Positions 1 through 64,000 of a stretch of DNA of 64,000 nt are shown here, in pieces. Both the position numbers and the translations under genes were made by a program. The stretch is from Lentisphaeria bacterium (GTDB lineage: Bacteria > Verrucomicrobiota > Lentisphaeria > Oligosphaerales > Oligosphaeraceae): NCBI GenBank assembly GCA_024405215.1, contig JAKSPB010000012.1:1-64000 (forward strand), read 5' to 3'. Every line of letters begins with the position of its first letter. Within the stretch, counting starts at the first letter, position 1. The notes beneath the pieces are model-generated. The model worked only from the letters and a program-made list of their open reading frames with translations. It searched no databases and was not told the DNA's origin.

Positions 1-1
1 A

Positions 2-112
2 ACCGTCAGCGTCCTGAGGGAATTCCAGCTCTCCGTGGAGCAGATCCAGGAGAAGTTGATGAAGACATACGCCCTCACCGCCGACGAGGCGATGAAGTAC
101 ATCGCGGGATAG
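2..112 (+). CDS. C-terminal fragment of an unknown protein
   Basis: Only the last 36 codons lie in the window; they are open from base 2 and stop at TAG 110-112. The visible tail is helical and charged, with LSVEQIQEKLMKTY followed by LTADEAMKYIAG. This two-helix ending resembles the C-terminus of Rpn/PD-(D/E)XK-type putative transposase nucleases of gut bacteria, but the match is from memory and too short to assign. A Rho-independent terminator follows 18 bp after the stop, as expected for a real gene end. Confidence 0.5.
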   Translation, partial: TVSVLREFQLSVEQIQEKLMKTYALTADEAMKYIAG

Positions 113-129
113 TCGGCGAATATCCTCAA

Positions 130-182
130 AAGGCCGCTGCAAAACCTCGTTCAAGGGATTGCAGCGGCCCTTCTTGTTTTTT
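130..182 (+). terminator. Rho-independent terminator
   Basis: An 11-bp perfect stem, GGCCGCTGCAA (132-142) with TTGCAGCGGCC (159-169), is followed by a T-rich tail CTTCTTGTTTTTT. It closes the gene that enters from the left edge. Between it and base 323 I see no gene. Confidence 0.85.
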
Positions 183-323
183 CCTCTGGTGAAAAACTCC
201 CCTGAGATCGGCAGAGGCAAATGCACGTCATGATACCTAAGCATGGTTATATTATGCGAGACAAGCTAGGCAATGCCATCCCTGCGGGGAACGACACTGT
301 TTCTTTCGTGCGAATCAACCGAA

Positions 324-343
324 GAGCCTTTTGCAAAAGGCTC
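324..343. repeat. 20-bp perfect palindrome, copy 1
   Basis: GAGCCTTTTGCAAAAGGCTC is a perfect inverted repeat that ends 36 bp before the ATG at 380. The same 20 bp recur at 43427-43446, also about 40 bp upstream of a start codon, and near-copies lie at 43513-43532 and 63934-63953. It could be an operator, a hairpin in the 5' leader or a REP-like repeat; the sequence alone does not decide. Confidence 0.6.
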
Positions 344-379
344 CGCGATTAAATCCATTTAGACTTGTGGAGGTATAAC

Positions 380-3223
380 ATGGAAGTTCTTCTTGTCCTC
401 TTGCTATTCATTGTTCCAGGGTTGCTGATCTCCTTGAACACCAAGGTAGGCGAAATTGTGAAAGCCCTGGAACGGCTAAATGCACTACTGGCCGAGAAGG
501 AAGCGTCCTCCCGGAATGTGCCTGATCTTCTTCCTTCCGCTTCAGAGGAAACGGCATCGGAACTGAGGCAAGCGTATCGAAGAACCCAGTGGCAAAGCCC
601 GCCCAAAGAAGAGACGCCTTCGGAACAGGAAGCTTCCGTTCCCACGGCTGTCGCCGTTGCTTCCGATCAACCGATATTCACCGCGTCCTCGGACAAAGAG
701 GCCGCTCCCGCTTCGAGCATTGAAGATAATCCAGACACCGAGAAGAACGAAAATTCCGTCAATCCCCTTGTGTCCTTCTTCAAACAACGATTCGTCAAAA
801 TCAACGAGGATGAACAACCGGAATCGGAAGGCGTCCAGGACACTCAGGAGCCCTCCACCCAGGCGCTTTCTGACAATCCCGCGCCGGAAGAACAACCGGC
901 AATCGCCCTGGACAATGCGGCAGATGCGCCGACTCCTGCCGCAGTTTCCGACATGACGGAAACCACAGCCGCGACCGCACCGGACGCCGAACACCTCGTC
1001 TCTGCGGAAGTTCCCGCCACATCTACGGAGTCTGAAAACGCTTCCATGGACATGGTGGCAGAAGAAGGCGCCGCCGCTGTCGCGTCTGCGGAGTCCGAAT
1101 GCGCCCACGTGGCCGCAGCAAAGGAAAACAACTTTGACGAACGCGTGCGGCAGCTCAAGAACTGGCTGATATACGGCCATGCCGCCGGCTGCCCGCAAGA
1201 CGAGGCCCCCGAAAAACTGGTCGCGACCACCTGGCTGCTCCGGCTGGGCATCCTGGTCATCTTCTGCACGGCGGTCTTCCTGCTCCGACTCTCCATTGAA
1301 AGCGGCCTCCTTTCCCCCGCCGGACGCCTCTGCCTGAGCTACCTGGCGGGCGCCGGACTGCTGTATTGGGGAATGACCCGAAAAATGCGCGACCGCTACT
1401 GGGTGTTAGGACAGACGCTGATCGGCATCGGCCTGGGGCTATTCTATTTCAGCAGCTACGCCATGACCGCCATGTATCACTTTGTCACGCCTGCCACCGC
1501 CGGCATCATCATGTTCCTGGTGACGCTGACCGCCGGCGTCCTCTCTGACCGCCTGAACAGCATCGCCATCGCCATGGTGGCCATGGCGGGAGGATACTCT
1601 ACGCCACTGCTCCTGGCCACCGACAGCCACGGCATGATCGGCCTGTGTTTCTACCTTCTGCTGCTGGTCTGTGGCGTACTGTGGCTCTCTTATCGGAAAA
1701 AATGGGAACAGCTGGTCTGGCTCTCCATGCTCTTCACCTATTTCCTCTTCCTCCTGGGCTTCGCCGACAAGTTCCTGGTCGAGGAATTTGCCGGCTGCCT
1801 GTTTTTCCTCGCGTTGTACTTCATCCTCTTCTCCACTTCCGTCTTCCTCTACAACGTCCGCAATGCACAGGAAGTGACGGCCTTGGAAATCATCAGCTTC
1901 ATCGCCAACTCCGCCTTCTTCCTGCTCCAGGGAATGCTTTTGATTTCCCGCATCAACCATGGAGACCGGCTTTTCTACGCGCCCCTGACTCTCGGAATGG
2001 CGTTCTTCTATCTGGCACACGCGATCTTCTTCGCCCAACGGAACCGGGAAGCCGAACGCAAGTTGCTGCTGGCCTTCTGCGCTCTCTGCGGCGTCTATCT
2101 GGCCATGACCGCCCCCATCGTCCTTTCCGGCCAGTGGCTAAGCACCGCATGGGCTTTGCAGGGACTGCTCATGCTCTGGCTTGGCGTCCGCATGGAAAGC
2201 CGCTTCCTGCGCTGCTGCGCATGGTTCCTGTACATCCTGATGCTAGGCGGACTCTGCCTGGATTTCTTCAACTACGGCCCACTCTATCTCCATGGAGATT
2301 ATGGCGCGGGCTTCTGGACAGGAGTCCTGGCACGACTCTGCCAATTCGGCATTCCCATCGCCTGCATGGCCTACGGCGGAAAGCTGATGCTCGCCCTGCC
2401 CAAAGTTTCCCCCGCGCCTGCGGATGACACATCGGATGCCACTCTCCCGACGCAAATGACCCTGGCAGCCGGCGTCATACTCAACTTCGCCTTCGGCATC
2501 CTGCTTCTCTTCCTGCTCTGCGAATGCTTCGTGGACTTCCGGTTCCTGGATGGCGCATACAGGCCCTTCGCACTGACCGTCGTCCTGTCCGGCGGCGCCT
2601 TCGCGGCCTTCCTGGCCTGGCGGAGGAACTTGCCCGGACTCTGGCCCGCGACCTTCGTGCTCGTCCTGCTGGCCCTTCTCTTTAAATGCTTCATGGCAGA
2701 CTATCTGTTCTACGATGTCGCCCAGCACCACGAGTACAACCACATCTTCTCCTGGAACGACACCATTGGAAATCTGCTGAATTACACCACCATGCTGACG
2801 GCAGGATACGTCCTCCAGAATTGGCTTGGCGCCAACGAGCGTGAAAAGAACATTGCCCAATGCTGCCGCATCCTCTGGCCCATCCTGCTTTTCTGCTTCT
2901 CCACGACAGAATTGAAAGTGATTCTGCACCACACGCTTCCGGGTCTGGAAGTCGGCGGCGTATCTGTACTGTGGGCCACCTTCGCCTTCGCCGCCATCTA
3001 CATCGGCGTTTCCCGCGGCATCCGCCCCGTGCGCTACGTCGGCCTGGGACTCTTTGCCGTAGTGGTTTTCAAGGTCTTCTGTCTTGACCTGGCGCGTCTT
3101 GATGCCTTCTGGCGGGTATGCGCCTTCCTGGCCTTCGGAATCCTGCTGATCGGCGCCGCATTCGTCTATCTGAAGTACTGGCGACCTTCCGGGGAAAAGG
3201 ACCCCAAGGAGGAGAAAGAATGA
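380..3223 (+). CDS. DUF2339 polytopic membrane protein
   Basis: A 947-residue integral membrane protein. A first membrane helix (about residues 3-21) is followed by a short charged coiled segment. A long acidic, Ala/Pro/Thr/Glu-rich linker runs to about residue 265, and the rest is an array of hydrophobic segments starting at WLLRLGILVIFCTAVFLL. This layout matches the DUF2339 family, whose function is not known. The ATG at 380 is preferred because GGAGG lies at 369-373; an upstream in-frame TTG at 365 lacks a ribosome site. It overlaps the next gene by ATGA. DUF2339 genes are commonly paired with DUF3999 genes, as here, which suggests a shared envelope role. Confidence 0.85.
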   Translation: MEVLLVLLLFIVPGLLISLNTKVGEIVKALERLNALLAEKEASSRNVPDLLPSASEETASELRQAYRRTQWQSPPKEETPSEQEASVPTAVAVASDQPIFTASSDKEAAPASSIEDNPDTEKNENSVNPLVSFFKQRFVKINEDEQPESEGVQDTQEPSTQALSDNPAPEEQPAIALDNAADAPTPAAVSDMTETTAATAPDAEHLVSAEVPATSTESENASMDMVAEEGAAAVASAESECAHVAAAKENNFDERVRQLKNWLIYGHAAGCPQDEAPEKLVATTWLLRLGILVIFCTAVFLLRLSIESGLLSPAGRLCLSYLAGAGLLYWGMTRKMRDRYWVLGQTLIGIGLGLFYFSSYAMTAMYHFVTPATAGIIMFLVTLTAGVLSDRLNSIAIAMVAMAGGYSTPLLLATDSHGMIGLCFYLLLLVCGVLWLSYRKKWEQLVWLSMLFTYFLFLLGFADKFLVEEFAGCLFFLALYFILFSTSVFLYNVRNAQEVTALEIISFIANSAFFLLQGMLLISRINHGDRLFYAPLTLGMAFFYLAHAIFFAQRNREAERKLLLAFCALCGVYLAMTAPIVLSGQWLSTAWALQGLLMLWLGVRMESRFLRCCAWFLYILMLGGLCLDFFNYGPLYLHGDYGAGFWTGVLARLCQFGIPIACMAYGGKLMLALPKVSPAPADDTSDATLPTQMTLAAGVILNFAFGILLLFLLCECFVDFRFLDGAYRPFALTVVLSGGAFAAFLAWRRNLPGLWPATFVLVLLALLFKCFMADYLFYDVAQHHEYNHIFSWNDTIGNLLNYTTMLTAGYVLQNWLGANEREKNIAQCCRILWPILLFCFSTTELKVILHHTLPGLEVGGVSVLWATFAFAAIYIGVSRGIRPVRYVGLGLFAVVVFKVFCLDLARLDAFWRVCAFLAFGILLIGAAFVYLKYWRPSGEKDPKEEKE

Positions 3224-4566
3224 CGCGATTCGCTTTTCTGCTGACTCTTCTATGCACCGCTCTCTGGGCCGGAGAATGGAGTTTCACGCCACCCCTCTCC
3301 CAGGAGGGCGACCAGCTCATCCGCGTAAGGCTCACGCCTGAGGAAATCGCCAGGCTGGGCGAACGGGCGGAGTGGCTGCGTCTGCGCGATCAAAGCGGAC
3401 GCGAAGTCCCCTTCGCCCTCTCAACAGACCTGGAGACCACCTGGCGTTTCACGGAAAGCGTCCTCTCAACCGAAATCACACAGCTCCGGATGCAGGACGA
3501 CGGCACCGTGGAAATCCTCTGTGGTCTGCGGAACGGCGTTGAGGCCCCGGAAGAACTGACCGTCAGATTCTCCACCCGTGTCCGGGACTTTGAGGAACAG
3601 GTGCAAATCTTCGGCGAAACGACGGATGGCTGGAAGCCCCTCTGCACCGATGGATTCATCTTCGACAGCAGCCGCCTACTAAATCTGCAGAAGCTCACCG
3701 TATCCTTCCATCGCGAAAAATGCCGAAAATTCCGCATCCTCCTCTCCCAGGCGAATTTTGAAATCAAGAACGCCCTGCGGCATATTGTGGACAGCGAGAG
3801 CTCCACGACAGGAACCACGCATACCGAATCCACCGACCTGGAAGTACGGGACTTCAAAATGGAGGGAATCGAGTTCATAGGCATTGTCAAGACCTTCGAC
3901 AACAACGCCCCCCGCCTGATGCCCCTCCCTGCCCGTTCCCTGGTGCAGGATTCCCGTTCCCAAGGATACATCGTCACGCCGCGCTTCTATCCCGTCTATG
4001 GACTGGAACTGGACAGCGACAGCAGCAACTTCAGCCGACGGCTCTTCATTTCCCAGAGAGCGTTCATCAACGCCAGCTACAGCCATCTTGCCGATGCCAC
4101 CATCAACCGCCTGCGTCTGAGCGGATACTCCCAGGAGCAGACCAGCGTCCGTTTTCCTCTCGTCAACCAGGGAGACTTGCGGATAGAGTTCGAATCCGGC
4201 ATGGCGATTCCCCTGCGCCTGACTGCCGCCAGCTGTCTGTCGCCCTGCTACTCGCTGGAGTTCATCGGAAATGCAAAGGACGCGCCATATCATCTCGTCG
4301 CCCAGGAGGAAGGCGATCTCCCGCACTACGACATCGGCGGCATTCTCCAATTCGGAAAGGAAAAAATCACCTCCCAGACGACTACGCTGAGCCAGTGCGG
4401 GAAATTCCTTGGCGCTTCCTACGAGCGTCAGGCGAAGTCGCCCGTTGTCATTCCCAAGAAGACGAACCTCCGCTGGCTCCTAATGACGGCAGTCGGCGTA
4501 GCAATCCTGGCCATGACTTTCGCCCTGGCGAAAGTCATCAGGAACACCGCGCCACCGAAACAGTAA
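3220..4566 (+). CDS. DUF3999 exported membrane-anchored protein
   Basis: A 448-residue protein starting at the ATG of an ATGA overlap, with AAGGAGG at 3207-3213. It has a signal peptide (MTRFAFLLTLLCTALWAGEW) and a large extracytoplasmic part rich in beta strands. One C-terminal membrane helix (WLLMTAVGVAILAMTFAL) is followed by a short basic tail. The arrangement and the tight coupling to DUF2339 fit the DUF3999 family, which I know only as a partner of DUF2339. The function is unknown. The stop lies 1 bp from the stop of the convergent peptidase gene, with no obvious terminator between them. Confidence 0.8.
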   Translation: MTRFAFLLTLLCTALWAGEWSFTPPLSQEGDQLIRVRLTPEEIARLGERAEWLRLRDQSGREVPFALSTDLETTWRFTESVLSTEITQLRMQDDGTVEILCGLRNGVEAPEELTVRFSTRVRDFEEQVQIFGETTDGWKPLCTDGFIFDSSRLLNLQKLTVSFHREKCRKFRILLSQANFEIKNALRHIVDSESSTTGTTHTESTDLEVRDFKMEGIEFIGIVKTFDNNAPRLMPLPARSLVQDSRSQGYIVTPRFYPVYGLELDSDSSNFSRRLFISQRAFINASYSHLADATINRLRLSGYSQEQTSVRFPLVNQGDLRIEFESGMAIPLRLTAASCLSPCYSLEFIGNAKDAPYHLVAQEEGDLPHYDIGGILQFGKEKITSQTTTLSQCGKFLGASYERQAKSPVVIPKKTNLRWLLMTAVGVAILAMTFALAKVIRNTAPPKQ

Positions 4567-4567
4567 T

Positions 4568-5500
4568 TTATTTCCAGCCGCTTTCGTCCAGTTCGCGGAC
4601 GGCTGCGAAGATGGCGAGGACGGAGTTGTAGAGGGCGTCGTAGTTGACGCGTTCGGGGATGTCTCCGGGAAGGTGATATTGGCTGTCCTCGTAGGGGCGG
4701 GTTCCTTCCAGCATAACGGTATTGAGGAAGCCGGCCTTGATGAAACTGCCGTCGTCGTCATTGGGGCTGGGTTTGGTTGCCAAAGTGCAATCCAGTTCAA
4801 TGCCATATTTATCCGCCATGGAGGCGATAAAGGCAGCCAGTTCCTTCGCCTCAGGGGCGGTATAGGTGCAGACCATCTTCTTGACGCCTGCGGCCAGATC
4901 TTCGTCGGAGACGCCGCTGATGCAGTCCACATTCAGCACCGCGATGACCTTGTCGCCGTTGGCCTGGGCCTCCCGGGCCTCGTCGGCGCTATGCCAGGGC
5001 CAGTGCTCCTCGTTGCTGAAAAGCACGCGGACGGTGCGCTTGCGGGGAAGCTTGGCCAATGCGCGGATCATCTCCAGGTTTGCGACCGTGCCGCTGCCGT
5101 TGTCAATGGCGCCAGGGCCGTTGATCCAGCTCTGGGAGTCTTTGTGGGAAAGCAGATAGATGATCTCTTCGGGATGTTCGCTGCCCGGCAGCTCGGCCAC
5201 CACGTTCGCCGCATCGTACCAGGGATCGTCCTCTCTGGGAGTTCCGTGCCAATAACAGCGCTTCACGTTGGGATCGAAGGTGCAGTGGAAGCACTGCACG
5301 CGATTGGGCTTCTTCACGACTTTGACGCCGCATGCCTGGATCTGCTCCACCAGCCAGTCGTCCAGTTCATCCAGGGAGCACTTCGCATGGAAGGGCGCAG
5401 TATAGTTGACGGCACGGAAGGAGAAGGGATCGCGGGAAATGTAGAAGAGATCCCGCTTCATGCTGTCGCGGGAAATGAGGGAAAGATCGGCCTTGTTCAT
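4568..5500 (-). CDS. M28-family zinc peptidase
   Basis: A 310-residue protein with no signal peptide, so probably cytoplasmic. The M28 metal and catalytic motifs appear in order: LLSHKDS (H and D, where the family usually has aHyDs), AIDNGSGTV (bridging D), SNEEHW (catalytic Glu pair), LNVDC (D) and SQYHLPGD (last H). M28 enzymes are di-zinc aminopeptidases or carboxypeptidases; the substrate here cannot be told. The first 100 residues are a non-catalytic lead-in. AGAGGA precedes the ATG. It is the last gene of a leftward run behind the flavin oxidoreductase. Confidence 0.85.
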   Translation of the reverse strand: MNKADLSLISRDSMKRDLFYISRDPFSFRAVNYTAPFHAKCSLDELDDWLVEQIQACGVKVVKKPNRVQCFHCTFDPNVKRCYWHGTPREDDPWYDAANVVAELPGSEHPEEIIYLLSHKDSQSWINGPGAIDNGSGTVANLEMIRALAKLPRKRTVRVLFSNEEHWPWHSADEAREAQANGDKVIAVLNVDCISGVSDEDLAAGVKKMVCTYTAPEAKELAAFIASMADKYGIELDCTLATKPSPNDDDGSFIKAGFLNTVMLEGTRPYEDSQYHLPGDIPERVNYDALYNSVLAIFAAVRELDESGWK

Positions 5501-5535
5501 AAGAATATCCTCTTGAAAATCTTACACAGAGTGGA

Positions 5536-6948
5536 CTACCGCGGTCCGACATGCTTGAAGGCGTCCGGGAGCTTCTTGTAGAAGTCGTCCAGCGGATAGC
5601 ATCCGGAACGGATTCCGGCACGGGGCGCGGAAGTGCAATCGCCGAAGGTGCGGCAGATGCGGCAGCGGTTCAGCGGACGGCCCTGCAGCACGTCGTCGCA
5701 GATGGTAGGATAGGAGAGCACCATCCGTCCGATGCCGACGAAGTCGGTCTCGTCGTGTTCCAGGGCGTATTGCGCAGCGGCGGGAAGATATTCCTGAAGA
5801 CAGGTGTAACCGGAACCGATCACCTGGATGCCCGGACAGCGCTTGCGGAGTTCCTTGACCGCCAGGAGATGCCGAGAGACGTTGTAGAGCGGATGCTCGG
5901 GCATCTGGTAGCCGTCGGAGACGGGATAATATGCCGGACGCTGCATGTGCACATTGTAGTAGGGGCTGCCGATGGTCGCGCAGATGAGTTCAAGGCCGTA
6001 TTCCTGCATCACCTTCACGAAACGCACGGGTTCCGTCAGCTCGGGATCCATCTGCAGACCAGAACCATCGCCGCCAAAGGCGTAGGGATAGGGCCCCTGC
6101 CATGCCATGGGATGCCCCACGCCGTCCTCACCCTTGACAAAGGGGATGATGTCGAAGATGCTCAGACGCGCGGCGATAGGCAGTTCCGGAACGGCTTTGC
6201 GGATGCCTTCGGCAATTTCCCGGAAGAAACGCGTACGATTCTCAAAGGGGCCGCCGTAGGGCCCCGGACGGTCGATGGCGGTAAGGAACTCGTAGCCAAG
6301 ATAGCCGTGGGCCTGCTTTACATCCACGAAATCAAAGCCCGCGTCACGGGCGATGATGGCGGCATCCACATATTGGCGGACGATGTTGGGAATCTCCTCG
6401 TCCTTGACCACATTCTCAGGACCGTTGTGGAATTTTGCGTCCAGAAGAGGATTGGCATACGCAGTGACGGATTCCAGGCGGTCGGCCTTGTTCGGGTGGG
6501 AAAAGCGTCCCGAGTGAGTAAGCTGGAGGCCGATCTGGAGATCGTCGTCCCTTCCGAATTTCTCCCGATGGGCGGCACGCATTTCCGCGCAGATTTTCTT
6601 CAGGGCTTCAGCGGTATGCGGCGCGACCAGGAGCTGCTGCGGATTGCTGCGTCCACTGTGCATGACGGCGGCGGCTTCCGTACCGAAAATCATCTTCGCG
6701 CCGCTGGTGGCGAAACGCAGCCAGCGGCGACGCGTGAACTCGGACGGCGCGCCATCGTCCTGGCAGTCCCAGCCTTCCATGGGCAGAATCGCCCAGCGGT
6801 TGCCGACCGTGCGACCATGGACGACGGCGGGCTTCGCCAGAGCGTCATGGCCTTCGGAGAGGCCAATCTGGATGCCCTCCTGGCGGAGATATTCGGCAAA
6901 GGCTTGCAGAGAAGGAAATTCGGTGACTTTGCGATAAGTGTTCGCCAT
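5536..6948 (-). CDS. NADH:flavin oxidoreductase, Old Yellow Enzyme type
   Basis: A 470-residue protein with the FMN-binding TIM barrel of the Old Yellow Enzyme family: ILPMEGWDCQ near the start, LTHSGRFS, a VKQAHGYLGYEFL strand, ENRTRFFREI and GIGRMVLSYP near the end of the barrel. The C-terminus carries four cysteines in CRICRTFGDC and SGC (C-x2-C-x5-C-x11-C). This is close to the [4Fe-4S] site of 2,4-dienoyl-CoA reductase-like members, although no second FAD/NAD domain follows. The substrate is probably an activated enone but is not predictable. GGAAGAG precedes the ATG. Confidence 0.88.
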   Translation of the reverse strand: MANTYRKVTEFPSLQAFAEYLRQEGIQIGLSEGHDALAKPAVVHGRTVGNRWAILPMEGWDCQDDGAPSEFTRRRWLRFATSGAKMIFGTEAAAVMHSGRSNPQQLLVAPHTAEALKKICAEMRAAHREKFGRDDDLQIGLQLTHSGRFSHPNKADRLESVTAYANPLLDAKFHNGPENVVKDEEIPNIVRQYVDAAIIARDAGFDFVDVKQAHGYLGYEFLTAIDRPGPYGGPFENRTRFFREIAEGIRKAVPELPIAARLSIFDIIPFVKGEDGVGHPMAWQGPYPYAFGGDGSGLQMDPELTEPVRFVKVMQEYGLELICATIGSPYYNVHMQRPAYYPVSDGYQMPEHPLYNVSRHLLAVKELRKRCPGIQVIGSGYTCLQEYLPAAAQYALEHDETDFVGIGRMVLSYPTICDDVLQGRPLNRCRICRTFGDCTSAPRAGIRSGCYPLDDFYKKLPDAFKHVGPR

Positions 6949-6971
6949 GGCGCTCTTCCAAGGAAAGGATA

Positions 6972-7541
6972 TCAGTGCTTCAGAAGTTCCAGGAACTCAT
7001 TGCGAGTGGCCTGTTCGCGCCGGAAGGAGCCAAGCACGGCGCTGGTGACCATGAAGGAGTTCTGCTTCTCCACGCCGCGCATCATCATGCAGAGATGGTG
7101 GCATTCCATCACCACGCCCACGCCTTCCGCGTCAATCTTCTCTTTCACGTAGGAAGCAATCTGCTGAGTCAGACGCTCCTGGATCTGCAGGCGGCGGGCG
7201 AAGCAATCCACGAGACGAGCCAACTTGCTGACGCCATAGACCTTGCCGCGGGGGATGTAGCCAATGTGGCAGCGACCATAGAAAGGCAACATGTGGTGTT
7301 CGCAGAGGGAATAGACCTCGATGTCCTTCACCACGACCATATGGTTGCATTCTTCGCTGAAAATGGCATCGCCGACGATGTCATCAGGATTCTGGTGGAT
7401 GCCTTGCAAAAGGAACTCGAAGGACTTCTGAACGCGCTCAGGAGTCTTGACAAGACCTTCGCGGGTAGGATCTTCACCGCTAAGCTTCAGGATTTCGCGG
7501 ATATGGTCGGCAATGGTCAGTTGGGAAAAATCTTCGGACAT
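6972..7541 (-). CDS. folE: GTP cyclohydrolase I
   Basis: A 189-residue enzyme that converts GTP to 7,8-dihydroneopterin triphosphate, the first step of folate and pterin synthesis. Family marks are [12 protein letters not shown], the zinc and catalytic segment [29 protein letters not shown], and the third zinc-region cysteine in [12 protein letters not shown]. The length is typical of the type IA enzyme. It follows nadE by about 20 bp in the same direction and precedes the flavin oxidoreductase by 23 bp, so it probably shares their transcript. Confidence 0.96.
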
Positions 7542-7562
7542 AGAAGCAGACGGTGTTGAATT

Positions 7563-9470
7563 TCAGGAGAGAGGGGAGATGTTGGTCCAGGGAGTCCATT
7601 CGGCATCGGAAGGCATCTTCCAGTCGCCTCTCGGGGAGAGGGCGATGGAACCGACCTTGGGGCCGTCCGGGGAGCAGTTCCGCTTGAACTGCTGGGTAAA
7701 GAAGCGCCGGACGAAGAGCTGCAGCGCACGCTGGATCTCCTCTTCGGGGAACTCTTCGGGAGAGAAGGCGCAACGCGCCAGCGCCTGCAGATTCGCAGGG
7801 CTTTCCGCATAGCGCATGAAGTAGTAGAGGAAGAAGTCGTGAAGCGTATAGCTACCCAGGATTCCCTCGGTCTTCTGGGTGCCGCCCGGCAGAAGCTCAG
7901 GAGAGACAGGCGTGGCGTTGACGTCGCGCAGAATGGCCGCCAGCCTGGGTTCGCAATGGGCAGCATAATCCTCCACGATGTGGCGGATCAGAGATTTCGG
8001 GACATCCGCGTTCACGGCGTACATGGACATGTGATCGCCGTTATAGGTATCCCATCCCAAGGCGATTTCCGAGAGGTCGCCAGTGCCAATGACCATGCCG
8101 CCCAGTTCATTGGCCAGATCCATGAGAATCTGCGTGCGCTCCCGCGCCTGTGAATTTTCGTAGGTCACGTCCAGCTCGGCAGGATCGTGTCCGATGTCCT
8201 GGAAGTGCTGCAGGACGGCATCCCGGATGGGGATTTCCCGGAAATCGGTTCCCAGCGCGAGAGCCATCTCCTTGGCGTTGTCGTGAGTACGGGAAGTGGT
8301 TCCCATGCCGGGCATGGTGATGGCGATAATGAAATTGCGGGGCTTCTTCAGCAGATCGCAGGCTTCCGCGCAGACCAGCAGCGCCAAAGTGGAATCCAGG
8401 CCGCCGGAAAGGCCGATGACAAGGCTTCCTGCGCAGGTGTGTTCCATCCGCTTGGCCAGCGCCGCGCTCTGGATGGACAGGATCTCCCGGCTACGCTCGT
8501 GCATGGCAGCCGGATCGGCGGGAATGAAGGGGAAGGCGCCGATGGTACGGTATTTCAGCGCGGTGGCCTGGGGCACGGGATCCGTCGGCACGGTGCGGCT
8601 GGAGGTGATGGGCGCACAGTCGTTGAAATTGCTCCAGCAACGGCGCTGATGTTCCATCCAGCCGGGATTCACCTCGGTGTAGAGAAGCGTGGCTTCCCGC
8701 TCGAAACGTGGATTCTCCGCCAGCAAGTCGCCATTTTCGCAGACCAGCGCGTGCCCGGAGCAGACCTCGTCCGTGGTGGATTCGTAGACACCGGCATTGG
8801 CCAGCGCACAAATGCAGGAGAGCTGTCTGGCGTGTGCGGAGAGCATTGCGGCGCGGGCCACGCTCTTCCCGGCCAGTTCGGCATCCGCCCCCAGGCAGAA
8901 GAAAAGCTTCGCGCCATTGAGCGCCAAATCGGCAGTGGGAGGAATCACGGCACGGAGGTCCTCCAGCATGGCGCAGGAGAAGACGAAGTCGTTGCCGGCA
9001 TCGAAGAGCAGGTCATTGCCGAAAGGAACGGGTTCGCCGCAGAGAATGATATCGCCGCCATCATGTTCGCTGACAGAACGGAACTGGCGCTTTTCATAGG
9101 CGGAACGGTAGTTCGCCAGGTAGGTCTTGCCGCAGACGCCCAGAATGCCGCCATTCTGCAGAACGACCGCGGCGTTATAGAGGCGGCATTGGATACGCAA
9201 CGGCATTCCCACAATCAGAATCGTGGAATGGCCGGCAGTCTCGCCGACCAGCTTTGCCAGGGCGGACTCCGCAGCCTCCAGCAATGCTGGTTGCTCGAAG
9301 AGGTCGCCGCATGTCGCTCCCGTAAGGGAGAGCTCCGGTGTCACCAGCGCAGCGGCGCCATTAGCCAGCGCAGCGCGATAAAGCGCCGCGATCTCAAGGG
9401 CGTTTGCGACCGGATTGGCGACATGAGCCTGCGGAATCCCGCAGGCGATACGATAGAAACCGTTCAGCAT
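7563..9470 (-). CDS. nadE: Glutamine-dependent NAD+ synthetase
   Basis: A two-domain enzyme of about 635 residues that amidates nicotinate adenine dinucleotide to NAD+ using glutamine. The N-terminal nitrilase-like glutaminase shows the Glu-Lys-Cys triad in TPELSLTG, GKTYLANYR and FSCAMLEDLR. The C-terminal synthetase has the ATP loop GLSGGLDSTLALL and GTGDLSEIALGW. The start MLNGFYRIACG at 9470 aligns with the large actinobacterial-type enzyme; the frame stays open 34 codons further upstream, but that part is not family-like. No clear ribosome site is visible before the ATG. Confidence 0.94.
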   Translation of the reverse strand: MLNGFYRIACGIPQAHVANPVANALEIAALYRAALANGAAALVTPELSLTGATCGDLFEQPALLEAAESALAKLVGETAGHSTILIVGMPLRIQCRLYNAAVVLQNGGILGVCGKTYLANYRSAYEKRQFRSVSEHDGGDIILCGEPVPFGNDLLFDAGNDFVFSCAMLEDLRAVIPPTADLALNGAKLFFCLGADAELAGKSVARAAMLSAHARQLSCICALANAGVYESTTDEVCSGHALVCENGDLLAENPRFEREATLLYTEVNPGWMEHQRRCWSNFNDCAPITSSRTVPTDPVPQATALKYRTIGAFPFIPADPAAMHERSREILSIQSAALAKRMEHTCAGSLVIGLSGGLDSTLALLVCAEACDLLKKPRNFIIAITMPGMGTTSRTHDNAKEMALALGTDFREIPIRDAVLQHFQDIGHDPAELDVTYENSQARERTQILMDLANELGGMVIGTGDLSEIALGWDTYNGDHMSMYAVNADVPKSLIRHIVEDYAAHCEPRLAAILRDVNATPVSPELLPGGTQKTEGILGSYTLHDFFLYYFMRYAESPANLQALARCAFSPEEFPEEEIQRALQLFVRRFFTQQFKRNCSPDGPKVGSIALSPRGDWKMPSDAEWTPWTNISPLS

Positions 9471-9537
9471 TTTTGTTACAAGTTCTCGGAAGCCATGGAC
9501 TACCCGCGCAACTAATCTCGGGGAGAGCGAGAGCATC

Positions 9538-9558
9538 GCCCCCGCATTGCGCGGGGGC
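9538..9558 (-). other. GC-rich hairpin between secA and nadE
   Basis: GCCCCCGC (9538-9545) pairs with GCGGGGGC (9551-9558) around the loop ATTGC. It lies in the 138-bp gap after secA and before nadE. No T-run follows on either strand, so it is more likely an mRNA-stabilising or processing hairpin than a terminator. Confidence 0.5.
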
Positions 9559-9608
9559 AAACTACCAATCAAAAGCTTGGAAAGCCATTGGCAATGCGAT
9601 GTTCGACG

Positions 9609-12677
<3,069 letters not shown>

Positions 12678-12743
12678 TTTGGAGAAATGGTGTACGTGAA
12701 AAGTTCAGGGCGGATGCCGCGCCGGGCGCGGCGAAACAGCCGG

Positions 12744-13313
12744 TTATTTGGAGCCGGGATGGACCAGGGGCTTGCCTTCGCGGCAGAGGGGGCAATCAGC
12801 AGGATCAAAAGTCTGCAGGGAGAGTTTCAGAAGGCTCTTGAAGGGCACGTCGAACTTCGCGCCGCCCTGGCTGCGGTCCACCATGACGGTCACGCCAACC
12901 GGGATGGCCCCGAAGGAACGCGCCAGGTCAATGGTCTGCTGGACACGGCCGCCCTTGGTGACCACGTCTTCGGCGATGAGCACGCGCTCGCCGGGCTTCA
13001 GACTGAAACCACGGCGCAGGACCAGGTTGGATTGGTCGTCCTTCTCGGCGAAGATGGCACGGGTCTTGAGAGCCTTGCCGACTTCCTGGCCGACGACGAT
13101 GCCGCCGATGGCAGGGGAGAGGACCACGTCGATCTTCTCGTTGGCCCAGGGCTTCGCCATTTCGGTGCAGAGCTGGCTGGCCAGCTCGGCGTACTGCAAC
13201 AGCAGGGCTGCCTGGAAGTAGTGATCGCTATGCAGACCGCTGCGAAGGAGGAAGTGGCCGGTAAGCAAAGCGCCGGTGTCGGACATGCACTTCAGGATTT
13301 CAGCTTCAGTCAT
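12744..13313 (-). CDS. pyrE: Orotate phosphoribosyltransferase
   Basis: A 189-residue enzyme that joins orotate to PRPP to make OMP in pyrimidine synthesis. The PRPP-binding loop is VLIAEDVVTKGGRVQQT; upstream are SGLHSDHYFQ and the flexible-loop region with FAEKDDQSNLVLRRGF. A C-terminal CPLCREG segment is typical of the shorter bacterial form and could bind metal. A good ribosome site (GGAGA) precedes the ATG. It sits 12 bp downstream of the amidase gene. Confidence 0.95.
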   Translation of the reverse strand: MTEAEILKCMSDTGALLTGHFLLRSGLHSDHYFQAALLLQYAELASQLCTEMAKPWANEKIDVVLSPAIGGIVVGQEVGKALKTRAIFAEKDDQSNLVLRRGFSLKPGERVLIAEDVVTKGGRVQQTIDLARSFGAIPVGVTVMVDRSQGGAKFDVPFKSLLKLSLQTFDPADCPLCREGKPLVHPGSK

Positions 13314-13324
13314 GGTAGTGTCTC

Positions 13325-14422
13325 CTATTTTTTCGTTGACATCTTGGGTTGAATTGTCTTGGCAAGCTTGTCAATGCCGTCACAGATAGCAACGGCCAGC
13401 TTGTCCTGGTAGGCGGGCTTCAGCATTTCCGCCCGCTCCTTGTCGTTGGAAAGAAATCCCAGCTCCACCAGCATGGCGGGGGCGGGGGTGTCAATGATGA
13501 CCTTGAACTGCTTCCGCTTGATTCCACGGTCAACAGCTTTGGTGGCGGAGACCAACGCCCGCTGCGTGTGGTACGCCCACAGGGCGCTGGTACGCTGGTA
13601 AGGCGTGGCGGCGCCGGTCTTGCCGATGTTGGTGGTGCCGAAGGAAGGAACGCCCGGAGGATTGGCGATGAAGACCTCGACGGCGTTGCTAGTCGAGTCC
13701 GCGGCGGAATTGCCGTGGATGGAAAGGCAGAGATCGGGCTTTTTCTTGACGGCGAAGTCGCAGCGTTCCTGCAGGCTAGTGGTCTTGTCCGCCGTTCGAG
13801 TCATGCTCACCTGATATCCCCGGGCCTTCAAAACGGCGGCCACGCGCCGGGCCATCAGGAGATTCAGGTTCTTTTCCAGGAGCTTCCCGTGAGATGCGCC
13901 CTGGTCGGTTCCGCCATGCCCGGCGTCGATCACGATGGTCTTGATGGCGCGCCGGGGAATCAGCGTGGTGTTGAGCAGCGGTTCCAGGAACTCCGTGAAG
14001 TCGGTTTTCTCCAGCAGGAAAAGTCCGTTCTTCCAAAGCACGGGATAGCTCAGGCTGGCAGTGGTGCCGCTGACGGTGAAGATTTGCTTGGCAACCGTGA
14101 AGACAATGGTCTCGCCGCGAGATGTGGTCAGGGTGATGACGCGATCCTTGCCTACCGTCTTCTCCGCGGCCTTGAACCCGAAGTGCCTGGCCACCTTCCG
14201 CAAATCCAGGTATTTCCGCTTGCCATAGGTGAGTTCCGGAATCGCGGGCCTCTTCGGAGCCTTGGCTGGCTTCTGCGACGGCGTGGATTTCTTCGGCGCC
14301 TGGACGGCTGCCGCCTTCGGCGGAATGGCCTTCCGGACAGGCTGAGGCGTAGCACAAAGCACTGTCCCCCCCAGGAGGAACGATGCCAGAAGAACGCGGA
14401 TGGCGCTGTAGCAGAAGTTCAT
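13325..14422 (-). CDS. N-acetylmuramoyl-L-alanine amidase (Amidase_3)
   Basis: A 365-residue exported cell-wall hydrolase that cuts the bond between MurNAc and the stem peptide. The start at ATG 14422 gives a signal peptide (MNFCYSAIRVLLASFLLGG); an in-frame TTG at 14479 inside clpX is less likely. After a Pro/Lys-rich linker comes an AMIN-like or copper-amine-oxidase-N-like strand region (about 75-155). The zinc-dependent catalytic domain follows, with DAGHGGTDQGA (His), KLLEKNLNL (Glu), LCLSIHGNSA (His) and MLVELGFLSN (catalytic Glu). It starts 4 bp after the clpX stop. Confidence 0.93.
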   Translation of the reverse strand: MNFCYSAIRVLLASFLLGGTVLCATPQPVRKAIPPKAAAVQAPKKSTPSQKPAKAPKRPAIPELTYGKRKYLDLRKVARHFGFKAAEKTVGKDRVITLTTSRGETIVFTVAKQIFTVSGTTASLSYPVLWKNGLFLLEKTDFTEFLEPLLNTTLIPRRAIKTIVIDAGHGGTDQGASHGKLLEKNLNLLMARRVAAVLKARGYQVSMTRTADKTTSLQERCDFAVKKKPDLCLSIHGNSAADSTSNAVEVFIANPPGVPSFGTTNIGKTGAATPYQRTSALWAYHTQRALVSATKAVDRGIKRKQFKVIIDTPAPAMLVELGFLSNDKERAEMLKPAYQDKLAVAICDGIDKLAKTIQPKMSTKK

Positions 14423-14426
14423 GAAC

Positions 14427-15824
14427 CTAACCAATTTTGACAACGGCGGCCTTTTCGCCGCGGATGACTTCCTCGTCAATGACGCAGGTGCCCTTCTGGC
14501 CTTCCGCCAGCTTGGGCAAGTCGAACATCACGTCCAGCATCCGCTTTTCGATGATGGCGCGCAGTCCGCGTGCGCCCGTGTGCAGGGCCGTCGCCTGCTC
14601 GGCCACGGCCTTCAGGGCCCCGGGAGTGAATTCCAGTTCCACGCCGGAAATCCGCATGAGCTGCTGATACTGCTTGACGATGGAATTCTTGGGTTCCGTC
14701 AGAATGTGCACCAAGTCGTCCGTGGTGAGTTCGTTCAACGCGGCAATGACCGGCAGACGCCCCACCAGCTCGGGAATCAATCCGAACTGAACAAGGTCCT
14801 CGGGCTCCACGTGCTGGAGGGGGTTCTTCGCAATGTCCACGGCATTTTCCACTGCCTTGTCTTCGCTGCCGGCCTCGCCGAAGCCAAGTTGACGGGAACC
14901 GCCACGCCGGGCGACAATCTTGTCCAGCCCCACGAAGGCACCGCCGCAAATGAAGAGGATGTTCCGGGTATCCAGATGCAGGTATTCCTGGTCGGGATGC
15001 TTGCGGCCGCCCTTGGGAGGGATGTTGGCCACGGTGCCTTCCACGATCTTCAGAAGCGCCTGCTGGACGCCCTCGCCGGAGACGTCGCGAGTGATGGAAA
15101 CATTCTGGGTCTTGCGGGCGATCTTGTCGATTTCGTCCACATAGACAATGCCCATGGAGGCCTTTTCCAGATCGAAGTCAGCGGCCTGGACCAGGCGCAG
15201 CAGGATATTCTCCACGTCTTCGCCCACATAGCCGGCCTCAGTGAGGGTGGTGGCGTCGGAGATGGCGAAAGGCACCTGCAGACGCTTGGCCAGCGCCTGC
15301 GCCAGGAGGGTCTTGCCGCTGCCGGAAGGCCCCAGCATCAGCACATTGCTCTTGGAGAGCTCCACATCGGAGGCGGCGAAGAGATCACCCTTGTTCCGCT
15401 CGTTGAGGAGGCGCTTGTAATGGTTGTGGACGGCGACTGCCAGAGCCTTTCGCGCCTCTTCCTGCCCGTAGCAATACTGCCCCAGGTAGTCATAGATCTC
15501 CCGAGGCGTTCCCAGGCTTTCCATGGTCAGCGGAAGCGACAGAGCACCCTTCTTGGTCTTCGGCTGGTCGCGGCAGTCGAGTTCGTTTTGAAAACCGAGG
15601 GCCCCGACATCCACCCGGGAGGCGACCTCCGCGAAATGAGCCATGACCTCCGGGACCCGGGAGGCGTCCGCAGCGGAAAGCAGCGCATGCGTGCAGTCCA
15701 GGCAGACGCTAGGCAGACCGGGAGTAGTCAATCCCTGGGTGATGCCGAACTGGTCCACAGGCAGCTGTCGCCCGCAGAGCATGCACTGCGCCTTCTGGGA
15801 TTTCTTCGTGGTAGTGCGTGGCAT
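14427..15824 (-). CDS. clpX: ATP-dependent Clp protease ATP-binding subunit ClpX
   Basis: A 465-residue AAA+ unfoldase that feeds substrates to ClpP. The N-terminal zinc-binding domain has CMLCGRQ and CLDC; the AAA+ core has [15 protein letters not shown] (Walker A), [13 protein letters not shown] (Walker B), [15 protein letters not shown] and the pore/sensor segment [13 protein letters not shown]. The zinc finger is more widely spaced (about 24 residues between the Cys pairs) than is usual, with a Gln/Gly-rich stretch between. It lies 6 bp after clpP, and the two are clearly co-transcribed. Confidence 0.96.
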
Positions 15825-15830
15825 GGGGGG

Positions 15831-16448
15831 CTACTTCTTGGCGGAGAGTTTGGGCTGGGGCTCGATGACGCTGTCGACCACGTGGTAGTCGCAGGCCTCC
15901 TGTGCGGAGAGGAAGAAATCGCGCTGGGAATCCCGGGCGATCTGCTCGGCGGGCTTTCCGATGTGCTTGGCCAGGATATCGTAGAGGACCGCGCGGGTCT
16001 TCAGGATCTCCTGTGCCTGGATGTCGATATCCGCCGCCGTTCCCTGGCATCCGCCGGAAGGCTGATGGATCATGATGCGGGAATGAGGCAGCGCGAAGCG
16101 CTTTCCGGGCGCGCCGGCGGCCAGCAGCACGGCGCCCATGGAAGCAGCCTGGCCAATGCAGTAGGTGCGCACATCGCAGGAGACCATCTGCATGGTGTCG
16201 TAGATGGCCAGACCGGCGGAAACCACGCCGCCCGGGCTGTTGATGTAGAAATGGATGTCCTTCTTGGGATCCTCGCTCTGCAGGAAGAGGAACTGGGCCA
16301 TGATGCAGTTGGCCACCGCATCGTCCACCTCGCTGCCCAGCATGACAATGCGGTCCTTCAGCAGGCGGGAGTAGATGTCATATTGGCGCTCGCCGGCGCC
16401 GGTCTGCTCGATGACGTACGGAGCGTAGAAATTGTTCTTGATTGCCAT
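15831..16448 (-). CDS. clpP: ATP-dependent Clp protease proteolytic subunit
   Basis: A 205-residue serine protease subunit. The catalytic Ser is in [14 protein letters not shown], the His in [11 protein letters not shown], and the Asp is likely in the RDSQRDFF segment. INSPGG and the handle region [16 protein letters not shown] are also present. It sits in the classic order tig-clpP-clpX, where trigger factor, protease and unfoldase form one protein-quality unit. A 256-bp gap separates it from tig, so it may also have its own promoter. Confidence 0.97.
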
Positions 16449-16704
16449 AAGTATTTTTCCATTCGGTTGTGTTTTTACGCGCCGACCACCCTCGCGTACG
16501 TGTGCTCGTGCGCGCGTAGAAAATTTGCCAGCCGGAAGACGACTGGCGTAATCCGAGGCTTGCGCCCCGGACGCAGAACAGACCGCAGTCCATTCCGCCT
16601 TCCCGAAGAAAGACGGACGGATTGCGGCTGTTGAAATGCCGTTCCGGCTGAGGGCGCAAAACCCTTTGTGTTTTTATCCCTAGAAGCCCTAGGAATTAGG
16701 CGTT
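16449..16704. other. Gap between tig and clpP
   Basis: No credible gene is present in these 256 bases. There is a short inverted repeat (GCCAG/CTGGC at about 16528-16548) and a pair of CTAGGG/CCCTAG motifs near 16678-16692, just after tig. I see no strong terminator or sigma-70 promoter. Confidence 0.4.
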
Positions 16705-18048
16705 TTATTTCGCTTCAGGAGCGCCGTTCACAGTGATGTCGGCTTCCTTGACCATCAGGGCGATGACCTTCTGGCGGATGATGGTGGCGATCATGTTGTC
16801 CCAGGCCCCGCGGTCATTGCGGATTTCCTTGACAAACTGGTCGAAGCTCATGCCCATCTGCTGCGCGTTGAAGGCGCAGTAGCTGTAGAGGTCGTCGTTC
16901 TGGACCTGCAGGTTTTCCTTCTGGGCGATGACATCGAAGGCGCGCATCAGGCGCATGGTCTTCGGAATGTCCTCGTTGACCTTCTTCTGGGCGGCCTCCA
17001 GCTCCTTTGCCAGCTCGTCGCCGGTCACGCCGCGGCCTTCCAGGCTCTTCTTCTCCATGTCCATGCCTTCCTTGATGGCCTCGGCAAGGCGCTTGGGAGG
17101 AAGTTCGAAGTCAAGCAGCGCGGAGTATGCCTTGGTGACCTGGTCGTAGACATTGTTCATCTCGTTGGCCTCGGCCTGCTGCTCCATGCGCTCGCGGATC
17201 TGCTTCTTCACGCCATCCATGTCCTTCACGCCGAAGTTCTTGAAGAAAGCATCGTCAAAGGCGGGGGGCTGGAAGCCGTGGACTTCGCGCACGACGAAGT
17301 GGTAGTTGAGGGTCTTGCCGCGGAGAGCCTCGATGCGGAAGTCCTCGGGGAAGGTGACGGCCGCGTCCTTCTCGCCATTGACGGCCACGCCGGCCAGAAT
17401 GCCGGTGATGCCGGGGATGGTCTCGGGATCGCGCATGATCTGCCAGGCGTTGTTGCCGGTCAGCAGATACTTGGCCTGGGCGTTGTTCTTCAGCTCCTCG
17501 TCGGCATCGGTGGTGTAGTCCACGCGCAACATGTCGCCAGCTTCGGCGGGACGCTCCAGCTTGACATAGGTACCATGCATGCGAATGAAGGTCTCGGAAG
17601 CCTCGTCCACCTTCTTCTGCTCGATTTCGTGGTAGTTCTTGGTAGCCTTCAGGCCCTTGTAGGAGGGAAGCTCAAACTCGGGATAGATCTCGAAGGTGGC
17701 CTTGATGGTGAAATCCTGTCCAGCGGTGTATTCGGGAACCACGTCATTCTCCAGATCCACGCCACCGGCCAAAGCCAGCTTCTTCTCGTCGACGACCTCG
17801 GTCAAGGCCTTGTTCAGAAGCTGCTGGGCAACATCCGCGCAGATGTCCTTCCCGTACTGGGAAATGATCATGGACTGCGGGATATGGCCGGCGCGGAAGC
17901 CGGGCTTCTGCACTTTGGTCATGTACTGGGTCAGCACATCGTTATACGTCTTCTTGCCGTTTTTCGCGGGGACGACCGCGGTCAGCTGCATGGTGCACGG
18001 CGCAATCGTCGCCAGTTCGGCGTTCAGACCACTCTTGTAGGTTTCCAC
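16705..18048 (-). CDS. tig: Trigger factor
   Basis: A 447-residue ribosome-bound chaperone and peptidyl-prolyl isomerase. The N-terminal ribosome-binding domain holds VQKPGFRAGHIPQSMI, a variant of the family's GFRpGkvP signature. The PPIase-like middle begins at about residue 160 (AEAGDMLRVDY) and the helical C-terminal arms end with VKEADITV. The start is GTG at 18046-18048 because AAGGAG lies 6 bases upstream; the open frame extends further but has no ribosome site. It heads the tig-clpP-clpX group. Confidence 0.93.
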   Translation of the reverse strand: METYKSGLNAELATIAPCTMQLTAVVPAKNGKKTYNDVLTQYMTKVQKPGFRAGHIPQSMIISQYGKDICADVAQQLLNKALTEVVDEKKLALAGGVDLENDVVPEYTAGQDFTIKATFEIYPEFELPSYKGLKATKNYHEIEQKKVDEASETFIRMHGTYVKLERPAEAGDMLRVDYTTDADEELKNNAQAKYLLTGNNAWQIMRDPETIPGITGILAGVAVNGEKDAAVTFPEDFRIEALRGKTLNYHFVVREVHGFQPPAFDDAFFKNFGVKDMDGVKKQIRERMEQQAEANEMNNVYDQVTKAYSALLDFELPPKRLAEAIKEGMDMEKKSLEGRGVTGDELAKELEAAQKKVNEDIPKTMRLMRAFDVIAQKENLQVQNDDLYSYCAFNAQQMGMSFDQFVKEIRNDRGAWDNMIATIIRQKVIALMVKEADITVNGAPEAK

Positions 18049-18565
18049 TTTCGACTCCTTGGATAAAGAGTTCTGCTTGAAAAGATAGACACATTCCACG
18101 TTCTTACGAGACTTTTGGAAAAGCCTCTTCACGGTAAACGGTACCGCGCGGAAAGTGGTTTACTATAATCCGCCTGCGACAAACGGACGGCCTTTTTCCG
18201 CAATTCCCTTGCACGGCATGACATGGAAATACACGTTCAGCGTGCCGGAGCTTGTGGTTCCGGCCATCGTCGAACGCGCCATCGGAAACAGCTCCAACCG
18301 CCGGCATGACCTTGACAAGGGTTCGGAATGCTTTGTGGGCAACATGCTTCGCCACACTGCCCCCAGACCTCAAGCCCGCCTGCAATCCAGATACAAAAAA
18401 TGCCGCCCTGAACTGCAGACGCCTACCAGGCAACAAGCAGGAGAAAGGAACGGCACATTGCCTTATACCCTGAAACTGGCCTTGTCAAATGGGGAAAGGG
18501 GGAATAGTGCTTTTCATCTTTTGATTCTTTTACACTGAAAGGAAGCTTTTCGGAAGTCGTTATTC
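18049..18565. other. Intergenic region between tig and the small basic gene
   Basis: About 500 bases separate divergent genes. An open frame at 18155-18538 (+) has no family resemblance, unconvincing composition and no ribosome site. TACTATAAT at 18161-18169 looks like a -10 box without a good -35 partner. No tRNA-like fold was recognised. Confidence 0.4.
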
Positions 18566-18593
18566 TTGCAATTCTTCCCTGCCTGAATATATT
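18566..18593 (+). promoter_or_regulatory. Probable sigma-70 promoter of the small basic gene
   Basis: TTGCAA (18566-18571) and TATATT (18588-18593) are separated by 16 bp, about 60 bp before the ATG at 18652. The leader between is A-rich. The spacing is acceptable, but no start-site data exist. Confidence 0.5.
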
Positions 18594-18651
18594 ACAGAGT
18601 TTTACTAGAAAAAGTTTTGTCCAACCTTCACAAAAAGAAAAGGAAAAAAAC

Positions 18652-18759
18652 ATGAGCCAACAGCATACCAAGTCTGAGAAGCGTGCCCGTCGCAAGCGTT
18701 ACGCAATCCGTCTGCGTGAGCGTATCAACGAAGCCAAGGCGGCTGCCAAAAAGAAGTAG
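18652..18759 (+). CDS. Small basic protein, PVC signature protein-like
   Basis: A 35-residue, very basic protein that begins MSQQHTKSEKRARRKRYAIR and ends AAAKKK, with AGGA seven bases before the ATG. About half of its residues are Lys or Arg and it has no hydrophobic core. It resembles the short basic protein described as a signature of the Planctomycetes-Verrucomicrobia-Chlamydiae superphylum, for which non-specific nucleic-acid binding was reported. The resemblance is from memory of the family pattern (S-x-H-x-K near the start, then Lys/Arg-rich helices). It has its own likely promoter and terminator, as expected for an abundant single-gene transcript. Confidence 0.75.
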   Translation: MSQQHTKSEKRARRKRYAIRLRERINEAKAAAKKK

Positions 18760-18790
18760 GTTTTAACCTCGCCGGAAATTGTTCCGGACG

Positions 18791-18880
18791 GGACACGGCA
18801 TATCTGTCCGTCTTTTCAGTCGCCTGGAAGCGACCGAGAACCGGATGCCGTGTCCTTTTTGTTTTTTACGGCATCCGGTT
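18791..18880 (+). terminator. Terminator with an overlapping competing hairpin
   Basis: Stem A pairs GGACACGGCAT (18791-18801) with ATGCCGTGTCC (18845-18855), encloses a small GTCGC/GCGAC hairpin (18819-18834), and is followed by TTTTTGTTTTTT. That is a good terminator for the small basic gene. Stem B pairs AACCGGATGCCGT (18839-18851) with ACGGCATCCGGTT (18868-18880), 13 bp and perfect, and uses the 3' arm of stem A. The two stems are mutually exclusive, so this could be an attenuator ahead of ppdK or simply a terminator that works on both strands. Confidence 0.7.
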
Positions 18881-18892
18881 AGATGCCAAGTT

Positions 18893-18999
18893 CGCGGATC
18901 CCTCCGCGGACTGTTTACAGGGAAGGGAGCCATTAGAGAATGGCCGTCAAGAATTTATCGGAGGGAAAGACACGTCGTGACGTTCATTCTCTAACGGCC
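18893..18999 (+). promoter_or_regulatory. Structured ppdK leader
   Basis: Downstream of the terminator the leader can fold into CGCGGA/TCCGCG (18893-18898 with 18903-18908) and TTAGAGAATG/CATTCTCTAA (18933-18942 with 18985-18994). GGCCGT (18942-18947) can also pair with ACGGCC (18994-18999), which excludes part of the preceding stem. ppdK starts 45 bp later. The density of perfect stems is unusual, but no known riboswitch class was recognised. Confidence 0.45.
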
Positions 19000-19044
19000 C
19001 CTAGAGATGAAGTAGCCAGTAAAAAAAACAGGAACAACCACAAC

Positions 19045-21843
<2,799 letters not shown>

Positions 21844-21867
21844 CCTGAGCCTCCGCTGAACGGAAAA

Positions 21868-21913
21868 GGGCTGTTGCCATACCTCGATCGAGGCGGCAAC
21901 AGCCCTTTTTTTA
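21868..21913 (+). terminator. Rho-independent terminator of ppdK
   Basis: GGGCTGTTGCC (21868-21878) pairs perfectly with GGCAACAGCCC (21894-21904) and is followed by a T-run to 21913. The loop contains the palindrome CTCGATCGAG. Confidence 0.9.
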
Positions 21914-22005
21914 TTGGAACTAGTTATCTATGTTGCCGTTATTGACGACTCGGAATTATTCTGCACCTGAAACGCATGCCTAGGAAAAATGCCAAGTTTG
22001 AACAC

Positions 22006-22028
22006 AGGCAATTTAAGTATGTAATTCC
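22006..22028 (+). repeat. Left terminal inverted repeat
   Basis: This 23-bp repeat has its partner at 24027-24049 with one mismatch (AGGCAAT here, AGGCAAC there when read inwards). Its inner end also takes part in a local hairpin at 22024-22058. Confidence 0.7.
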
Positions 22029-22058
22029 GTTTTTGTATTTATTGTGCAAAAACGGAAT
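22024..22058 (+). promoter_or_regulatory. 12-bp hairpin or operator before the lipoprotein gene
   Basis: ATTCCGTTTTTG (22024-22035) and CAAAAACGGAAT (22047-22058) form a perfect inverted repeat with an 11-base loop. It lies just before a GGTATATTAA box (from 22066) that could serve as a -10 region for the gene at 22120. It may be an operator or a hairpin; no T-run follows. Confidence 0.45.
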
Positions 22059-22119
22059 AGCATTGGTATATTAACAGAAACTGCTTTCTTGTATGTTGGA
22101 GATTTTTTAATTTTCGGAA

Positions 22120-23634
22120 ATGTTCAGAATGCAGAGAATATACGACAAACTGATGGCAAGGTGGCTTTTTATTGCGATGATGGCCGTGCTTTGTATGATG
22201 ACAAGCGGTTGTCTGCGTATGACGGCTGAAGTCGGGGCTCAAATAATGTCGGGATTCGGTTCGGAACACTCCGAGCCTATTCTTGTGAACGACAAATATT
22301 TCGATGGCACGCGTCATGTCGCTCCGCTGCTTCTGACTCCTGCCGCGCCGATTGCCCTGATTGATTTGCCGCTGGAATTCGTGTGGGATGTGGTTCTTGT
22401 GCCACCACAGCTAAGGTGGCAGATAACGGACTATTTCAAGGAACAGAGACGCCTGGCCAATCGCACATTGTTGCAGGTCATTTGCGACAGGGATATCTCT
22501 GTGGCCTTGCGCCGTCTGAAAAAATCCGGCGACCATTATGACGACATGATCATCGGTCATTTGATCTGGAAGGACGAGGCTGATAAGAAGCGGATGCTTC
22601 CGTTGATCGACGCGATTTTCAAAAGCGACATCAGATTTGCCGAACAAGCGCTTTACGATCAGAATCTTCTTATGGGCGATAATCTTGAATTCTACAGATA
22701 TTTGTTTGCGATGGGACTGTTGTCGCCAAAGGCATTCCCGCGTGAGCATGCGGTATATAATGCCATGGAAACGATGCTCGGAAATTACGTTGAAGAACTT
22801 GAACCGCATCTTGAACTGGTAAGGCTTCTGCTGGCAAACGGCTGCAATCCCAATTCCGTGCCGTATCCGAATCAACTGTATCCAGAACCGCGATACGTGA
22901 CACTGAGTGCTCTTGATCTGGCCGAGATGACATACAAAAGGGAAGCAGAAAGAAATGATGTCGGAAGAAGTATCAGCGCAAGCAAATGCATCGATTTGCT
23001 GAAGTCGTATGGTGCGAAAAGTGGCCGCGAACTCAATTTGCGTTACGATTTGTACATATCGACGCTTTCGCATTTCTTCTCGTATCGTGATCTGAATCGT
23101 TTCAAAGAACGTCTAGAGACGGTGGACCAGGATGAAATGGCCAAGGCGCTGTGGCACATAATGCATGCCATCAGGTGGGAGAATCCAGAATTTCCAGATC
23201 GCATGCCGTTCGTCAAGGCGTTGGTTGAACATGGAATGAAATATCCGTACTTTCTGTTGTGCGCCCCAGAACTCTTTGTCCCTGAAAACATGGATTTTTA
23301 CGAGTTCATGTTTGAAAACGGCTTGAATCCGGCTGAATATCCAAACGAGCATGCCGTCTGGTCGTGCTGCTATAATATCATTCAGCTGCGCGGAAGGGCT
23401 GCAAACACATATTTGGAATTTCTGAAACTGCTTCTTGAGAAGGGATGCAATCCGAACAGCGTGCCGGGAAGATGGTGCATGCATTCGTTCTATTTGCCAA
23501 AAGATATCTTCCCGAATCCAACTCCGCTCGCCTTGATCAGTTATTATCGCATGAGACGCATGTATGGAATCAACGCTCAAGCAACACAGAAAAAGGCATA
23601 CGACATTGTTAAGGGATATGGCGGTACGCTTTGA
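22120..23634 (+). CDS. Lipoprotein with YceK/YidQ-like and ankyrin-like parts
   Basis: A 504-residue predicted lipoprotein: a hydrophobic signal ends in the lipobox MTSGC (Cys at about 31). Residues 50-95 (YFDGTR, then PAAPIALIDLPLEFVWDVVL and LPP-like end) look like the small YceK/YidQ outer-membrane lipoprotein family. The remaining 400 residues are helical with at least two ankyrin-like units, ELVRLLLANGCNPNSV and EFLKLLLEKGCNPNSV, each followed by a Pro- and Leu-rich LSALDLA or TPLALIS strand-helix. The joint architecture is unusual; the function is unknown, perhaps a protein-binding surface factor. Base composition is more A+T-rich than its neighbours. The start could also be M4 or M12. 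Confidence 0.65.
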   Translation: MFRMQRIYDKLMARWLFIAMMAVLCMMTSGCLRMTAEVGAQIMSGFGSEHSEPILVNDKYFDGTRHVAPLLLTPAAPIALIDLPLEFVWDVVLVPPQLRWQITDYFKEQRRLANRTLLQVICDRDISVALRRLKKSGDHYDDMIIGHLIWKDEADKKRMLPLIDAIFKSDIRFAEQALYDQNLLMGDNLEFYRYLFAMGLLSPKAFPREHAVYNAMETMLGNYVEELEPHLELVRLLLANGCNPNSVPYPNQLYPEPRYVTLSALDLAEMTYKREAERNDVGRSISASKCIDLLKSYGAKSGRELNLRYDLYISTLSHFFSYRDLNRFKERLETVDQDEMAKALWHIMHAIRWENPEFPDRMPFVKALVEHGMKYPYFLLCAPELFVPENMDFYEFMFENGLNPAEYPNEHAVWSCCYNIIQLRGRAANTYLEFLKLLLEKGCNPNSVPGRWCMHSFYLPKDIFPNPTPLALISYYRMRRMYGINAQATQKKAYDIVKGYGGTL

Positions 23635-23640
23635 ACGCAT

Positions 23641-23672
23641 CCTTCCGCCGACAGTGGACTGTCAGGAAGGAA
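23641..23672 (+). terminator. Probable terminator hairpin after the lipoprotein gene
   Basis: TCCTTCC...GACAG and CTGTC...GGAAGGA form a two-part stem around TGGA six bases after the stop. There is no T-run, so termination is uncertain. Confidence 0.45.
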
Positions 23673-23867
23673 TCCGTTACTGTCCTAGTATTCTAGGCGA
23701 ATATCCCAAGTGACTGTTACCCACCCAATTAAGTATAGCAACGAGCCTAGGCACTATTGGGAAAGTCATGGAAATCTACAGAAATCTATAACTTTTGTAG
23801 ATAGTGCTTGCTCTAAATGGCGGGAGTTTTCCAGGTAAATATGTTAAACTGGGTGGAGGGAGGGGGT

Positions 23868-24013
23868 GGAGCCTTCCCTATTTAAAGGAAAAAGAAGGGG
23901 GCCACACAAAATCTTCCGAGAAGGGAGCCATTCAAAATCTTTGGATCTTTGCAGGAGCCTCCCTAAAATGTCCGAAGGAAGCCACGCGCGAAAACTCCCC
24001 GAAAGGAGCAAAG
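23868..24013 (+). repeat. Degenerate tandem repeats of about 26-31 bp
   Basis: Units beginning GG-A/G-GCC recur at 23868, 23897, 23923, 23954 and 23977, most continuing with a run like CAAAATCT and a CCGA-A box. They are too diverged and uneven to be CRISPR repeats. An open frame crosses them (23804-24121) but shows no family features. Confidence 0.4.
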
Positions 24014-24026
24014 CCACTATCGTTTA

Positions 24027-24049
24027 GGAATTACATACTTAAGTTGCCT
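24027..24049 (-). repeat. Right terminal inverted repeat
   Basis: Reverse complement of the repeat at 22006-22028 with a single mismatch over 23 bp. It lies about 100 bp before the end of rsmB. Confidence 0.7.
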
Positions 24050-24145
24050 GCGTGTCCTGAGGCTGCGTTTTTTGAGACTTGCGCCTCGGGCACAGGACAA
24101 GTCCGTATCGTCAATCAATAACGGCAACTATAGGTATATAGTTCC

Positions 24146-25351
24146 CTATCGTTTGACCAGCCGGGCAGCGAAGGCGCCATCATGGCTTTCCGTGGGGTAG
24201 AGCTGCTGATGCCCTTCCAGGGAAAACTCCGGATGCTTTGCCAGGAATGCCTGGACCTGCAGGATATTCTCGTCATCTTCAATGGAACAGGTGCTGTAGA
24301 CCAACCGACCGCCGGCTTTGACCAGCTGGCAGGCGCCTTCCAGAATCTCCCGCTGAAGCTTGCAAAGCTTCTGCAAATGCGCAAGGGAGAAATTCCGGCG
24401 GACATCGGGACGCCGGCGGATGACACCGGTATTGGAGCATGGCACATCCAGCAGGACGCCGTCCAGCGACGCAGCTGGCAGCGTGGGATGGGCGGCATCC
24501 TGTACCTCGATGACGGCAATGGGACATCCGGCCAGATTTTCCCGCAGGCGGTCCAGCCGTCCAGGCGCGCTGTCGAAACTATAGAGCCGTCCCTGATCCC
24601 GGAGACGTTCGGCGATGGCGACGGATTTACCGCCTGGCGCGGCGCAGAGATCGCCAATGACTTCTCCCGGGCGTGGATCCAACAGGGATGGCGCCAGAAG
24701 CGTGGATGCGTCCTGCAGATAGTACTCCGCAGGCTGGAACTCCTCTGGGGATTCCTGCAGCGTGGCAGCGGCCTCTTCAAAGGCCATCGGCGAAGGCAGC
24801 GCAGCCAGGGAGCCACGGAGGCGAGCGGTAACAGTCGCCGGCTGCTGAAGCAGCGTGGCCAGTTGCGCCGTCCATTCCGCGCCGTGAGCGGCCTTCCAGC
24901 GTTCATAGAGTGCATCAGGCAGGTTGCACCGGATGGCCGGCGGCGCGTCTTTCAGCAGCGCCTCCAGCGCGACCGCATCGGGTGCCTCCCGAAGGAGCTT
25001 CCGGAGAACGGCGTTGACGAAACCGGCCGCCTCCCGGCCGCCCTGCTTCTTGGCGTGCTCCACCGCCAAATCCACGCAGGCAGGCGCAGGCAATCCGGAG
25101 AGAGCGTAGCATTCCGTCAAAGCCCATTCCAGCAGGAGCTGCATACGCGGTCTCAGGCGCTGGCAGCGTTTTTTCAGCAGCCAGGCGAAGCCGATGCGCT
25201 TTCGGTTCCAGGAGAACCAGAGGTTCTTCAGCAAAGGCGTGGCGTTGTCGGGAATCCCCGCGCCTGGTGCCGGCGGTGCGGCGGCCAGGGTCAGAAATTC
25301 CTGCATGGCACGCTGGGCGGCAGGAGCAGATTTGCTGTCGGGTGTGGTCAT
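24146..25351 (-). CDS. rsmB: 16S rRNA (cytosine-C5) methyltransferase, RsmB/NOP2/Sun type
   Basis: A 401-residue SAM-dependent enzyme expected to make m5C967 in 16S rRNA. The N-terminal part (to about 145) has the NusB-like helical fold seen in RsmB. The catalytic part has the SAM site DLCAAPGGKSVAIAE, the motif IV loop DVPCSNTGVIRRRPD and the motif VI cysteine in VYSTCSIEDDEN. A short perfect hairpin (AACTATA/TATAGTT, 24126-24143) lies just after the stop. It is divergent from the LysM gene across about 100 bp. Confidence 0.9.
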   Translation of the reverse strand: MTTPDSKSAPAAQRAMQEFLTLAAAPPAPGAGIPDNATPLLKNLWFSWNRKRIGFAWLLKKRCQRLRPRMQLLLEWALTECYALSGLPAPACVDLAVEHAKKQGGREAAGFVNAVLRKLLREAPDAVALEALLKDAPPAIRCNLPDALYERWKAAHGAEWTAQLATLLQQPATVTARLRGSLAALPSPMAFEEAAATLQESPEEFQPAEYYLQDASTLLAPSLLDPRPGEVIGDLCAAPGGKSVAIAERLRDQGRLYSFDSAPGRLDRLRENLAGCPIAVIEVQDAAHPTLPAASLDGVLLDVPCSNTGVIRRRPDVRRNFSLAHLQKLCKLQREILEGACQLVKAGGRLVYSTCSIEDDENILQVQAFLAKHPEFSLEGHQQLYPTESHDGAFAARLVKR

Positions 25352-25452
25352 TTTTCAGGAAGGAAATATAGTAATCAAAACTACCGGGACAATTCAGCAA
25401 TTGCCTCGGTCATGTCATTTGTCTTAATGTAACCATCCCGGGGGATTCCCTT

Positions 25453-26043
25453 ATGTTCAAGAAGATCTTTATTTCCATTTGTTCCGTCCTCGCCTTGAGC
25501 GCCGCCGCATTCGCCCAGCAGAAGCCCGCCGGCGCGCTCTCCGCCCAGCAAGTCATGACTGCGCTGGCAGGAATCCGTTCCGACATGACTCTGGCCCTTG
25601 ACGAAAACAAGCGCCTAACCTTGCGCGTCGAGGCCCTGGAGGAAGAACTCCAGAAGCGCGACGAGCAGATCCGCAATCTCCAGACCCAGTGCAACACCTT
25701 GGACCAGCAGCTCCAGTCCATGGAGACACGCATGAACCAGCGCATGAACGATGCCCAGAAGGAAATCCAGAAGAGCCTGGATGCCGACCAAAAGCGCAGG
25801 GCGGAGGATTTCAAGAACCTCGCCAAGGACATCAACAAGGAACTGCAGAAAGGAACTCCTTCCTCCACGCCGGCCAAGCCCGCCTGCCCCACCATCGAAC
25901 TGAAAATCGAATCCGGCGACACCCTTTCCTCCATCGCAAAAATCGCCGGATGCACGGTGAAGGAGATCATGGCGGTCAATCCCAAATTGAAATCCGCTGA
26001 CGACCTCCGTGTCGGACAGGTCATCCTGGTGCCCCAAAAGTAG
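25453..26043 (+). CDS. Exported coiled-coil protein with a C-terminal LysM domain
   Basis: A 196-residue protein with a signal peptide (MFKKIFISICSVLALSAAAFA, cleavage near AFA-QQ). A long coiled coil runs from about 45 to 125 (LDENKRLTLRVEALEEELQ onward). The C-terminal LysM domain (about 148-195) starts IESGDTLSSIAKIAG and ends DLRVGQVILVPQK. LysM domains bind peptidoglycan glycan chains, so this is probably a periplasmic wall-bound protein. It heads a rightward run that includes era. Confidence 0.88.
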   Translation: MFKKIFISICSVLALSAAAFAQQKPAGALSAQQVMTALAGIRSDMTLALDENKRLTLRVEALEEELQKRDEQIRNLQTQCNTLDQQLQSMETRMNQRMNDAQKEIQKSLDADQKRRAEDFKNLAKDINKELQKGTPSSTPAKPACPTIELKIESGDTLSSIAKIAGCTVKEIMAVNPKLKSADDLRVGQVILVPQK

Positions 26044-26044
26044 T

Positions 26045-26284
26045 ATGCTGACACAATTCGTACTTGCAAAGGACCCCGTGGACGCAGGAAAGACCTTGGT
26101 CGTTCCCGGCGTCAGCGAAATCCATGCCCTGGCGGAAAATGACGCCTACGCGACTTTGCTGGTTCTCCGTGGACCGGACGCAACTTTCCTGCGTGGCACT
26201 CTGGACGCACTCCATCTTCGCGCCCCGCTGGTGCTCTCTGCACAATCCAGCCAGGGTTCCCTGGATCCGAATTTCCTTTCCTAA
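26045..26284 (+). CDS. Small protein of unknown function
   Basis: A 79-residue protein that starts 1 bp after the LysM stop and ends 6 bp before era, so it is translationally packed in this operon. It reads like a small folded soluble domain (MLTQFVLAKDPVDAGKT near the start, then ATLLVLRGPDATFLRGTLDA), without membrane segments or motifs I recognise. The packing is the main evidence that it is a real gene. Confidence 0.6.
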   Translation: MLTQFVLAKDPVDAGKTLVVPGVSEIHALAENDAYATLLVLRGPDATFLRGTLDALHLRAPLVLSAQSSQGSLDPNFLS

Positions 26285-26290
26285 TTTCCC

Positions 26291-27232
26291 ATGGACGACA
26301 AGACGACGATAGAACAGACGCCGGAAGCAACGACCCTGCCTTTGGAAAAGGGCCATACAGGCTACGTGGCACTGCTGGGGCGCCCCAACACGGGCAAATC
26401 CACTTTTCTGAACACCGTTCTGGGATGCCATCTGGCGGCAGTCTCCTCCAAGCCCCAGACGACTCGAAAATCCATGCTGGGAATCTACAACGATGCGGAG
26501 GCCCAGATCATCTTCCTGGATGCGCCTGGCGTGCATCCCTCGAAACTGGCCATTGACGAAGCCATGTCCGATTCCGTCTCCAAGGTCCTGGAAGACGCGG
26601 ATGTAGTGGTCTGCCTGATTGACCCCACCCGTGCCCCCGGCGAGGAGGACGCCCTTGCGGCATCCTTGGCGGCATCCTGCAAGAAGCCCGTCCTTCTGGT
26701 GCTGAACAAATGCGATGTCAGCACCCAAGAACAGCGCCAGACCAGCCTGGCATTCTATCGCGAGTCCCTTCCTCAGGCGGAATCGCTGGAAATGACGGCG
26801 CTGGACGGCAGAAGCGCCAGCGGACTGATTTCCCGCCTGAAGGCATTGCTTCCCGTAGAGCTCTTCCTGTATGACCGGGAGGATGTCACGACCGTCTATG
26901 AGCGCGACATCGCAGCTGAACTGATCCGCGAATCCCTGCTGGAACTTCTTCGGGAAGAAATTCCCCACGCCATTGCCGTGACCATTGAGTCCTGGAAGGT
27001 CGACGGGCAGAACATTTCCATTGAAAGCACCCTGACCCTGGAACGCGAAGCCCACAAGGGCATCGTCATTGGCCAGGGCGGCAAAATGATCAAGGCCATT
27101 CGGCACAGCGCCGTGAAGAAATTGTCGGAGCTATGCGAAGGGGCGCGAATCGACTTGGCTCTTCGGATCCGTGTCGTTCCCAACTGGCGTAAACACAAGC
27201 AGTTCCTGAAAAAGATCAAGCTATGGGAGTAA
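26291..27232 (+). CDS. era: GTPase Era
   Basis: A 313-residue GTPase for 30S assembly that binds the 3' end of 16S rRNA. G motifs are GRPNTGKSTF (G1), DAPGVH (G3) and NKCD (G4). The C-terminal KH domain carries IVIGQGGKMIKAIRHSA. The length and order fit Era. Its last codons overlap an ATG (27223) that opens the frame leading into comF, and a 158-bp repeat begins 6 bp after the stop. Confidence 0.95.
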   Translation: MDDKTTIEQTPEATTLPLEKGHTGYVALLGRPNTGKSTFLNTVLGCHLAAVSSKPQTTRKSMLGIYNDAEAQIIFLDAPGVHPSKLAIDEAMSDSVSKVLEDADVVVCLIDPTRAPGEEDALAASLAASCKKPVLLVLNKCDVSTQEQRQTSLAFYRESLPQAESLEMTALDGRSASGLISRLKALLPVELFLYDREDVTTVYERDIAAELIRESLLELLREEIPHAIAVTIESWKVDGQNISIESTLTLEREAHKGIVIGQGGKMIKAIRHSAVKKLSELCEGARIDLALRIRVVPNWRKHKQFLKKIKLWE

Positions 27233-27238
27233 TCGGGC

Positions 27239-27396
27239 AAGGTAATTGCAAAAGTCGCTTTAGCCATTTTCCGCCCTTTCCGGCCATTTTTGTCCAAGGA
27301 CTTCGCGCCGTAAGAAACTACGGCTTGGCGCACTGGGGCAAAACCGCCTCGGAAATTCCTGGGAAACGCCTTCAAATGAACTTTTGCCATTACCTC
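27239..27396 (-). repeat. 158-bp dispersed repeat, copy 1
   Basis: The ends are inverted repeats (AGGTAATTGCAAAAGTC at the left, its near reverse complement GAACTTTTGCCATTACCTC at the right). The body aligns without gaps to copy 2 in reverse orientation (28587-28744) and to copy 3 (31966-32124). On the minus strand it is open for about 52 codons, ending in KMAKATFAIT; on the plus strand the frame that leads into comF is also open. It fills the junction between era and comF. Confidence 0.8.
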
Positions 27397-28104
27397 GCTC
27401 CTGTCATTCGCACCCTGGACACCCTGTTGTCGCCGCCGGTCTGTCCGGTCTGCGAAAAGCATCTTTCCGCGAATGACGCTCCCGGACGTCTTTGCGACTA
27501 CTGCGACGCAGCAACGCCAAGGCTTCCGGAGATGCGCTGCCGACTCTGTGGTGCGCCGCTGAACACGGCGCTGGAACTTTGCCGGGAATGCACGGCAGAA
27601 ACGCGTCCCTGGCTGGCGGGAACCTGCGCCTTTCCCTACGACGGCCCGGCCGGCGAATGGATCCGCGCCTATAAATACGGCCGCAAGACCGCATTGGCGC
27701 CTGTGCTGGCCCGGGAGATGGCGCTGGCTTGGAAAGCGCACGGCAAGTCGGTCCGCCCTGAAATCATCGTTCCCATCCCCCTGCACTGGCGCCGCCAGCG
27801 AGTTCGTGGCTTCAACCAGGCGGAGCTTCTGGCGCAATTCCTGGCCCCGCAGCTTGGCATGCGTTGTGTAAACGCGCTGAAACGCCGCTACGCCACCGCA
27901 CACCAGGCACGCCTGACGGAATCATCCCGCCTGAAGAATCTCCAGAAGGCATTCGTAGTTGTGGACGCAGAGGCCATCGCCGGAAAATCCGTCCTGGTGG
28001 TTGACGATGTCTTCACCACCGGCGCCACCTTCACGGCGGCCTGCCAGGCGCTGTTGGCCGGCGGCGCGGCGGAGACGGCTGTGCTGGCCATCGCCCGTGC
28101 GTAG
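27376..28104 (+). CDS. comF: ComF family phosphoribosyltransferase-like protein
   Basis: A protein of about 242 residues. The N-terminal part has two zinc-ribbon pairs (VCPVC and LCDYC, then CRLC and LCREC). The C-terminal phosphoribosyltransferase fold has IIVPIPLHWRRQRVRGFNQAELLA and the PRPP loop VLVVDDVFTTGAT. ComF proteins support DNA uptake during transformation in some bacteria; here the role is inferred. The chosen ATG (27376) lies inside the end of the 158-bp repeat. The frame also continues upstream through the whole repeat to ATG 27223, which overlaps the end of era, so the true N-terminus is uncertain. Confidence 0.85.
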   Translation: MNFCHYLAPVIRTLDTLLSPPVCPVCEKHLSANDAPGRLCDYCDAATPRLPEMRCRLCGAPLNTALELCRECTAETRPWLAGTCAFPYDGPAGEWIRAYKYGRKTALAPVLAREMALAWKAHGKSVRPEIIVPIPLHWRRQRVRGFNQAELLAQFLAPQLGMRCVNALKRRYATAHQARLTESSRLKNLQKAFVVVDAEAIAGKSVLVVDDVFTTGATFTAACQALLAGGAAETAVLAIARA

Positions 28105-28167
28105 GCAATAAATTCTTTTGAAAACCGTTTTTCTGAATACGCCCTGCAACATTCCCCCTCTTTCCCC

Positions 28168-28575
28168 ATGAAGCGATATTTTACCCTAATGGAAGTCATG
28201 ATCGCCGCGCTGGTACTGACCCTGAGCGCGGTGGCCACGCTTTCCATTGTGGGAACGAGCCGGGCGAATGTCCTGCGCGAGGAACGGCGCTGGTCCCGCG
28301 AACACTACATGACCAACGTAGTGGAGTTCTTCCTGGCGGTCGGCCCCAACGGCGAACTGCCTGCATGCCTGTTGCCGGAAGGCTGGCACGCTACCTGCGA
28401 GTTGTATGATCTTGACGACGGCCTTCCGGAAGCCGCCCTGGAGTCTATCCAGGAATGGCGTCTGGGCGAATTCCACATCCAGCTCTTCGACAAAGAGGGG
28501 AACATGGTAAACGAGCAGTTCATCCGGAAACTCCTCAAGGAAGAGGATCTGGGATACGGCACCATGGGAGGCTGA
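28168..28575 (+). CDS. GspI-like minor pseudopilin
   Basis: A 135-residue prepilin-type protein: a very short leader MKRY is followed by FTLMEVMIAALVLTLSAVA, with the Glu at position 5 of the mature protein, then a small soluble domain. Size and position ahead of GspJ- and GspK-like genes suggest the GspI/PilV role at a pseudopilus tip. The residue before the predicted cleavage site is Tyr, not Gly. The stop is 2 bp before the next ATG. Confidence 0.75.
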   Translation: MKRYFTLMEVMIAALVLTLSAVATLSIVGTSRANVLREERRWSREHYMTNVVEFFLAVGPNGELPACLLPEGWHATCELYDLDDGLPEAALESIQEWRLGEFHIQLFDKEGNMVNEQFIRKLLKEEDLGYGTMGG

Positions 28576-28577
28576 AG

Positions 28578-29420
28578 ATGGCACGTGAGGTAATTGCAAA
28601 AGTCCATTGGGAGGCACTTTTCAGGGATGTCCGAGGCAGTTTGCTTCAAGTACGACAAGACGTAGCCACTTACGGCGCGAAGCACTTGGAGCAAAATGAC
28701 CGGGAAGCGCGAAAAGTGGCCAAAGCGACTTTTGCCATTACCTCGCGTAGATACTTCACCTTCCTGGAACTGGCCATCGCCCTCTCCATCCTCATGGTCG
28801 TCTCCTTGGCGCTCTACGCTTATTCCCACGGCGTCTCCCAAAGCTGGTCGCAAATGGTCAAAGAAAAGAACCGCTTCCAGGAAATGCTGAACCTGGACCG
28901 CACCATCGACGCCGTCCTCGCCAACGCCGTGCCCTTCACCTGGAAAAGCGATGACGCCATCAACGAGGACGGATCCTTCCCCTTTATCGTCGCGGAATAC
29001 AATTCCCTGCGCTTGGCATACCTCCATGACCTCCACGATTCCGTAGAAGGCGCACTCCGCTTCGCAGAATTCGTCGTGAAGGATGAAAATCTCTATCTGA
29101 CCTACTCCGACAGGCCTTTCTACCAATGGGGAGACCTTGGGGGGCGGGACCAGACGGTCCTGCTGGCCGAAAATGTCCGCCAAATCACATTCTCCTATCT
29201 GGATTGGTCCGCCGATGAGGACGACAATTGGGAAAACCGCGCCCTCTGGCTGGATGAGTGGGAGACCGAGGACTCCGGACGCATGGATGCGCCGCTGGCC
29301 ATCATCATGACCGTGGAATGGACGGATGGACGCCAGGAAAGCTGGATGCGCCGGACCATGGGAAACTCCTATCGGGAACGCTTCGGAAAATGGACTCCGC
29401 TGGACGAAGATAAGCGATGA
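28578..29420 (+). CDS. GspJ-like minor pseudopilin with a repeat-encoded N-terminus
   Basis: ATG 28578 has GGGAGG six bases upstream and sits two bases after the previous stop, so it is a strong start. From codon 4 to about codon 56 the protein is encoded by the 158-bp repeat (VIAKVHWEAL ... ARKVAKATFAIT). Only then comes the prepilin signal RRYFTFLELAIALSILMVV and a soluble domain of about 200 residues. A pseudopilin leader of about 59 residues is abnormal. A GTG at 28716 with GGGAAG upstream could give a 13-residue leader instead. The original leader was probably MAR-RRY-like. It overlaps the next gene by ATGA. Confidence 0.72.
   Translation: MAREVIAKVHWEALFRDVRGSLLQVRQDVATYGAKHLEQNDREARKVAKATFAITSRRYFTFLELAIALSILMVVSLALYAYSHGVSQSWSQMVKEKNRFQEMLNLDRTIDAVLANAVPFTWKSDDAINEDGSFPFIVAEYNSLRLAYLHDLHDSVEGALRFAEFVVKDENLYLTYSDRPFYQWGDLGGRDQTVLLAENVRQITFSYLDWSADEDDNWENRALWLDEWETEDSGRMDAPLAIIMTVEWTDGRQESWMRRTMGNSYRERFGKWTPLDEDKR
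28587..28744 (+). repeat. 158-bp dispersed repeat, copy 2 (inside a coding frame)
   Basis: It runs from GAGGTAATTGCAAAAGTC (28587-28604) to GCGACTTTTGCCATTACCTC (28725-28744). Its reverse complement aligns closely along its whole length with copies 1 and 3. In this orientation the repeat is open throughout and is read as the N-terminus of the pseudopilin. Confidence 0.85.
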
Positions 29421-30421
29421 ACAGAAATGCTTCCAACAATCAGCGCGGAATGGCCCTCCTGATGGTCCTGGGCGTCCTCTCCACCACACTCGTGCTTATC
29501 GCGCATCTGATGATGATTGCGGAGATTGTCTCCAAAGAAGCCTACGAAATCTCCACCAAGGGCCTGATGCGCTATCAGGCGGAATCCGCCGCCGACACCG
29601 CATTCTGGATGCACCTCACCGACAGACGGCTCTTCTCCGACCGGACGCTAGGGCAGACGGCAGACGACGACTACCGCGTCTCCGAAGACTTCGAGCCATG
29701 GATGTTGGATGGACGCCCACATGAGTTCGACGAAGGACGGTGCGTGGTCTATCTGAACTCCGGCGAAAGCGGCATCCGCGTAGACAATCTGGAAACCCTG
29801 AAAGACGGCTTGAACTCGGTGGACGACGCGGACCTCATCACCGATATCGACATGTTGATCGATGCCTACAAGGACTACACCGATACGGACGACCTGACCA
29901 ATCTCAATGGCTATGAGAAAGCCGACTACGAGGCGGACGGCTTCTATACCCTGCCCCGCGATGGCGCCATGGAGTTCAAAGCCGAACTCTACTGGCTACC
30001 GGGATGGCAGGATGTGGTAACAGAGGAAATCGCCACGCTCCCGCCGATGAAAATCAGCTACAACTACGGGCGGAACAAGAAGACATCCGTCTTCTCCGCC
30101 ACAGACCGGCAAATCTGCAGTCTACTGGGCATTGACGAAAATTCCGGCGAATTCCAGACGATCAAGGAAGCCATAAAACGCTGGCTGGAAGAAGGCATCC
30201 CCTTAGATGAATCCCTGGACGGCGATCTCCTGATATCGCTGCAGAACGAGTTCAATTTCACCGAGGCCGGAGTGGCCGTGGTGGAGGCCAACGCATACGA
30301 CGGCCAGAAGGAGATCATGTCCGGTTATCGTATAGTACGCGAAGCTAAAATTTCCTCAAAAACATTCTTCGCCGATTCCCGCAAGCAATGCCTGTCTATC
30401 TGGGAACGGAAGTGGCGATAG
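29417..30421 (+). CDS. GspK-like minor pseudopilin
   Basis: A 334-residue protein that starts at an ATGA overlap. The leader MNRNASNNQRG is followed by MALLMVLGVLSTTLVLIAHL, the GspK/PilX-type hydrophobic helix with no Glu at position 5, as expected for GspK. Then comes a large acidic soluble domain (NLETLKDGLNSVDDADLI...). It completes a GspI-J-K-like tip set. No secretin, ATPase or platform gene accompanies it, so it must use machinery encoded elsewhere. Confidence 0.75.
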   Translation: MNRNASNNQRGMALLMVLGVLSTTLVLIAHLMMIAEIVSKEAYEISTKGLMRYQAESAADTAFWMHLTDRRLFSDRTLGQTADDDYRVSEDFEPWMLDGRPHEFDEGRCVVYLNSGESGIRVDNLETLKDGLNSVDDADLITDIDMLIDAYKDYTDTDDLTNLNGYEKADYEADGFYTLPRDGAMEFKAELYWLPGWQDVVTEEIATLPPMKISYNYGRNKKTSVFSATDRQICSLLGIDENSGEFQTIKEAIKRWLEEGIPLDESLDGDLLISLQNEFNFTEAGVAVVEANAYDGQKEIMSGYRIVREAKISSKTFFADSRKQCLSIWERKWR

Positions 30422-30520
30422 GATAGGGCCAGGCGGTACCATATTATTTTTTGGCCCGTAGATGCCCGTGGCTTGCGCATCGGGAGCATGATAGACGAGT
30501 TAGGCCCCCCGCAGCCGTGA

Positions 30521-30654
30521 CGGCGCACATTGCGCCGATTGGGCCAGAATCCATGGAAAAATGCGGCATTCCCCCGCCAGCGACGGCGGGACCGTCCCCC
30601 TACTGCGAAAAGCGACGGCGGGACCGTCATGTGCGCGGCGATTCCATCGCCGCG
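30521..30654. repeat. Cluster of short GC-rich hairpins and an 18-bp direct repeat
   Basis: In the 332-bp gap between convergent genes there are CGGCGCA/TGCGCCG (30521-30537), two identical copies of AGCGACGGCGGGACCGTC (30579-30596 and 30611-30628, each able to pair GACGG with CCGTC), and CGCGGCGA/TCGCCGCG (30634-30654). No credible gene is present. This looks like a small REP-type cluster. Confidence 0.55.
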
Positions 30655-30692
30655 ACTACCAACCGCGAAACCGGAAGGCCGCAGCAAGCAAC

Positions 30693-30730
30693 AAAAAAAC
30701 GCCGACTCCCGCAAGGGAACCGGCGTTTTC
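30693..30730 (-). terminator. Rho-independent terminator of gapA
   Basis: Read leftward, ACGCCGGTTCCC and GGGAGTCGGCGT form a stem with one mismatch around TTGC, followed by a T-run (A-run 30693-30699 on the plus strand). It starts about 24 bp after the gapA stop. Confidence 0.85.
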
Positions 30731-30753
30731 CGTATCAGGCTATTTCAGCAAGA

Positions 30754-31866
<1,113 letters not shown>

Positions 31867-31868
31867 CT

Positions 31869-31898
31869 AATATAATCCTTGTTTTCCGCACGACACAA
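31869..31898 (-). promoter_or_regulatory. Probable sigma-70 promoter of gapA
   Basis: On the minus strand TTGTGT (31898-31893) and TATATT (31874-31869) are 18 bp apart, about 75 bp upstream of the gapA start. The plus strand also reads TATAAT at 31871-31876, so the direction is not certain from the boxes alone. Confidence 0.45.
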
Positions 31899-31965
31899 GA
31901 TTTATGAAAAGTTTTGCGGAAAACAGGCCAAATCTGGACGATTTTGGACAAACACGAATAGGCTT

Positions 31966-32124
31966 GGGGAAATTGCAAAAGTCGCTTTGGTCACTTTTCG
32001 CGCTTTCCGGCCATTTTGCTCCAAGCGCTTCGCGTCATAGTGGACTACGCCTTGTCGCACTTGAAGCAAACTTTCTCGGAAATCCCTGGGAGGTGCCTTT
32101 ACTATGGACTTTTGCAATTTCTTC
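31966..32124 (-). repeat. 158-bp dispersed repeat, copy 3
   Basis: It runs from GGGGAAATTGCAAAAGTCGC to ATGGACTTTTGCAATTTCTT, in the same orientation as copy 1. It is one base longer than copies 1 and 2 near the ATG-bearing end. It lies between the gapA promoter and the 3' end of a lipoprotein gene (stop at 32128), so no gene start is affected here. The minus-strand frame ending KVTKATFAIS is still open. Confidence 0.82.
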
Positions 32125-32127
32125 AAG

Positions 32128-32826
32128 CTACTCCGCGCGGAAGGAAAAGAACTGATTCAAGCCTTCGCAGCCCGTGAATCCCACGTAGTAGCTCTTCGGC
32201 CAGTCGGTATCGAGCAGGCATCCGAAGGTGTTTCCCTCGCAGCCCATGACCATCATGACCCCACGGGAAGTGAACTGGAGCTGTGCGGTAAGATTGTATT
32301 TCCGGCCTTTTTCCAAGTCCAGATTCAGATAGCCCAGCTTTCGCCAAGAAGGCTTGCCGTCCTGGAAGTAATGGTGCCAGAGGTTGATGCCCTTGTCATA
32401 GACCACGACTTCTAGATGTTCGCCATAGACTTCGGGCAGTTCCGGCGCGATGACCAGAAGCGGCGCCATGCTGTCAACGAAGGCGCATTCCAGAGTGAAC
32501 TTGCGATTTCCCTGGAAGGGTTGTTTCAAAAGCATGCTGACGTAGAGTTCCCCCCAACGCCCCTGCATTTTCTTGGAATCGGTCACACAGAGATCGGAAG
32601 AGACGTAGTTCTCGATGTGGTCTGCGCACTGCACCCAATGGCTGCTCTCTTCCCAACGGGGACTTCTTACCAGCTGCCATTCGTCGGCATTCCATTTTCC
32701 CTCGCCAAACTCGCAGGAGTAGAGCGCCTTCGGCGTCTGCGACGGCTGCTGTGCTTCAGGACGCACATGGGAGCAGCCGGCAAGGAAGAGGACAAAGGAA
32801 AAAAAGAGAAGGCTTTTCTTCAACAT
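32128..32826 (-). CDS. Lipoprotein, possible lectin-like domain
   Basis: A 232-residue predicted lipoprotein: MLKKSLLFFSFVLFLAGC ends in a clear lipobox. The body is beta-rich with many aromatic residues (EFGEGKWNADEWQLV, VSMLLKQPFQGNRKF, FHCEGNTF-like strands). It resembles the concanavalin-like beta-sandwich modules that accompany sugar hydrolases, but I cannot name a family. It follows the GH31 gene by 36 bp in the same direction, which suggests a role in glycan binding at the membrane. Confidence 0.7.
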   Translation of the reverse strand: MLKKSLLFFSFVLFLAGCSHVRPEAQQPSQTPKALYSCEFGEGKWNADEWQLVRSPRWEESSHWVQCADHIENYVSSDLCVTDSKKMQGRWGELYVSMLLKQPFQGNRKFTLECAFVDSMAPLLVIAPELPEVYGEHLEVVVYDKGINLWHHYFQDGKPSWRKLGYLNLDLEKGRKYNLTAQLQFTSRGVMMVMGCEGNTFGCLLDTDWPKSYYVGFTGCEGLNQFFSFRAE

Positions 32827-32862
32827 GGTTGCAAAAGTGTTTTGTTGCTATTGTCGGACGGG

Positions 32863-35061
32863 TCAGACCTCAATCAAGATTTCGCCGGGTGCGGCGGGGA
32901 AAGTGAGTTCCTGGCGGGCTGCATCCCACTGGCGCTCCTCAACCTCCACGCCATTGACCGTGATCCTTGCGGGAGCTTGTTCCAGGGCAACGCAGCAGAT
33001 CCATCGCTTGACCGCGCTGCCGGGAGCATCAGCGATGTTGATGCGAATGGAATTGCCGCAATCCTGCTGGGTGATTTCGGTTAACACATAGACACCGTTC
33101 TGATAGTCAAAGGAAACGCCATCGTCCTCGTAGAGCGCGAACCTGGTTTCTTTGGCATCGGGGAAGAGGTAGAGGCGGATTTCGTCCAAGGGCTTTTCGT
33201 GGCGATACTGCATCAGCGGCCCGAAGGGGATGATGGCGCCCCGGCGCACGAAAAGTCCGCCGCCGTATTCCTCAGGCCATTCGAGTTGGATGTCCGTCTC
33301 TCCCGGATAGGTCTTTCCGGTCCAGTAGTCCTTCCAGGCGCCTTCGGGCAGATAGATGTCATGTCTGTAGATTGTGACAAGCAAGTCGTTCCCCAGGAGG
33401 TATTCGTGGAGGATGTCGCGGCAGCGCCGGTCATCCTGGAACTCCAGCGTAAGAGGCCGCAGCAGCGGCAGTGCGGAGATTGTCGCCTCGCGCGCAGAGC
33501 TGTAGATGTATGGAATCAGCGTAGAACGCAACTGCGCATATCGCCTGTGCATTGCCAGGAGTTTGTCGCCCTGCAGCCACGGCATCCGGAAATAGCTCCA
33601 ACTGTTGATCTGGCTCCAGGGCTGGAGATAGCCGAAATGAACGCCTTCGGCTTCCGTGACCTCCATGTCGTTGGTGGCCCAGCAATGGCCAACCATGGCC
33701 GTATTGAGCATGGCGCCCAGAGTCACCAGGCGACCGCCGGTATCGCCCGTCCAGGTTCCGCTCCAGCTCTGGAAGCCAATCCATCCGCAAGGCGTGAAGA
33801 CCACAGGACGGCGATGCGTGTATTCCGCAAAGCCCTCCCACATCTGTCGGGAATAGAGCAGCGGATAGAGGTTGTGCATTTCGGCATCCACCATTCCGTT
33901 TCCAAAGAGGCGGTCTGGATGGGCGCAGACCTGGAAAGCGCCGTCCTGCTTGAAGAAATCCGCGCCCCAGTCCACGAATTTCTTGAGGTGCTGGAACCAG
34001 GGTTCCTCGGGTTTGGTGATCTTGTCGAAACGGATGGCTCCGGAGAGATGCAGATCCTCCTCGGCCGTCGCATCCAAAGCGCCAAGCTGATGGATATCCT
34101 TTTCCGGCAAAGCCTTCCGGACCTTCCGCTCCTCTTCGTAGGAGAGATCGTAGTCATTGCAGAGCCAGAGCTCCAGGTGATAGCCCATGCGCTTCAGCGT
34201 CCGGATGAACGTATCCCGGCAATCTTCCTTCAGCTGCCAATCCGGCAAGGGGAAACACTCCGTGCTCCAATTTTTTTCCGTGGATAGATCGTAACAGGTC
34301 TCCATCCATCCCGGTTCCAGGCCAATCAGGTCACAGGGAATGCCCTCGCGGCGCAGATTGACGGCGTCGTTCATCACCTCCGCGTCATTGGCCTGCGTAC
34401 GGCAGATGTACCAGAGACCGAAGGCCCATTCGGGAGGAAGCTTCGGCGCTCCCGTGAGAACTTCATACTGCCGCAGAAGCCCCTTGAAAGTCGGCGCGGC
34501 GAAAACGTAGAAATCCACCACGCGGCGCTCGTCCTGCCAGAAGAAGGCATCCGGCAGAGTCTTCGCCATGTCGAAATGGATGTAGTGGGTGGTGTTCACC
34601 ACAATGCCATAGCCCTCCGTGGACATGAAGAACGGGACGGGCAGATAGGACAGGACATTGCTGACCCAGCAAGTGGCGGTGTATCCACGGTGATAGAGGC
34701 GCGTCCGCGTCAAGTCGCCAAAGCCCACCCAGTCCTCGTCTGGCTTGGCCTGGAACGTGGCGTCCGCGGTCTTGGAACCGAATGCCAGCCCCGTCATGCG
34801 GAAGAGTTCTTTTCCCTGGATATTGATACAGGAAAAGAGGCCATCCGCCTGGGTGCACCGGAATGTCAGACCGCCGCCCTGCCAGGTCGTGCAAGCGCCG
34901 TCCTGTGTCTCCTGGACATCAAGAGGCGACGGCTCTTGGATGAACCGATAGCGGTTCAGCGCCGAATCCGCGAAATCCACCTTCCGGGGAACAATCTGGA
35001 TACGGGCAATGCCTTCTGCAAGAATACGGACGGCGATGTTCAAACCATTCTGGGTGAGCAT
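32863..35061 (-). CDS. Glycoside hydrolase family 31
   Basis: A 732-residue enzyme without a signal peptide. It has an N-terminal beta-sandwich (to about 190), then the GH31 barrel: PPEWAFGLWYICR, CDLIGLEPGWMETCYD, the nucleophile region GADFFKQDGAFQV (Asp in KQDG) and the acid/base region SGTWTGDTGG (Asp). C-terminal beta domains follow (LLVTIYRHDIYLPEGAWKDYWTG). GH31 covers alpha-glucosidases, alpha-xylosidases and sulfoquinovosidases; the KQDG form does not let me choose. It acts inside the cell on alpha-linked oligosaccharides. Confidence 0.88.
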   Translation of the reverse strand: MLTQNGLNIAVRILAEGIARIQIVPRKVDFADSALNRYRFIQEPSPLDVQETQDGACTTWQGGGLTFRCTQADGLFSCINIQGKELFRMTGLAFGSKTADATFQAKPDEDWVGFGDLTRTRLYHRGYTATCWVSNVLSYLPVPFFMSTEGYGIVVNTTHYIHFDMAKTLPDAFFWQDERRVVDFYVFAAPTFKGLLRQYEVLTGAPKLPPEWAFGLWYICRTQANDAEVMNDAVNLRREGIPCDLIGLEPGWMETCYDLSTEKNWSTECFPLPDWQLKEDCRDTFIRTLKRMGYHLELWLCNDYDLSYEEERKVRKALPEKDIHQLGALDATAEEDLHLSGAIRFDKITKPEEPWFQHLKKFVDWGADFFKQDGAFQVCAHPDRLFGNGMVDAEMHNLYPLLYSRQMWEGFAEYTHRRPVVFTPCGWIGFQSWSGTWTGDTGGRLVTLGAMLNTAMVGHCWATNDMEVTEAEGVHFGYLQPWSQINSWSYFRMPWLQGDKLLAMHRRYAQLRSTLIPYIYSSAREATISALPLLRPLTLEFQDDRRCRDILHEYLLGNDLLVTIYRHDIYLPEGAWKDYWTGKTYPGETDIQLEWPEEYGGGLFVRRGAIIPFGPLMQYRHEKPLDEIRLYLFPDAKETRFALYEDDGVSFDYQNGVYVLTEITQQDCGNSIRINIADAPGSAVKRWICCVALEQAPARITVNGVEVEERQWDAARQELTFPAAPGEILIEV

Positions 35062-35178
35062 AATAAATCGGGAAAATGATAAACCTCAGTTTTTCGCAGA
35101 GTGGAAAAATTACAAAATAAGCCCTCTGTGGCACGGATACCGCAGAGGGCGCAAAGAACAGACGTTCAGACGGGAAAA

Positions 35179-35886
35179 CTACTGGTTGGCGACATCGAAC
35201 TTCCAGATCTTATCAAAGTCGTCATCGAACTCTTCGGGCTTCAGGCTGACCGTATGGCCATCCATGTACACATAGTTGGCGCCGGAGGCGTGACCTTCCT
35301 TATTGAAGATGTTGTTATTCTCAACACCACCATAGACATTGGCCTGGACCTGCGCCGTTGCAGTATCGTTGGAGAGTTTTCCGCCTTCGGCCAGGCTGAT
35401 GACGCCGGCGGGATTCTTGATGGCGCTGACATTCAGCCAGTCCTTCAGAATTTCCGCATACTTTGTCTTGGTATTGTCATTGCAGAACCAGTGGACGCCC
35501 TTCTTGACGGTAACGCCACCGTTGACCACATAGCTCATGTGGATGTCGCTATTCTTAGTCTTGCTAACCTTTACATTGGAAATGGGAGTGCCTTCATTGT
35601 CATCCACAGGGCAGATGAAGATTTTTTCGCTCTGACCCACATAGTCCCACATGGAGAAAAAGTAGTTGTAAATGTCGTCAAGGCCTTGTGCAGGCACGGT
35701 CTTGTTCTTGTTGTCGATGGAGAAGAGAGCTTCGGCCTTTCCCAGCTGGGAGAGGTTGTTCAAGCAAGCGGTGTTCTGAGCCGTGGCACGGGCACGACCG
35801 ATAGCAGGAAGCATCAGGCCGGCCAGGATGGCAATGATGGCAATTACCGTCAGAAGTTCAATCAGGGTAAAGGTGTTCTTTTTCAT
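35179..35886 (-). CDS. Prepilin-type protein with H-X9-DG motif
   Basis: A 235-residue pilin-like protein that starts at ATG 35886 with GAGGA upstream. MKKNT is followed by [32 protein letters not shown]. Near the C-terminus [13 protein letters not shown] fits the H-X9-DG signature of prepilin-type processing-associated proteins, which are abundant in PVC bacteria and abundant surface or pilus subunits by inference. It lies between the GH31 gene and the GspG-like genes, all leftward. Confidence 0.85.
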
Positions 35887-35942
35887 GGTATTTTTCCTCA
35901 AGTTTATGGTTTTGTGGTATTACTTTCTAACGCTAGAAAACT

Positions 35943-36560
35943 CTAGTGGGTCTCGGGACTCCAGGTCCCATTGGCCTTGTCCCAGAGAACGGGGATGGAG
36001 AAGACATTGTCCGCATTCTTGTCGTCATCGGCATCATCATCGGAATCACCATCCGCGCCCTTGGACCAGATGACGATGTCCTTGTGAAGGATGCCATTGG
36101 AAGGCTTGTCCAGACCGTGCGGCCAATCGTCATCAGCAACTTTGATTTTGCCGTCGCCGGTGGTGTCAATGAGAATTGCATAGTTGTTTCCCCAAGGATC
36201 TGTGAATTCGCCTTGAGTATTGCCCTGGACTTCCAGGAAGGCGATCTTGCGGGGATTCATCTTCTTGGAAGAGATTTCCAGATTTTCCCCCTGGAGGATA
36301 CGAATCAACTTCTCGTATGCATCATCGTCCTTGAGAGTCTTATCGTCAGAACCTTCAGTGAAACACTTGAGGGGGAGGAGGCCATAGGTGGTCTCGTAGT
36401 TCTTGAGGGCGTTGACCAGGGTGGTCATTTCGGCCTGGGCCTTGGCGGTCTCGGCCTTCTTGATGGCGGAGGTGGTCACGGGAATCGCGATGGCCGCCAG
36501 AATGACAATGATGGCGATGGCCATCAGCAATTCAATCAGGGTGAAATGTTGCTTGTTCAT
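35943..36560 (-). CDS. GspG-like pseudopilin
   Basis: A 205-residue protein. MNKQH is followed by FTLIELLMAIAIIVILAAIAIP, then AKAQAEMTTLVNALKNYETTYG and the calcium-site region FTDPWGNNYAIL typical of the major type II pseudopilin GspG. The C-terminal half has an acidic Asp-rich stretch (GADGDSDDDADDD), unusual for GspG and possibly metal-binding. It is the second of two adjacent GspG-like genes behind the large cassette. Confidence 0.83.
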   Translation of the reverse strand: MNKQHFTLIELLMAIAIIVILAAIAIPVTTSAIKKAETAKAQAEMTTLVNALKNYETTYGLLPLKCFTEGSDDKTLKDDDAYEKLIRILQGENLEISSKKMNPRKIAFLEVQGNTQGEFTDPWGNNYAILIDTTGDGKIKVADDDWPHGLDKPSNGILHKDIVIWSKGADGDSDDDADDDKNADNVFSIPVLWDKANGTWSPETH

Positions 36561-36629
36561 GGTTGTGTGGGAGTGGGTATGTGTTCTATTGTTTTTCGTT
36601 GGTTTTCTATCAGCCTAGCCGACAAATAC

Positions 36630-37121
36630 CTACCGGGCGGTATCCCAGTTGGTGATGTCGTCGTCGGACGTCTGGTCAGAAGCTCCCTTGACGCCATCGG
36701 GTCCCTTGGACCAGAGGTCGAAGGCGCTGCGGTTGTGGTCGCCGGGGCACTTGTACTGGAAAGCATTTCCCCAAGGATCATCGTAAGTCGTTGACGAATT
36801 AGAAATTCCTTCCAGTTCTATGAAGTCCTTCTCGGAATTCTTATCGAAGAAATCATACTTGTTACTCCCAAACACCAGCTTCAGCTTGCCGGAATCCAGC
36901 AAGAACTTCACATCGCTGGCGGAAGTGCAGGGCGGATAGTATCCCTTCTCGGAATGGAACTTCTCCAGGGCAGCGGAGAGGATCTGGATGGACGCCTGGG
37001 CCTTGGCGCTGTCGGCCTTGCGGCCTGCGAAGCCCACGCCGCCGATGAGAATGCCTGCCAGGATGACGATGATCGCAATGACGACCAGGACTTCAGTCAG
37101 AGTGAAACTACGGGATTTCAT
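36630..37121 (-). CDS. GspG-like pseudopilin
   Basis: A 163-residue protein. MKSRS is followed by FTLTEVLVVIAIIVILAGILIGGVG, then AKAQASIQILSAALEKFHSEKGYYPP and YDDPWGNAFQYKCPG, the GspG pattern including the Asp-Pro-Trp-Gly loop. It begins 15 bp after the stop of cassette protein A and is probably co-transcribed with it. It is a paralogue of the neighbouring gene at 35943-36560. Confidence 0.85.
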   Translation of the reverse strand: MKSRSFTLTEVLVVIAIIVILAGILIGGVGFAGRKADSAKAQASIQILSAALEKFHSEKGYYPPCTSASDVKFLLDSGKLKLVFGSNKYDFFDKNSEKDFIELEGISNSSTTYDDPWGNAFQYKCPGDHNRSAFDLWSKGPDGVKGASDQTSDDDITNWDTAR

Positions 37122-37136
37122 GATTATGTCAATCGT

Positions 37137-40100
37137 TTAGAGAACCTGGGATTTCAGAACCGTGATCTTGCCGAACCAGCAGTCGCGAAGAAGCGTGACG
37201 AGGCGGACTTCCGTTGAGAGAATTGAATACCAATCGCCTGTGCTGCCGCCGATCTGAACGGGATTGGCCAGCTGCTTTCTGTATTCGACTCCGTCTGTGC
37301 CGGAAGGCATTGCATTGTTGTCCATAATCCATTTCAGATTCTGGCCGACAGCAATGACCGTATAGGTCTCGTAGCGCGTCGACATGATGCCTGCCGTGCA
37401 GCCGATGAGGGACTCCGCCTGGCGGTCGTTGCATTCCAGGGTGCTGGAGGTGGAGGTAACCCCGCCGTTCACATCCACGAAGTTGAAGAACGCCTGGACG
37501 GGACTCCAGGACTGCGCTTTCTTCATGACCCCTGCGGCATTACTGTAACCGCCGAAATCGCCGTTGCCAGGGATTCGGAACCGGAATGTCGTATCTTCAA
37601 GATTCTCCGTGGGATCGCTCCACGCCTCGTCAACGTAATCCTTGAAGTAATCATTTCTGACTACTTTGTTCGTCGTCGGGTCAAGCATTCCGTTGGCGTA
37701 GATCAAAGTGTCTTCGCCATTAGGATTTGAGGGAATGTTCGCGAAGAGGAAACGATAGGCGGGCGCATTGAAGCAGTTGGGGTTGAAACGCCCGCGGACG
37801 CCGCCTTCGTTGGAGAGTTCGTTGAGGCAGAGATAATCCAGAAGCCAGCTGTCGCCGTCTTCGTACTTGTGCGTGACTGCGCCGGCGCTGTCCGTTCCGA
37901 ACTTCTTCAAGTTGATGGTCTGTCCTTCCACGCCGCGGTGGATGGCGCCCAGCTGCCACAGGGAAGTGAAGGGATAGTTGGGAATGAAGTAGGTGGAAAG
38001 CGTGGTATCCATCTTGCTGGACGCATAACCTGATGAAATCGTGACACTCATGCTGCCCGGATTGAAATCCGGTTCCCAGTCCTTCTCGACAGATGGATCG
38101 TCGTTCTTCAGAGCATCTTCCACCGTCGCCATGGAGGCCTTGGCAAAAATTCCGCAGCACCACTCATCGTTTGGCGTATCGGAATCGACTTTCTTCACGA
38201 AATTCTTTCCATACTGCGTAGCCGCAATGCCCGACGTAGTAACGCCCGAATTTTGATCTTGTTCTTTGTAGAATTTTTCCCTTTCGTTGGTGGAACTATC
38301 AGAGAAGCATGTCCCTGCAGAGGCGTATTCGGGGTTTTTGTTCCCGATGGAAACCCACTGGCTGGACTTGTGATTCAGGCGGGGGTCCTTGCAGGTGATG
38401 CCATTCACCGTAGTCATTTGGGCGAATGGCTCAACGGCTCTCAAAGCCGTCTTGTTTAGCGCCTCGTTATTCATAGTCCCGTAAACAACGCTATAATCCG
38501 ATGTACTTGCATCGGAATAGACAAGCTCGGAAATTTCATTCGTAACGGCGAAATCCTGTGCCATCACAACAACTTTTTCGATTTTGACGGCATATCCAGA
38601 CCCAACTTGCCAGTAATATTTTTTCGTACCGACGCCAATCAGGGAATCCGTATCTCCCAAAACGCCCGGACTAACAAGAATGTTCAAGTAGTCTAACGGG
38701 TTCGCCATGATTCTGACGGACTGGTTTTCCAATTCATCGAACGTACGGTTTACATTAGTCTCTTTCATGTCGATGACAAACGAGAAATTGTCCGACGAAA
38801 AATCCACAGTGCCGTCCAACAGTCCATACTGTCCTGGATTCGGAGTCTGCGTATTTGGAATAACATTCACGCAACCTGAGTCTGTGAACTTGCCAGAGTT
38901 GTTCATGAACAAAACGACATTGCTCATCACTTCTACGGGAGGAGCTCCTGCCGCTGAAACGGTAACCGTCTTTTCTTTCGCCAAAATGAACGGCTTGAGT
39001 TTTCCCTGAACAATGACTCGGTAATTTTGGTTTGCGGTAATCTTTTCGTTGAAGAAATTCTGCAAAGACAAAGTCACAACCGGCTGGAAAGCCATGGTCG
39101 ACTGCAAACCAGAAGTGCTCCAGTGATCTACCTTCAGAACCGGATTGCCCGACGGAGCCTCCGTGCACATTCCGCAAGTATTCGCGGCGTTCGGCGTATT
39201 GAAAGTCACGTTGACGCCGACGATGGCGGGAACGCGCTCGTTGCCGCAGTAGGTGGGTTCGGGAATATCCAAGGTCAACGGTAAACCGCCCAAAGGAGAC
39301 AGCTGCGTTCCGCCATAGGTTGTATTGAAATCCAGCTTTGCTGGAGTACTTGAACCGTCTCCAGCCCAGTAAGTCACATTGTTGTCCGAATCACAGAAGT
39401 CCACCATGTTGGCAAAGACCTGCGGAGTAAGGTCATTGCTTGAATCGTCCTGGAAGAGATAATGCGCGGAAGCGGTATTGTCATAGTTGATTCCCAGATG
39501 CTTCTGGAAGAAGTGCTCCGTCCATGTCTTTATGTCCGTGTCATTGCTTGCGGAACGCATCTTTCCGCTGATGATATCCCAAGTAATGTCATTGGAAGTT
39601 GAGAAGTCGCAGGTGGTTTCATCGCAATAAAGCCCCCACGGATAAGCGATATTCGCCTTCTTCAGGAAATTGCTGCCGCTGGAAGTGATGGAATCCATAG
39701 ATGTAATCGCGCCATCCAGGAGTTCATCCTGCAACTCACCTTCAGAAGCATATTGGCCGTTGAACCTGAGTTCCTTGTCTTCCGCGCCAGAAGAGACGCC
39801 ATAGACAAAAAGGTCCTTATCCTTGAAGTCCGCACCTACAACGCTGCTTTCTGTCAGCATGTCGTAGTTGAACCAGCGTGAAGGTCTGCCTGCCACGCCG
39901 CGCTCCAGATTGTCCTTGTAGATGGGAGCGTTTGAAACCACGCGTGTCTGGAGTTCCTGCGGATGGATGCCGTACTGGACAGTTTCGGTCTCGGTTATAT
40001 CTCCATTGTCGAACAAATTATCAACCTTGTTGTCCGAATCATAAGTATAACCCATGACGGCGTATGTGCTCGTGCCGACATCGACAGCGGTACCGTCAGT

Positions 40101-40991
40101 TGCGATTTCGGGAGCGTTTCCTGAAGCAGGGATTACCAGCACACCATCTTCTACCGCGGTGGTATGTGCGCTACCCCCTAAATCGGGCATGACAAGCTGA
40201 TTGATGTCAAATTTCGAGCCTTCGGAGAAAGCGACATACCCATAGCGCGAAACGATGTGGGTGTCAGCGTCCTTCGTCGTTCTGAACTGGAGCTGATTGG
40301 CGGGATCGTCTCTCAGGAGGGCTTCGAAATGGTTGGTCGTACCATCATTCGTCGCCTGGAGATATGCCATGCCAAGGCGTGTATTGGCCACGATTTCATA
40401 GAGGCTGTTATCGCCTTCCGAAGCAACCTCATCGTATGGAGTAGTGGTGTCGCCGTGGGTATAATAGAGCGACTGATACGAGCGGTTATAGTATTTTTCG
40501 GAAGCGGCTGGATCGTAATCGATGCCGAAAGGCGTGTTCGCGTGGCCCCTTGGCGAGAGTTCGCCGTAGAGGCAGAGTTCTTTCCAATCATTAGTGGCAT
40601 CCACATATCCGACGTAAGGCTGGAGACCAAGCAAATCCGTCGGGTCGCTGCTTCCTGCATCGCCATAGAAATATTTATCTGGAGCAGAAGCATTCAGCGT
40701 GGACATGGACTGGTCGATGGCCGCGCTGTCAGGCATATTGGCTTCCAAAGCCGAATTCGTCAGCAAATTGCCTTTGTTCTGGAAAAGGGAAATCACCTGC
40801 TCAACGGAAGTGGCGGCGGATTCGGAAAGCAACTGCGCCTGTACCTGGTCCGCCTTGGCATCTGCGACAGTCTTGGCGTTTCTGCTGGTGACAGCGAAAA
40901 CCATTGCCAGTATCAGCACTACCGAAAGGATTCCAAGCACCATCAGAATGGCGGAACCCCGTTCATCTGGATTTCTATGGATGGTCTGCAT
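37137..40991 (-). CDS. Verru_Chthon cassette protein A-like giant pilin-like protein
   Basis: A 1,284-residue protein. After the leader MQTIHRNPDERG comes SAILMVLGILSVVLILAMVF, a GspK/PilX-type transmembrane helix without Glu5. SESAATSVEQVISLF follows, then more than 1,200 residues of Asn/Thr/Ser-rich extracytoplasmic sequence. Very long proteins of this type are the A member of a four-gene pilin-like cassette first named in Verrucomicrobium and Chthoniobacter. The three following entries supply the other members. Family assignment is from architecture and neighbourhood. The cassette's function is unknown; by analogy with GspK the protein may cap a pseudopilus. Confidence 0.72.
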   Translation of the reverse strand: MQTIHRNPDERGSAILMVLGILSVVLILAMVFAVTSRNAKTVADAKADQVQAQLLSESAATSVEQVISLFQNKGNLLTNSALEANMPDSAAIDQSMSTLNASAPDKYFYGDAGSSDPTDLLGLQPYVGYVDATNDWKELCLYGELSPRGHANTPFGIDYDPAASEKYYNRSYQSLYYTHGDTTTPYDEVASEGDNSLYEIVANTRLGMAYLQATNDGTTNHFEALLRDDPANQLQFRTTKDADTHIVSRYGYVAFSEGSKFDINQLVMPDLGGSAHTTAVEDGVLVIPASGNAPEIATDGTAVDVGTSTYAVMGYTYDSDNKVDNLFDNGDITETETVQYGIHPQELQTRVVSNAPIYKDNLERGVAGRPSRWFNYDMLTESSVVGADFKDKDLFVYGVSSGAEDKELRFNGQYASEGELQDELLDGAITSMDSITSSGSNFLKKANIAYPWGLYCDETTCDFSTSNDITWDIISGKMRSASNDTDIKTWTEHFFQKHLGINYDNTASAHYLFQDDSSNDLTPQVFANMVDFCDSDNNVTYWAGDGSSTPAKLDFNTTYGGTQLSPLGGLPLTLDIPEPTYCGNERVPAIVGVNVTFNTPNAANTCGMCTEAPSGNPVLKVDHWSTSGLQSTMAFQPVVTLSLQNFFNEKITANQNYRVIVQGKLKPFILAKEKTVTVSAAGAPPVEVMSNVVLFMNNSGKFTDSGCVNVIPNTQTPNPGQYGLLDGTVDFSSDNFSFVIDMKETNVNRTFDELENQSVRIMANPLDYLNILVSPGVLGDTDSLIGVGTKKYYWQVGSGYAVKIEKVVVMAQDFAVTNEISELVYSDASTSDYSVVYGTMNNEALNKTALRAVEPFAQMTTVNGITCKDPRLNHKSSQWVSIGNKNPEYASAGTCFSDSSTNEREKFYKEQDQNSGVTTSGIAATQYGKNFVKKVDSDTPNDEWCCGIFAKASMATVEDALKNDDPSVEKDWEPDFNPGSMSVTISSGYASSKMDTTLSTYFIPNYPFTSLWQLGAIHRGVEGQTINLKKFGTDSAGAVTHKYEDGDSWLLDYLCLNELSNEGGVRGRFNPNCFNAPAYRFLFANIPSNPNGEDTLIYANGMLDPTTNKVVRNDYFKDYVDEAWSDPTENLEDTTFRFRIPGNGDFGGYSNAAGVMKKAQSWSPVQAFFNFVDVNGGVTSTSSTLECNDRQAESLIGCTAGIMSTRYETYTVIAVGQNLKWIMDNNAMPSGTDGVEYRKQLANPVQIGGSTGDWYSILSTEVRLVTLLRDCWFGKITVLKSQVL

Positions 40992-41153
40992 GGTTAAATT
41001 ACCTATGTCTATGCCTTCGTATTTCAGAAGGCTTTCGTTATTTCTAATTTCAGGAGGAGCGGGAGCAGCTCTTAAGGAAAAAATGTCATCTCATTCTGCC
41101 GTGAGCGCAGGACATTCATGCGTCCTTGAAACGCGCACTGTGAAAGCACCGAA

Positions 41154-41960
41154 CTACTTCTTCACAAGGAAGACGCGAGAGAAGGTCCTGTTCGTGTCTT
41201 CGGAATTCGCGGCGCCATTGCGCAGATTGAGCGGAACGGAAAAGACGACATTCACGCGAATGTATTTCGGAACGGACGGAATGAATGCGCTGGTATGAGG
41301 ACTGTTGTCTTCATCCACAGCCGCGTCGGAGAAAATCTGTATTGACTCGATGTTTTCGGCGACGAGATAGTCGTCTTGAGAAGAGGGCGCCACGCAATAC
41401 CAGTCAGGAGAAAGGGCGTTTTCGCCAGCAATGTTTTTTGTCGGCAGACCGGTGGTGGTGCTCAATTCCAGATCGGTAATTCTGTCCCAAGTGGAAACAT
41501 TCGTCTCGAAGCGGTAAAGCTTGCCGATGCTGTCCTCGTCTGTAGGATCCTTGGGTTCAAAATGATAGCGGACGCCGTAGATGAGAGAACGTCCGCTGCC
41601 AGGCGTATAGTTTTCAATTCCGTCAGTCGCCTGGGTGAAGAAGCAGAAGTCCTCAAGATTTTTGCCCGAAGTCGCAAACGGCGTGTCATTTGCGGACGTT
41701 CCGTCTGTGTGGCGGCAGTACCAGCCGGACTGCGCATCGAGATCTTCATACGCCTCAACGATGTAGATGTGCTCCAAATCCTCTTTCAACAGAGAGAAGA
41801 TGGCATCCGCCTGAGCGGACATCTCGGTGCGGGCGGTATTGGCCGCCCAGATTTTCTGTGCGGAACCCGTGAATTGCAGGAGAAACCCCATCATGATGAC
41901 CAGAACCGCGACTGCGACCAGGATTTCCAGGAGGGTGAAATTATGCTTGATTTTGTTCAT
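41154..41960 (-). CDS. Verru_Chthon cassette protein C-like pseudopilin
   Basis: A 268-residue prepilin-type protein that starts at ATG 41960 (AGGAGG upstream). MNKIKHN is followed by FTLLEILVAVAVLVIMMGFLLQFTGSAQKIW, and ARTEMSAQADAIFSLLKEDL resembles GspJ-like helices. A beta-rich domain follows, ending YIRVNVVFSVPL. Position between B and A fits cassette member C. Residue -1 of the predicted cleavage site is Asn. Confidence 0.72.
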   Translation of the reverse strand: MNKIKHNFTLLEILVAVAVLVIMMGFLLQFTGSAQKIWAANTARTEMSAQADAIFSLLKEDLEHIYIVEAYEDLDAQSGWYCRHTDGTSANDTPFATSGKNLEDFCFFTQATDGIENYTPGSGRSLIYGVRYHFEPKDPTDEDSIGKLYRFETNVSTWDRITDLELSTTTGLPTKNIAGENALSPDWYCVAPSSQDDYLVAENIESIQIFSDAAVDEDNSPHTSAFIPSVPKYIRVNVVFSVPLNLRNGAANSEDTNRTFSRVFLVKK

Positions 41961-41979
41961 TGCAGTTTTCCTCCTCGCT

Positions 41980-42642
41980 TTAGTAGGCCTTGAAGACATT
42001 CAAGGAGAAGTCCCGCTTGTGCCTCTTTTCGTATGCAAGTTCGGCGGGCCAGGAGATTTCCACATGCAGCTCTGCGGCGAATGGCATCTTGACAGTTCCC
42101 GCATACACAGGCTTGGCATAAATGCTTGCGTAGCAGTTGAAGTCCGAGTACTTGCTGCCGCCTGTTCCCGAAGTGAAATCGACGTGATAGACTCTTCCGT
42201 AGTCACTTCCGTAGTGAAGCGGCGTGATTGTCGTGCCGTCATTCGTCAGGAAAGTATCTATTACGTTTGCAATTTTGCTGCCACTGGTGTATCCGAAGCC
42301 CGTTTTCAGATCGTATTGCTTGCTGCTGTCCTCAAAATCACCAGGGGCAGTTGCAGTTGGCGTCTCTGGACTGTATGAAGAGGGATTAGTGATGTTCCAT
42401 TTTGTAAAAGCCTGGAAAGCCTGGAAACCACCTGCCGCCGTATCTTCCTCGATGCACATTTTGGCGAACGAGAGAATCTGGTCGGCGGTGTTGGAGGCGT
42501 AAGAGGCCATGGCGGCATCGCGGGAGGCGTTGGCGCCAATGGGGAAGAAAACCATCAGGCTGCAGATGCCGATGACGCAGATTCCCATGGCGATGAGAAC
42601 CTCGACCAGCGTGAAAGAGTGTTTGCGAAGGAGTTTTTTCAT
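41980..42642 (-). CDS. Verru_Chthon cassette protein B-like pseudopilin
   Basis: A 220-residue prepilin-type protein with AGGAGG before ATG 42642. MKKLLRKHS is followed by FTLVEVLIAMGICVIGICSLMVFFPIG and ANASRDAAMASYASNTADQI, a GspI/PilV-like pattern. In the cassette this corresponds to member B. It ends 19 bp before the start of the C-like gene. Confidence 0.72.
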   Translation of the reverse strand: MKKLLRKHSFTLVEVLIAMGICVIGICSLMVFFPIGANASRDAAMASYASNTADQILSFAKMCIEEDTAAGGFQAFQAFTKWNITNPSSYSPETPTATAPGDFEDSSKQYDLKTGFGYTSGSKIANVIDTFLTNDGTTITPLHYGSDYGRVYHVDFTSGTGGSKYSDFNCYASIYAKPVYAGTVKMPFAAELHVEISWPAELAYEKRHKRDFSLNVFKAY

Positions 42643-42659
42643 AGTCGTATATCCTCCTG

Positions 42660-43385
42660 TTACTCTTTGGTTGTTACGGCGCCAGTATAGCGGTTCACCT
42701 TGGCGACGAGCTTGTTGTCCACGTTGAATTTGGTCACCAGCGTGGAAGAATTGGTATTTTCCGTGATGACGCCTTCGCGGACCTGCACTTTAGGACTTAC
42801 GCCGGAATTCACAGGACGGCCGTTCTTCTGGAAGATAATGGCCAGTTTGAAGTCATGCTTGCCTTTGAAAAGCAACTGTTTTTCGTCATCCGAAGTTTGC
42901 GCCGTGACATCGGGATCTTCGGTCCCGTCATAGACGTCTTTCACAGTTTCCGAGGCAATCAGGCCATCAGTAGTATCTTTTGCCTCGGACTGGATGGTGT
43001 CAACCGTGGCCGTGGGGAAGAAGGCCCCCTGGGGGAGATATTCCCATTTGCTTCCTTCGACCCATCCGTCGAAAACCCAATCCGTTCCATTCTGCTTGAC
43101 GTATGCGCAACGGAAGGTACGCAAGGCCACAGGATCCTTCAGTTCCTCGCTATAAGATGAGGAAATGTTGTAATCCGGGAAGAGCACGGCCACAGGACGG
43201 CGCCGGGCGCAGGCGTGTGTCCGGGCCATGTTGAGCTGGGATGTGACGAGGCGGTTGCCATAGGAAACCGCGTTGCCTGTCATCAGGCGGTTATAGGCAG
43301 GAACAGTAATTCCGGCAATCACCGAAATCACAACGATGACGGTGAGGATTTCAATCAACGTGAATGGGCGGTTGGTTCTTGTCAT
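42660..43385 (-). CDS. Verru_Chthon cassette protein D-like pseudopilin
   Basis: A 241-residue prepilin-type protein. ATG 43385 is preferred because GGGAGG lies just upstream; the frame is open for 37 more codons through a repeat region. MTRTNRP is followed by FTLIEILTVIVVISVIAGITVPAYN, then VTSQLNMARTHACARRRPVAVLF, a GspH/FimT-like arrangement. It is the first gene of the D-B-C-A order here. Confidence 0.74.
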   Translation of the reverse strand: MTRTNRPFTLIEILTVIVVISVIAGITVPAYNRLMTGNAVSYGNRLVTSQLNMARTHACARRRPVAVLFPDYNISSSYSEELKDPVALRTFRCAYVKQNGTDWVFDGWVEGSKWEYLPQGAFFPTATVDTIQSEAKDTTDGLIASETVKDVYDGTEDPDVTAQTSDDEKQLLFKGKHDFKLAIIFQKNGRPVNSGVSPKVQVREGVITENTNSSTLVTKFNVDNKLVAKVNRYTGAVTTKE

Positions 43386-43426
43386 GTATGACCTCCCGCC
43401 GAAAGACGAAAAAAAAGGAAACTTAT

Positions 43427-43446
43427 GAGCCTTTTGCAAAAGGCTC
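43427..43446. repeat. 20-bp perfect palindrome, copy 2
   Basis: GAGCCTTTTGCAAAAGGCTC is identical to 324-343 and lies about 41 bp upstream of the D-like gene start. It is followed on the plus strand by the interrupted hairpin CAGCGGACGGC/GCCATCCGCTG. Confidence 0.65.
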
Positions 43447-43512
43447 GAAAACGCGACAACAGCGGACGGCAAAAGCCATCCGCTGATGGATTTCATCGCA
43501 TGGAAAAAGTGC

Positions 43513-43532
43513 GAGTCTTTTGCAAAAGCCTC
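43513..43532. repeat. 20-bp near-palindrome, copy 3
   Basis: GAGTCTTTTGCAAAAGCCTC differs from the perfect palindrome by small changes in the arms. Together with 43427-43446 it brackets the 95-bp gap after the 720-residue gene. Confidence 0.55.
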
Positions 43533-43541
43533 GTGCGTCTC

Positions 43542-45704
43542 TTATTCCTCGTCCTCGGCATCGAGGGAAATGCAACGAGTGACTTCGCCATAGGCGTTGA
43601 CACCCGCCGCGTAGATTTTTATGGTTCCCACCTCATCGCCGTCGGCAAAACCGAAAGCAATGGGTGACGAGACATTCATGGTAACAGGTTTCTCGCCGGC
43701 GATTCCCGCCGTCAAGCGCTTCATTCCTCCGAGGTACTGCGCCACGGAGGCCAACTTTTCCTCAACATACGTCGCATCCACATCGGCGGGGGGGATTCCC
43801 CAGCGGATTTTCGCCGCATTGACCAGACGGGAAGCCAGCATGAGAGGATCCTGATACTTGGGGTTGCTTCCGGAACGCTCCAGAATACCGATCAGGTGCT
43901 TTTCGTTGAGATAGTTGGGATTGACATCAGCGGGCGCCGCATAGATGCGAACGGCCACCAGGTCCCTCTCAGGCTTCGCCCAAGTGATCGTGGCGCGGCC
44001 CAGGCCGGCGGATTCCTGACGCTTGCAGCTCAATTCGGGAACCGGCAATTCATTGTTGACGCGATGCTCCAGGACCTTGGAGGCATTGATGAGCTCCAGC
44101 ATTCCTTCGCCGGACATGGCGGGAACACCGGCAGTGTTGTTTTCGCGCCACAGATACTCACCGCGGAGAATGAAGTTCGCGACGGCATAGAGATAGGCGT
44201 CCTTGATGGCGTTGGTAGCCAATTCGTATTCGGGAACGTCATCGGTTAGATTGTTCAGGGCGCACGCAAGAAGCTGGACGGCGTTGGATGTAGCAACCAG
44301 TTCCGTCTTGGTGTCGCGCTGCAGACCGCCAATTTCACTGTCCTGCAGGGCATAGTTGTTCCAGGCGGGAGTACCGGAAACCCGCGCGCCGAGCAAGGAA
44401 TTAACGATCTTTTCAGCATACTTCAGGCTGACGGCATTGCCGGCGGCATTCCAAGGCGTTGCAACGCTTTCGCTATCGGTATGGGCGATGTTCTTTTCGC
44501 TGAAACAGTGCTTGGCCAGTTCCGCCGTCACGAAGAGATTGGGATCGCCGTCGATCTGCCAGAAGCCGGTGGAGGAATCCTGGAGCATCTCCAGCTGGTC
44601 TCGCAGAGTCTCCAGCCATCCGTCCTCGAAGCCATCCGTCAAGTTGAGAGTATTTGCGGTGACATAGAGGTAGGGCAGCATGGCAACACCTTTCTGCATC
44701 TGGAACCAGTCGTTCTTGACGGACTGGATGTACTGGCGCAGGCCGTTGTTGGTCAAGATGCTCTTGGAAACTTTGTTGCCGCCGAGGAAGCGCCAAGGAA
44801 GCTTGGTGTCCAGTCCGTAGAAGAGCTGCATGGGAAGTTCGTCATACTGGGGATTGGGCGCATGGGAAGCCATCGCATCATCCAACCATTTGCTGCTGTT
44901 CTTATGCTCCTTGGAAGAAATGCGCTCGTAGGTGAGTCCGCCGAAATAGGCGGTGCCATTGCCGTATGCGGAAAGAGTCAGGTACAGGCCCGGTTCATTG
45001 GCCTTCATATTGTTGCCAATTCCCAGGAGATCCAGAAGCTGGTCTCCCGTGGAGTTGCTGTTCACTTTACCGGTCAGGATAAAAGACTTCGGCAGTTCCA
45101 GGTCCACATAGTAGTTGTGCCAGGGATAGCTTCCACGAGTCTTGAAGACACTGGTAGCGTATGCGACCTGGTTTCCGTTGTCGTCAAACATCTTGAACGT
45201 CAACGTCGGTGCATCGAACCACAGGTTGTCCGTCATGGCGACTTCATCGCCTTTGATCCAGATATGGAAACGGATGATTTCGCCGCGGTTATCTTGAAGA
45301 ATATCGGCGGAAAGAACCTGGTTCGCCAACTGGACGGCGCTGTTTTTAATAGCGACGACACTTCCTATGCCCGCTCCCATGACGGGAATCTTTTCTCCGG
45401 CAACAATGAGACCGCGCTGTTCTTCGCTCAGCAAGCTGACAAGATCAATGGCCACGCTCTTTGCATCCGTAGAACCATGCATGTAAGGAGATTCCAGTTC
45501 CCCTTTGGCACTGGGATCGGGTCCATTGAAAGCGATTTCCGCGGCGGGAAGTGCCGCCGTAGCTCCGGCTACCTCATCAACTCCCTGGCTACCATCAGTT
45601 TCCTGTGCGAAACACTTCTGCATAAGCATTCCGTTTGTACCGAAGAAACCAATTGCAGCGGTCAGAGTCAATGAAGAAAGAGTCTGCTTCCAGAAGGAGT
45701 TCAT
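43542..45704 (-). CDS. Exported protein of unknown function upstream of the pilin cassette
   Basis: A 720-residue protein with an N-terminal signal (hydrophobic to about residue 30, cleavage near CFA-QE). The first half is beta-rich (RFHIWIKGDEVAMTDNLWF, HNYYVDLELPKSFIL). The middle is helical with repeated aromatic residues (LPYLYVTANTLNL, GFWQIDGDPNLFVTAELAK), reminiscent of alpha/alpha toroid enzymes. The C-terminal part has two fibronectin-like segments (ATITWAKPERDLVAVRIYAAP and VGTIKIYAAGVNAYGEV). I do not recognise a family. It is the first gene read from the promoter at 45869-45896 and may be cargo or a partner of the D-B-C-A proteins. Confidence 0.7.
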   Translation of the reverse strand: MNSFWKQTLSSLTLTAAIGFFGTNGMLMQKCFAQETDGSQGVDEVAGATAALPAAEIAFNGPDPSAKGELESPYMHGSTDAKSVAIDLVSLLSEEQRGLIVAGEKIPVMGAGIGSVVAIKNSAVQLANQVLSADILQDNRGEIIRFHIWIKGDEVAMTDNLWFDAPTLTFKMFDDNGNQVAYATSVFKTRGSYPWHNYYVDLELPKSFILTGKVNSNSTGDQLLDLLGIGNNMKANEPGLYLTLSAYGNGTAYFGGLTYERISSKEHKNSSKWLDDAMASHAPNPQYDELPMQLFYGLDTKLPWRFLGGNKVSKSILTNNGLRQYIQSVKNDWFQMQKGVAMLPYLYVTANTLNLTDGFEDGWLETLRDQLEMLQDSSTGFWQIDGDPNLFVTAELAKHCFSEKNIAHTDSESVATPWNAAGNAVSLKYAEKIVNSLLGARVSGTPAWNNYALQDSEIGGLQRDTKTELVATSNAVQLLACALNNLTDDVPEYELATNAIKDAYLYAVANFILRGEYLWRENNTAGVPAMSGEGMLELINASKVLEHRVNNELPVPELSCKRQESAGLGRATITWAKPERDLVAVRIYAAPADVNPNYLNEKHLIGILERSGSNPKYQDPLMLASRLVNAAKIRWGIPPADVDATYVEEKLASVAQYLGGMKRLTAGIAGEKPVTMNVSSPIAFGFADGDEVGTIKIYAAGVNAYGEVTRCISLDAEDEE

Positions 45705-45826
45705 GTTGGAAAATCCTTGCCAACGAGGAGCGAATGAGAATTACTATCCTGCGGAAAACGCCAGACGGGGAAACCGCCACGCCTTGACGTGATTCGTTAA
45801 CTTTTTTACTGAAGAAAACCGCCCTT

Positions 45827-45849
45827 GCCAAAACGGCAAGAGCAGTCAT
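45827..45849 (-). promoter_or_regulatory. Hairpin in the leader of the pilin-cassette operon
   Basis: CGCCCTTGCC and GGCAAGAGC form a stem around AAAAC, 20 bases or so after the predicted transcription start. The leader to the ATG at 45704 is about 155 bases long, leaving room for post-transcriptional control. Confidence 0.4.
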
Positions 45850-45868
45850 GCGACAATTCCACATCCAT

Positions 45869-45896
45869 ATTTTAGCAAAATAATGGAAAAAGTCAA
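45869..45896 (-). promoter_or_regulatory. Good sigma-70 promoter for the cassette operon
   Basis: On the minus strand TTGACT (45896-45891) and TAAAAT (45874-45869) are 16 bp apart in A+T-rich DNA. This is the best match to the vegetative consensus that I saw in the window. It points towards the 720-residue gene and the pilin genes beyond, and lies 33 bp after the dnaN stop. Confidence 0.7.
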
Positions 45897-45928
45897 GGGA
45901 GTTCGCGAAAAAATTCCCGCTTTCCCCG

Positions 45929-47071
45929 TTAATTTCCACGCATTGGCATCAAAATGTAGATGAATCCGGGATCGCCTGTCATCTCGACGGGAGTAACACC
46001 GTCATTGAATTTCAGTTCAAATTTATCGCAGGCGAGAGTTTTGAGCGGATCGCCAAGATACTGTGGATTGAAGGCGATGTTGATGGGTTCGCCAGTCAGT
46101 TCCACATCAATGGTTTCATGGGCTTCGCCGAACTCCTGAGAAGATGCGGAGATGGTCATGGCGTTGTCGGAGATGGATAGCGCGATGGAAGCGCCGCCTT
46201 CCGACTCGTTGATCATCATCCGGACGCGGCGGAGGACGTCCGCAAAGAGAGCCCGGGGAATCATAACCTGGTTGCGGAAACTGACGGGAATGACGGAACG
46301 GTAGTTGGGATAGGCCTTGTCCACCAGCTTGCTGCTCAAAGTGGTGTCGCCGATCTCAAAGAGAGCCATGGTATGCGTCAGATGGATCTGGACGGCCTTG
46401 CTCTGATCCACTGCACGAATCAGCTCCAGGACAACCTTGCTGGGAAGAATGAACTCGCCTTCGCTGGTGGGAACGGCGGGAGCGGCTTCCGCATTCTCTC
46501 CTTCGGCGGCAGGTTCCAAGGAATGCTCGACCAAAGCCAGACGACGGCCGTCGCTGGCGGCAATGGTGCGCATTCCGCCGCGGATGGAGACCAGAACGCC
46601 GTTCAGAGCCTGACGGGATTCGTCGGTGCTCTTGGCATAGACTGTCTTGCACAGACAATCGACCAGCTCCTTGCCGCCGATGCCGAAAGACCACTCTTCC
46701 GCAAAAGGATCCGCCGCCGGGAAGCCGTCCGCATTCTGTCCATGGATCTTGTAATTGGCTTTCTGGCAGACAAGGCGAATCTCTTCCGCATTTTCTTCTC
46801 CGGTCTCAAAGACCAGATCGCCCATGGGAAGAGCGCCGACGATTTCATTGAACTTCTTGGCAGGAACGGCAATGGCGCCACGCTGCGTCACTGTCGCAGG
46901 AATGGCCGTGCGAATCCGGAGTTCCAGATCGTATGCCGTCAGAAACACCTTGTCGCCTTCCGCTTCCACCAGAATGTTATTCAACATGGCATTCAGGGAT
47001 TTGCTGGACACCGCACTCATGACTCGGCGAAGACCGCCGAGGAGTCTTTCTGTGTTGACCGTGAAATTCAT
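45929..47071 (-). CDS. dnaN: DNA polymerase III beta sliding clamp
   Basis: A 380-residue clamp protein with three repeated domains that encircles DNA and tethers the polymerase. It starts MNFTVNTERLLGGLRRVMSA and has DLELRIRT in the first domain. The third domain ends with PVEMTGDPGFIYILMPMR, the usual MPMR tail. ATG 47071 is preferred over an in-frame TTG because AGGAG lies 10 bases upstream. The upstream region is AT-rich and repeat-rich (see 47087-47280). dnaA is not in the window. Confidence 0.96.
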   Translation of the reverse strand: MNFTVNTERLLGGLRRVMSAVSSKSLNAMLNNILVEAEGDKVFLTAYDLELRIRTAIPATVTQRGAIAVPAKKFNEIVGALPMGDLVFETGEENAEEIRLVCQKANYKIHGQNADGFPAADPFAEEWSFGIGGKELVDCLCKTVYAKSTDESRQALNGVLVSIRGGMRTIAASDGRRLALVEHSLEPAAEGENAEAAPAVPTSEGEFILPSKVVLELIRAVDQSKAVQIHLTHTMALFEIGDTTLSSKLVDKAYPNYRSVIPVSFRNQVMIPRALFADVLRRVRMMINESEGGASIALSISDNAMTISASSQEFGEAHETIDVELTGEPINIAFNPQYLGDPLKTLACDKFELKFNDGVTPVEMTGDPGFIYILMPMRGN

Positions 47072-47086
47072 TGACAAGCGCTCCTA

Positions 47087-47280
47087 TTTTTGTACAATCT
47101 AAAGAAAATTCAGTAGCAGTAGGGAAACGAGTAACTGTAGATTGTTAATTTAAAACTTTTGGCTGTAGATTGTTAGCTATGTAAAAAACTCTGTACTTTC
47201 CCTTGTAAAAAGCTTGTAGAAACTTTTTTGTACAGCGAAAAATACAGGAAATGTACAGGGTTATGTACAAGTTATGTACA
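47087..47280. other. AT-rich region with TGTACA iterons and a 13-bp direct repeat
   Basis: TTTTGTACA-type boxes lie at 47088-47096 and 47226-47234, AATGTACA at 47250-47257, and TTATGTACA twice at 47261-47269 and 47272-47280 (11 bp apart). TTATGTACA differs at one base from the relaxed DnaA-box consensus TTATNCACA. CTGTAGATTGTTA occurs twice, at 47135-47147 and 47163-47175, in a very A+T-rich stretch. It could be part of a replication origin or a DnaA-controlled dnaN promoter. The rest of the gap to 47500 holds no gene. Confidence 0.45.
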
Positions 47281-47504
47281 GGTTAACTAAACTATACTAC
47301 AGTTGTCCTGACTCCAAGAAAAAGACTTCTTTCAAGAGTTTTTCTCGCTTTAGGATTAATATAGAAGTCTAGAAAGGAATTGCAAGACAAGGCAAATCTA
47401 ATGAGTGACAGAACGGCCTCGGGCCGCTTCGCTGGCCTTGTGACAGAGGATTTTGCGCTTCGCATTTTCCGGCAAACCCATCATAATTCATCTAATCCAT
47501 AGAA

Positions 47505-47545
47505 ACAAGAAGGGGGCTGCTGAAAAAACTTTCTGCAGCCCCTTT
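47505..47545 (-). terminator. Probable terminator of the PRPP synthetase gene
   Basis: Read leftward, GGGGCTGC (47542-47535) pairs with GCAGCCCC (47520-47513) around an A/T-rich loop and is followed by CTTCTTGTTT. It lies about 22 bp after the stop. Confidence 0.7.
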
Positions 47546-47564
47546 CTTCAAATCCACCTGGATT

Positions 47565-48773
47565 CTAGAATCCGTCTCTGAGATCCAGGTTTTCCTTCCA
47601 GTAGGGATTTTTGCGGGAGATGTCCACGGTATATGGGGGGCGATATTCCGGAATATCCAGCTTCAGTACCATATTGCGGAGTTTGTTGACAATCCAGCGC
47701 TCAATTTTCAGGATGAGCATCTTCTTGCGGAGACGTCCCTGCATGTCGCGGTTGAGGATGTTCGGGAGAGTATCCGTGGTGATGATGTCGTCGATGACAT
47801 CGGAGTTCAGATTTTCCTTGACTTCCGGAGAGGAATAAAAATGAGTGACCACAAAAAGGATTCTTGCGGCGCCGGCTTCCTTGAGGTGTTTGCAGCAGGT
47901 GACGATGGTTCCGCCAGTACGGACCATGTCGTCGCAGACCACGACTTCGCGTCCGGCAATGTCTTCCAGCTTTGTGGGGCTGTTTTCGGCGGGTTTGATG
48001 ACGACTTGCCGTTCGCCCATGCGTTCCTTTGACATGATCAGGAGGCTTGGAGTGCCTTTCATGAGCATTCCGCTAGTTTCCTGCAAATATGCGTCGTAAA
48101 TGGATTTTGCGAAAGGAGTGGCGCCTTTGTCGGGAGCGCAGATGATGATGCCCTTTTCGGAATCCGTCTGGGTCAGGTTGGAGTGATTGGCCAGATAGCT
48201 GGCATAGAGTTCGGCGGGAGATAGGTTGAAGAAATTCCCGTCGAAGATGTTTTTGAAGAGGTCGGCGACGGCCACGGAATGGTTGTGGACCGTGAGGACG
48301 GCATCCACGCCGCTGGTTTTGAGCAGCTGCGCATAGAGCATGGAACTCCAGGGCTGGCCATCGAATTTCTTGTAGTCCGCAGTCGTGCGTTGGAAGGCGA
48401 CTTTGCCGTATTCAGGGCGTGCGCCGCGGTCTTGCGCACTGTAGAAGAGGTCGGGTTCGACAAGGATGACGCGCTCGGCGCCATTATCCTTTGCGGCCCT
48501 GGCAACCAGGAAGGTCCGCATTGCGCGTGCATTGCGCGTATGCCGTCCGCTGCAGGAAGAGACGATAATGACGGTCTTTCCCTTTAAACCATATCCAATA
48601 TGTTCCAAGTCGTTTTCATCGCTGATGAAACGAGGGCAGAACTCAGTATTGGCAAATTCCTTGTAGGAGAGAATATCGGAGATTTCAGTCTCCTGGCGCA
48701 TATAATGCGCGATATCCATGGCCAACGGATCATCGGAGACTACTCCGACGACGATGTATTTTTCAGAAAGCAT
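47565..48773 (-). CDS. prs: Ribose-phosphate pyrophosphokinase, long form
   Basis: A 402-residue protein with the two-domain fold of PRPP synthetases, which make PRPP from ribose 5-phosphate and ATP. The PRPP loop is VVVCDDMVRTGGTIV; SCSGRHTRNARAMRTFLVARA and DLFYSAQDRGARPEYG match the ATP and flexible-loop regions in altered form. It is about 85 residues longer than the common form, mainly through inserts and a C-terminal extension (KIERWIVNKLRNMVLKL...). The catalytic chemistry is likely but the allosteric type is unclear. Confidence 0.82.
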   Translation of the reverse strand: MLSEKYIVVGVVSDDPLAMDIAHYMRQETEISDILSYKEFANTEFCPRFISDENDLEHIGYGLKGKTVIIVSSCSGRHTRNARAMRTFLVARAAKDNGAERVILVEPDLFYSAQDRGARPEYGKVAFQRTTADYKKFDGQPWSSMLYAQLLKTSGVDAVLTVHNHSVAVADLFKNIFDGNFFNLSPAELYASYLANHSNLTQTDSEKGIIICAPDKGATPFAKSIYDAYLQETSGMLMKGTPSLLIMSKERMGERQVVIKPAENSPTKLEDIAGREVVVCDDMVRTGGTIVTCCKHLKEAGAARILFVVTHFYSSPEVKENLNSDVIDDIITTDTLPNILNRDMQGRLRKKMLILKIERWIVNKLRNMVLKLDIPEYRPPYTVDISRKNPYWKENLDLRDGF

Positions 48774-48888
48774 GGTTGGAAGGGAAAGAGGGCTCGGTAC
48801 AAAACGTAAGTGCGCTTAATATATCCCTTCTCGCCGGGACGGAATAAAAATTGAGGTTCCTACAGCGCGATATGGATAAGGTTTACAA

Positions 48889-48931
48889 GGGGGATGCCGC
48901 ATCCTCTGAATGATTTTTTGCGGCATCCCCC
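48889..48931 (-). terminator. Terminator-like hairpin after the GH42-like gene
   Basis: GGGGGATGCCGCA (48889-48901) pairs perfectly over 13 bp with TGCGGCATCCCCC (48919-48931). It starts 9 bp after the stop at 48940. The following bases on the minus strand (TTGTAAACC) are not a clean T-run. Confidence 0.65.
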
Positions 48932-48939
48932 GGTTTACT

Positions 48940-51699
48940 TTACTGTTCGATCACGAAGATATAAGTATCTGTCTGCGGCGCCTGGAAGGTGAGATCGGCC
49001 TGGACTTCCGGGAAGCTGCGCTTTTCGGGATAGACCATGGTCCACTTCACGGGCGCCTTGGCATGCAGAGTGTATTCTCCAGGAGTTGCCGTGTGGAAGG
49101 AGATCATGGAGTTGTTGGCATAGACCACGCCGTTTTCGCTGTCGCAGTAGATATGGACGCCTGCGTCCTTTGCGATCTTGCGCAGTTCGACGGTATTGAT
49201 GACGGGTGCGCTGCACAGATAGGTCGTGGTGCCGTCCGCATTCTTCTTCTTGGCATAGGAGGCAGCCCTTTTGCCGTCGGCCACCTTGACGGTGCCAAGG
49301 ACTACCGCGTCGGAATCCGTGATATCCAGCACGGGCGAGTAATTCATGCCTTGTTCATCCAGTCCGTAGGCATCCATGAGGGAACCATCATTGAGCATCG
49401 TGGTGATTTTCGCAGAACGCTCCAGTAGATTCGTACGGATTCCCGTGGTTTTGTAGATGGAATCGGTATCCGGGCCTTCCGGTGTGAGCCATCCGGGAGT
49501 TCCCATGAAGATGAAAGTCTTTCCGGCCTTCTTGAGTGCGTTGAGCTTGGCCAGTTTTTCGGGGGTTACGTAGCAGAGCTGCGGGAAGATGTACACCTTG
49601 TAGTCCTGCAGAGCGGGATTGTCGATGTCGCCGAAGGAATAGGCGTCGAACTGCAGTCCGGCGCGTTTCAGTTCGTGGGTGATGTAGTTGATGCCCACGT
49701 AGGTCTGCGGACCTCCGGTATATTTCTGAATGGCGTGGTAGTATGCGCTTTCCCAGTCGCCGATGAAAGCGATTTCGGCAGCGGAGGTGAAGTCCTTGAC
49801 GGCGTCGTACACGGGGGCGACGTTATGGAAGAACTTGAGGATTTCAGGATGGTTGTACCAGTCGCGACCGAAATCATAGTACCAATAGCCGCAACCCTTG
49901 CTGATGCCCTGCGCCAGGTCGCGGGAAAGCGTGGCGATGCTTTCCTGGATGGTGTTGGCATAGCGCTGGTTGCTGCCCGGAGCGAGAAGGCAGGTGCGTC
50001 CGTCGGCCTCGAAGATGGTAATCTTGTTGTGGAGGCGATAGGAGGAAACCAGGCTGCGCGCCATCTGGGAGTTTCCGAGGCCGCGGAAGAAGCTGCCGTA
50101 GCAGCAAGGGGAGACCTGGAAGTCCACGTAGGGGGAACGGATGAGTTCGTCGTTGACGAGGTGCCATCCTTCGGCGGTATAGGACATGCCGAAGAAATAT
50201 CCGCAGTAGTTGCCGACCAGGGCGCGGCCCTTCGAGGCCTCCTTTGCGGTCTTGTTCAGCGTCAGAAGCGCATTCTTGAGGGAGCTCTGGATGCACTGCA
50301 GGAAGTCGATGTTCCAGGCATGTCTCACGGGTTCGCGCAGAGCGTCGTCAAGATAGTCCAGACGAACTTCCTTCGGCGGCGGCAGGGCGCCATCGAAGGT
50401 GACTTCGGGCTGCATCCAGGCGGCGCGGAGCTTCTCGACATCGTTGTCGTATTTTTCGCGGAGGAAGTTGCGGAAAAACTTGATCATGGGATCGCTGATG
50501 TCGGGCATGGCGAGGGCCATGCCATAATAGTGCCATTCCATGTAGACGCCGGCGTCCAGCCTATAGCCGAAGACGTGCTTTGCGTAGGGCTTGCTTTCGA
50601 TGTATTCAACGATTCGGCGGACGACTTCAGAGGCTTCCTTGAGCCAGAGTTCGGAAGCGTACGAGGGGGCGGCATAGTTGCCGATGCAGTCGCCGCTGGA
50701 ATGCTCGGTGTCAACGCTGGCATACTTGACCAGTTCTTCCGGATGCTCTCTGTTCCACCATCTGGGGCCATGGGAGAAGCCGACGTCGAAGATGAAACGC
50801 GCATTGGGCGCCATGACGAATGCGTCCGCCAGCGCTTGGTTCAGTGCCTTGTAGTCGAACTTGCCAGTGCCTTTCCAGAACTTGTCCGCTTCGATGCCGA
50901 AGGAGATCAGATTCATGTCGGCAGCTTCGAAGTTGGCGATCTTCTCCCGGAAGTTCGGGGTGTCACGCCAGCCGAAATTGGAATTGTAGAGGACGGGGCG
51001 ATAGAGCTTGCCGCCGATATCGAAACGTGCATCGCCGTTGACGTAGGTGATTTTCGCCTGCTCGTCGGGCTCCTGGGCCAGCTGTTCGAGGAGCTGCTTG
51101 ATTTTCGTTTCCTTCTGCTGCCGGCGCTCAATCTCCACGGTCGCGTCGTCGTGTGCGTAGAGGCCAACCATGTCATAGATGGTCACCCAGGGATCGGCAT
51201 TGTAGTCGCCGTTGGAGTTCGGGGTCTTCCATTCCTTGTCGTCAAAGCCGGGCATTTCCCAGTCTTTGGCATTTTCCTTGGATAGCTTCCAGGTCTTGTC
51301 GGTGAATACTTCCTGGATCGTGCCGTCCTTGTAGGTGATTTCCAGGTGCAGGATGGTACCGCCGTTGCCGGCCTGGTTGATGGCGATGACGCCGATGGCG
51401 TTGCGTCCGCTCTTCAGCAGATCCGTGACATCGTACAGCCTGGATTTCGGAAACAGGGGATTGGCGTATGACTTCTGGGTGACGTTTTTGCCGTTCAAAA
51501 ACGCAAAGCCGGTGTCATCGATGATGTAGTTGATAAAAGCCTCCTTGACGGGCTTGTCGGCCAGTTCGAATTCAGTCCGTAGAAAGCGCTCCTTGTTCAA
51601 TCCTTCAGCTGGTTTTTCCGGATAGATGATCCATTCCGCCTTAGGACCGGCAAAAAGACCGAGGGCAACGCAGAACAGAAGAAACAGTACTTTACGCAT
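48940..51699 (-). CDS. Secreted GH42/GH-A-like glycoside hydrolase
   Basis: A 919-residue protein with a signal peptide (MRKVLFLLFCVALGLFAGPK) and GGAGGT before the ATG. An N-terminal jelly-roll domain (RTEFELADKPVKEAFINYI, FAFLNGKNV) is followed by a clan GH-A barrel from about residue 215 (LYRPVLYNSNFGWRD). The likely acid/base Glu is in GVYMEWHYYG and the nucleophile Glu in KITIFEADGRT. A Rossmann-like beta-galactosidase trimerisation-type domain (IAFIGDWESAYYHAI ... FPQLCYVTPEKLAKL) and a C-terminal beta domain complete it. A beta-galactosidase or related activity on extracellular glycans is the best guess; the Glu assignments are inferred. Confidence 0.75.
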   Translation of the reverse strand: MRKVLFLLFCVALGLFAGPKAEWIIYPEKPAEGLNKERFLRTEFELADKPVKEAFINYIIDDTGFAFLNGKNVTQKSYANPLFPKSRLYDVTDLLKSGRNAIGVIAINQAGNGGTILHLEITYKDGTIQEVFTDKTWKLSKENAKDWEMPGFDDKEWKTPNSNGDYNADPWVTIYDMVGLYAHDDATVEIERRQQKETKIKQLLEQLAQEPDEQAKITYVNGDARFDIGGKLYRPVLYNSNFGWRDTPNFREKIANFEAADMNLISFGIEADKFWKGTGKFDYKALNQALADAFVMAPNARFIFDVGFSHGPRWWNREHPEELVKYASVDTEHSSGDCIGNYAAPSYASELWLKEASEVVRRIVEYIESKPYAKHVFGYRLDAGVYMEWHYYGMALAMPDISDPMIKFFRNFLREKYDNDVEKLRAAWMQPEVTFDGALPPPKEVRLDYLDDALREPVRHAWNIDFLQCIQSSLKNALLTLNKTAKEASKGRALVGNYCGYFFGMSYTAEGWHLVNDELIRSPYVDFQVSPCCYGSFFRGLGNSQMARSLVSSYRLHNKITIFEADGRTCLLAPGSNQRYANTIQESIATLSRDLAQGISKGCGYWYYDFGRDWYNHPEILKFFHNVAPVYDAVKDFTSAAEIAFIGDWESAYYHAIQKYTGGPQTYVGINYITHELKRAGLQFDAYSFGDIDNPALQDYKVYIFPQLCYVTPEKLAKLNALKKAGKTFIFMGTPGWLTPEGPDTDSIYKTTGIRTNLLERSAKITTMLNDGSLMDAYGLDEQGMNYSPVLDITDSDAVVLGTVKVADGKRAASYAKKKNADGTTTYLCSAPVINTVELRKIAKDAGVHIYCDSENGVVYANNSMISFHTATPGEYTLHAKAPVKWTMVYPEKRSFPEVQADLTFQAPQTDTYIFVIEQ

Positions 51700-51827
51700 G
51701 TGTTACCTCCATTATGGAAGAATTTGAGAAACAGGAGACGATCCCATAAAATCGAAAATGGAATATCATCTTGTTTACTAGTGAATTAGATTAGGAAAAA
51801 AAGTAACTGCTCAGAAGGGATGCCTTG

Positions 51828-52018
51828 AACCACGAATGAACACGAATGGCGTCCAGGCTGGCGGTCCTTCAGGACCGTCGTTTTCTCTTTTTTTCGTCCG
51901 CCGGAAAGCCAGAAGCTTTTCTTTCGGACAAAAAAACATGAAAACAGATGCTTCTGCAGCGTCACCAGCCTGAACATACCAATGGATGATTGGCGTTCAT
52001 TGGCGTGTATTCGTGGTT
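51828..52018. repeat. Inverted-repeat-bounded intergenic element of about 190 bp
   Basis: The left end AACCACGAATGAACACGAAT and the right end, which reads inwards AACCACGAATACACGCCAAT, share the AACCACGAAT-x-ACACG core. Inside is GGCGGTCCT/AGGACCGTC (51861-51880) followed by a T-rich run, and a second stem GTCCG-CCGGAAAG/CTTTTCTTTCGGAC. The AACCACGAAT ends resemble repeats seen widely in environmental bacterial genomes. No gene is present. Confidence 0.6.
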
Positions 52019-52072
52019 TTGCAATCCCTTTCTGAATAGGGAAAAGATTCCTATTGCAAGAATCGCGGCGAA

Positions 52073-53905
52073 TTAAGAAAGCGTATCCAGTTTTCGCGCC
52101 ACGTCCAGAAGCGCTCCCTTGACGCGGTAGTATTCGGAAGGCTTGTTGCGTCTGTGCCAGAACTGGCAGAACTGGATTTCCTTCTTGCGGATTTCGTCGG
52201 CAAGCTTCCAGTTTGCCGCCTTGTCGCCAGGGTATTTGATTGTGGCGATCACCTTGTGCATGAGGATGGTCATTTCCGCGCCGAAACGGAGTTCCTCCCG
52301 TGCGTATGGATCCTGCGGATGCGCGGTGGCCAGGCAGGCATCGAATTTCACGAAGGCCTTTTCCAAGGCGGAGACGGCCTTCCGTGTGGCCTTGAAATCG
52401 ATGCTCTCCGCATATTCGCTCTCAAAGGAGCATTCCGTCGTGGGATCAACCCATTGGGCGACATGTCCCCAGGCCGTGGTGGTCAGCTTTTCGAATTTCA
52501 TCCAGGCGTCGCAGAAGCCCTTTGCGCCGAACTCCAGGAGATCCAGCGCGTTGTTGAAGGCGTCCACGTCTTCGGCGGCGGCGGTATTCCAGCCGCAGGC
52601 GGCGCCGTAGGCGAAGCCATGCCAGGAAATGGCAGGCAGATTGACATTGCCGCGGTCGCCCCAGTTGGTATTGAGGAAGCCTTTGGCGCCATATTTCAGA
52701 CCTTTCTTAGCGTAATTCAGGATGTTCTTCTGGGCGGTATGAATCGGCGTCAGCCAGCGGCTCCAGCATCCAGTGCCGGGGGCAATCCAGAAATTCGGGG
52801 TGGCGGCGGCGAGCTTTGCCGTGTCGCGGCGGTTGGCATCGGGGCCGTAATCCCATTCAATGGGGATGATATCCTTGGGGAGTTCTTTTAGCAGTTCGCT
52901 ATTGTCACCGATGACATCTCCCCAGAACATGGGGATTTTTCCTTGATTGGTCACCAAAGCCATGATTCTCTTCATGAAGTTCACGTAGAGTTTCTGGATA
53001 TCTTCTTCGGATTTCACCAAGTGCTTGTTCTTGCCGCGTCCCAGGTCGAAAGTCTCGTCGCAGCAGATATTGAAGTATTTGCTTTTGAAAAGGGGGAGGT
53101 ATTCCCCGATGATATCGGCGACAAGCTGGAAGGAACGCGGGTCGGAGGGATTGAGAGTGGCGTGCTGCATCCGGTCGCGGAAGGAGAAGGGCCACTCGGA
53201 GATGTCCGCGTCCATTTCATTCAGGTCCCTGAGGCGCTTGCTCCGCATCGCCATATAGCAATGGCCGAAGGTGGCGATGGAGGGTACGAGTTCGATATTG
53301 CGCTCTTCACAGTAATCCTGCAACCGGAGAATCTCCTCGGCGGTCAGCGGGTCGGCGCCTTCCCAGATGTCCATGTGCTTGGCCAGGGCGAAGGTGTGCT
53401 CGATGTAAAGTTCCAGGTGGTTCAGCTTGTATAAAGCCATCTTGTCCACCAGCTGGAAGAGGGTCTCCAAGGTGGGAATCGCCCCGCGCGTGGCGTCATG
53501 ATAGAAACCGCGGACAGGATAGTCGGGTGAATCCTGGATGTCGAATTCCGGATATTGGGTGTTACCTTGCCGGAGCATTTGGCGCAGGGTCTGCACACCA
53601 TGGAAGAGCCCTTTTTCCGTAGCGGCCAGCACGAGGATGCCATTGGCATCGCTCTGGAGACGATAGGCTTCTGTGCCCTTGATTTTAGTGCATAGTTCAA
53701 GACGGATGGCCAGGCCGATTGTCTCGCCGCCGACAAAACGGATGCGCTTTCCCGTGAGAGATTGGAAGTCATCGGCGAGGGTCAACGCTGCCAGAAGGAG
53801 CGGACGTCCGTAGTTGGCGGGGAGGAGAATTTCGTCAATTGCATTCCAGGAAAAAGTCCGAGTGCCGAAAATGACTTGCTTTGGGGTCGGAATAAGAAAT
53901 ATCAT
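52073..53905 (-). CDS. Beta-N-acetylhexosaminidase, GH20
   Basis: A 610-residue enzyme, apparently cytoplasmic (no signal peptide), that removes terminal beta-GlcNAc or beta-GalNAc. The N-terminal alpha/beta domain holds YRLQSDANGILVLAATEKGLFHGVQTLRQM. The barrel begins at PVRGFYHDATRGAIP and has HLELYIEHTFAL, SIATFGHC and the catalytic Asp-Glu pair in NICCDETFDLGRG, as in substrate-assisted GH20 catalysis. There is no Shine-Dalgarno sequence before ATG 53905. Its upstream region contains the conserved site at 54121-54195 shared with both pilin genes. Confidence 0.9.
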   Translation of the reverse strand: MIFLIPTPKQVIFGTRTFSWNAIDEILLPANYGRPLLLAALTLADDFQSLTGKRIRFVGGETIGLAIRLELCTKIKGTEAYRLQSDANGILVLAATEKGLFHGVQTLRQMLRQGNTQYPEFDIQDSPDYPVRGFYHDATRGAIPTLETLFQLVDKMALYKLNHLELYIEHTFALAKHMDIWEGADPLTAEEILRLQDYCEERNIELVPSIATFGHCYMAMRSKRLRDLNEMDADISEWPFSFRDRMQHATLNPSDPRSFQLVADIIGEYLPLFKSKYFNICCDETFDLGRGKNKHLVKSEEDIQKLYVNFMKRIMALVTNQGKIPMFWGDVIGDNSELLKELPKDIIPIEWDYGPDANRRDTAKLAAATPNFWIAPGTGCWSRWLTPIHTAQKNILNYAKKGLKYGAKGFLNTNWGDRGNVNLPAISWHGFAYGAACGWNTAAAEDVDAFNNALDLLEFGAKGFCDAWMKFEKLTTTAWGHVAQWVDPTTECSFESEYAESIDFKATRKAVSALEKAFVKFDACLATAHPQDPYAREELRFGAEMTILMHKVIATIKYPGDKAANWKLADEIRKKEIQFCQFWHRRNKPSEYYRVKGALLDVARKLDTLS

Positions 53906-54120
53906 GGGGAGGTGTTAGTTGAGCTGTTGAATTATTTTTTGGAGTATGCTACGAAGGAAAAAGCATTCTGGATTTTGGTTCTTTATTCCTTCACCAGTTA
54001 AAAAACGAAAACCAGAATGCAAATGGCTCGGGACAAGTCGCCGGAGAATCGTTTTTCGGAGTGGCAGGTAAAACTGGCTTGCCCTTTTCCGTGTTCACAC
54101 AAGAGGAGAAAAGTCCTCTC

Positions 54121-54195
54121 GTTTGATTTCATAATGTAGCAAAAACGGGTATTCGTTCTATAAGAGCGGATTGCCAATTTTTGCACTTACTTGCC
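54121..54195 (-). promoter_or_regulatory. Conserved upstream site A (GH20)
   Basis: This site matches 55353-55430 and 56641-56715. Shared blocks (plus strand) are TAATGTAG(C/T)AA, TCTA(G/T)AA and CGGATTGC(C/T)AA followed by ATTG(C/T)ACT, with fixed spacing. On the coding (minus) strand the order is AGT-CAAT, TTGGCAATCCG, TAGAAC-like and CTACATTA. TACATTAT could be a -10 box with TAGAAC as a weak -35, and TTGGCAATCCG upstream as an activator site. Confidence 0.65.
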
Positions 54196-54277
54196 TTTTC
54201 GTTTTGCGGACACCATAAAACAACGGGTATACGGGGAATAGGATAGATGGTCTTTGTATAGTTGGCGATGGTTTCAG

Positions 54278-54311
54278 AAAAAACCGCCGTGTCCTTTGGG
54301 GAGCACGGCGG
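54278..54311 (-). terminator. Rho-independent terminator of pilin unit 1
   Basis: CCGCCGTG (54284-54291) pairs with CACGGCGG (54304-54311); read leftward a T-run (54283-54278) follows. A near-identical terminator ends pilin unit 2 at 55527-55562. Confidence 0.88.
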
Positions 54312-54342
54312 CCTTTTTGGGATATGGAGTCAGGCTAGTCGA

Positions 54343-55197
54343 CTAGCGCTCACCACCGTTTTCATTGTAACCAGGAAGCCAGTAGTAGTCCTTGGTAAAG
54401 TGATAACCAGCAGGTTCAGTGCTATCCCAGGCGGCAGCTTTCTGCATGTTGATCGTTTCCACGTGGCCGTCCGTGAAGCAGGCATTCATGTTCATGCTGT
54501 GGCGGAAGAATGGCAGAAGCTCCGTAGTGCTGCTGTTGCCGCGGATCATGCGTTCCAGCAATGCGGTGTAGCATTTCTTGCTGCCCTTGTTGGAGCCATC
54601 GAACTGGTTGACGTGGATGGTGGGGTATTTGATGGAGGAGACGCGGTGCCATGTCGGAGTATTCGGATGTCCGTCGGAGTCCTTCTGAGCTCTGAGGCTA
54701 TAGGAGAAGCCATAGCTTGACTGATAGCAGATATTGCCTGTCACGCGCTCGTCTGGAGGACAAGAGGGGCACATCAGACTCTTGTGCCAGGAGCTTCCGT
54801 CGTTGCCGGTGCAGACGCCGTCATCGGTCATGGTCTTTGCATATTCATCTTTGTTGCACCATTCTCTTGCAGTCATTGGAGCGCCGGGAATGATGGGATT
54901 GACAGTGAACCAGTAGTAGCTGTCCAGGCTGTCGCCATGGAATTTGGACGGGAAGAGGTGCGGACCTTTATTATCAACGGTTTCGACGGGGCCGCCTGCG
55001 GCGATGGGAGGCAGGAAGTCGTCGTTGTCAACGGCATAGAGCTGGTTGCCGAGGGCGACCTGCTTCAGGTTGTTGACACAGGAGATGGCACGGGCCTTTT
55101 CGCGGGCCTTGCTGAGGGCGGGCAGAAGCATGCTGGCCAGGATGGCGATGATGGCGATCACCACCAGCAGTTCGATCAGTGTGAATGATTTTTTCAT
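54343..55197 (-). CDS. Prepilin-type protein with H-X9-DG motif (unit 1)
   Basis: A 284-residue protein that starts at ATG 55197 (AAAGGA upstream). MKKS is followed by [20 protein letters not shown] and [20 protein letters not shown], then [20 protein letters not shown] and [15 protein letters not shown]. Near the end [13 protein letters not shown] is the H-X9-DG signature. It is closely related to the next pilin gene along its whole length, including leader and terminator, so the two arose by tandem duplication. It is probably a surface pseudopilin expressed with GH20. Confidence 0.9.
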
Positions 55198-55227
55198 TTT
55201 CTTATCCTTTGGGGATGGGGGATTGAA

Positions 55228-55246
55228 GAACCACGACGCGTGGCTC
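55228..55246 (-). promoter_or_regulatory. Leader hairpin of pilin unit 1
   Basis: GAACCACG (55228-55235) pairs with CGTGGCTC (55239-55246), allowing one G-U pair, about 30 bp before the start codon. The equivalent hairpin of unit 2 has different closing pairs but the same fold, which suggests that the structure is conserved. Confidence 0.5.
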
Positions 55247-55352
55247 GTTTGGAACAAAAACAAGAATCCGATTTTTGCTGGAAGGAAACGTTTCTTTTCA
55301 GAACAAGAAAACAAGCTTGTTTTTTTCCTATTTTCCAGAAAAACGTAACTTC

Positions 55353-55430
55353 GTCTGCAAACTTAATGTAGTAATGACCGGCTACTCAATCTAGAAGAAC
55401 GGATTGCTAAATATTGTACTCGGTTGCCCA
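55353..55430 (-). promoter_or_regulatory. Conserved upstream site B (pilin unit 1)
   Basis: This is the second copy of the shared upstream site, with TTAATGTAGTAA, TCTAGAAGAACGGATTGCTAA and ATATTGTACT spaced as in sites A and C. It is the most diverged copy. It lies about 155-230 bp before the ATG at 55197, implying a long leader. Confidence 0.6.
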
Positions 55431-55526
55431 TTTGATTTGCTGTTGGCAAAAGGCAAGGGATGTGCGGATGTATCATATTGACGATAGTTTGCGATAGTCT
55501 TGGCATCGTTTACGATTGTTCCAGAC

Positions 55527-55562
55527 AAAAAAGCCGTCGTGTCCTTCGGGGAGCACGGCGGC
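55527..55562 (-). terminator. Rho-independent terminator of pilin unit 2
   Basis: GCCGTCGTG (55533-55541) pairs with CACGGCGGC (55554-55562) with one G-U pair, followed leftward by a T-run (55532-55527). It is nearly the same sequence as 54278-54311. Confidence 0.88.
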
Positions 55563-55596
55563 CTTTTTGTTATGGAATCAGACCAACTAGGAACTT

Positions 55597-56469
55597 TTAT
55601 TCAAAGTTCTTATCACCGCCATAGATGGGGCTGTTGGGGTACCAGTAGTATTTAGTGGTCAGGAGGTACTGACCACCACCGATCTCGGAATCCCATACCA
55701 ATGCGTTGCGGTAGTTGATTCCCTCGGCATGGCCATCGGAGAAGTTGGCGTTCATCATCAAAGCATGACGATAGTAGGGCAGAGAAGCTGCACCGTTCTT
55801 CATTGGGTTGACACCAACAGTGGGGCTTGCGGCAAAACTGGTATATCCGTGATTGGTGGTGCCGTCAAACTGATTGGGATGGATAGAAGGGTACTTGATG
55901 CCGCCGAGGCGGAGCCAGCCGGCAGCCGGCTTGGCGTCGGAGGTCATGCCAAAGAGAGAACCGCCGGTGGCTTTTCGGCCCCAGTAGCCGGCGCCGCCGT
56001 TGTTCTGGTAGCCGATGTTGCCGACGATGCGCTCTCCGGGAGGGCAGGAGGGGCACATCAGGATCTTGTGCCAGGAACCTTTGTCTTCGCCGGTGGGCTG
56101 TGCGTTGATTGCGAAGTCGGAAGCGGGGTCCTTGGCCGCCCACTCGCCACCGGTCATTGGAGTACCGGGGACGATGGGATTGACGGTAAACCAGAAGTAG
56201 GATACGTCGGCTCCATTTCTCGTCATGCCATATTCGCAGGAATACGGTCCTTGAGGATCATTGGGAGACATGACGTTCGGGGGCAGGAAGTCATCATTTT
56301 CGGTGGCATAGATCTGGGTGCCGAGGGCGACCTGCTTCAGGTTGTTGATGCAGGAGATGGCGCGGGCCTTTTCGCGGGCCTTGCTGAGGGCGGGCAGAAG
56401 CATGCTGGCCAGGATGGCGATGATGGCGATCACCACCAGCAGTTCGATCAGGGTGAATGATTTCTTCAT
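55597..56469 (-). CDS. Prepilin-type protein with H-X9-DG motif (unit 2)
   Basis: A 290-residue protein that starts at ATG 56469. MKKS is followed by [20 protein letters not shown], then [28 protein letters not shown] and a Gly-rich middle; [13 protein letters not shown] gives the H-X9-DG motif. The frame is open for 87 codons upstream through the leader, but that region carries the hairpin and promoter-like site, so the internal ATG is chosen. It is a paralogue of unit 1 and diverges from the AraC gene. Confidence 0.9.
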
Positions 56470-56497
56470 TGTTTTACCTTTTTTGGGGTGGATTGAG

Positions 56498-56515
56498 AAG
56501 CCACGCACGTGGCTT
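56498..56515 (-). promoter_or_regulatory. Leader hairpin of pilin unit 2
   Basis: AAGCCAC (56498-56504) pairs with GTGGCTT (56509-56515) around GCAC, about 30 bp before the start codon. It corresponds in position and fold to 55228-55246. Confidence 0.5.
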
Positions 56516-56640
56516 GCGGGGGGACACAAAAAAGAAAGACAATTTTTGCTGGAAGGAAACGTTTCTCTTTTTGAACAAGTAAACTGGCTTGCTTTTTTCT
56601 CTTTTCGGCAAAGAGAAGAAAAGAGAAGAAACGTGACTCT

Positions 56641-56715
56641 GTTTGCTTTCATAATGTAGCAAAACCGATGATTTGTTCTAGAATAGCGGATTGCCAAGTA
56701 TTGCACTCGTTTGTT
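56641..56715 (-). promoter_or_regulatory. Conserved upstream site C (pilin unit 2)
   Basis: This site has CATAATGTAGCAAAA, TTCTAGAATAGCGGATTGCC and AAGTATTGCACT. It is nearly the same as site A over about 70 bp. It lies in the divergent region between pilin unit 2 and the AraC gene, so it could also affect the regulator. Confidence 0.65.
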
Positions 56716-56815
56716 CATGGTTCTTCTCATAAGCCAAAATTTCAGAACGGCCTATTGGAAAAATTCCAAGAAACTTCTACATTATTTTCTGTCGTTCAAC
56801 GAATAGGAGAAATAG

Positions 56816-57706
56816 ATGACACAGGTAGAAATTGCCAGACAGCAAATAGGACGGGTATCCGTTTCCTGTACTTGTAACAAGCGTTTTCCCTGTCAGCCAG
56901 AGACATACGGCGTTGACCGGGTATCTGGTCATACCTACAAGTGGGCGCTGTTCAACCGGGACAAGGAGAAATGCATCATCTTCCAATATACTTTTGCAGG
57001 GCTGGGAGAGGTGATTGTCAATGGCAAGAGGCATTTTGTTCCTGCGGGGAAGGCTTTTCTGGTGTCATCGCCATCGTCTGTGATTTACATGCAGTCTCCC
57101 GACGATGAGTTCTACCATTTCATCGATGTCAACATCCGTGGCGAGGCAGCTCAGGAGATTGTGCAGAAAATCACGGACAAATGCGGTGCTGTTTTAACGA
57201 TTTCTCATGACAGCCAAGCACTTGAGATGCTTTGTGAGCATTACAACCAGCTCTTGGCCGTGCATTCCATTGAGGACATCTACGAGGATGCGGCCTGGGG
57301 ATACAAATTCCTGTTGACTCTCCTGAAGGAACAGGAACCGAATATGTCGTATGTGCAGGAGAAAATGCCGGTCTGCCTGGAAAAGGCCTTGGCTTTCATG
57401 GAGCAGAATCTGGAAAATTCCATGCTGGATTTGAAGAGCCTGGCAGGGCAGACCAATTTGTCCGTCTTCTATTTTACCCGTCTCTTCACCAAATATTTTG
57501 GGTGTTCCCCGCGGAAATATCTACTGGCGCAACGGCTTTTCCGGGCTGCGCAACTTCTTGCCCAGGATTGTTCCATTCCTTTCAAGAGCATCATCGCGCA
57601 GTGCGGATTCAACAGTGTACCCTATTTCTGCCGTGCTTTCCAAAAGGCGTACCACATTTCGCCAGGAAAATACCGCAGCCTATACAAATACCATAGCGAT
57701 GATTAG
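56816..57706 (+). CDS. AraC-family transcriptional regulator
   Basis: A 296-residue regulator with AGGAG before the ATG. The N-terminal part (to about 180) is a cupin-like sensor (FQYTFAGLGEVIVNGKRHF, VPAGKAFLVSSP), typical of sugar-sensing members. The C-terminal double helix-turn-helix has LDLKSLAGQTNLSVFYFTRL and SIIAQCGFNSVPYFCRAFQK, then HISPGKYR. It is divergent from the pilin units and is the best candidate to bind the three conserved upstream sites. The ligand is unknown, possibly an amino sugar given GH20. Confidence 0.93.
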   Translation: MTQVEIARQQIGRVSVSCTCNKRFPCQPETYGVDRVSGHTYKWALFNRDKEKCIIFQYTFAGLGEVIVNGKRHFVPAGKAFLVSSPSSVIYMQSPDDEFYHFIDVNIRGEAAQEIVQKITDKCGAVLTISHDSQALEMLCEHYNQLLAVHSIEDIYEDAAWGYKFLLTLLKEQEPNMSYVQEKMPVCLEKALAFMEQNLENSMLDLKSLAGQTNLSVFYFTRLFTKYFGCSPRKYLLAQRLFRAAQLLAQDCSIPFKSIIAQCGFNSVPYFCRAFQKAYHISPGKYRSLYKYHSDD

Positions 57707-57730
57707 GCGCGCAACCTGTCGTCGTTTCCT

Positions 57731-58486
57731 TTATTCATCCAAGGCTTCGGCGAGGATGTCGACGGCTTCCCGGCTTCCCATGACCAGCAGGGAATCGCCT
57801 TCGAGGATTTTCTCATGACTGGGATCGGGATTCATGATGACACGGCAGTCTTTTCCGCCTTCGTCATCCGTCCAGCCGTATGCATTGTGCTGCCGAAGTT
57901 TTGCCTTTCGTTCCAGAGCCTCCTTGTTCTCCGGGCGTTCAACCCCCAGGACCATCAGGTTGTATTTCCGGCGCACATCCAGTTCCTGCAACGTATGGCC
58001 GATGAAGTTTTTCGGCGCCGGCATTCTGGCGATGCGGGTGCCGTCCTTTAGGGTGATGATGTCCTGCAGATCCGGCTGGGCGATGCGGCGTGCGACTCTT
58101 TCGCCCATGTCCCGTTCGGGATTGACCACATTCGTGGCTCCTACCTGCTTCAGGATACGTCCATGCAAATCGCTTGTGGCGCGTCCGATGATGGTCTTGA
58201 CGCCCAGTTGTTTCAGCAGGGAAACCGTCATGATGGACGCCTCCACGCGCCCTACCCCGATGGCCACCACCACCAGGTCCATGGTGTCGAGCTCGGCTTC
58301 CTTCAGGGCGTCCTCCTGGGTGGAATCCAGGACGATGGCGGAGGTCACCAGGTCCTTGATTCTCTCGATCACGTTTTCGTCCGTGTCCACGGCGCATACG
58401 GGGATGCCCTGATCCATGAGGGACTTTGCGGTCTCCAGGCCAAAGGTGCCCATTCCGATGATGGCGATCTGCGGTTTTCTAGGCAT
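57731..58486 (-). CDS. TrkA/KtrA-type potassium channel regulatory subunit
   Basis: A 251-residue RCK protein. The N-terminal Rossmann domain has IAIIGMGTFGLETAKSL and AVDTDENVIERIKDL, then MDLVVVAIG and IGRATSDLHGRIL. The TrkA-C domain follows from about 150 (IGHTLQELDVRRKYNLMVLGV ... ILEGDSLLVMGS). It carries an insert of about 25-30 charged residues (ENKEALERKAKL ... GWTDDEGGKDC) compared with usual KtrA. It should gate the TrkH-like protein of the next gene in response to nucleotides. Confidence 0.9.
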   Translation of the reverse strand: MPRKPQIAIIGMGTFGLETAKSLMDQGIPVCAVDTDENVIERIKDLVTSAIVLDSTQEDALKEAELDTMDLVVVAIGVGRVEASIMTVSLLKQLGVKTIIGRATSDLHGRILKQVGATNVVNPERDMGERVARRIAQPDLQDIITLKDGTRIARMPAPKNFIGHTLQELDVRRKYNLMVLGVERPENKEALERKAKLRQHNAYGWTDDEGGKDCRVIMNPDPSHEKILEGDSLLVMGSREAVDILAEALDE

Positions 58487-58551
58487 GGTATTCTAAAAGA
58501 TATGGAAAAAAGGCGGAATGAAAGTTGGCGAAATAGGCAGGCGCCCTCCCC

Positions 58552-58571
58552 CGCAGGCGGCATCGCCTGCG
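58552..58571 (-). other. Hairpin between trkH and trkA
   Basis: CGCAGGCG (58552-58559) pairs with CGCCTGCG (58564-58571) around GCAT in the 110-bp gap. No T-run follows, so it is likely an intercistronic structure rather than a terminator. Confidence 0.45.
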
Positions 58572-58596
58572 CACTTGCGCGGATAGTGCTACGGGC

Positions 58597-60927
58597 CTAG
58601 CCGATCATGACGCGTCGTTTGGGGTATTTGATGCGTGGCAGGGAAATTGCGCCGCTGGCTGCGGAGAGCATGGTCAGGAATCCGACCCGCCCGATGAACA
58701 TGATGGCGATGAGGACAATCTTTCCGAAGATCCCCAGCCGCATCGTGATTCCCAGGCTCATTCCCACGGTGGTCATGGCGGAGACCACTTCAAAGGAGAG
58801 CTGGCTGAGCGTGATGTCGGTTCCCAGGGCCGCAAAACTGAGAAGGAGGGTTCCCAGGCAGGCCAGAAGAAGACCTAGGAAGAGGACGGCTATGGCCTGG
58901 CGGACGGTTCCTGGGGAAAGCGTGGCCTGTCCGAAGGTCACTTCCTGTCTGCGCTGTACAATGCTCCAGAGAAGCATGACCAGCACGCCGATGGTGGTGA
59001 CACGGATGCCGCCGCCGGTGGAGCCTGGCGCCACGCCGATGAACATCAGCACCCGTAGCGACAGTTGGGCAGGAAGGTTCATCTGCTGTGGAGGAATCGC
59101 CTCGAAGCCGGCGGAACGTCCGCTGGCGACCTGGAAGAAGGCGGTCATGAGTTTTTCACCCCAGGACATTTTTCCCAGGGTGGCCACGTTGTTCCATTCG
59201 CTGAAGAGCAGAATTGCCGTGCCGGAGAAGACTAGGATGGCCGTGCCCCAGAGAACCATCCGCACCTGCGGCGATTGCGGGTGTACGCGGTCGTGGAAGA
59301 TCCTGCGCCAGAGGCTTGTCAGGACGCCGAAGCCCAGGCCGCCGACCAGGATCAGCAGTGCGGAGGTCATCATGGGGACCGGCGTGTGCAGGCCCGATGT
59401 CCCGAAGCCTCCGGGATAGATCTCGAATCCTGCATTGCAGAAGCTGTTCAGGGACAGGAAGAAGCCATGTCCCAGAGCTTCCAGTTGCGTCAGGGAATGG
59501 TGGTTTCGCAGGTAGACGGAGAAAATCGCCGTGCCCACGAGCTCAATGGCCAAGGTCAAGAATCCGACGGCGCGGATGGTGTTCTTTGCCAGGCGTCCCC
59601 GGTCTTCGCCGGCCACGCGGTTGACCAGGCTGTTTCCGACCAGCCCCAAGCGTTGTCCCGTCAGGATGGCGAAGAAGCTGGAGACCGTCATGATGCCCAG
59701 GGACCCCAGCTGGATCAATACGCACAGCACTACCTTGCCCCAGAACGGAAATTGCGCTACGTCAACCGTGGTCATGCCCGTGATGCAGGTGGCGCTGGCT
59801 GCCGTGAAGAAGGCGTCTACCAGCGGCATGGGGATGCCTTCCTGTTCCGGAAGGGTGTTTTCCGTTGACAGAGTAAGATCTTTTACGACTTCCACAGTTG
59901 TTGTCTGGGGTGCGGCCGTGGCGAGCGCCGTTTCCGGCACATAGCAGAATGGCAGTTCAAAAAGGAAGGTCCCCAGAAGAATCATTCCTAGGAAACTGAC
60001 CACCAGCAGATAGACGGGATGGAGGACAAACCATCCCCAGAGACGGGACGGGCGGGATTTTGCCACGTGGAAAAATCCGCAGATGGCCAGCTGATGCAGG
60101 AATGCCAGCATCACTGTCACATACCAGGCCTGTTCCTGCAGCAGGATGGCGCTGCAGACCATACTGCCTAGAAGCAGTCCGCCAAGCCAGAATATCCATG
60201 GCAATACTCGTAGAAGATTCCAGAGGCATTTGAGAAAACGGGTCGGTCGGGTATTTCCTTGGGCATTCAGCATGGCGAGATGCCAATAGTGCTCCGTCAG
60301 GGTCTTCGCTTCCACCGCAAAGAGAACGACTAGGCTGAAACCGATGAAAATCAGCCGTAGATAATAGGTGTTCTTTGATACGATGCCGTAATGGCCGCCG
60401 CCGTTGTAAAGCAGCATGGCCAGCAGGACCCAGGCGAAGGTCAGGCACCAGGAACTGTAGTGGACGTTGTTGACTCGGTAGGCGGCATCCGCTCCGGGAA
60501 GTCGACGGATTTTTGCGACGAAGTGGTCGGTCAGGCGACGGTCCATCCGCAAGAGTCCGTTGACTTGCACCGTTACCATCAATAGCAATAAAATGGCTCC
60601 GAGAATCGCGTGGGAGCCCATTTGCAGCAAATCTTCGCCATACCATGCCAGCCCGATGATCATCGGGGTCATCATGGGCAGCAGATCCCACCAGCCGCTT
60701 CGCAGGATCCAGTGGTTGCCATGTTTCAGATGATGGCGGCGGTATTCCCACAGGAAGAGGAAGGCCAGTCCGCAGATGGCGTAGCCGTAGAGGACGCAAA
60801 GGAAGAACTCCGGCTTTGCCAGAAAGGAGAAGAGGAAGAGCTGGAAAAGCGTCCCCGCCAGAAACAGCAACGTATGTCCGCAGAAGACATCCCTGAGCCA
60901 TTGGTTGGCATTGACGGAGACTCTCAT
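58597..60927 (-). CDS. TrkH/KtrB-type potassium transporter with an extended N-terminus
   Basis: A 776-residue membrane protein. The last 470 residues carry the four pore-loop repeats of TrkH/KtrB: SATCITGMTTVD, SFCNAGFEIYP, ASGRSAGFEAIPP and SAMTTVGMSLG, each with the filter Gly or its Thr/Ala context. The first 300 residues add several extra membrane segments not found in E. coli TrkH (483 residues). It should move K+ across the inner membrane with the adjacent TrkA subunit. It starts 7 bp after the solute-binding gene. Confidence 0.9.
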   Translation of the reverse strand: MRVSVNANQWLRDVFCGHTLLFLAGTLFQLFLFSFLAKPEFFLCVLYGYAICGLAFLFLWEYRRHHLKHGNHWILRSGWWDLLPMMTPMIIGLAWYGEDLLQMGSHAILGAILLLLMVTVQVNGLLRMDRRLTDHFVAKIRRLPGADAAYRVNNVHYSSWCLTFAWVLLAMLLYNGGGHYGIVSKNTYYLRLIFIGFSLVVLFAVEAKTLTEHYWHLAMLNAQGNTRPTRFLKCLWNLLRVLPWIFWLGGLLLGSMVCSAILLQEQAWYVTVMLAFLHQLAICGFFHVAKSRPSRLWGWFVLHPVYLLVVSFLGMILLGTFLFELPFCYVPETALATAAPQTTTVEVVKDLTLSTENTLPEQEGIPMPLVDAFFTAASATCITGMTTVDVAQFPFWGKVVLCVLIQLGSLGIMTVSSFFAILTGQRLGLVGNSLVNRVAGEDRGRLAKNTIRAVGFLTLAIELVGTAIFSVYLRNHHSLTQLEALGHGFFLSLNSFCNAGFEIYPGGFGTSGLHTPVPMMTSALLILVGGLGFGVLTSLWRRIFHDRVHPQSPQVRMVLWGTAILVFSGTAILLFSEWNNVATLGKMSWGEKLMTAFFQVASGRSAGFEAIPPQQMNLPAQLSLRVLMFIGVAPGSTGGGIRVTTIGVLVMLLWSIVQRRQEVTFGQATLSPGTVRQAIAVLFLGLLLACLGTLLLSFAALGTDITLSQLSFEVVSAMTTVGMSLGITMRLGIFGKIVLIAIMFIGRVGFLTMLSAASGAISLPRIKYPKRRVMIG

Positions 60928-60934
60928 GATATTC

Positions 60935-62542
60935 TTATCGAGCCTGGCGATAATGTTCGCGGAAGAACTCGATCCAGCCGCGACGGACCGCAGCCTGCTC
61001 CTCCGGATTGGTCAGGGTCTTGGTGGCTTGGCGTGCTTCCGCATGCTCTAAGGGCAGGGCGGCGAAGGCCGACTGCGCATCGGGTGAGAGTGCGTCCCAA
61101 CCGCCCTGCTTCAGGATGGCGCCCCAGGATTCCCGCAGCTCGGGACCGCAGTCAATGAGCATAACCTTGACCAGGACGCGGATGGCGGAGAAAAGGGATG
61201 CCGTCCAGTCGCCGCGATAGTGGAAGGATTTTGCCAGCTCAAAAGGACGCTCTGCGCCGAAGACAGTGTTTTCCAGACCTTTTCCTTCATACATGTCCCG
61301 GCGGACAGGAAGGCGATAGAGGGTATAGTCCCTTGGGCCGTTCTCGGAGCCGGCCTCTTTTCCCCAGAGACTCTGGGCCTCTTCGGAAAGGAGGAAATCC
61401 ACGAATTCCTCGGCGAGTTCCCGGTCCGGTGCTCCGCGGAAGATGCTGACGGGGTCTGCGGAGACTGTGGAGGCAGCCAGGGGAGTGCGGTAGGAGACGG
61501 GCTCCCGGCCAATCTGGGATTTTTCCCACTCGACTTGGGAACGTCCGTAGAAGTCAATGCACATTCCCGCCGCAATCTGTCCCATGGCGGCATCCACGGG
61601 GACTTTGCTGGCGGAGAAGGTCAGGTATGCCGCGTTGCCGCCCATCTGCTTGAGGAGAAGCATGGCGTCTTTCCAGGCCTGGTTCAGTTCATCCTGCGTG
61701 GGGCGGATTTCCTTGATGTCCTCGCCGGGGTGCATTCTGCAAATCGCATCCTGCATTTCCCGTTGGATCATCATCTCAAAGCATTTGGTAATGGAACCGG
61801 ATTGGGAGGGATCGGCGATGCCCACGGCGCCATAGAGGCGTGGATCCGCCAGGTCCCGCCAGTGCTCGCCAAAATGCTCGATTTCTTCAGGCGTGAATCC
61901 TGCCTGGGCCAGACGGTCCCGGTTATAGACGATGCCGAAAGTGGAAAAGCAGACCGCATAATAGCAGTCGCTCTGGTCGTACCAGCTTTCGCCGCCGCCC
62001 TGGGACATGATCGGCTCTTCGCCGTCAAACCATTCGGGATGGCGTTCCCGAACGCCGGCGGGGACGGTCAGGCCCGCCCGGCGCAGCCCCTCATGGTCAT
62101 ATTGCCCGCCTCCCAGCATGATATCCAGGTCGATGCCTACATCGCTTTGCCGGAACCACTTCCATGCCTCTGCCTGTGCGGCGTCCTCCGGACAGGGTTC
62201 GGCGAAGACCGCGCTGGAGAGTGCGGCGTCCCATTCCGCCTGGTGCCCATCTTTTATCCAGGCGTGTTTGGCATTGGCGGCGAAGGTGCTCTGCACGAAG
62301 CGGACAATCTCGGAGGTCCCGCCCGGCGTACGCCAGTCTATGGAAATCTCTTCGCCATCATGCCGTGCCTTGTGATATTCCCGGAAGGCAATCTCGGTTT
62401 CATGCCGCAGGGCTTCGTTGTTGGCGGTGATGACCACCAGCTGTCGCGGCGCGGAAAGCGGCACGGCGTCTTTTCGGCGGAGCGCCAAGGGGAGGGCGAT
62501 GATGGCACCCAGGACCAATACTGTCCAGAACAACTGTTTCAT
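60935..62542 (-). CDS. Extracellular solute-binding protein, iron/family 1 type
   Basis: A 535-residue protein with an N-terminal signal or anchor (MKQLFWTVLVLGAIIALPLAL). A periplasmic-binding-protein fold follows: LVVITANNEALRHETEIAF, DIMLGGGQYDHEG, FSTFGIVYNRDRL, LYGAVGIADPSQSGS and LAEEFVDFLLSEEAQ. This pattern is close to Fe3+ or putrescine-type ABC binding proteins. No permease or ATPase gene is adjacent. Its place between a Ser/Thr kinase and TrkH suggests a sensing or dedicated role rather than ordinary uptake. Confidence 0.82.
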   Translation of the reverse strand: MKQLFWTVLVLGAIIALPLALRRKDAVPLSAPRQLVVITANNEALRHETEIAFREYHKARHDGEEISIDWRTPGGTSEIVRFVQSTFAANAKHAWIKDGHQAEWDAALSSAVFAEPCPEDAAQAEAWKWFRQSDVGIDLDIMLGGGQYDHEGLRRAGLTVPAGVRERHPEWFDGEEPIMSQGGGESWYDQSDCYYAVCFSTFGIVYNRDRLAQAGFTPEEIEHFGEHWRDLADPRLYGAVGIADPSQSGSITKCFEMMIQREMQDAICRMHPGEDIKEIRPTQDELNQAWKDAMLLLKQMGGNAAYLTFSASKVPVDAAMGQIAAGMCIDFYGRSQVEWEKSQIGREPVSYRTPLAASTVSADPVSIFRGAPDRELAEEFVDFLLSEEAQSLWGKEAGSENGPRDYTLYRLPVRRDMYEGKGLENTVFGAERPFELAKSFHYRGDWTASLFSAIRVLVKVMLIDCGPELRESWGAILKQGGWDALSPDAQSAFAALPLEHAEARQATKTLTNPEEQAAVRRGWIEFFREHYRQAR

Positions 62543-62560
62543 ACCAGGGGTCCGGCAAGA

Positions 62561-63991
62561 CTACAGGGCGATTCCGCAGTTTGCAGCCGCCTGGAGCAAC
62601 TGGGTGACCAGCTGTGCGCAGTTGGCGATACGCTTGTCCCGGCGGAAAATGGTGCAGGCGCGAATCACCTCGGCCATCGGCTTTGCCTCCTGGCCGTTGA
62701 GTTCTGGAATTTCTGTGACTGCCGAGAGGGAGTTCTTCTCCAGGTCAGTTGCCGCATTATGCCGGAACTGACGGCTCTTGGCTTCGTCGGGGGTCTGCAG
62801 GAGCGTCCGTCCGCCGAAGATGACATTGAAGCAGACGCCCAGGGCGAAGATGTCCGTATCCTCGCCAAGTTCCCGGCAGCTGATCTGTTCCGGGGAGAAG
62901 TATCCGGCGGTTCCCGCCACTGTCCGGCTCTGGTATCCCGTAGGGACGGAGATTCCGAAGTCGATGAGACGGATGTTGCCTGTGCGGTCCAGCATGAAGT
63001 TGCTGGGCTTGATGTCCAGATGAATCATCCGCTTCTGATGGAAGAAGCCGATGGCCTGCGCCATGCGGATGCAGACGCGGATCTTATCCGCCAAGGTCAT
63101 GCAGGTCAAGAGCTTCTTGTCGGAAAGGTCGATGCCATTGATACGCTCCATCAGCAAGTCCCAGCCCAGTTCGATGCCCAGCTTGGTGACTTTGCGCAGG
63201 GAATAGAATTGGACGGGGATGGGGTTTGGTGCGCCGTTCTGCAGTACTTGGCCCATGTTCCATTCGTTGTTCAGGTGGCGGAGCTTGGTGGCGTATAGGA
63301 CATTGTCGTTCAGCTTGCCGATGTCCTTGCGGGTCCGTACGTCGCCGATCCAATGGTCACGCCAGTTGCGGATGGCTTTGACCAGGAAGTTATAGCCGTT
63401 GCTATTGGATTGATAGAGAAGGCTCTCGGCACCACGTGCCAACTGGGGGCCGATGGTGTATGAGGCGCCATTCTTCAGTTTTTCAATGGCTTCGCGAACC
63501 TGTGCGTCATTCAAGTCGTTGATTCGCTCCGGAAGCTTCGATTGCAAGTAGGAGAGGCATCCGTCACTCATGGGCGACAGCGTTGATGCGCTGGGACGCT
63601 TTGCCATGGTGTGCTGGTGCTCAACCGGCGAAGAAGGCGCACTCGTTTCCACGACTGGCGCCAAGGCAACGGGTTCGCTCTTTTTCTCAATCGTTTTTGT
63701 CGGAATCATCCCGACGATGGACGTGTTGTTCAGATTCGCTTTGGGGCTTTCGTCCACGACAGGCTTGGCCGCGCCTGACAATTCTTCTACTGACAGGTAT
63801 TTGCGGCCGTTCTGGACACTCTCCTTCGGGTTTGCCGGATTTTTGCTCCCGGAAACCCGAAGGAGTTCGTCATCTGTTAGGTATCTGCGATTTGGCACGG
63901 TTTTCCTCGTCACACGCAAAAGACGTGGTCTTTGAGGCTTTTGAAAAAGCCTTTTTCCTGATTTTACACAATCATGGCCGCAATTCGGCAT
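62561..63991 (-). CDS. Serine/threonine protein kinase
   Basis: A protein of up to 476 residues with a eukaryotic-type kinase domain at about 180-450. The ATP Lys is in YNFLVKAIRNW, with the catalytic loop HLDIKPSNFMLD, LIDFGIS in place of DFG with context, the APE-like YFSPEQ segment and DIFALGVCFN. The glycine-rich loop is degenerate (LARGAESLLYQ). The N-terminal 180 residues are low-complexity with a duplicated motif (RRYLTDDELLRVSG and RKYLSVEELSGAA). The start is uncertain: ATG 63991 near the window edge reads through a palindrome, and GTG 63913 is an alternative. It leads the kinase-binding protein-TrkH-TrkA run. Confidence 0.85.
   Translation of the reverse strand: MPNCGHDCVKSGKRLFQKPQRPRLLRVTRKTVPNRRYLTDDELLRVSGSKNPANPKESVQNGRKYLSVEELSGAAKPVVDESPKANLNNTSIVGMIPTKTIEKKSEPVALAPVVETSAPSSPVEHQHTMAKRPSASTLSPMSDGCLSYLQSKLPERINDLNDAQVREAIEKLKNGASYTIGPQLARGAESLLYQSNSNGYNFLVKAIRNWRDHWIGDVRTRKDIGKLNDNVLYATKLRHLNNEWNMGQVLQNGAPNPIPVQFYSLRKVTKLGIELGWDLLMERINGIDLSDKKLLTCMTLADKIRVCIRMAQAIGFFHQKRMIHLDIKPSNFMLDRTGNIRLIDFGISVPTGYQSRTVAGTAGYFSPEQISCRELGEDTDIFALGVCFNVIFGGRTLLQTPDEAKSRQFRHNAATDLEKNSLSAVTEIPELNGQEAKPMAEVIRACTIFRRDKRIANCAQLVTQLLQAAANCGIAL
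63934..63953. repeat. Near-palindrome at the kinase 5' end
   Basis: GAGGCTTTTGAAAAAGCCTT resembles the GAGCCTTTTGCAAAAGGCTC palindromes at 324 and 43427. It ends 20 bp upstream of the alternative GTG start of the kinase, consistent with a leader position. Confidence 0.4.
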
Positions 63992-64000
63992 GCTTCGGAG

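Follow-up and report, generated by a model that had tools for sequence, protein, structure and literature searches.

A probable in-frame insertion of a MITE-like palindromic repeat in the leader of a predicted GspJ pseudopilin from a Lentisphaeria bacterium

Rickettsia palindromic elements (RPE) are reported to lie in frame, and at high frequency, within unrelated metabolic genes (Ogata et al. 2000, 2002; PMC10969869). The enterobacterial repeats RU-1/RU-2, which are of the ERIC type, are described as MITE-like and mostly intergenic, with some copies fused in frame to genes, for example, YPO1552 of Yersinia pestis (Delihas 2007, PMC2759123). The repeat analyzed here resembles RPE in being a dispersed palindrome of ~150 bp that has an open frame and is fused in frame to host genes, but differs in that only gene starts, and no gene bodies, are affected, that the frames and strands of the fusions differ, and that there is a clear 4-bp duplication. 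With RU-1/RU-2, it shares the MITE-like character, the mostly intergenic location, and the in-frame fusion of some copies. However, the sequences are unrelated, the enterobacterial repeat supplies part of a signal sequence whereas the present one is inserted into the n-region and is followed by the native hydrophobic part, and no prepilin leader is described for RU-1/RU-2 in the parts of that account considered here. As with bacterial MITEs in general (reviewed in PMC10969869), the repeat is short, bears inverted repeats, generates a target duplication, is present in many copies, and carries no transposase, although no autonomous partner was found and the family is limited to one genome in the collections searched. 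A literature search that reached few of the subscription journals returned no paper describing such insertions; two aspects seem to be new, namely, that a prepilin leader is targeted and that insertions into coding sequence are confined to the first codons, in most cases those of export leaders. Long leaders as such are known from type IVb prepilins, where they span ~15–30 residues compared with a norm of 5–10. The leader described below likewise exceeds the norm, but reaches 59 residues and does so by insertion.

The insert-bearing gene is found in the 64,000-nucleotide stretch analyzed here (positions 1 to 64,000 of contig JAKSPB010000012.1; hereafter, the window; Table 1). Family models for gspI, gspJ, and gspK weakly match the upstream gene, the insert-bearing gene, and the next gene, respectively, the gspJ model yielding 18.9 bits (E = 0.001), which is below its curated cut-off of 64.85. 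The AlphaFold model of the protein (mean pLDDT of 81) retrieved its best fold match in the PDB with an E value of 1e-8, and the top 20 matches are all XcpW, EpsJ, GspJ, or complexes containing them. Because the predicted fold matches XcpW/EpsJ/GspJ and the surrounding gene order is I-J-K, the gene is identified, by modeled fold and position, as a sequence-distant GspJ minor pseudopilin of a type II secretion cluster. In the same model, the extra leader appears as a helix spanning residues 2–53, a part that is without aligned-sequence support.

Table 1 Coordinates of the features discussed in the text (window positions unless a locus is given)
Feature	Position	Strand	Evidence or remark
MITE-like element, palindromic, full-length copy of 158 bp	28587..28744	+	Read as gspJ codons 4-56, in frame; copy alignment, inverted repeats, fold
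Target-site duplication, left, ACGT	28583..28586		3/4 identical to 28745-28748
Target-site duplication, right, GCGT	28745..28748		Pairs with ACGT 28583-28586
gspJ, type II secretion minor pseudopilin (predicted)	28578..29420	+	280 aa with insert; MARRYFTFLELA... without insert
Shine-Dalgarno GGGAGG for ATG 28578	28566..28571	+	Anti-SD duplex -10.2 kcal/mol
GTG inside element, in frame, rival start	28716..28718	+	SD -4.3 kcal/mol; fully paired in predicted hairpin
gspI-like minor pseudopilin, adjoins gspJ upstream	28168..28575	+	Weak gspI model match (E 0.028), gene order
gspK-like minor pseudopilin, adjoins gspJ downstream	29417..30421	+	Weak T2SSK / GspK matches, gene order
comF, start codon overlapping era end	27223..28104	+	ComF/Pribosyltran matches
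Second in-frame copy, comF N-terminus past codon 5	27239..27396	-	79% identical to gspJ copy; degenerate duplication GGGC/GCTC
Third copy, intergenic, upstream of gap (GAPDH)	31964..32124	-	Repeat match within window
20-bp palindrome GAGCCTTTTGCAAAAGGCTC sites	324-343, 43427-43446, 43513-43532; L145:10614; L134:3396		

Read directly from the sequence, the TGA stop codon of gspI occupies positions 28573–28575 and, two bases on, ATG 28578 opens a frame that extends to 29420 and encodes 280 aa, insert included. The codons ATG GCA CGT are followed by the repeat, which runs from GAG 28587 to CTC 28744 (158 bp), and the 3′ junction, GCGT AGA TAC TTC ACC TTC, is read as CGT AGA TAC TTC ACC TTC CTG GAA, that is, as the prepilin motif, so that 59 residues precede the F of FTFLE. 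The coordinates that the earlier note had given for the start codon, its GGGAGG, the spacing from the preceding stop, and a 158-bp repeat beginning three codons in all hold, and its count of a 59-residue leader was reproduced. Its description of the repeat as being in frame up to RRYFTF is correct as to the frame, but the first arginine belongs to the duplicated target, and the insertion amounts to 162 bp (158 + 4), or 54 codons. These codons are stop-free, and removal of the 162 bp gives MARRYFTFLELAIALS, in which the leader is MARRY/FTFLE (the slash marks the leader end). Thus, since 54 codons were gained without a stop, the prepilin leader was extended from 5 to 59 residues.

The gspJ of a same-genus genome starts MSHRRHFTFLELAIA (MSHRRH/FTFLE), and the leaders in 26 further members of the bacterial family or order are mostly 5–13 residues long, two being of ~23 residues and one uncertain at 23. 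The comparison with orthologues put forward in the earlier note accordingly gave short leaders: among the gspJ orthologues compared, none has a repeat-like leader, and none has the same long leader without the repeat. Residues F60, T61, and E64 are invariant in 28 gspJ orthologues, and the protein displays the F(T/S)xxE motif together with a hydrophobic helix. The abundance of the repeat and the division of the genome into 82 contigs raise the suspicion of an assembly chimera at the repeat. However, comF and gspJ are found in the same order and at a similar spacing on a single contig of the same-genus genome, which argues against a chimera, and the target duplication joins both flanks of the gspJ copy; we consider this explanation extremely improbable.

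Model and profile searches of the 2.98-Mb genome detected ~94 copies or fragments of the repeat, 65 of them full length; of 1313 first-look candidates, the best 150 were scored in the model search, such that weak fragments may be missed. Element lengths cluster at 158 and ~186–190 bp (modal lengths 158 and 188), the long form containing ~30 bp extra in the middle. In the copy alignment, the terminal inverted repeats of the gspJ copy are GAGGTAATTGC.../...GCCATTACCTC, and those of the family are GAGnnnnTTGCAAAAGTC at both ends, with outer bases that vary in matched pairs among the copies. The gspJ copy folds with z = -5.7. A 4-bp flanking duplication matching in at least three of the four positions accompanies 60 of the 65 full copies (30 perfect and 30 three-of-four), a count that is somewhat favoured because boundary shifts of at most 3 nt were permitted. 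In its number of copies, its folding, and its flanking duplications, the repeat exceeds chance. Short, present in many copies, without transposase coding capacity, and endowed with inverted repeats and a fixed-length 4-bp duplication, the repeat is a lineage-specific, non-autonomous, palindromic MITE-like element, representing a new family of a known kind of MITE gene fusion.

No copy of the element was detected in 59 relatives, two of the same genus among them, and its exact ends occur in none of 28 other genomes of the bacterial family. A search for close matches to a 22-bp element pattern in 84,980 species genomes, possibly exclusive of the present one, and in IMG/VR viral contigs returned nothing, and Rfam gave no match at the gathering threshold. 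There are solo element ends without a partner; around these ends and the DDE_Tnp_1 genes, no transposase with matching ends that could represent the autonomous partner was found, and the sole complete IS examined ends differently from the MITE. Many MITE families are without a living autonomous partner. The IS in question is ~1.3 kb long (L140:1355-2661), encodes a DDE_Tnp_1 transposase, and has 24-bp ends, CACTGCTGTCCGGTAAAAAAATCA, that bear no relation to those of the MITE, a partial copy of which is found nearby. Small genes lie next to it (L140:2659-4731), one of which resembles, as judged by eye only, an LcrH/SycD-type secretion chaperone. Separately, a 20-bp palindrome, GAGCCTTTTGCAAAAGGCTC, corresponds to two element ends joined with the interior missing, and some of its sites show a partial 4-bp duplication; these palindromes are perhaps excision footprints or the smallest member of the family.

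To describe the surroundings of the copies, we used a hexamer coding model trained on the fetched stretches around them, according to which coding sequence makes up ~84% of the flanking DNA and none of the ~94 copies or fragments lies inside a gene body. Insertion into gene bodies after the manner of RPE, which had been suggested by the long open frames, was rejected, given that in this model all copies are intergenic or at gene edges. Most are located between genes, often right at the stop codon, and 47 of 60 full copies are found between genes of the same direction. The latter may be internal to operons, and a strong hairpin in such a place could have an effect on the transcripts. In ~7 copies (for example, L130:4043, L119:3237, and L147:5505), the stop codon is made at the element boundary from a target T and the element-end GA; because the stop is formed there, a copy can settle at a gene end and leave the protein almost unchanged.

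Five copies part a start codon from its gene, and all of these are in frame, stop-free, and placed within codons 3–7. Besides gspJ, the set includes comF, in which MGVIG is followed by the element and then by PVIRTLDTLLSPPVCPVC (the same-genus comF starts MGVAAKALHLFDLMLAPSICPAC); a secreted protein (L104), split as MKKVL/ACLVCALMSCTLSAAEE, whose relatives have plain short signal peptides; a signal-peptide protein (L142), split as MKISGV/SLRRLGLCLLCLACVAL, with a same-genus relative that also starts with a signal peptide; and a lipoprotein (L133), split as MTCKNV/RLPF...LLALLVLLLGLQWGC and flanked by the perfect duplication GTAC, for which a search for relatives returned none. Taking the element out leaves a sensible protein in all five cases. 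Loci L103, L123, L135, L139, and L145 were discarded as N-terminal fusions, a plausible native ATG being kept downstream of the element in each. Four of the five genes (gspJ, L104, L142, and L133) encode export leaders, compared with 23–31% of genes (P = 0.011–0.036), a background that comes from a rough home-made heuristic and is set against n = 5. We infer that copies survive only between genes or in the first few codons, the latter mostly in leaders removed on export, and propose that this confinement reflects the purging of insertions at other places in genes.

For gspJ itself, the reading that we favour, with a probability of roughly 80%, is that a MITE-like element inserted into the gene, is translated from ATG 28578, and is lost with the cleaved leader, the mature pseudopilin remaining unchanged. 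The transposition of an element of 158 or ~188 bp that makes a 4-bp duplication into codon 3–4 is shown by the insertion itself, the duplication, the short leaders of the orthologues, and the open frame of 54 additional codons. Under this scenario, ribosomes starting at ATG 28578 would translate it into a hydrophilic, probably helical extension, which would remain cytoplasmic, with the hydrophobic pilin helix still inserting; and prepilin peptidase would then cut the extension off together with the leader.

As judged from the sequence, ATG 28578 is favoured as the start, with translation through the element, because its Shine-Dalgarno sequence is far stronger than that of GTG 28716 (-10.2 vs -4.3 kcal/mol), it is positioned two bases past gspI, and the GTG is paired in the hairpin. 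In the predicted fold, part of the Shine-Dalgarno region belonging to ATG 28578 is paired as well. Alternatively, GTG 28716, which is in frame and which the earlier note had named as a possible start, or a TTG inside the element could be the start, in which case the leader would be of a near-normal 13 residues, ATG 28578 would be dead, and the element would have donated the start. A GGGAAG-like sequence upstream of the GTG and the internal starts also held by comF and other copies speak for this alternative, but the weak Shine-Dalgarno pairing and complete sequestration of the GTG in the predicted hairpin speak against it, and the L133 lipoprotein has no start within the element or in any part of the leader beyond it, which makes read-through necessary there. 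Indeed, the upstream ATG of that gene, with AGGAG ahead, is the only in-frame ATG/GTG/TTG over the first 110 codons, and the element must therefore be translated if the gene is expressed. An internal start in gspJ is thus unlikely. With ATG 28578 as the start, the predicted hairpin of -66 kcal/mol, which begins 9 nt past the start codon, could depress translation.

Among the gene products of this genome are a full-length prepilin peptidase (L208; CxxC pairs, GKGD) and a short A24 protein (L207), of which the former would remove the 59-residue leader of GspJ. At position -1, GspJ has Tyr rather than Gly (or Ala), and orthologues vary at this position. In 19 further pilin-like starts, located in the window and in the fetched DNA of L096–L165, this position is never Gly; it is Ser in 11, Asn in 4, Thr in 2, Tyr in 1, and Ala in 1, and the leaders span 4–9 residues. 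Because of the Tyr in GspJ and the lack of Gly in these 19, cleavage at the usual site is assumed. Either residues other than Gly at -1 are acceptable to the prepilin peptidase of this clade or cleavage occurs off the textbook position; a shifted specificity of prepilin peptidase in the clade is possible.

It can be tentatively proposed, at somewhat less than even odds, that the mobile element has a genomic safe harbour in cleaved export leaders, namely in the n-regions of leaders of the prepilin, Sec, and lipoprotein types, with insertions being tolerated there because the added peptide, once translated, is cut off. The earlier note had regarded the leader as a safe landing place, a view strengthened by the three additional in-frame insertions in export leaders and weakened by comF, which has no export leader and tolerates a copy too. 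The comF copy, at codon 6, and the location of all five coding insertions within codons 3–7 point instead to a general tolerance of gene starts, whereby N-terminal extensions would be harmless in many proteins irrespective of leader cleavage. Such tolerance may explain part of the pattern, given that comF carries a copy without an export leader; as the full explanation it is less likely than not, being at odds with the excess of export leaders, itself a rough count (P ~0.01–0.04).

A third possibility, that the element was selected to encode a useful peptide, as proposed for the protein-coding palindromes of Rickettsia, is very unlikely. Three of the six frames of the consensus are open, an outcome seen in ~3% of cases in a palindrome simulation that understates the palindrome, and openness is more frequent in every frame than it is among shuffled copies. 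With 4 bp added, both modal lengths (158 and 188) are divisible by 3, but copy lengths are not independent, and frame-preserving lengths were rejected as a sign of selection since the copies share ancestry. Furthermore, the five fusions differ in frame and use both strands, and gene bodies are free of copies.

The insertions constitute a natural experiment on leader capacity, in which, within one genome, a prepilin leader of 5 residues became one of 59, and three Sec or lipoprotein leaders were extended by 54–64. They also suggest an explanation, open to testing, for the survival of some transposon insertions within genes, and annotators should expect long repeat-derived N-termini in such genomes. 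If cleaved leaders are indeed a safe harbour, the element would live inside important operons without altering the mature proteins.
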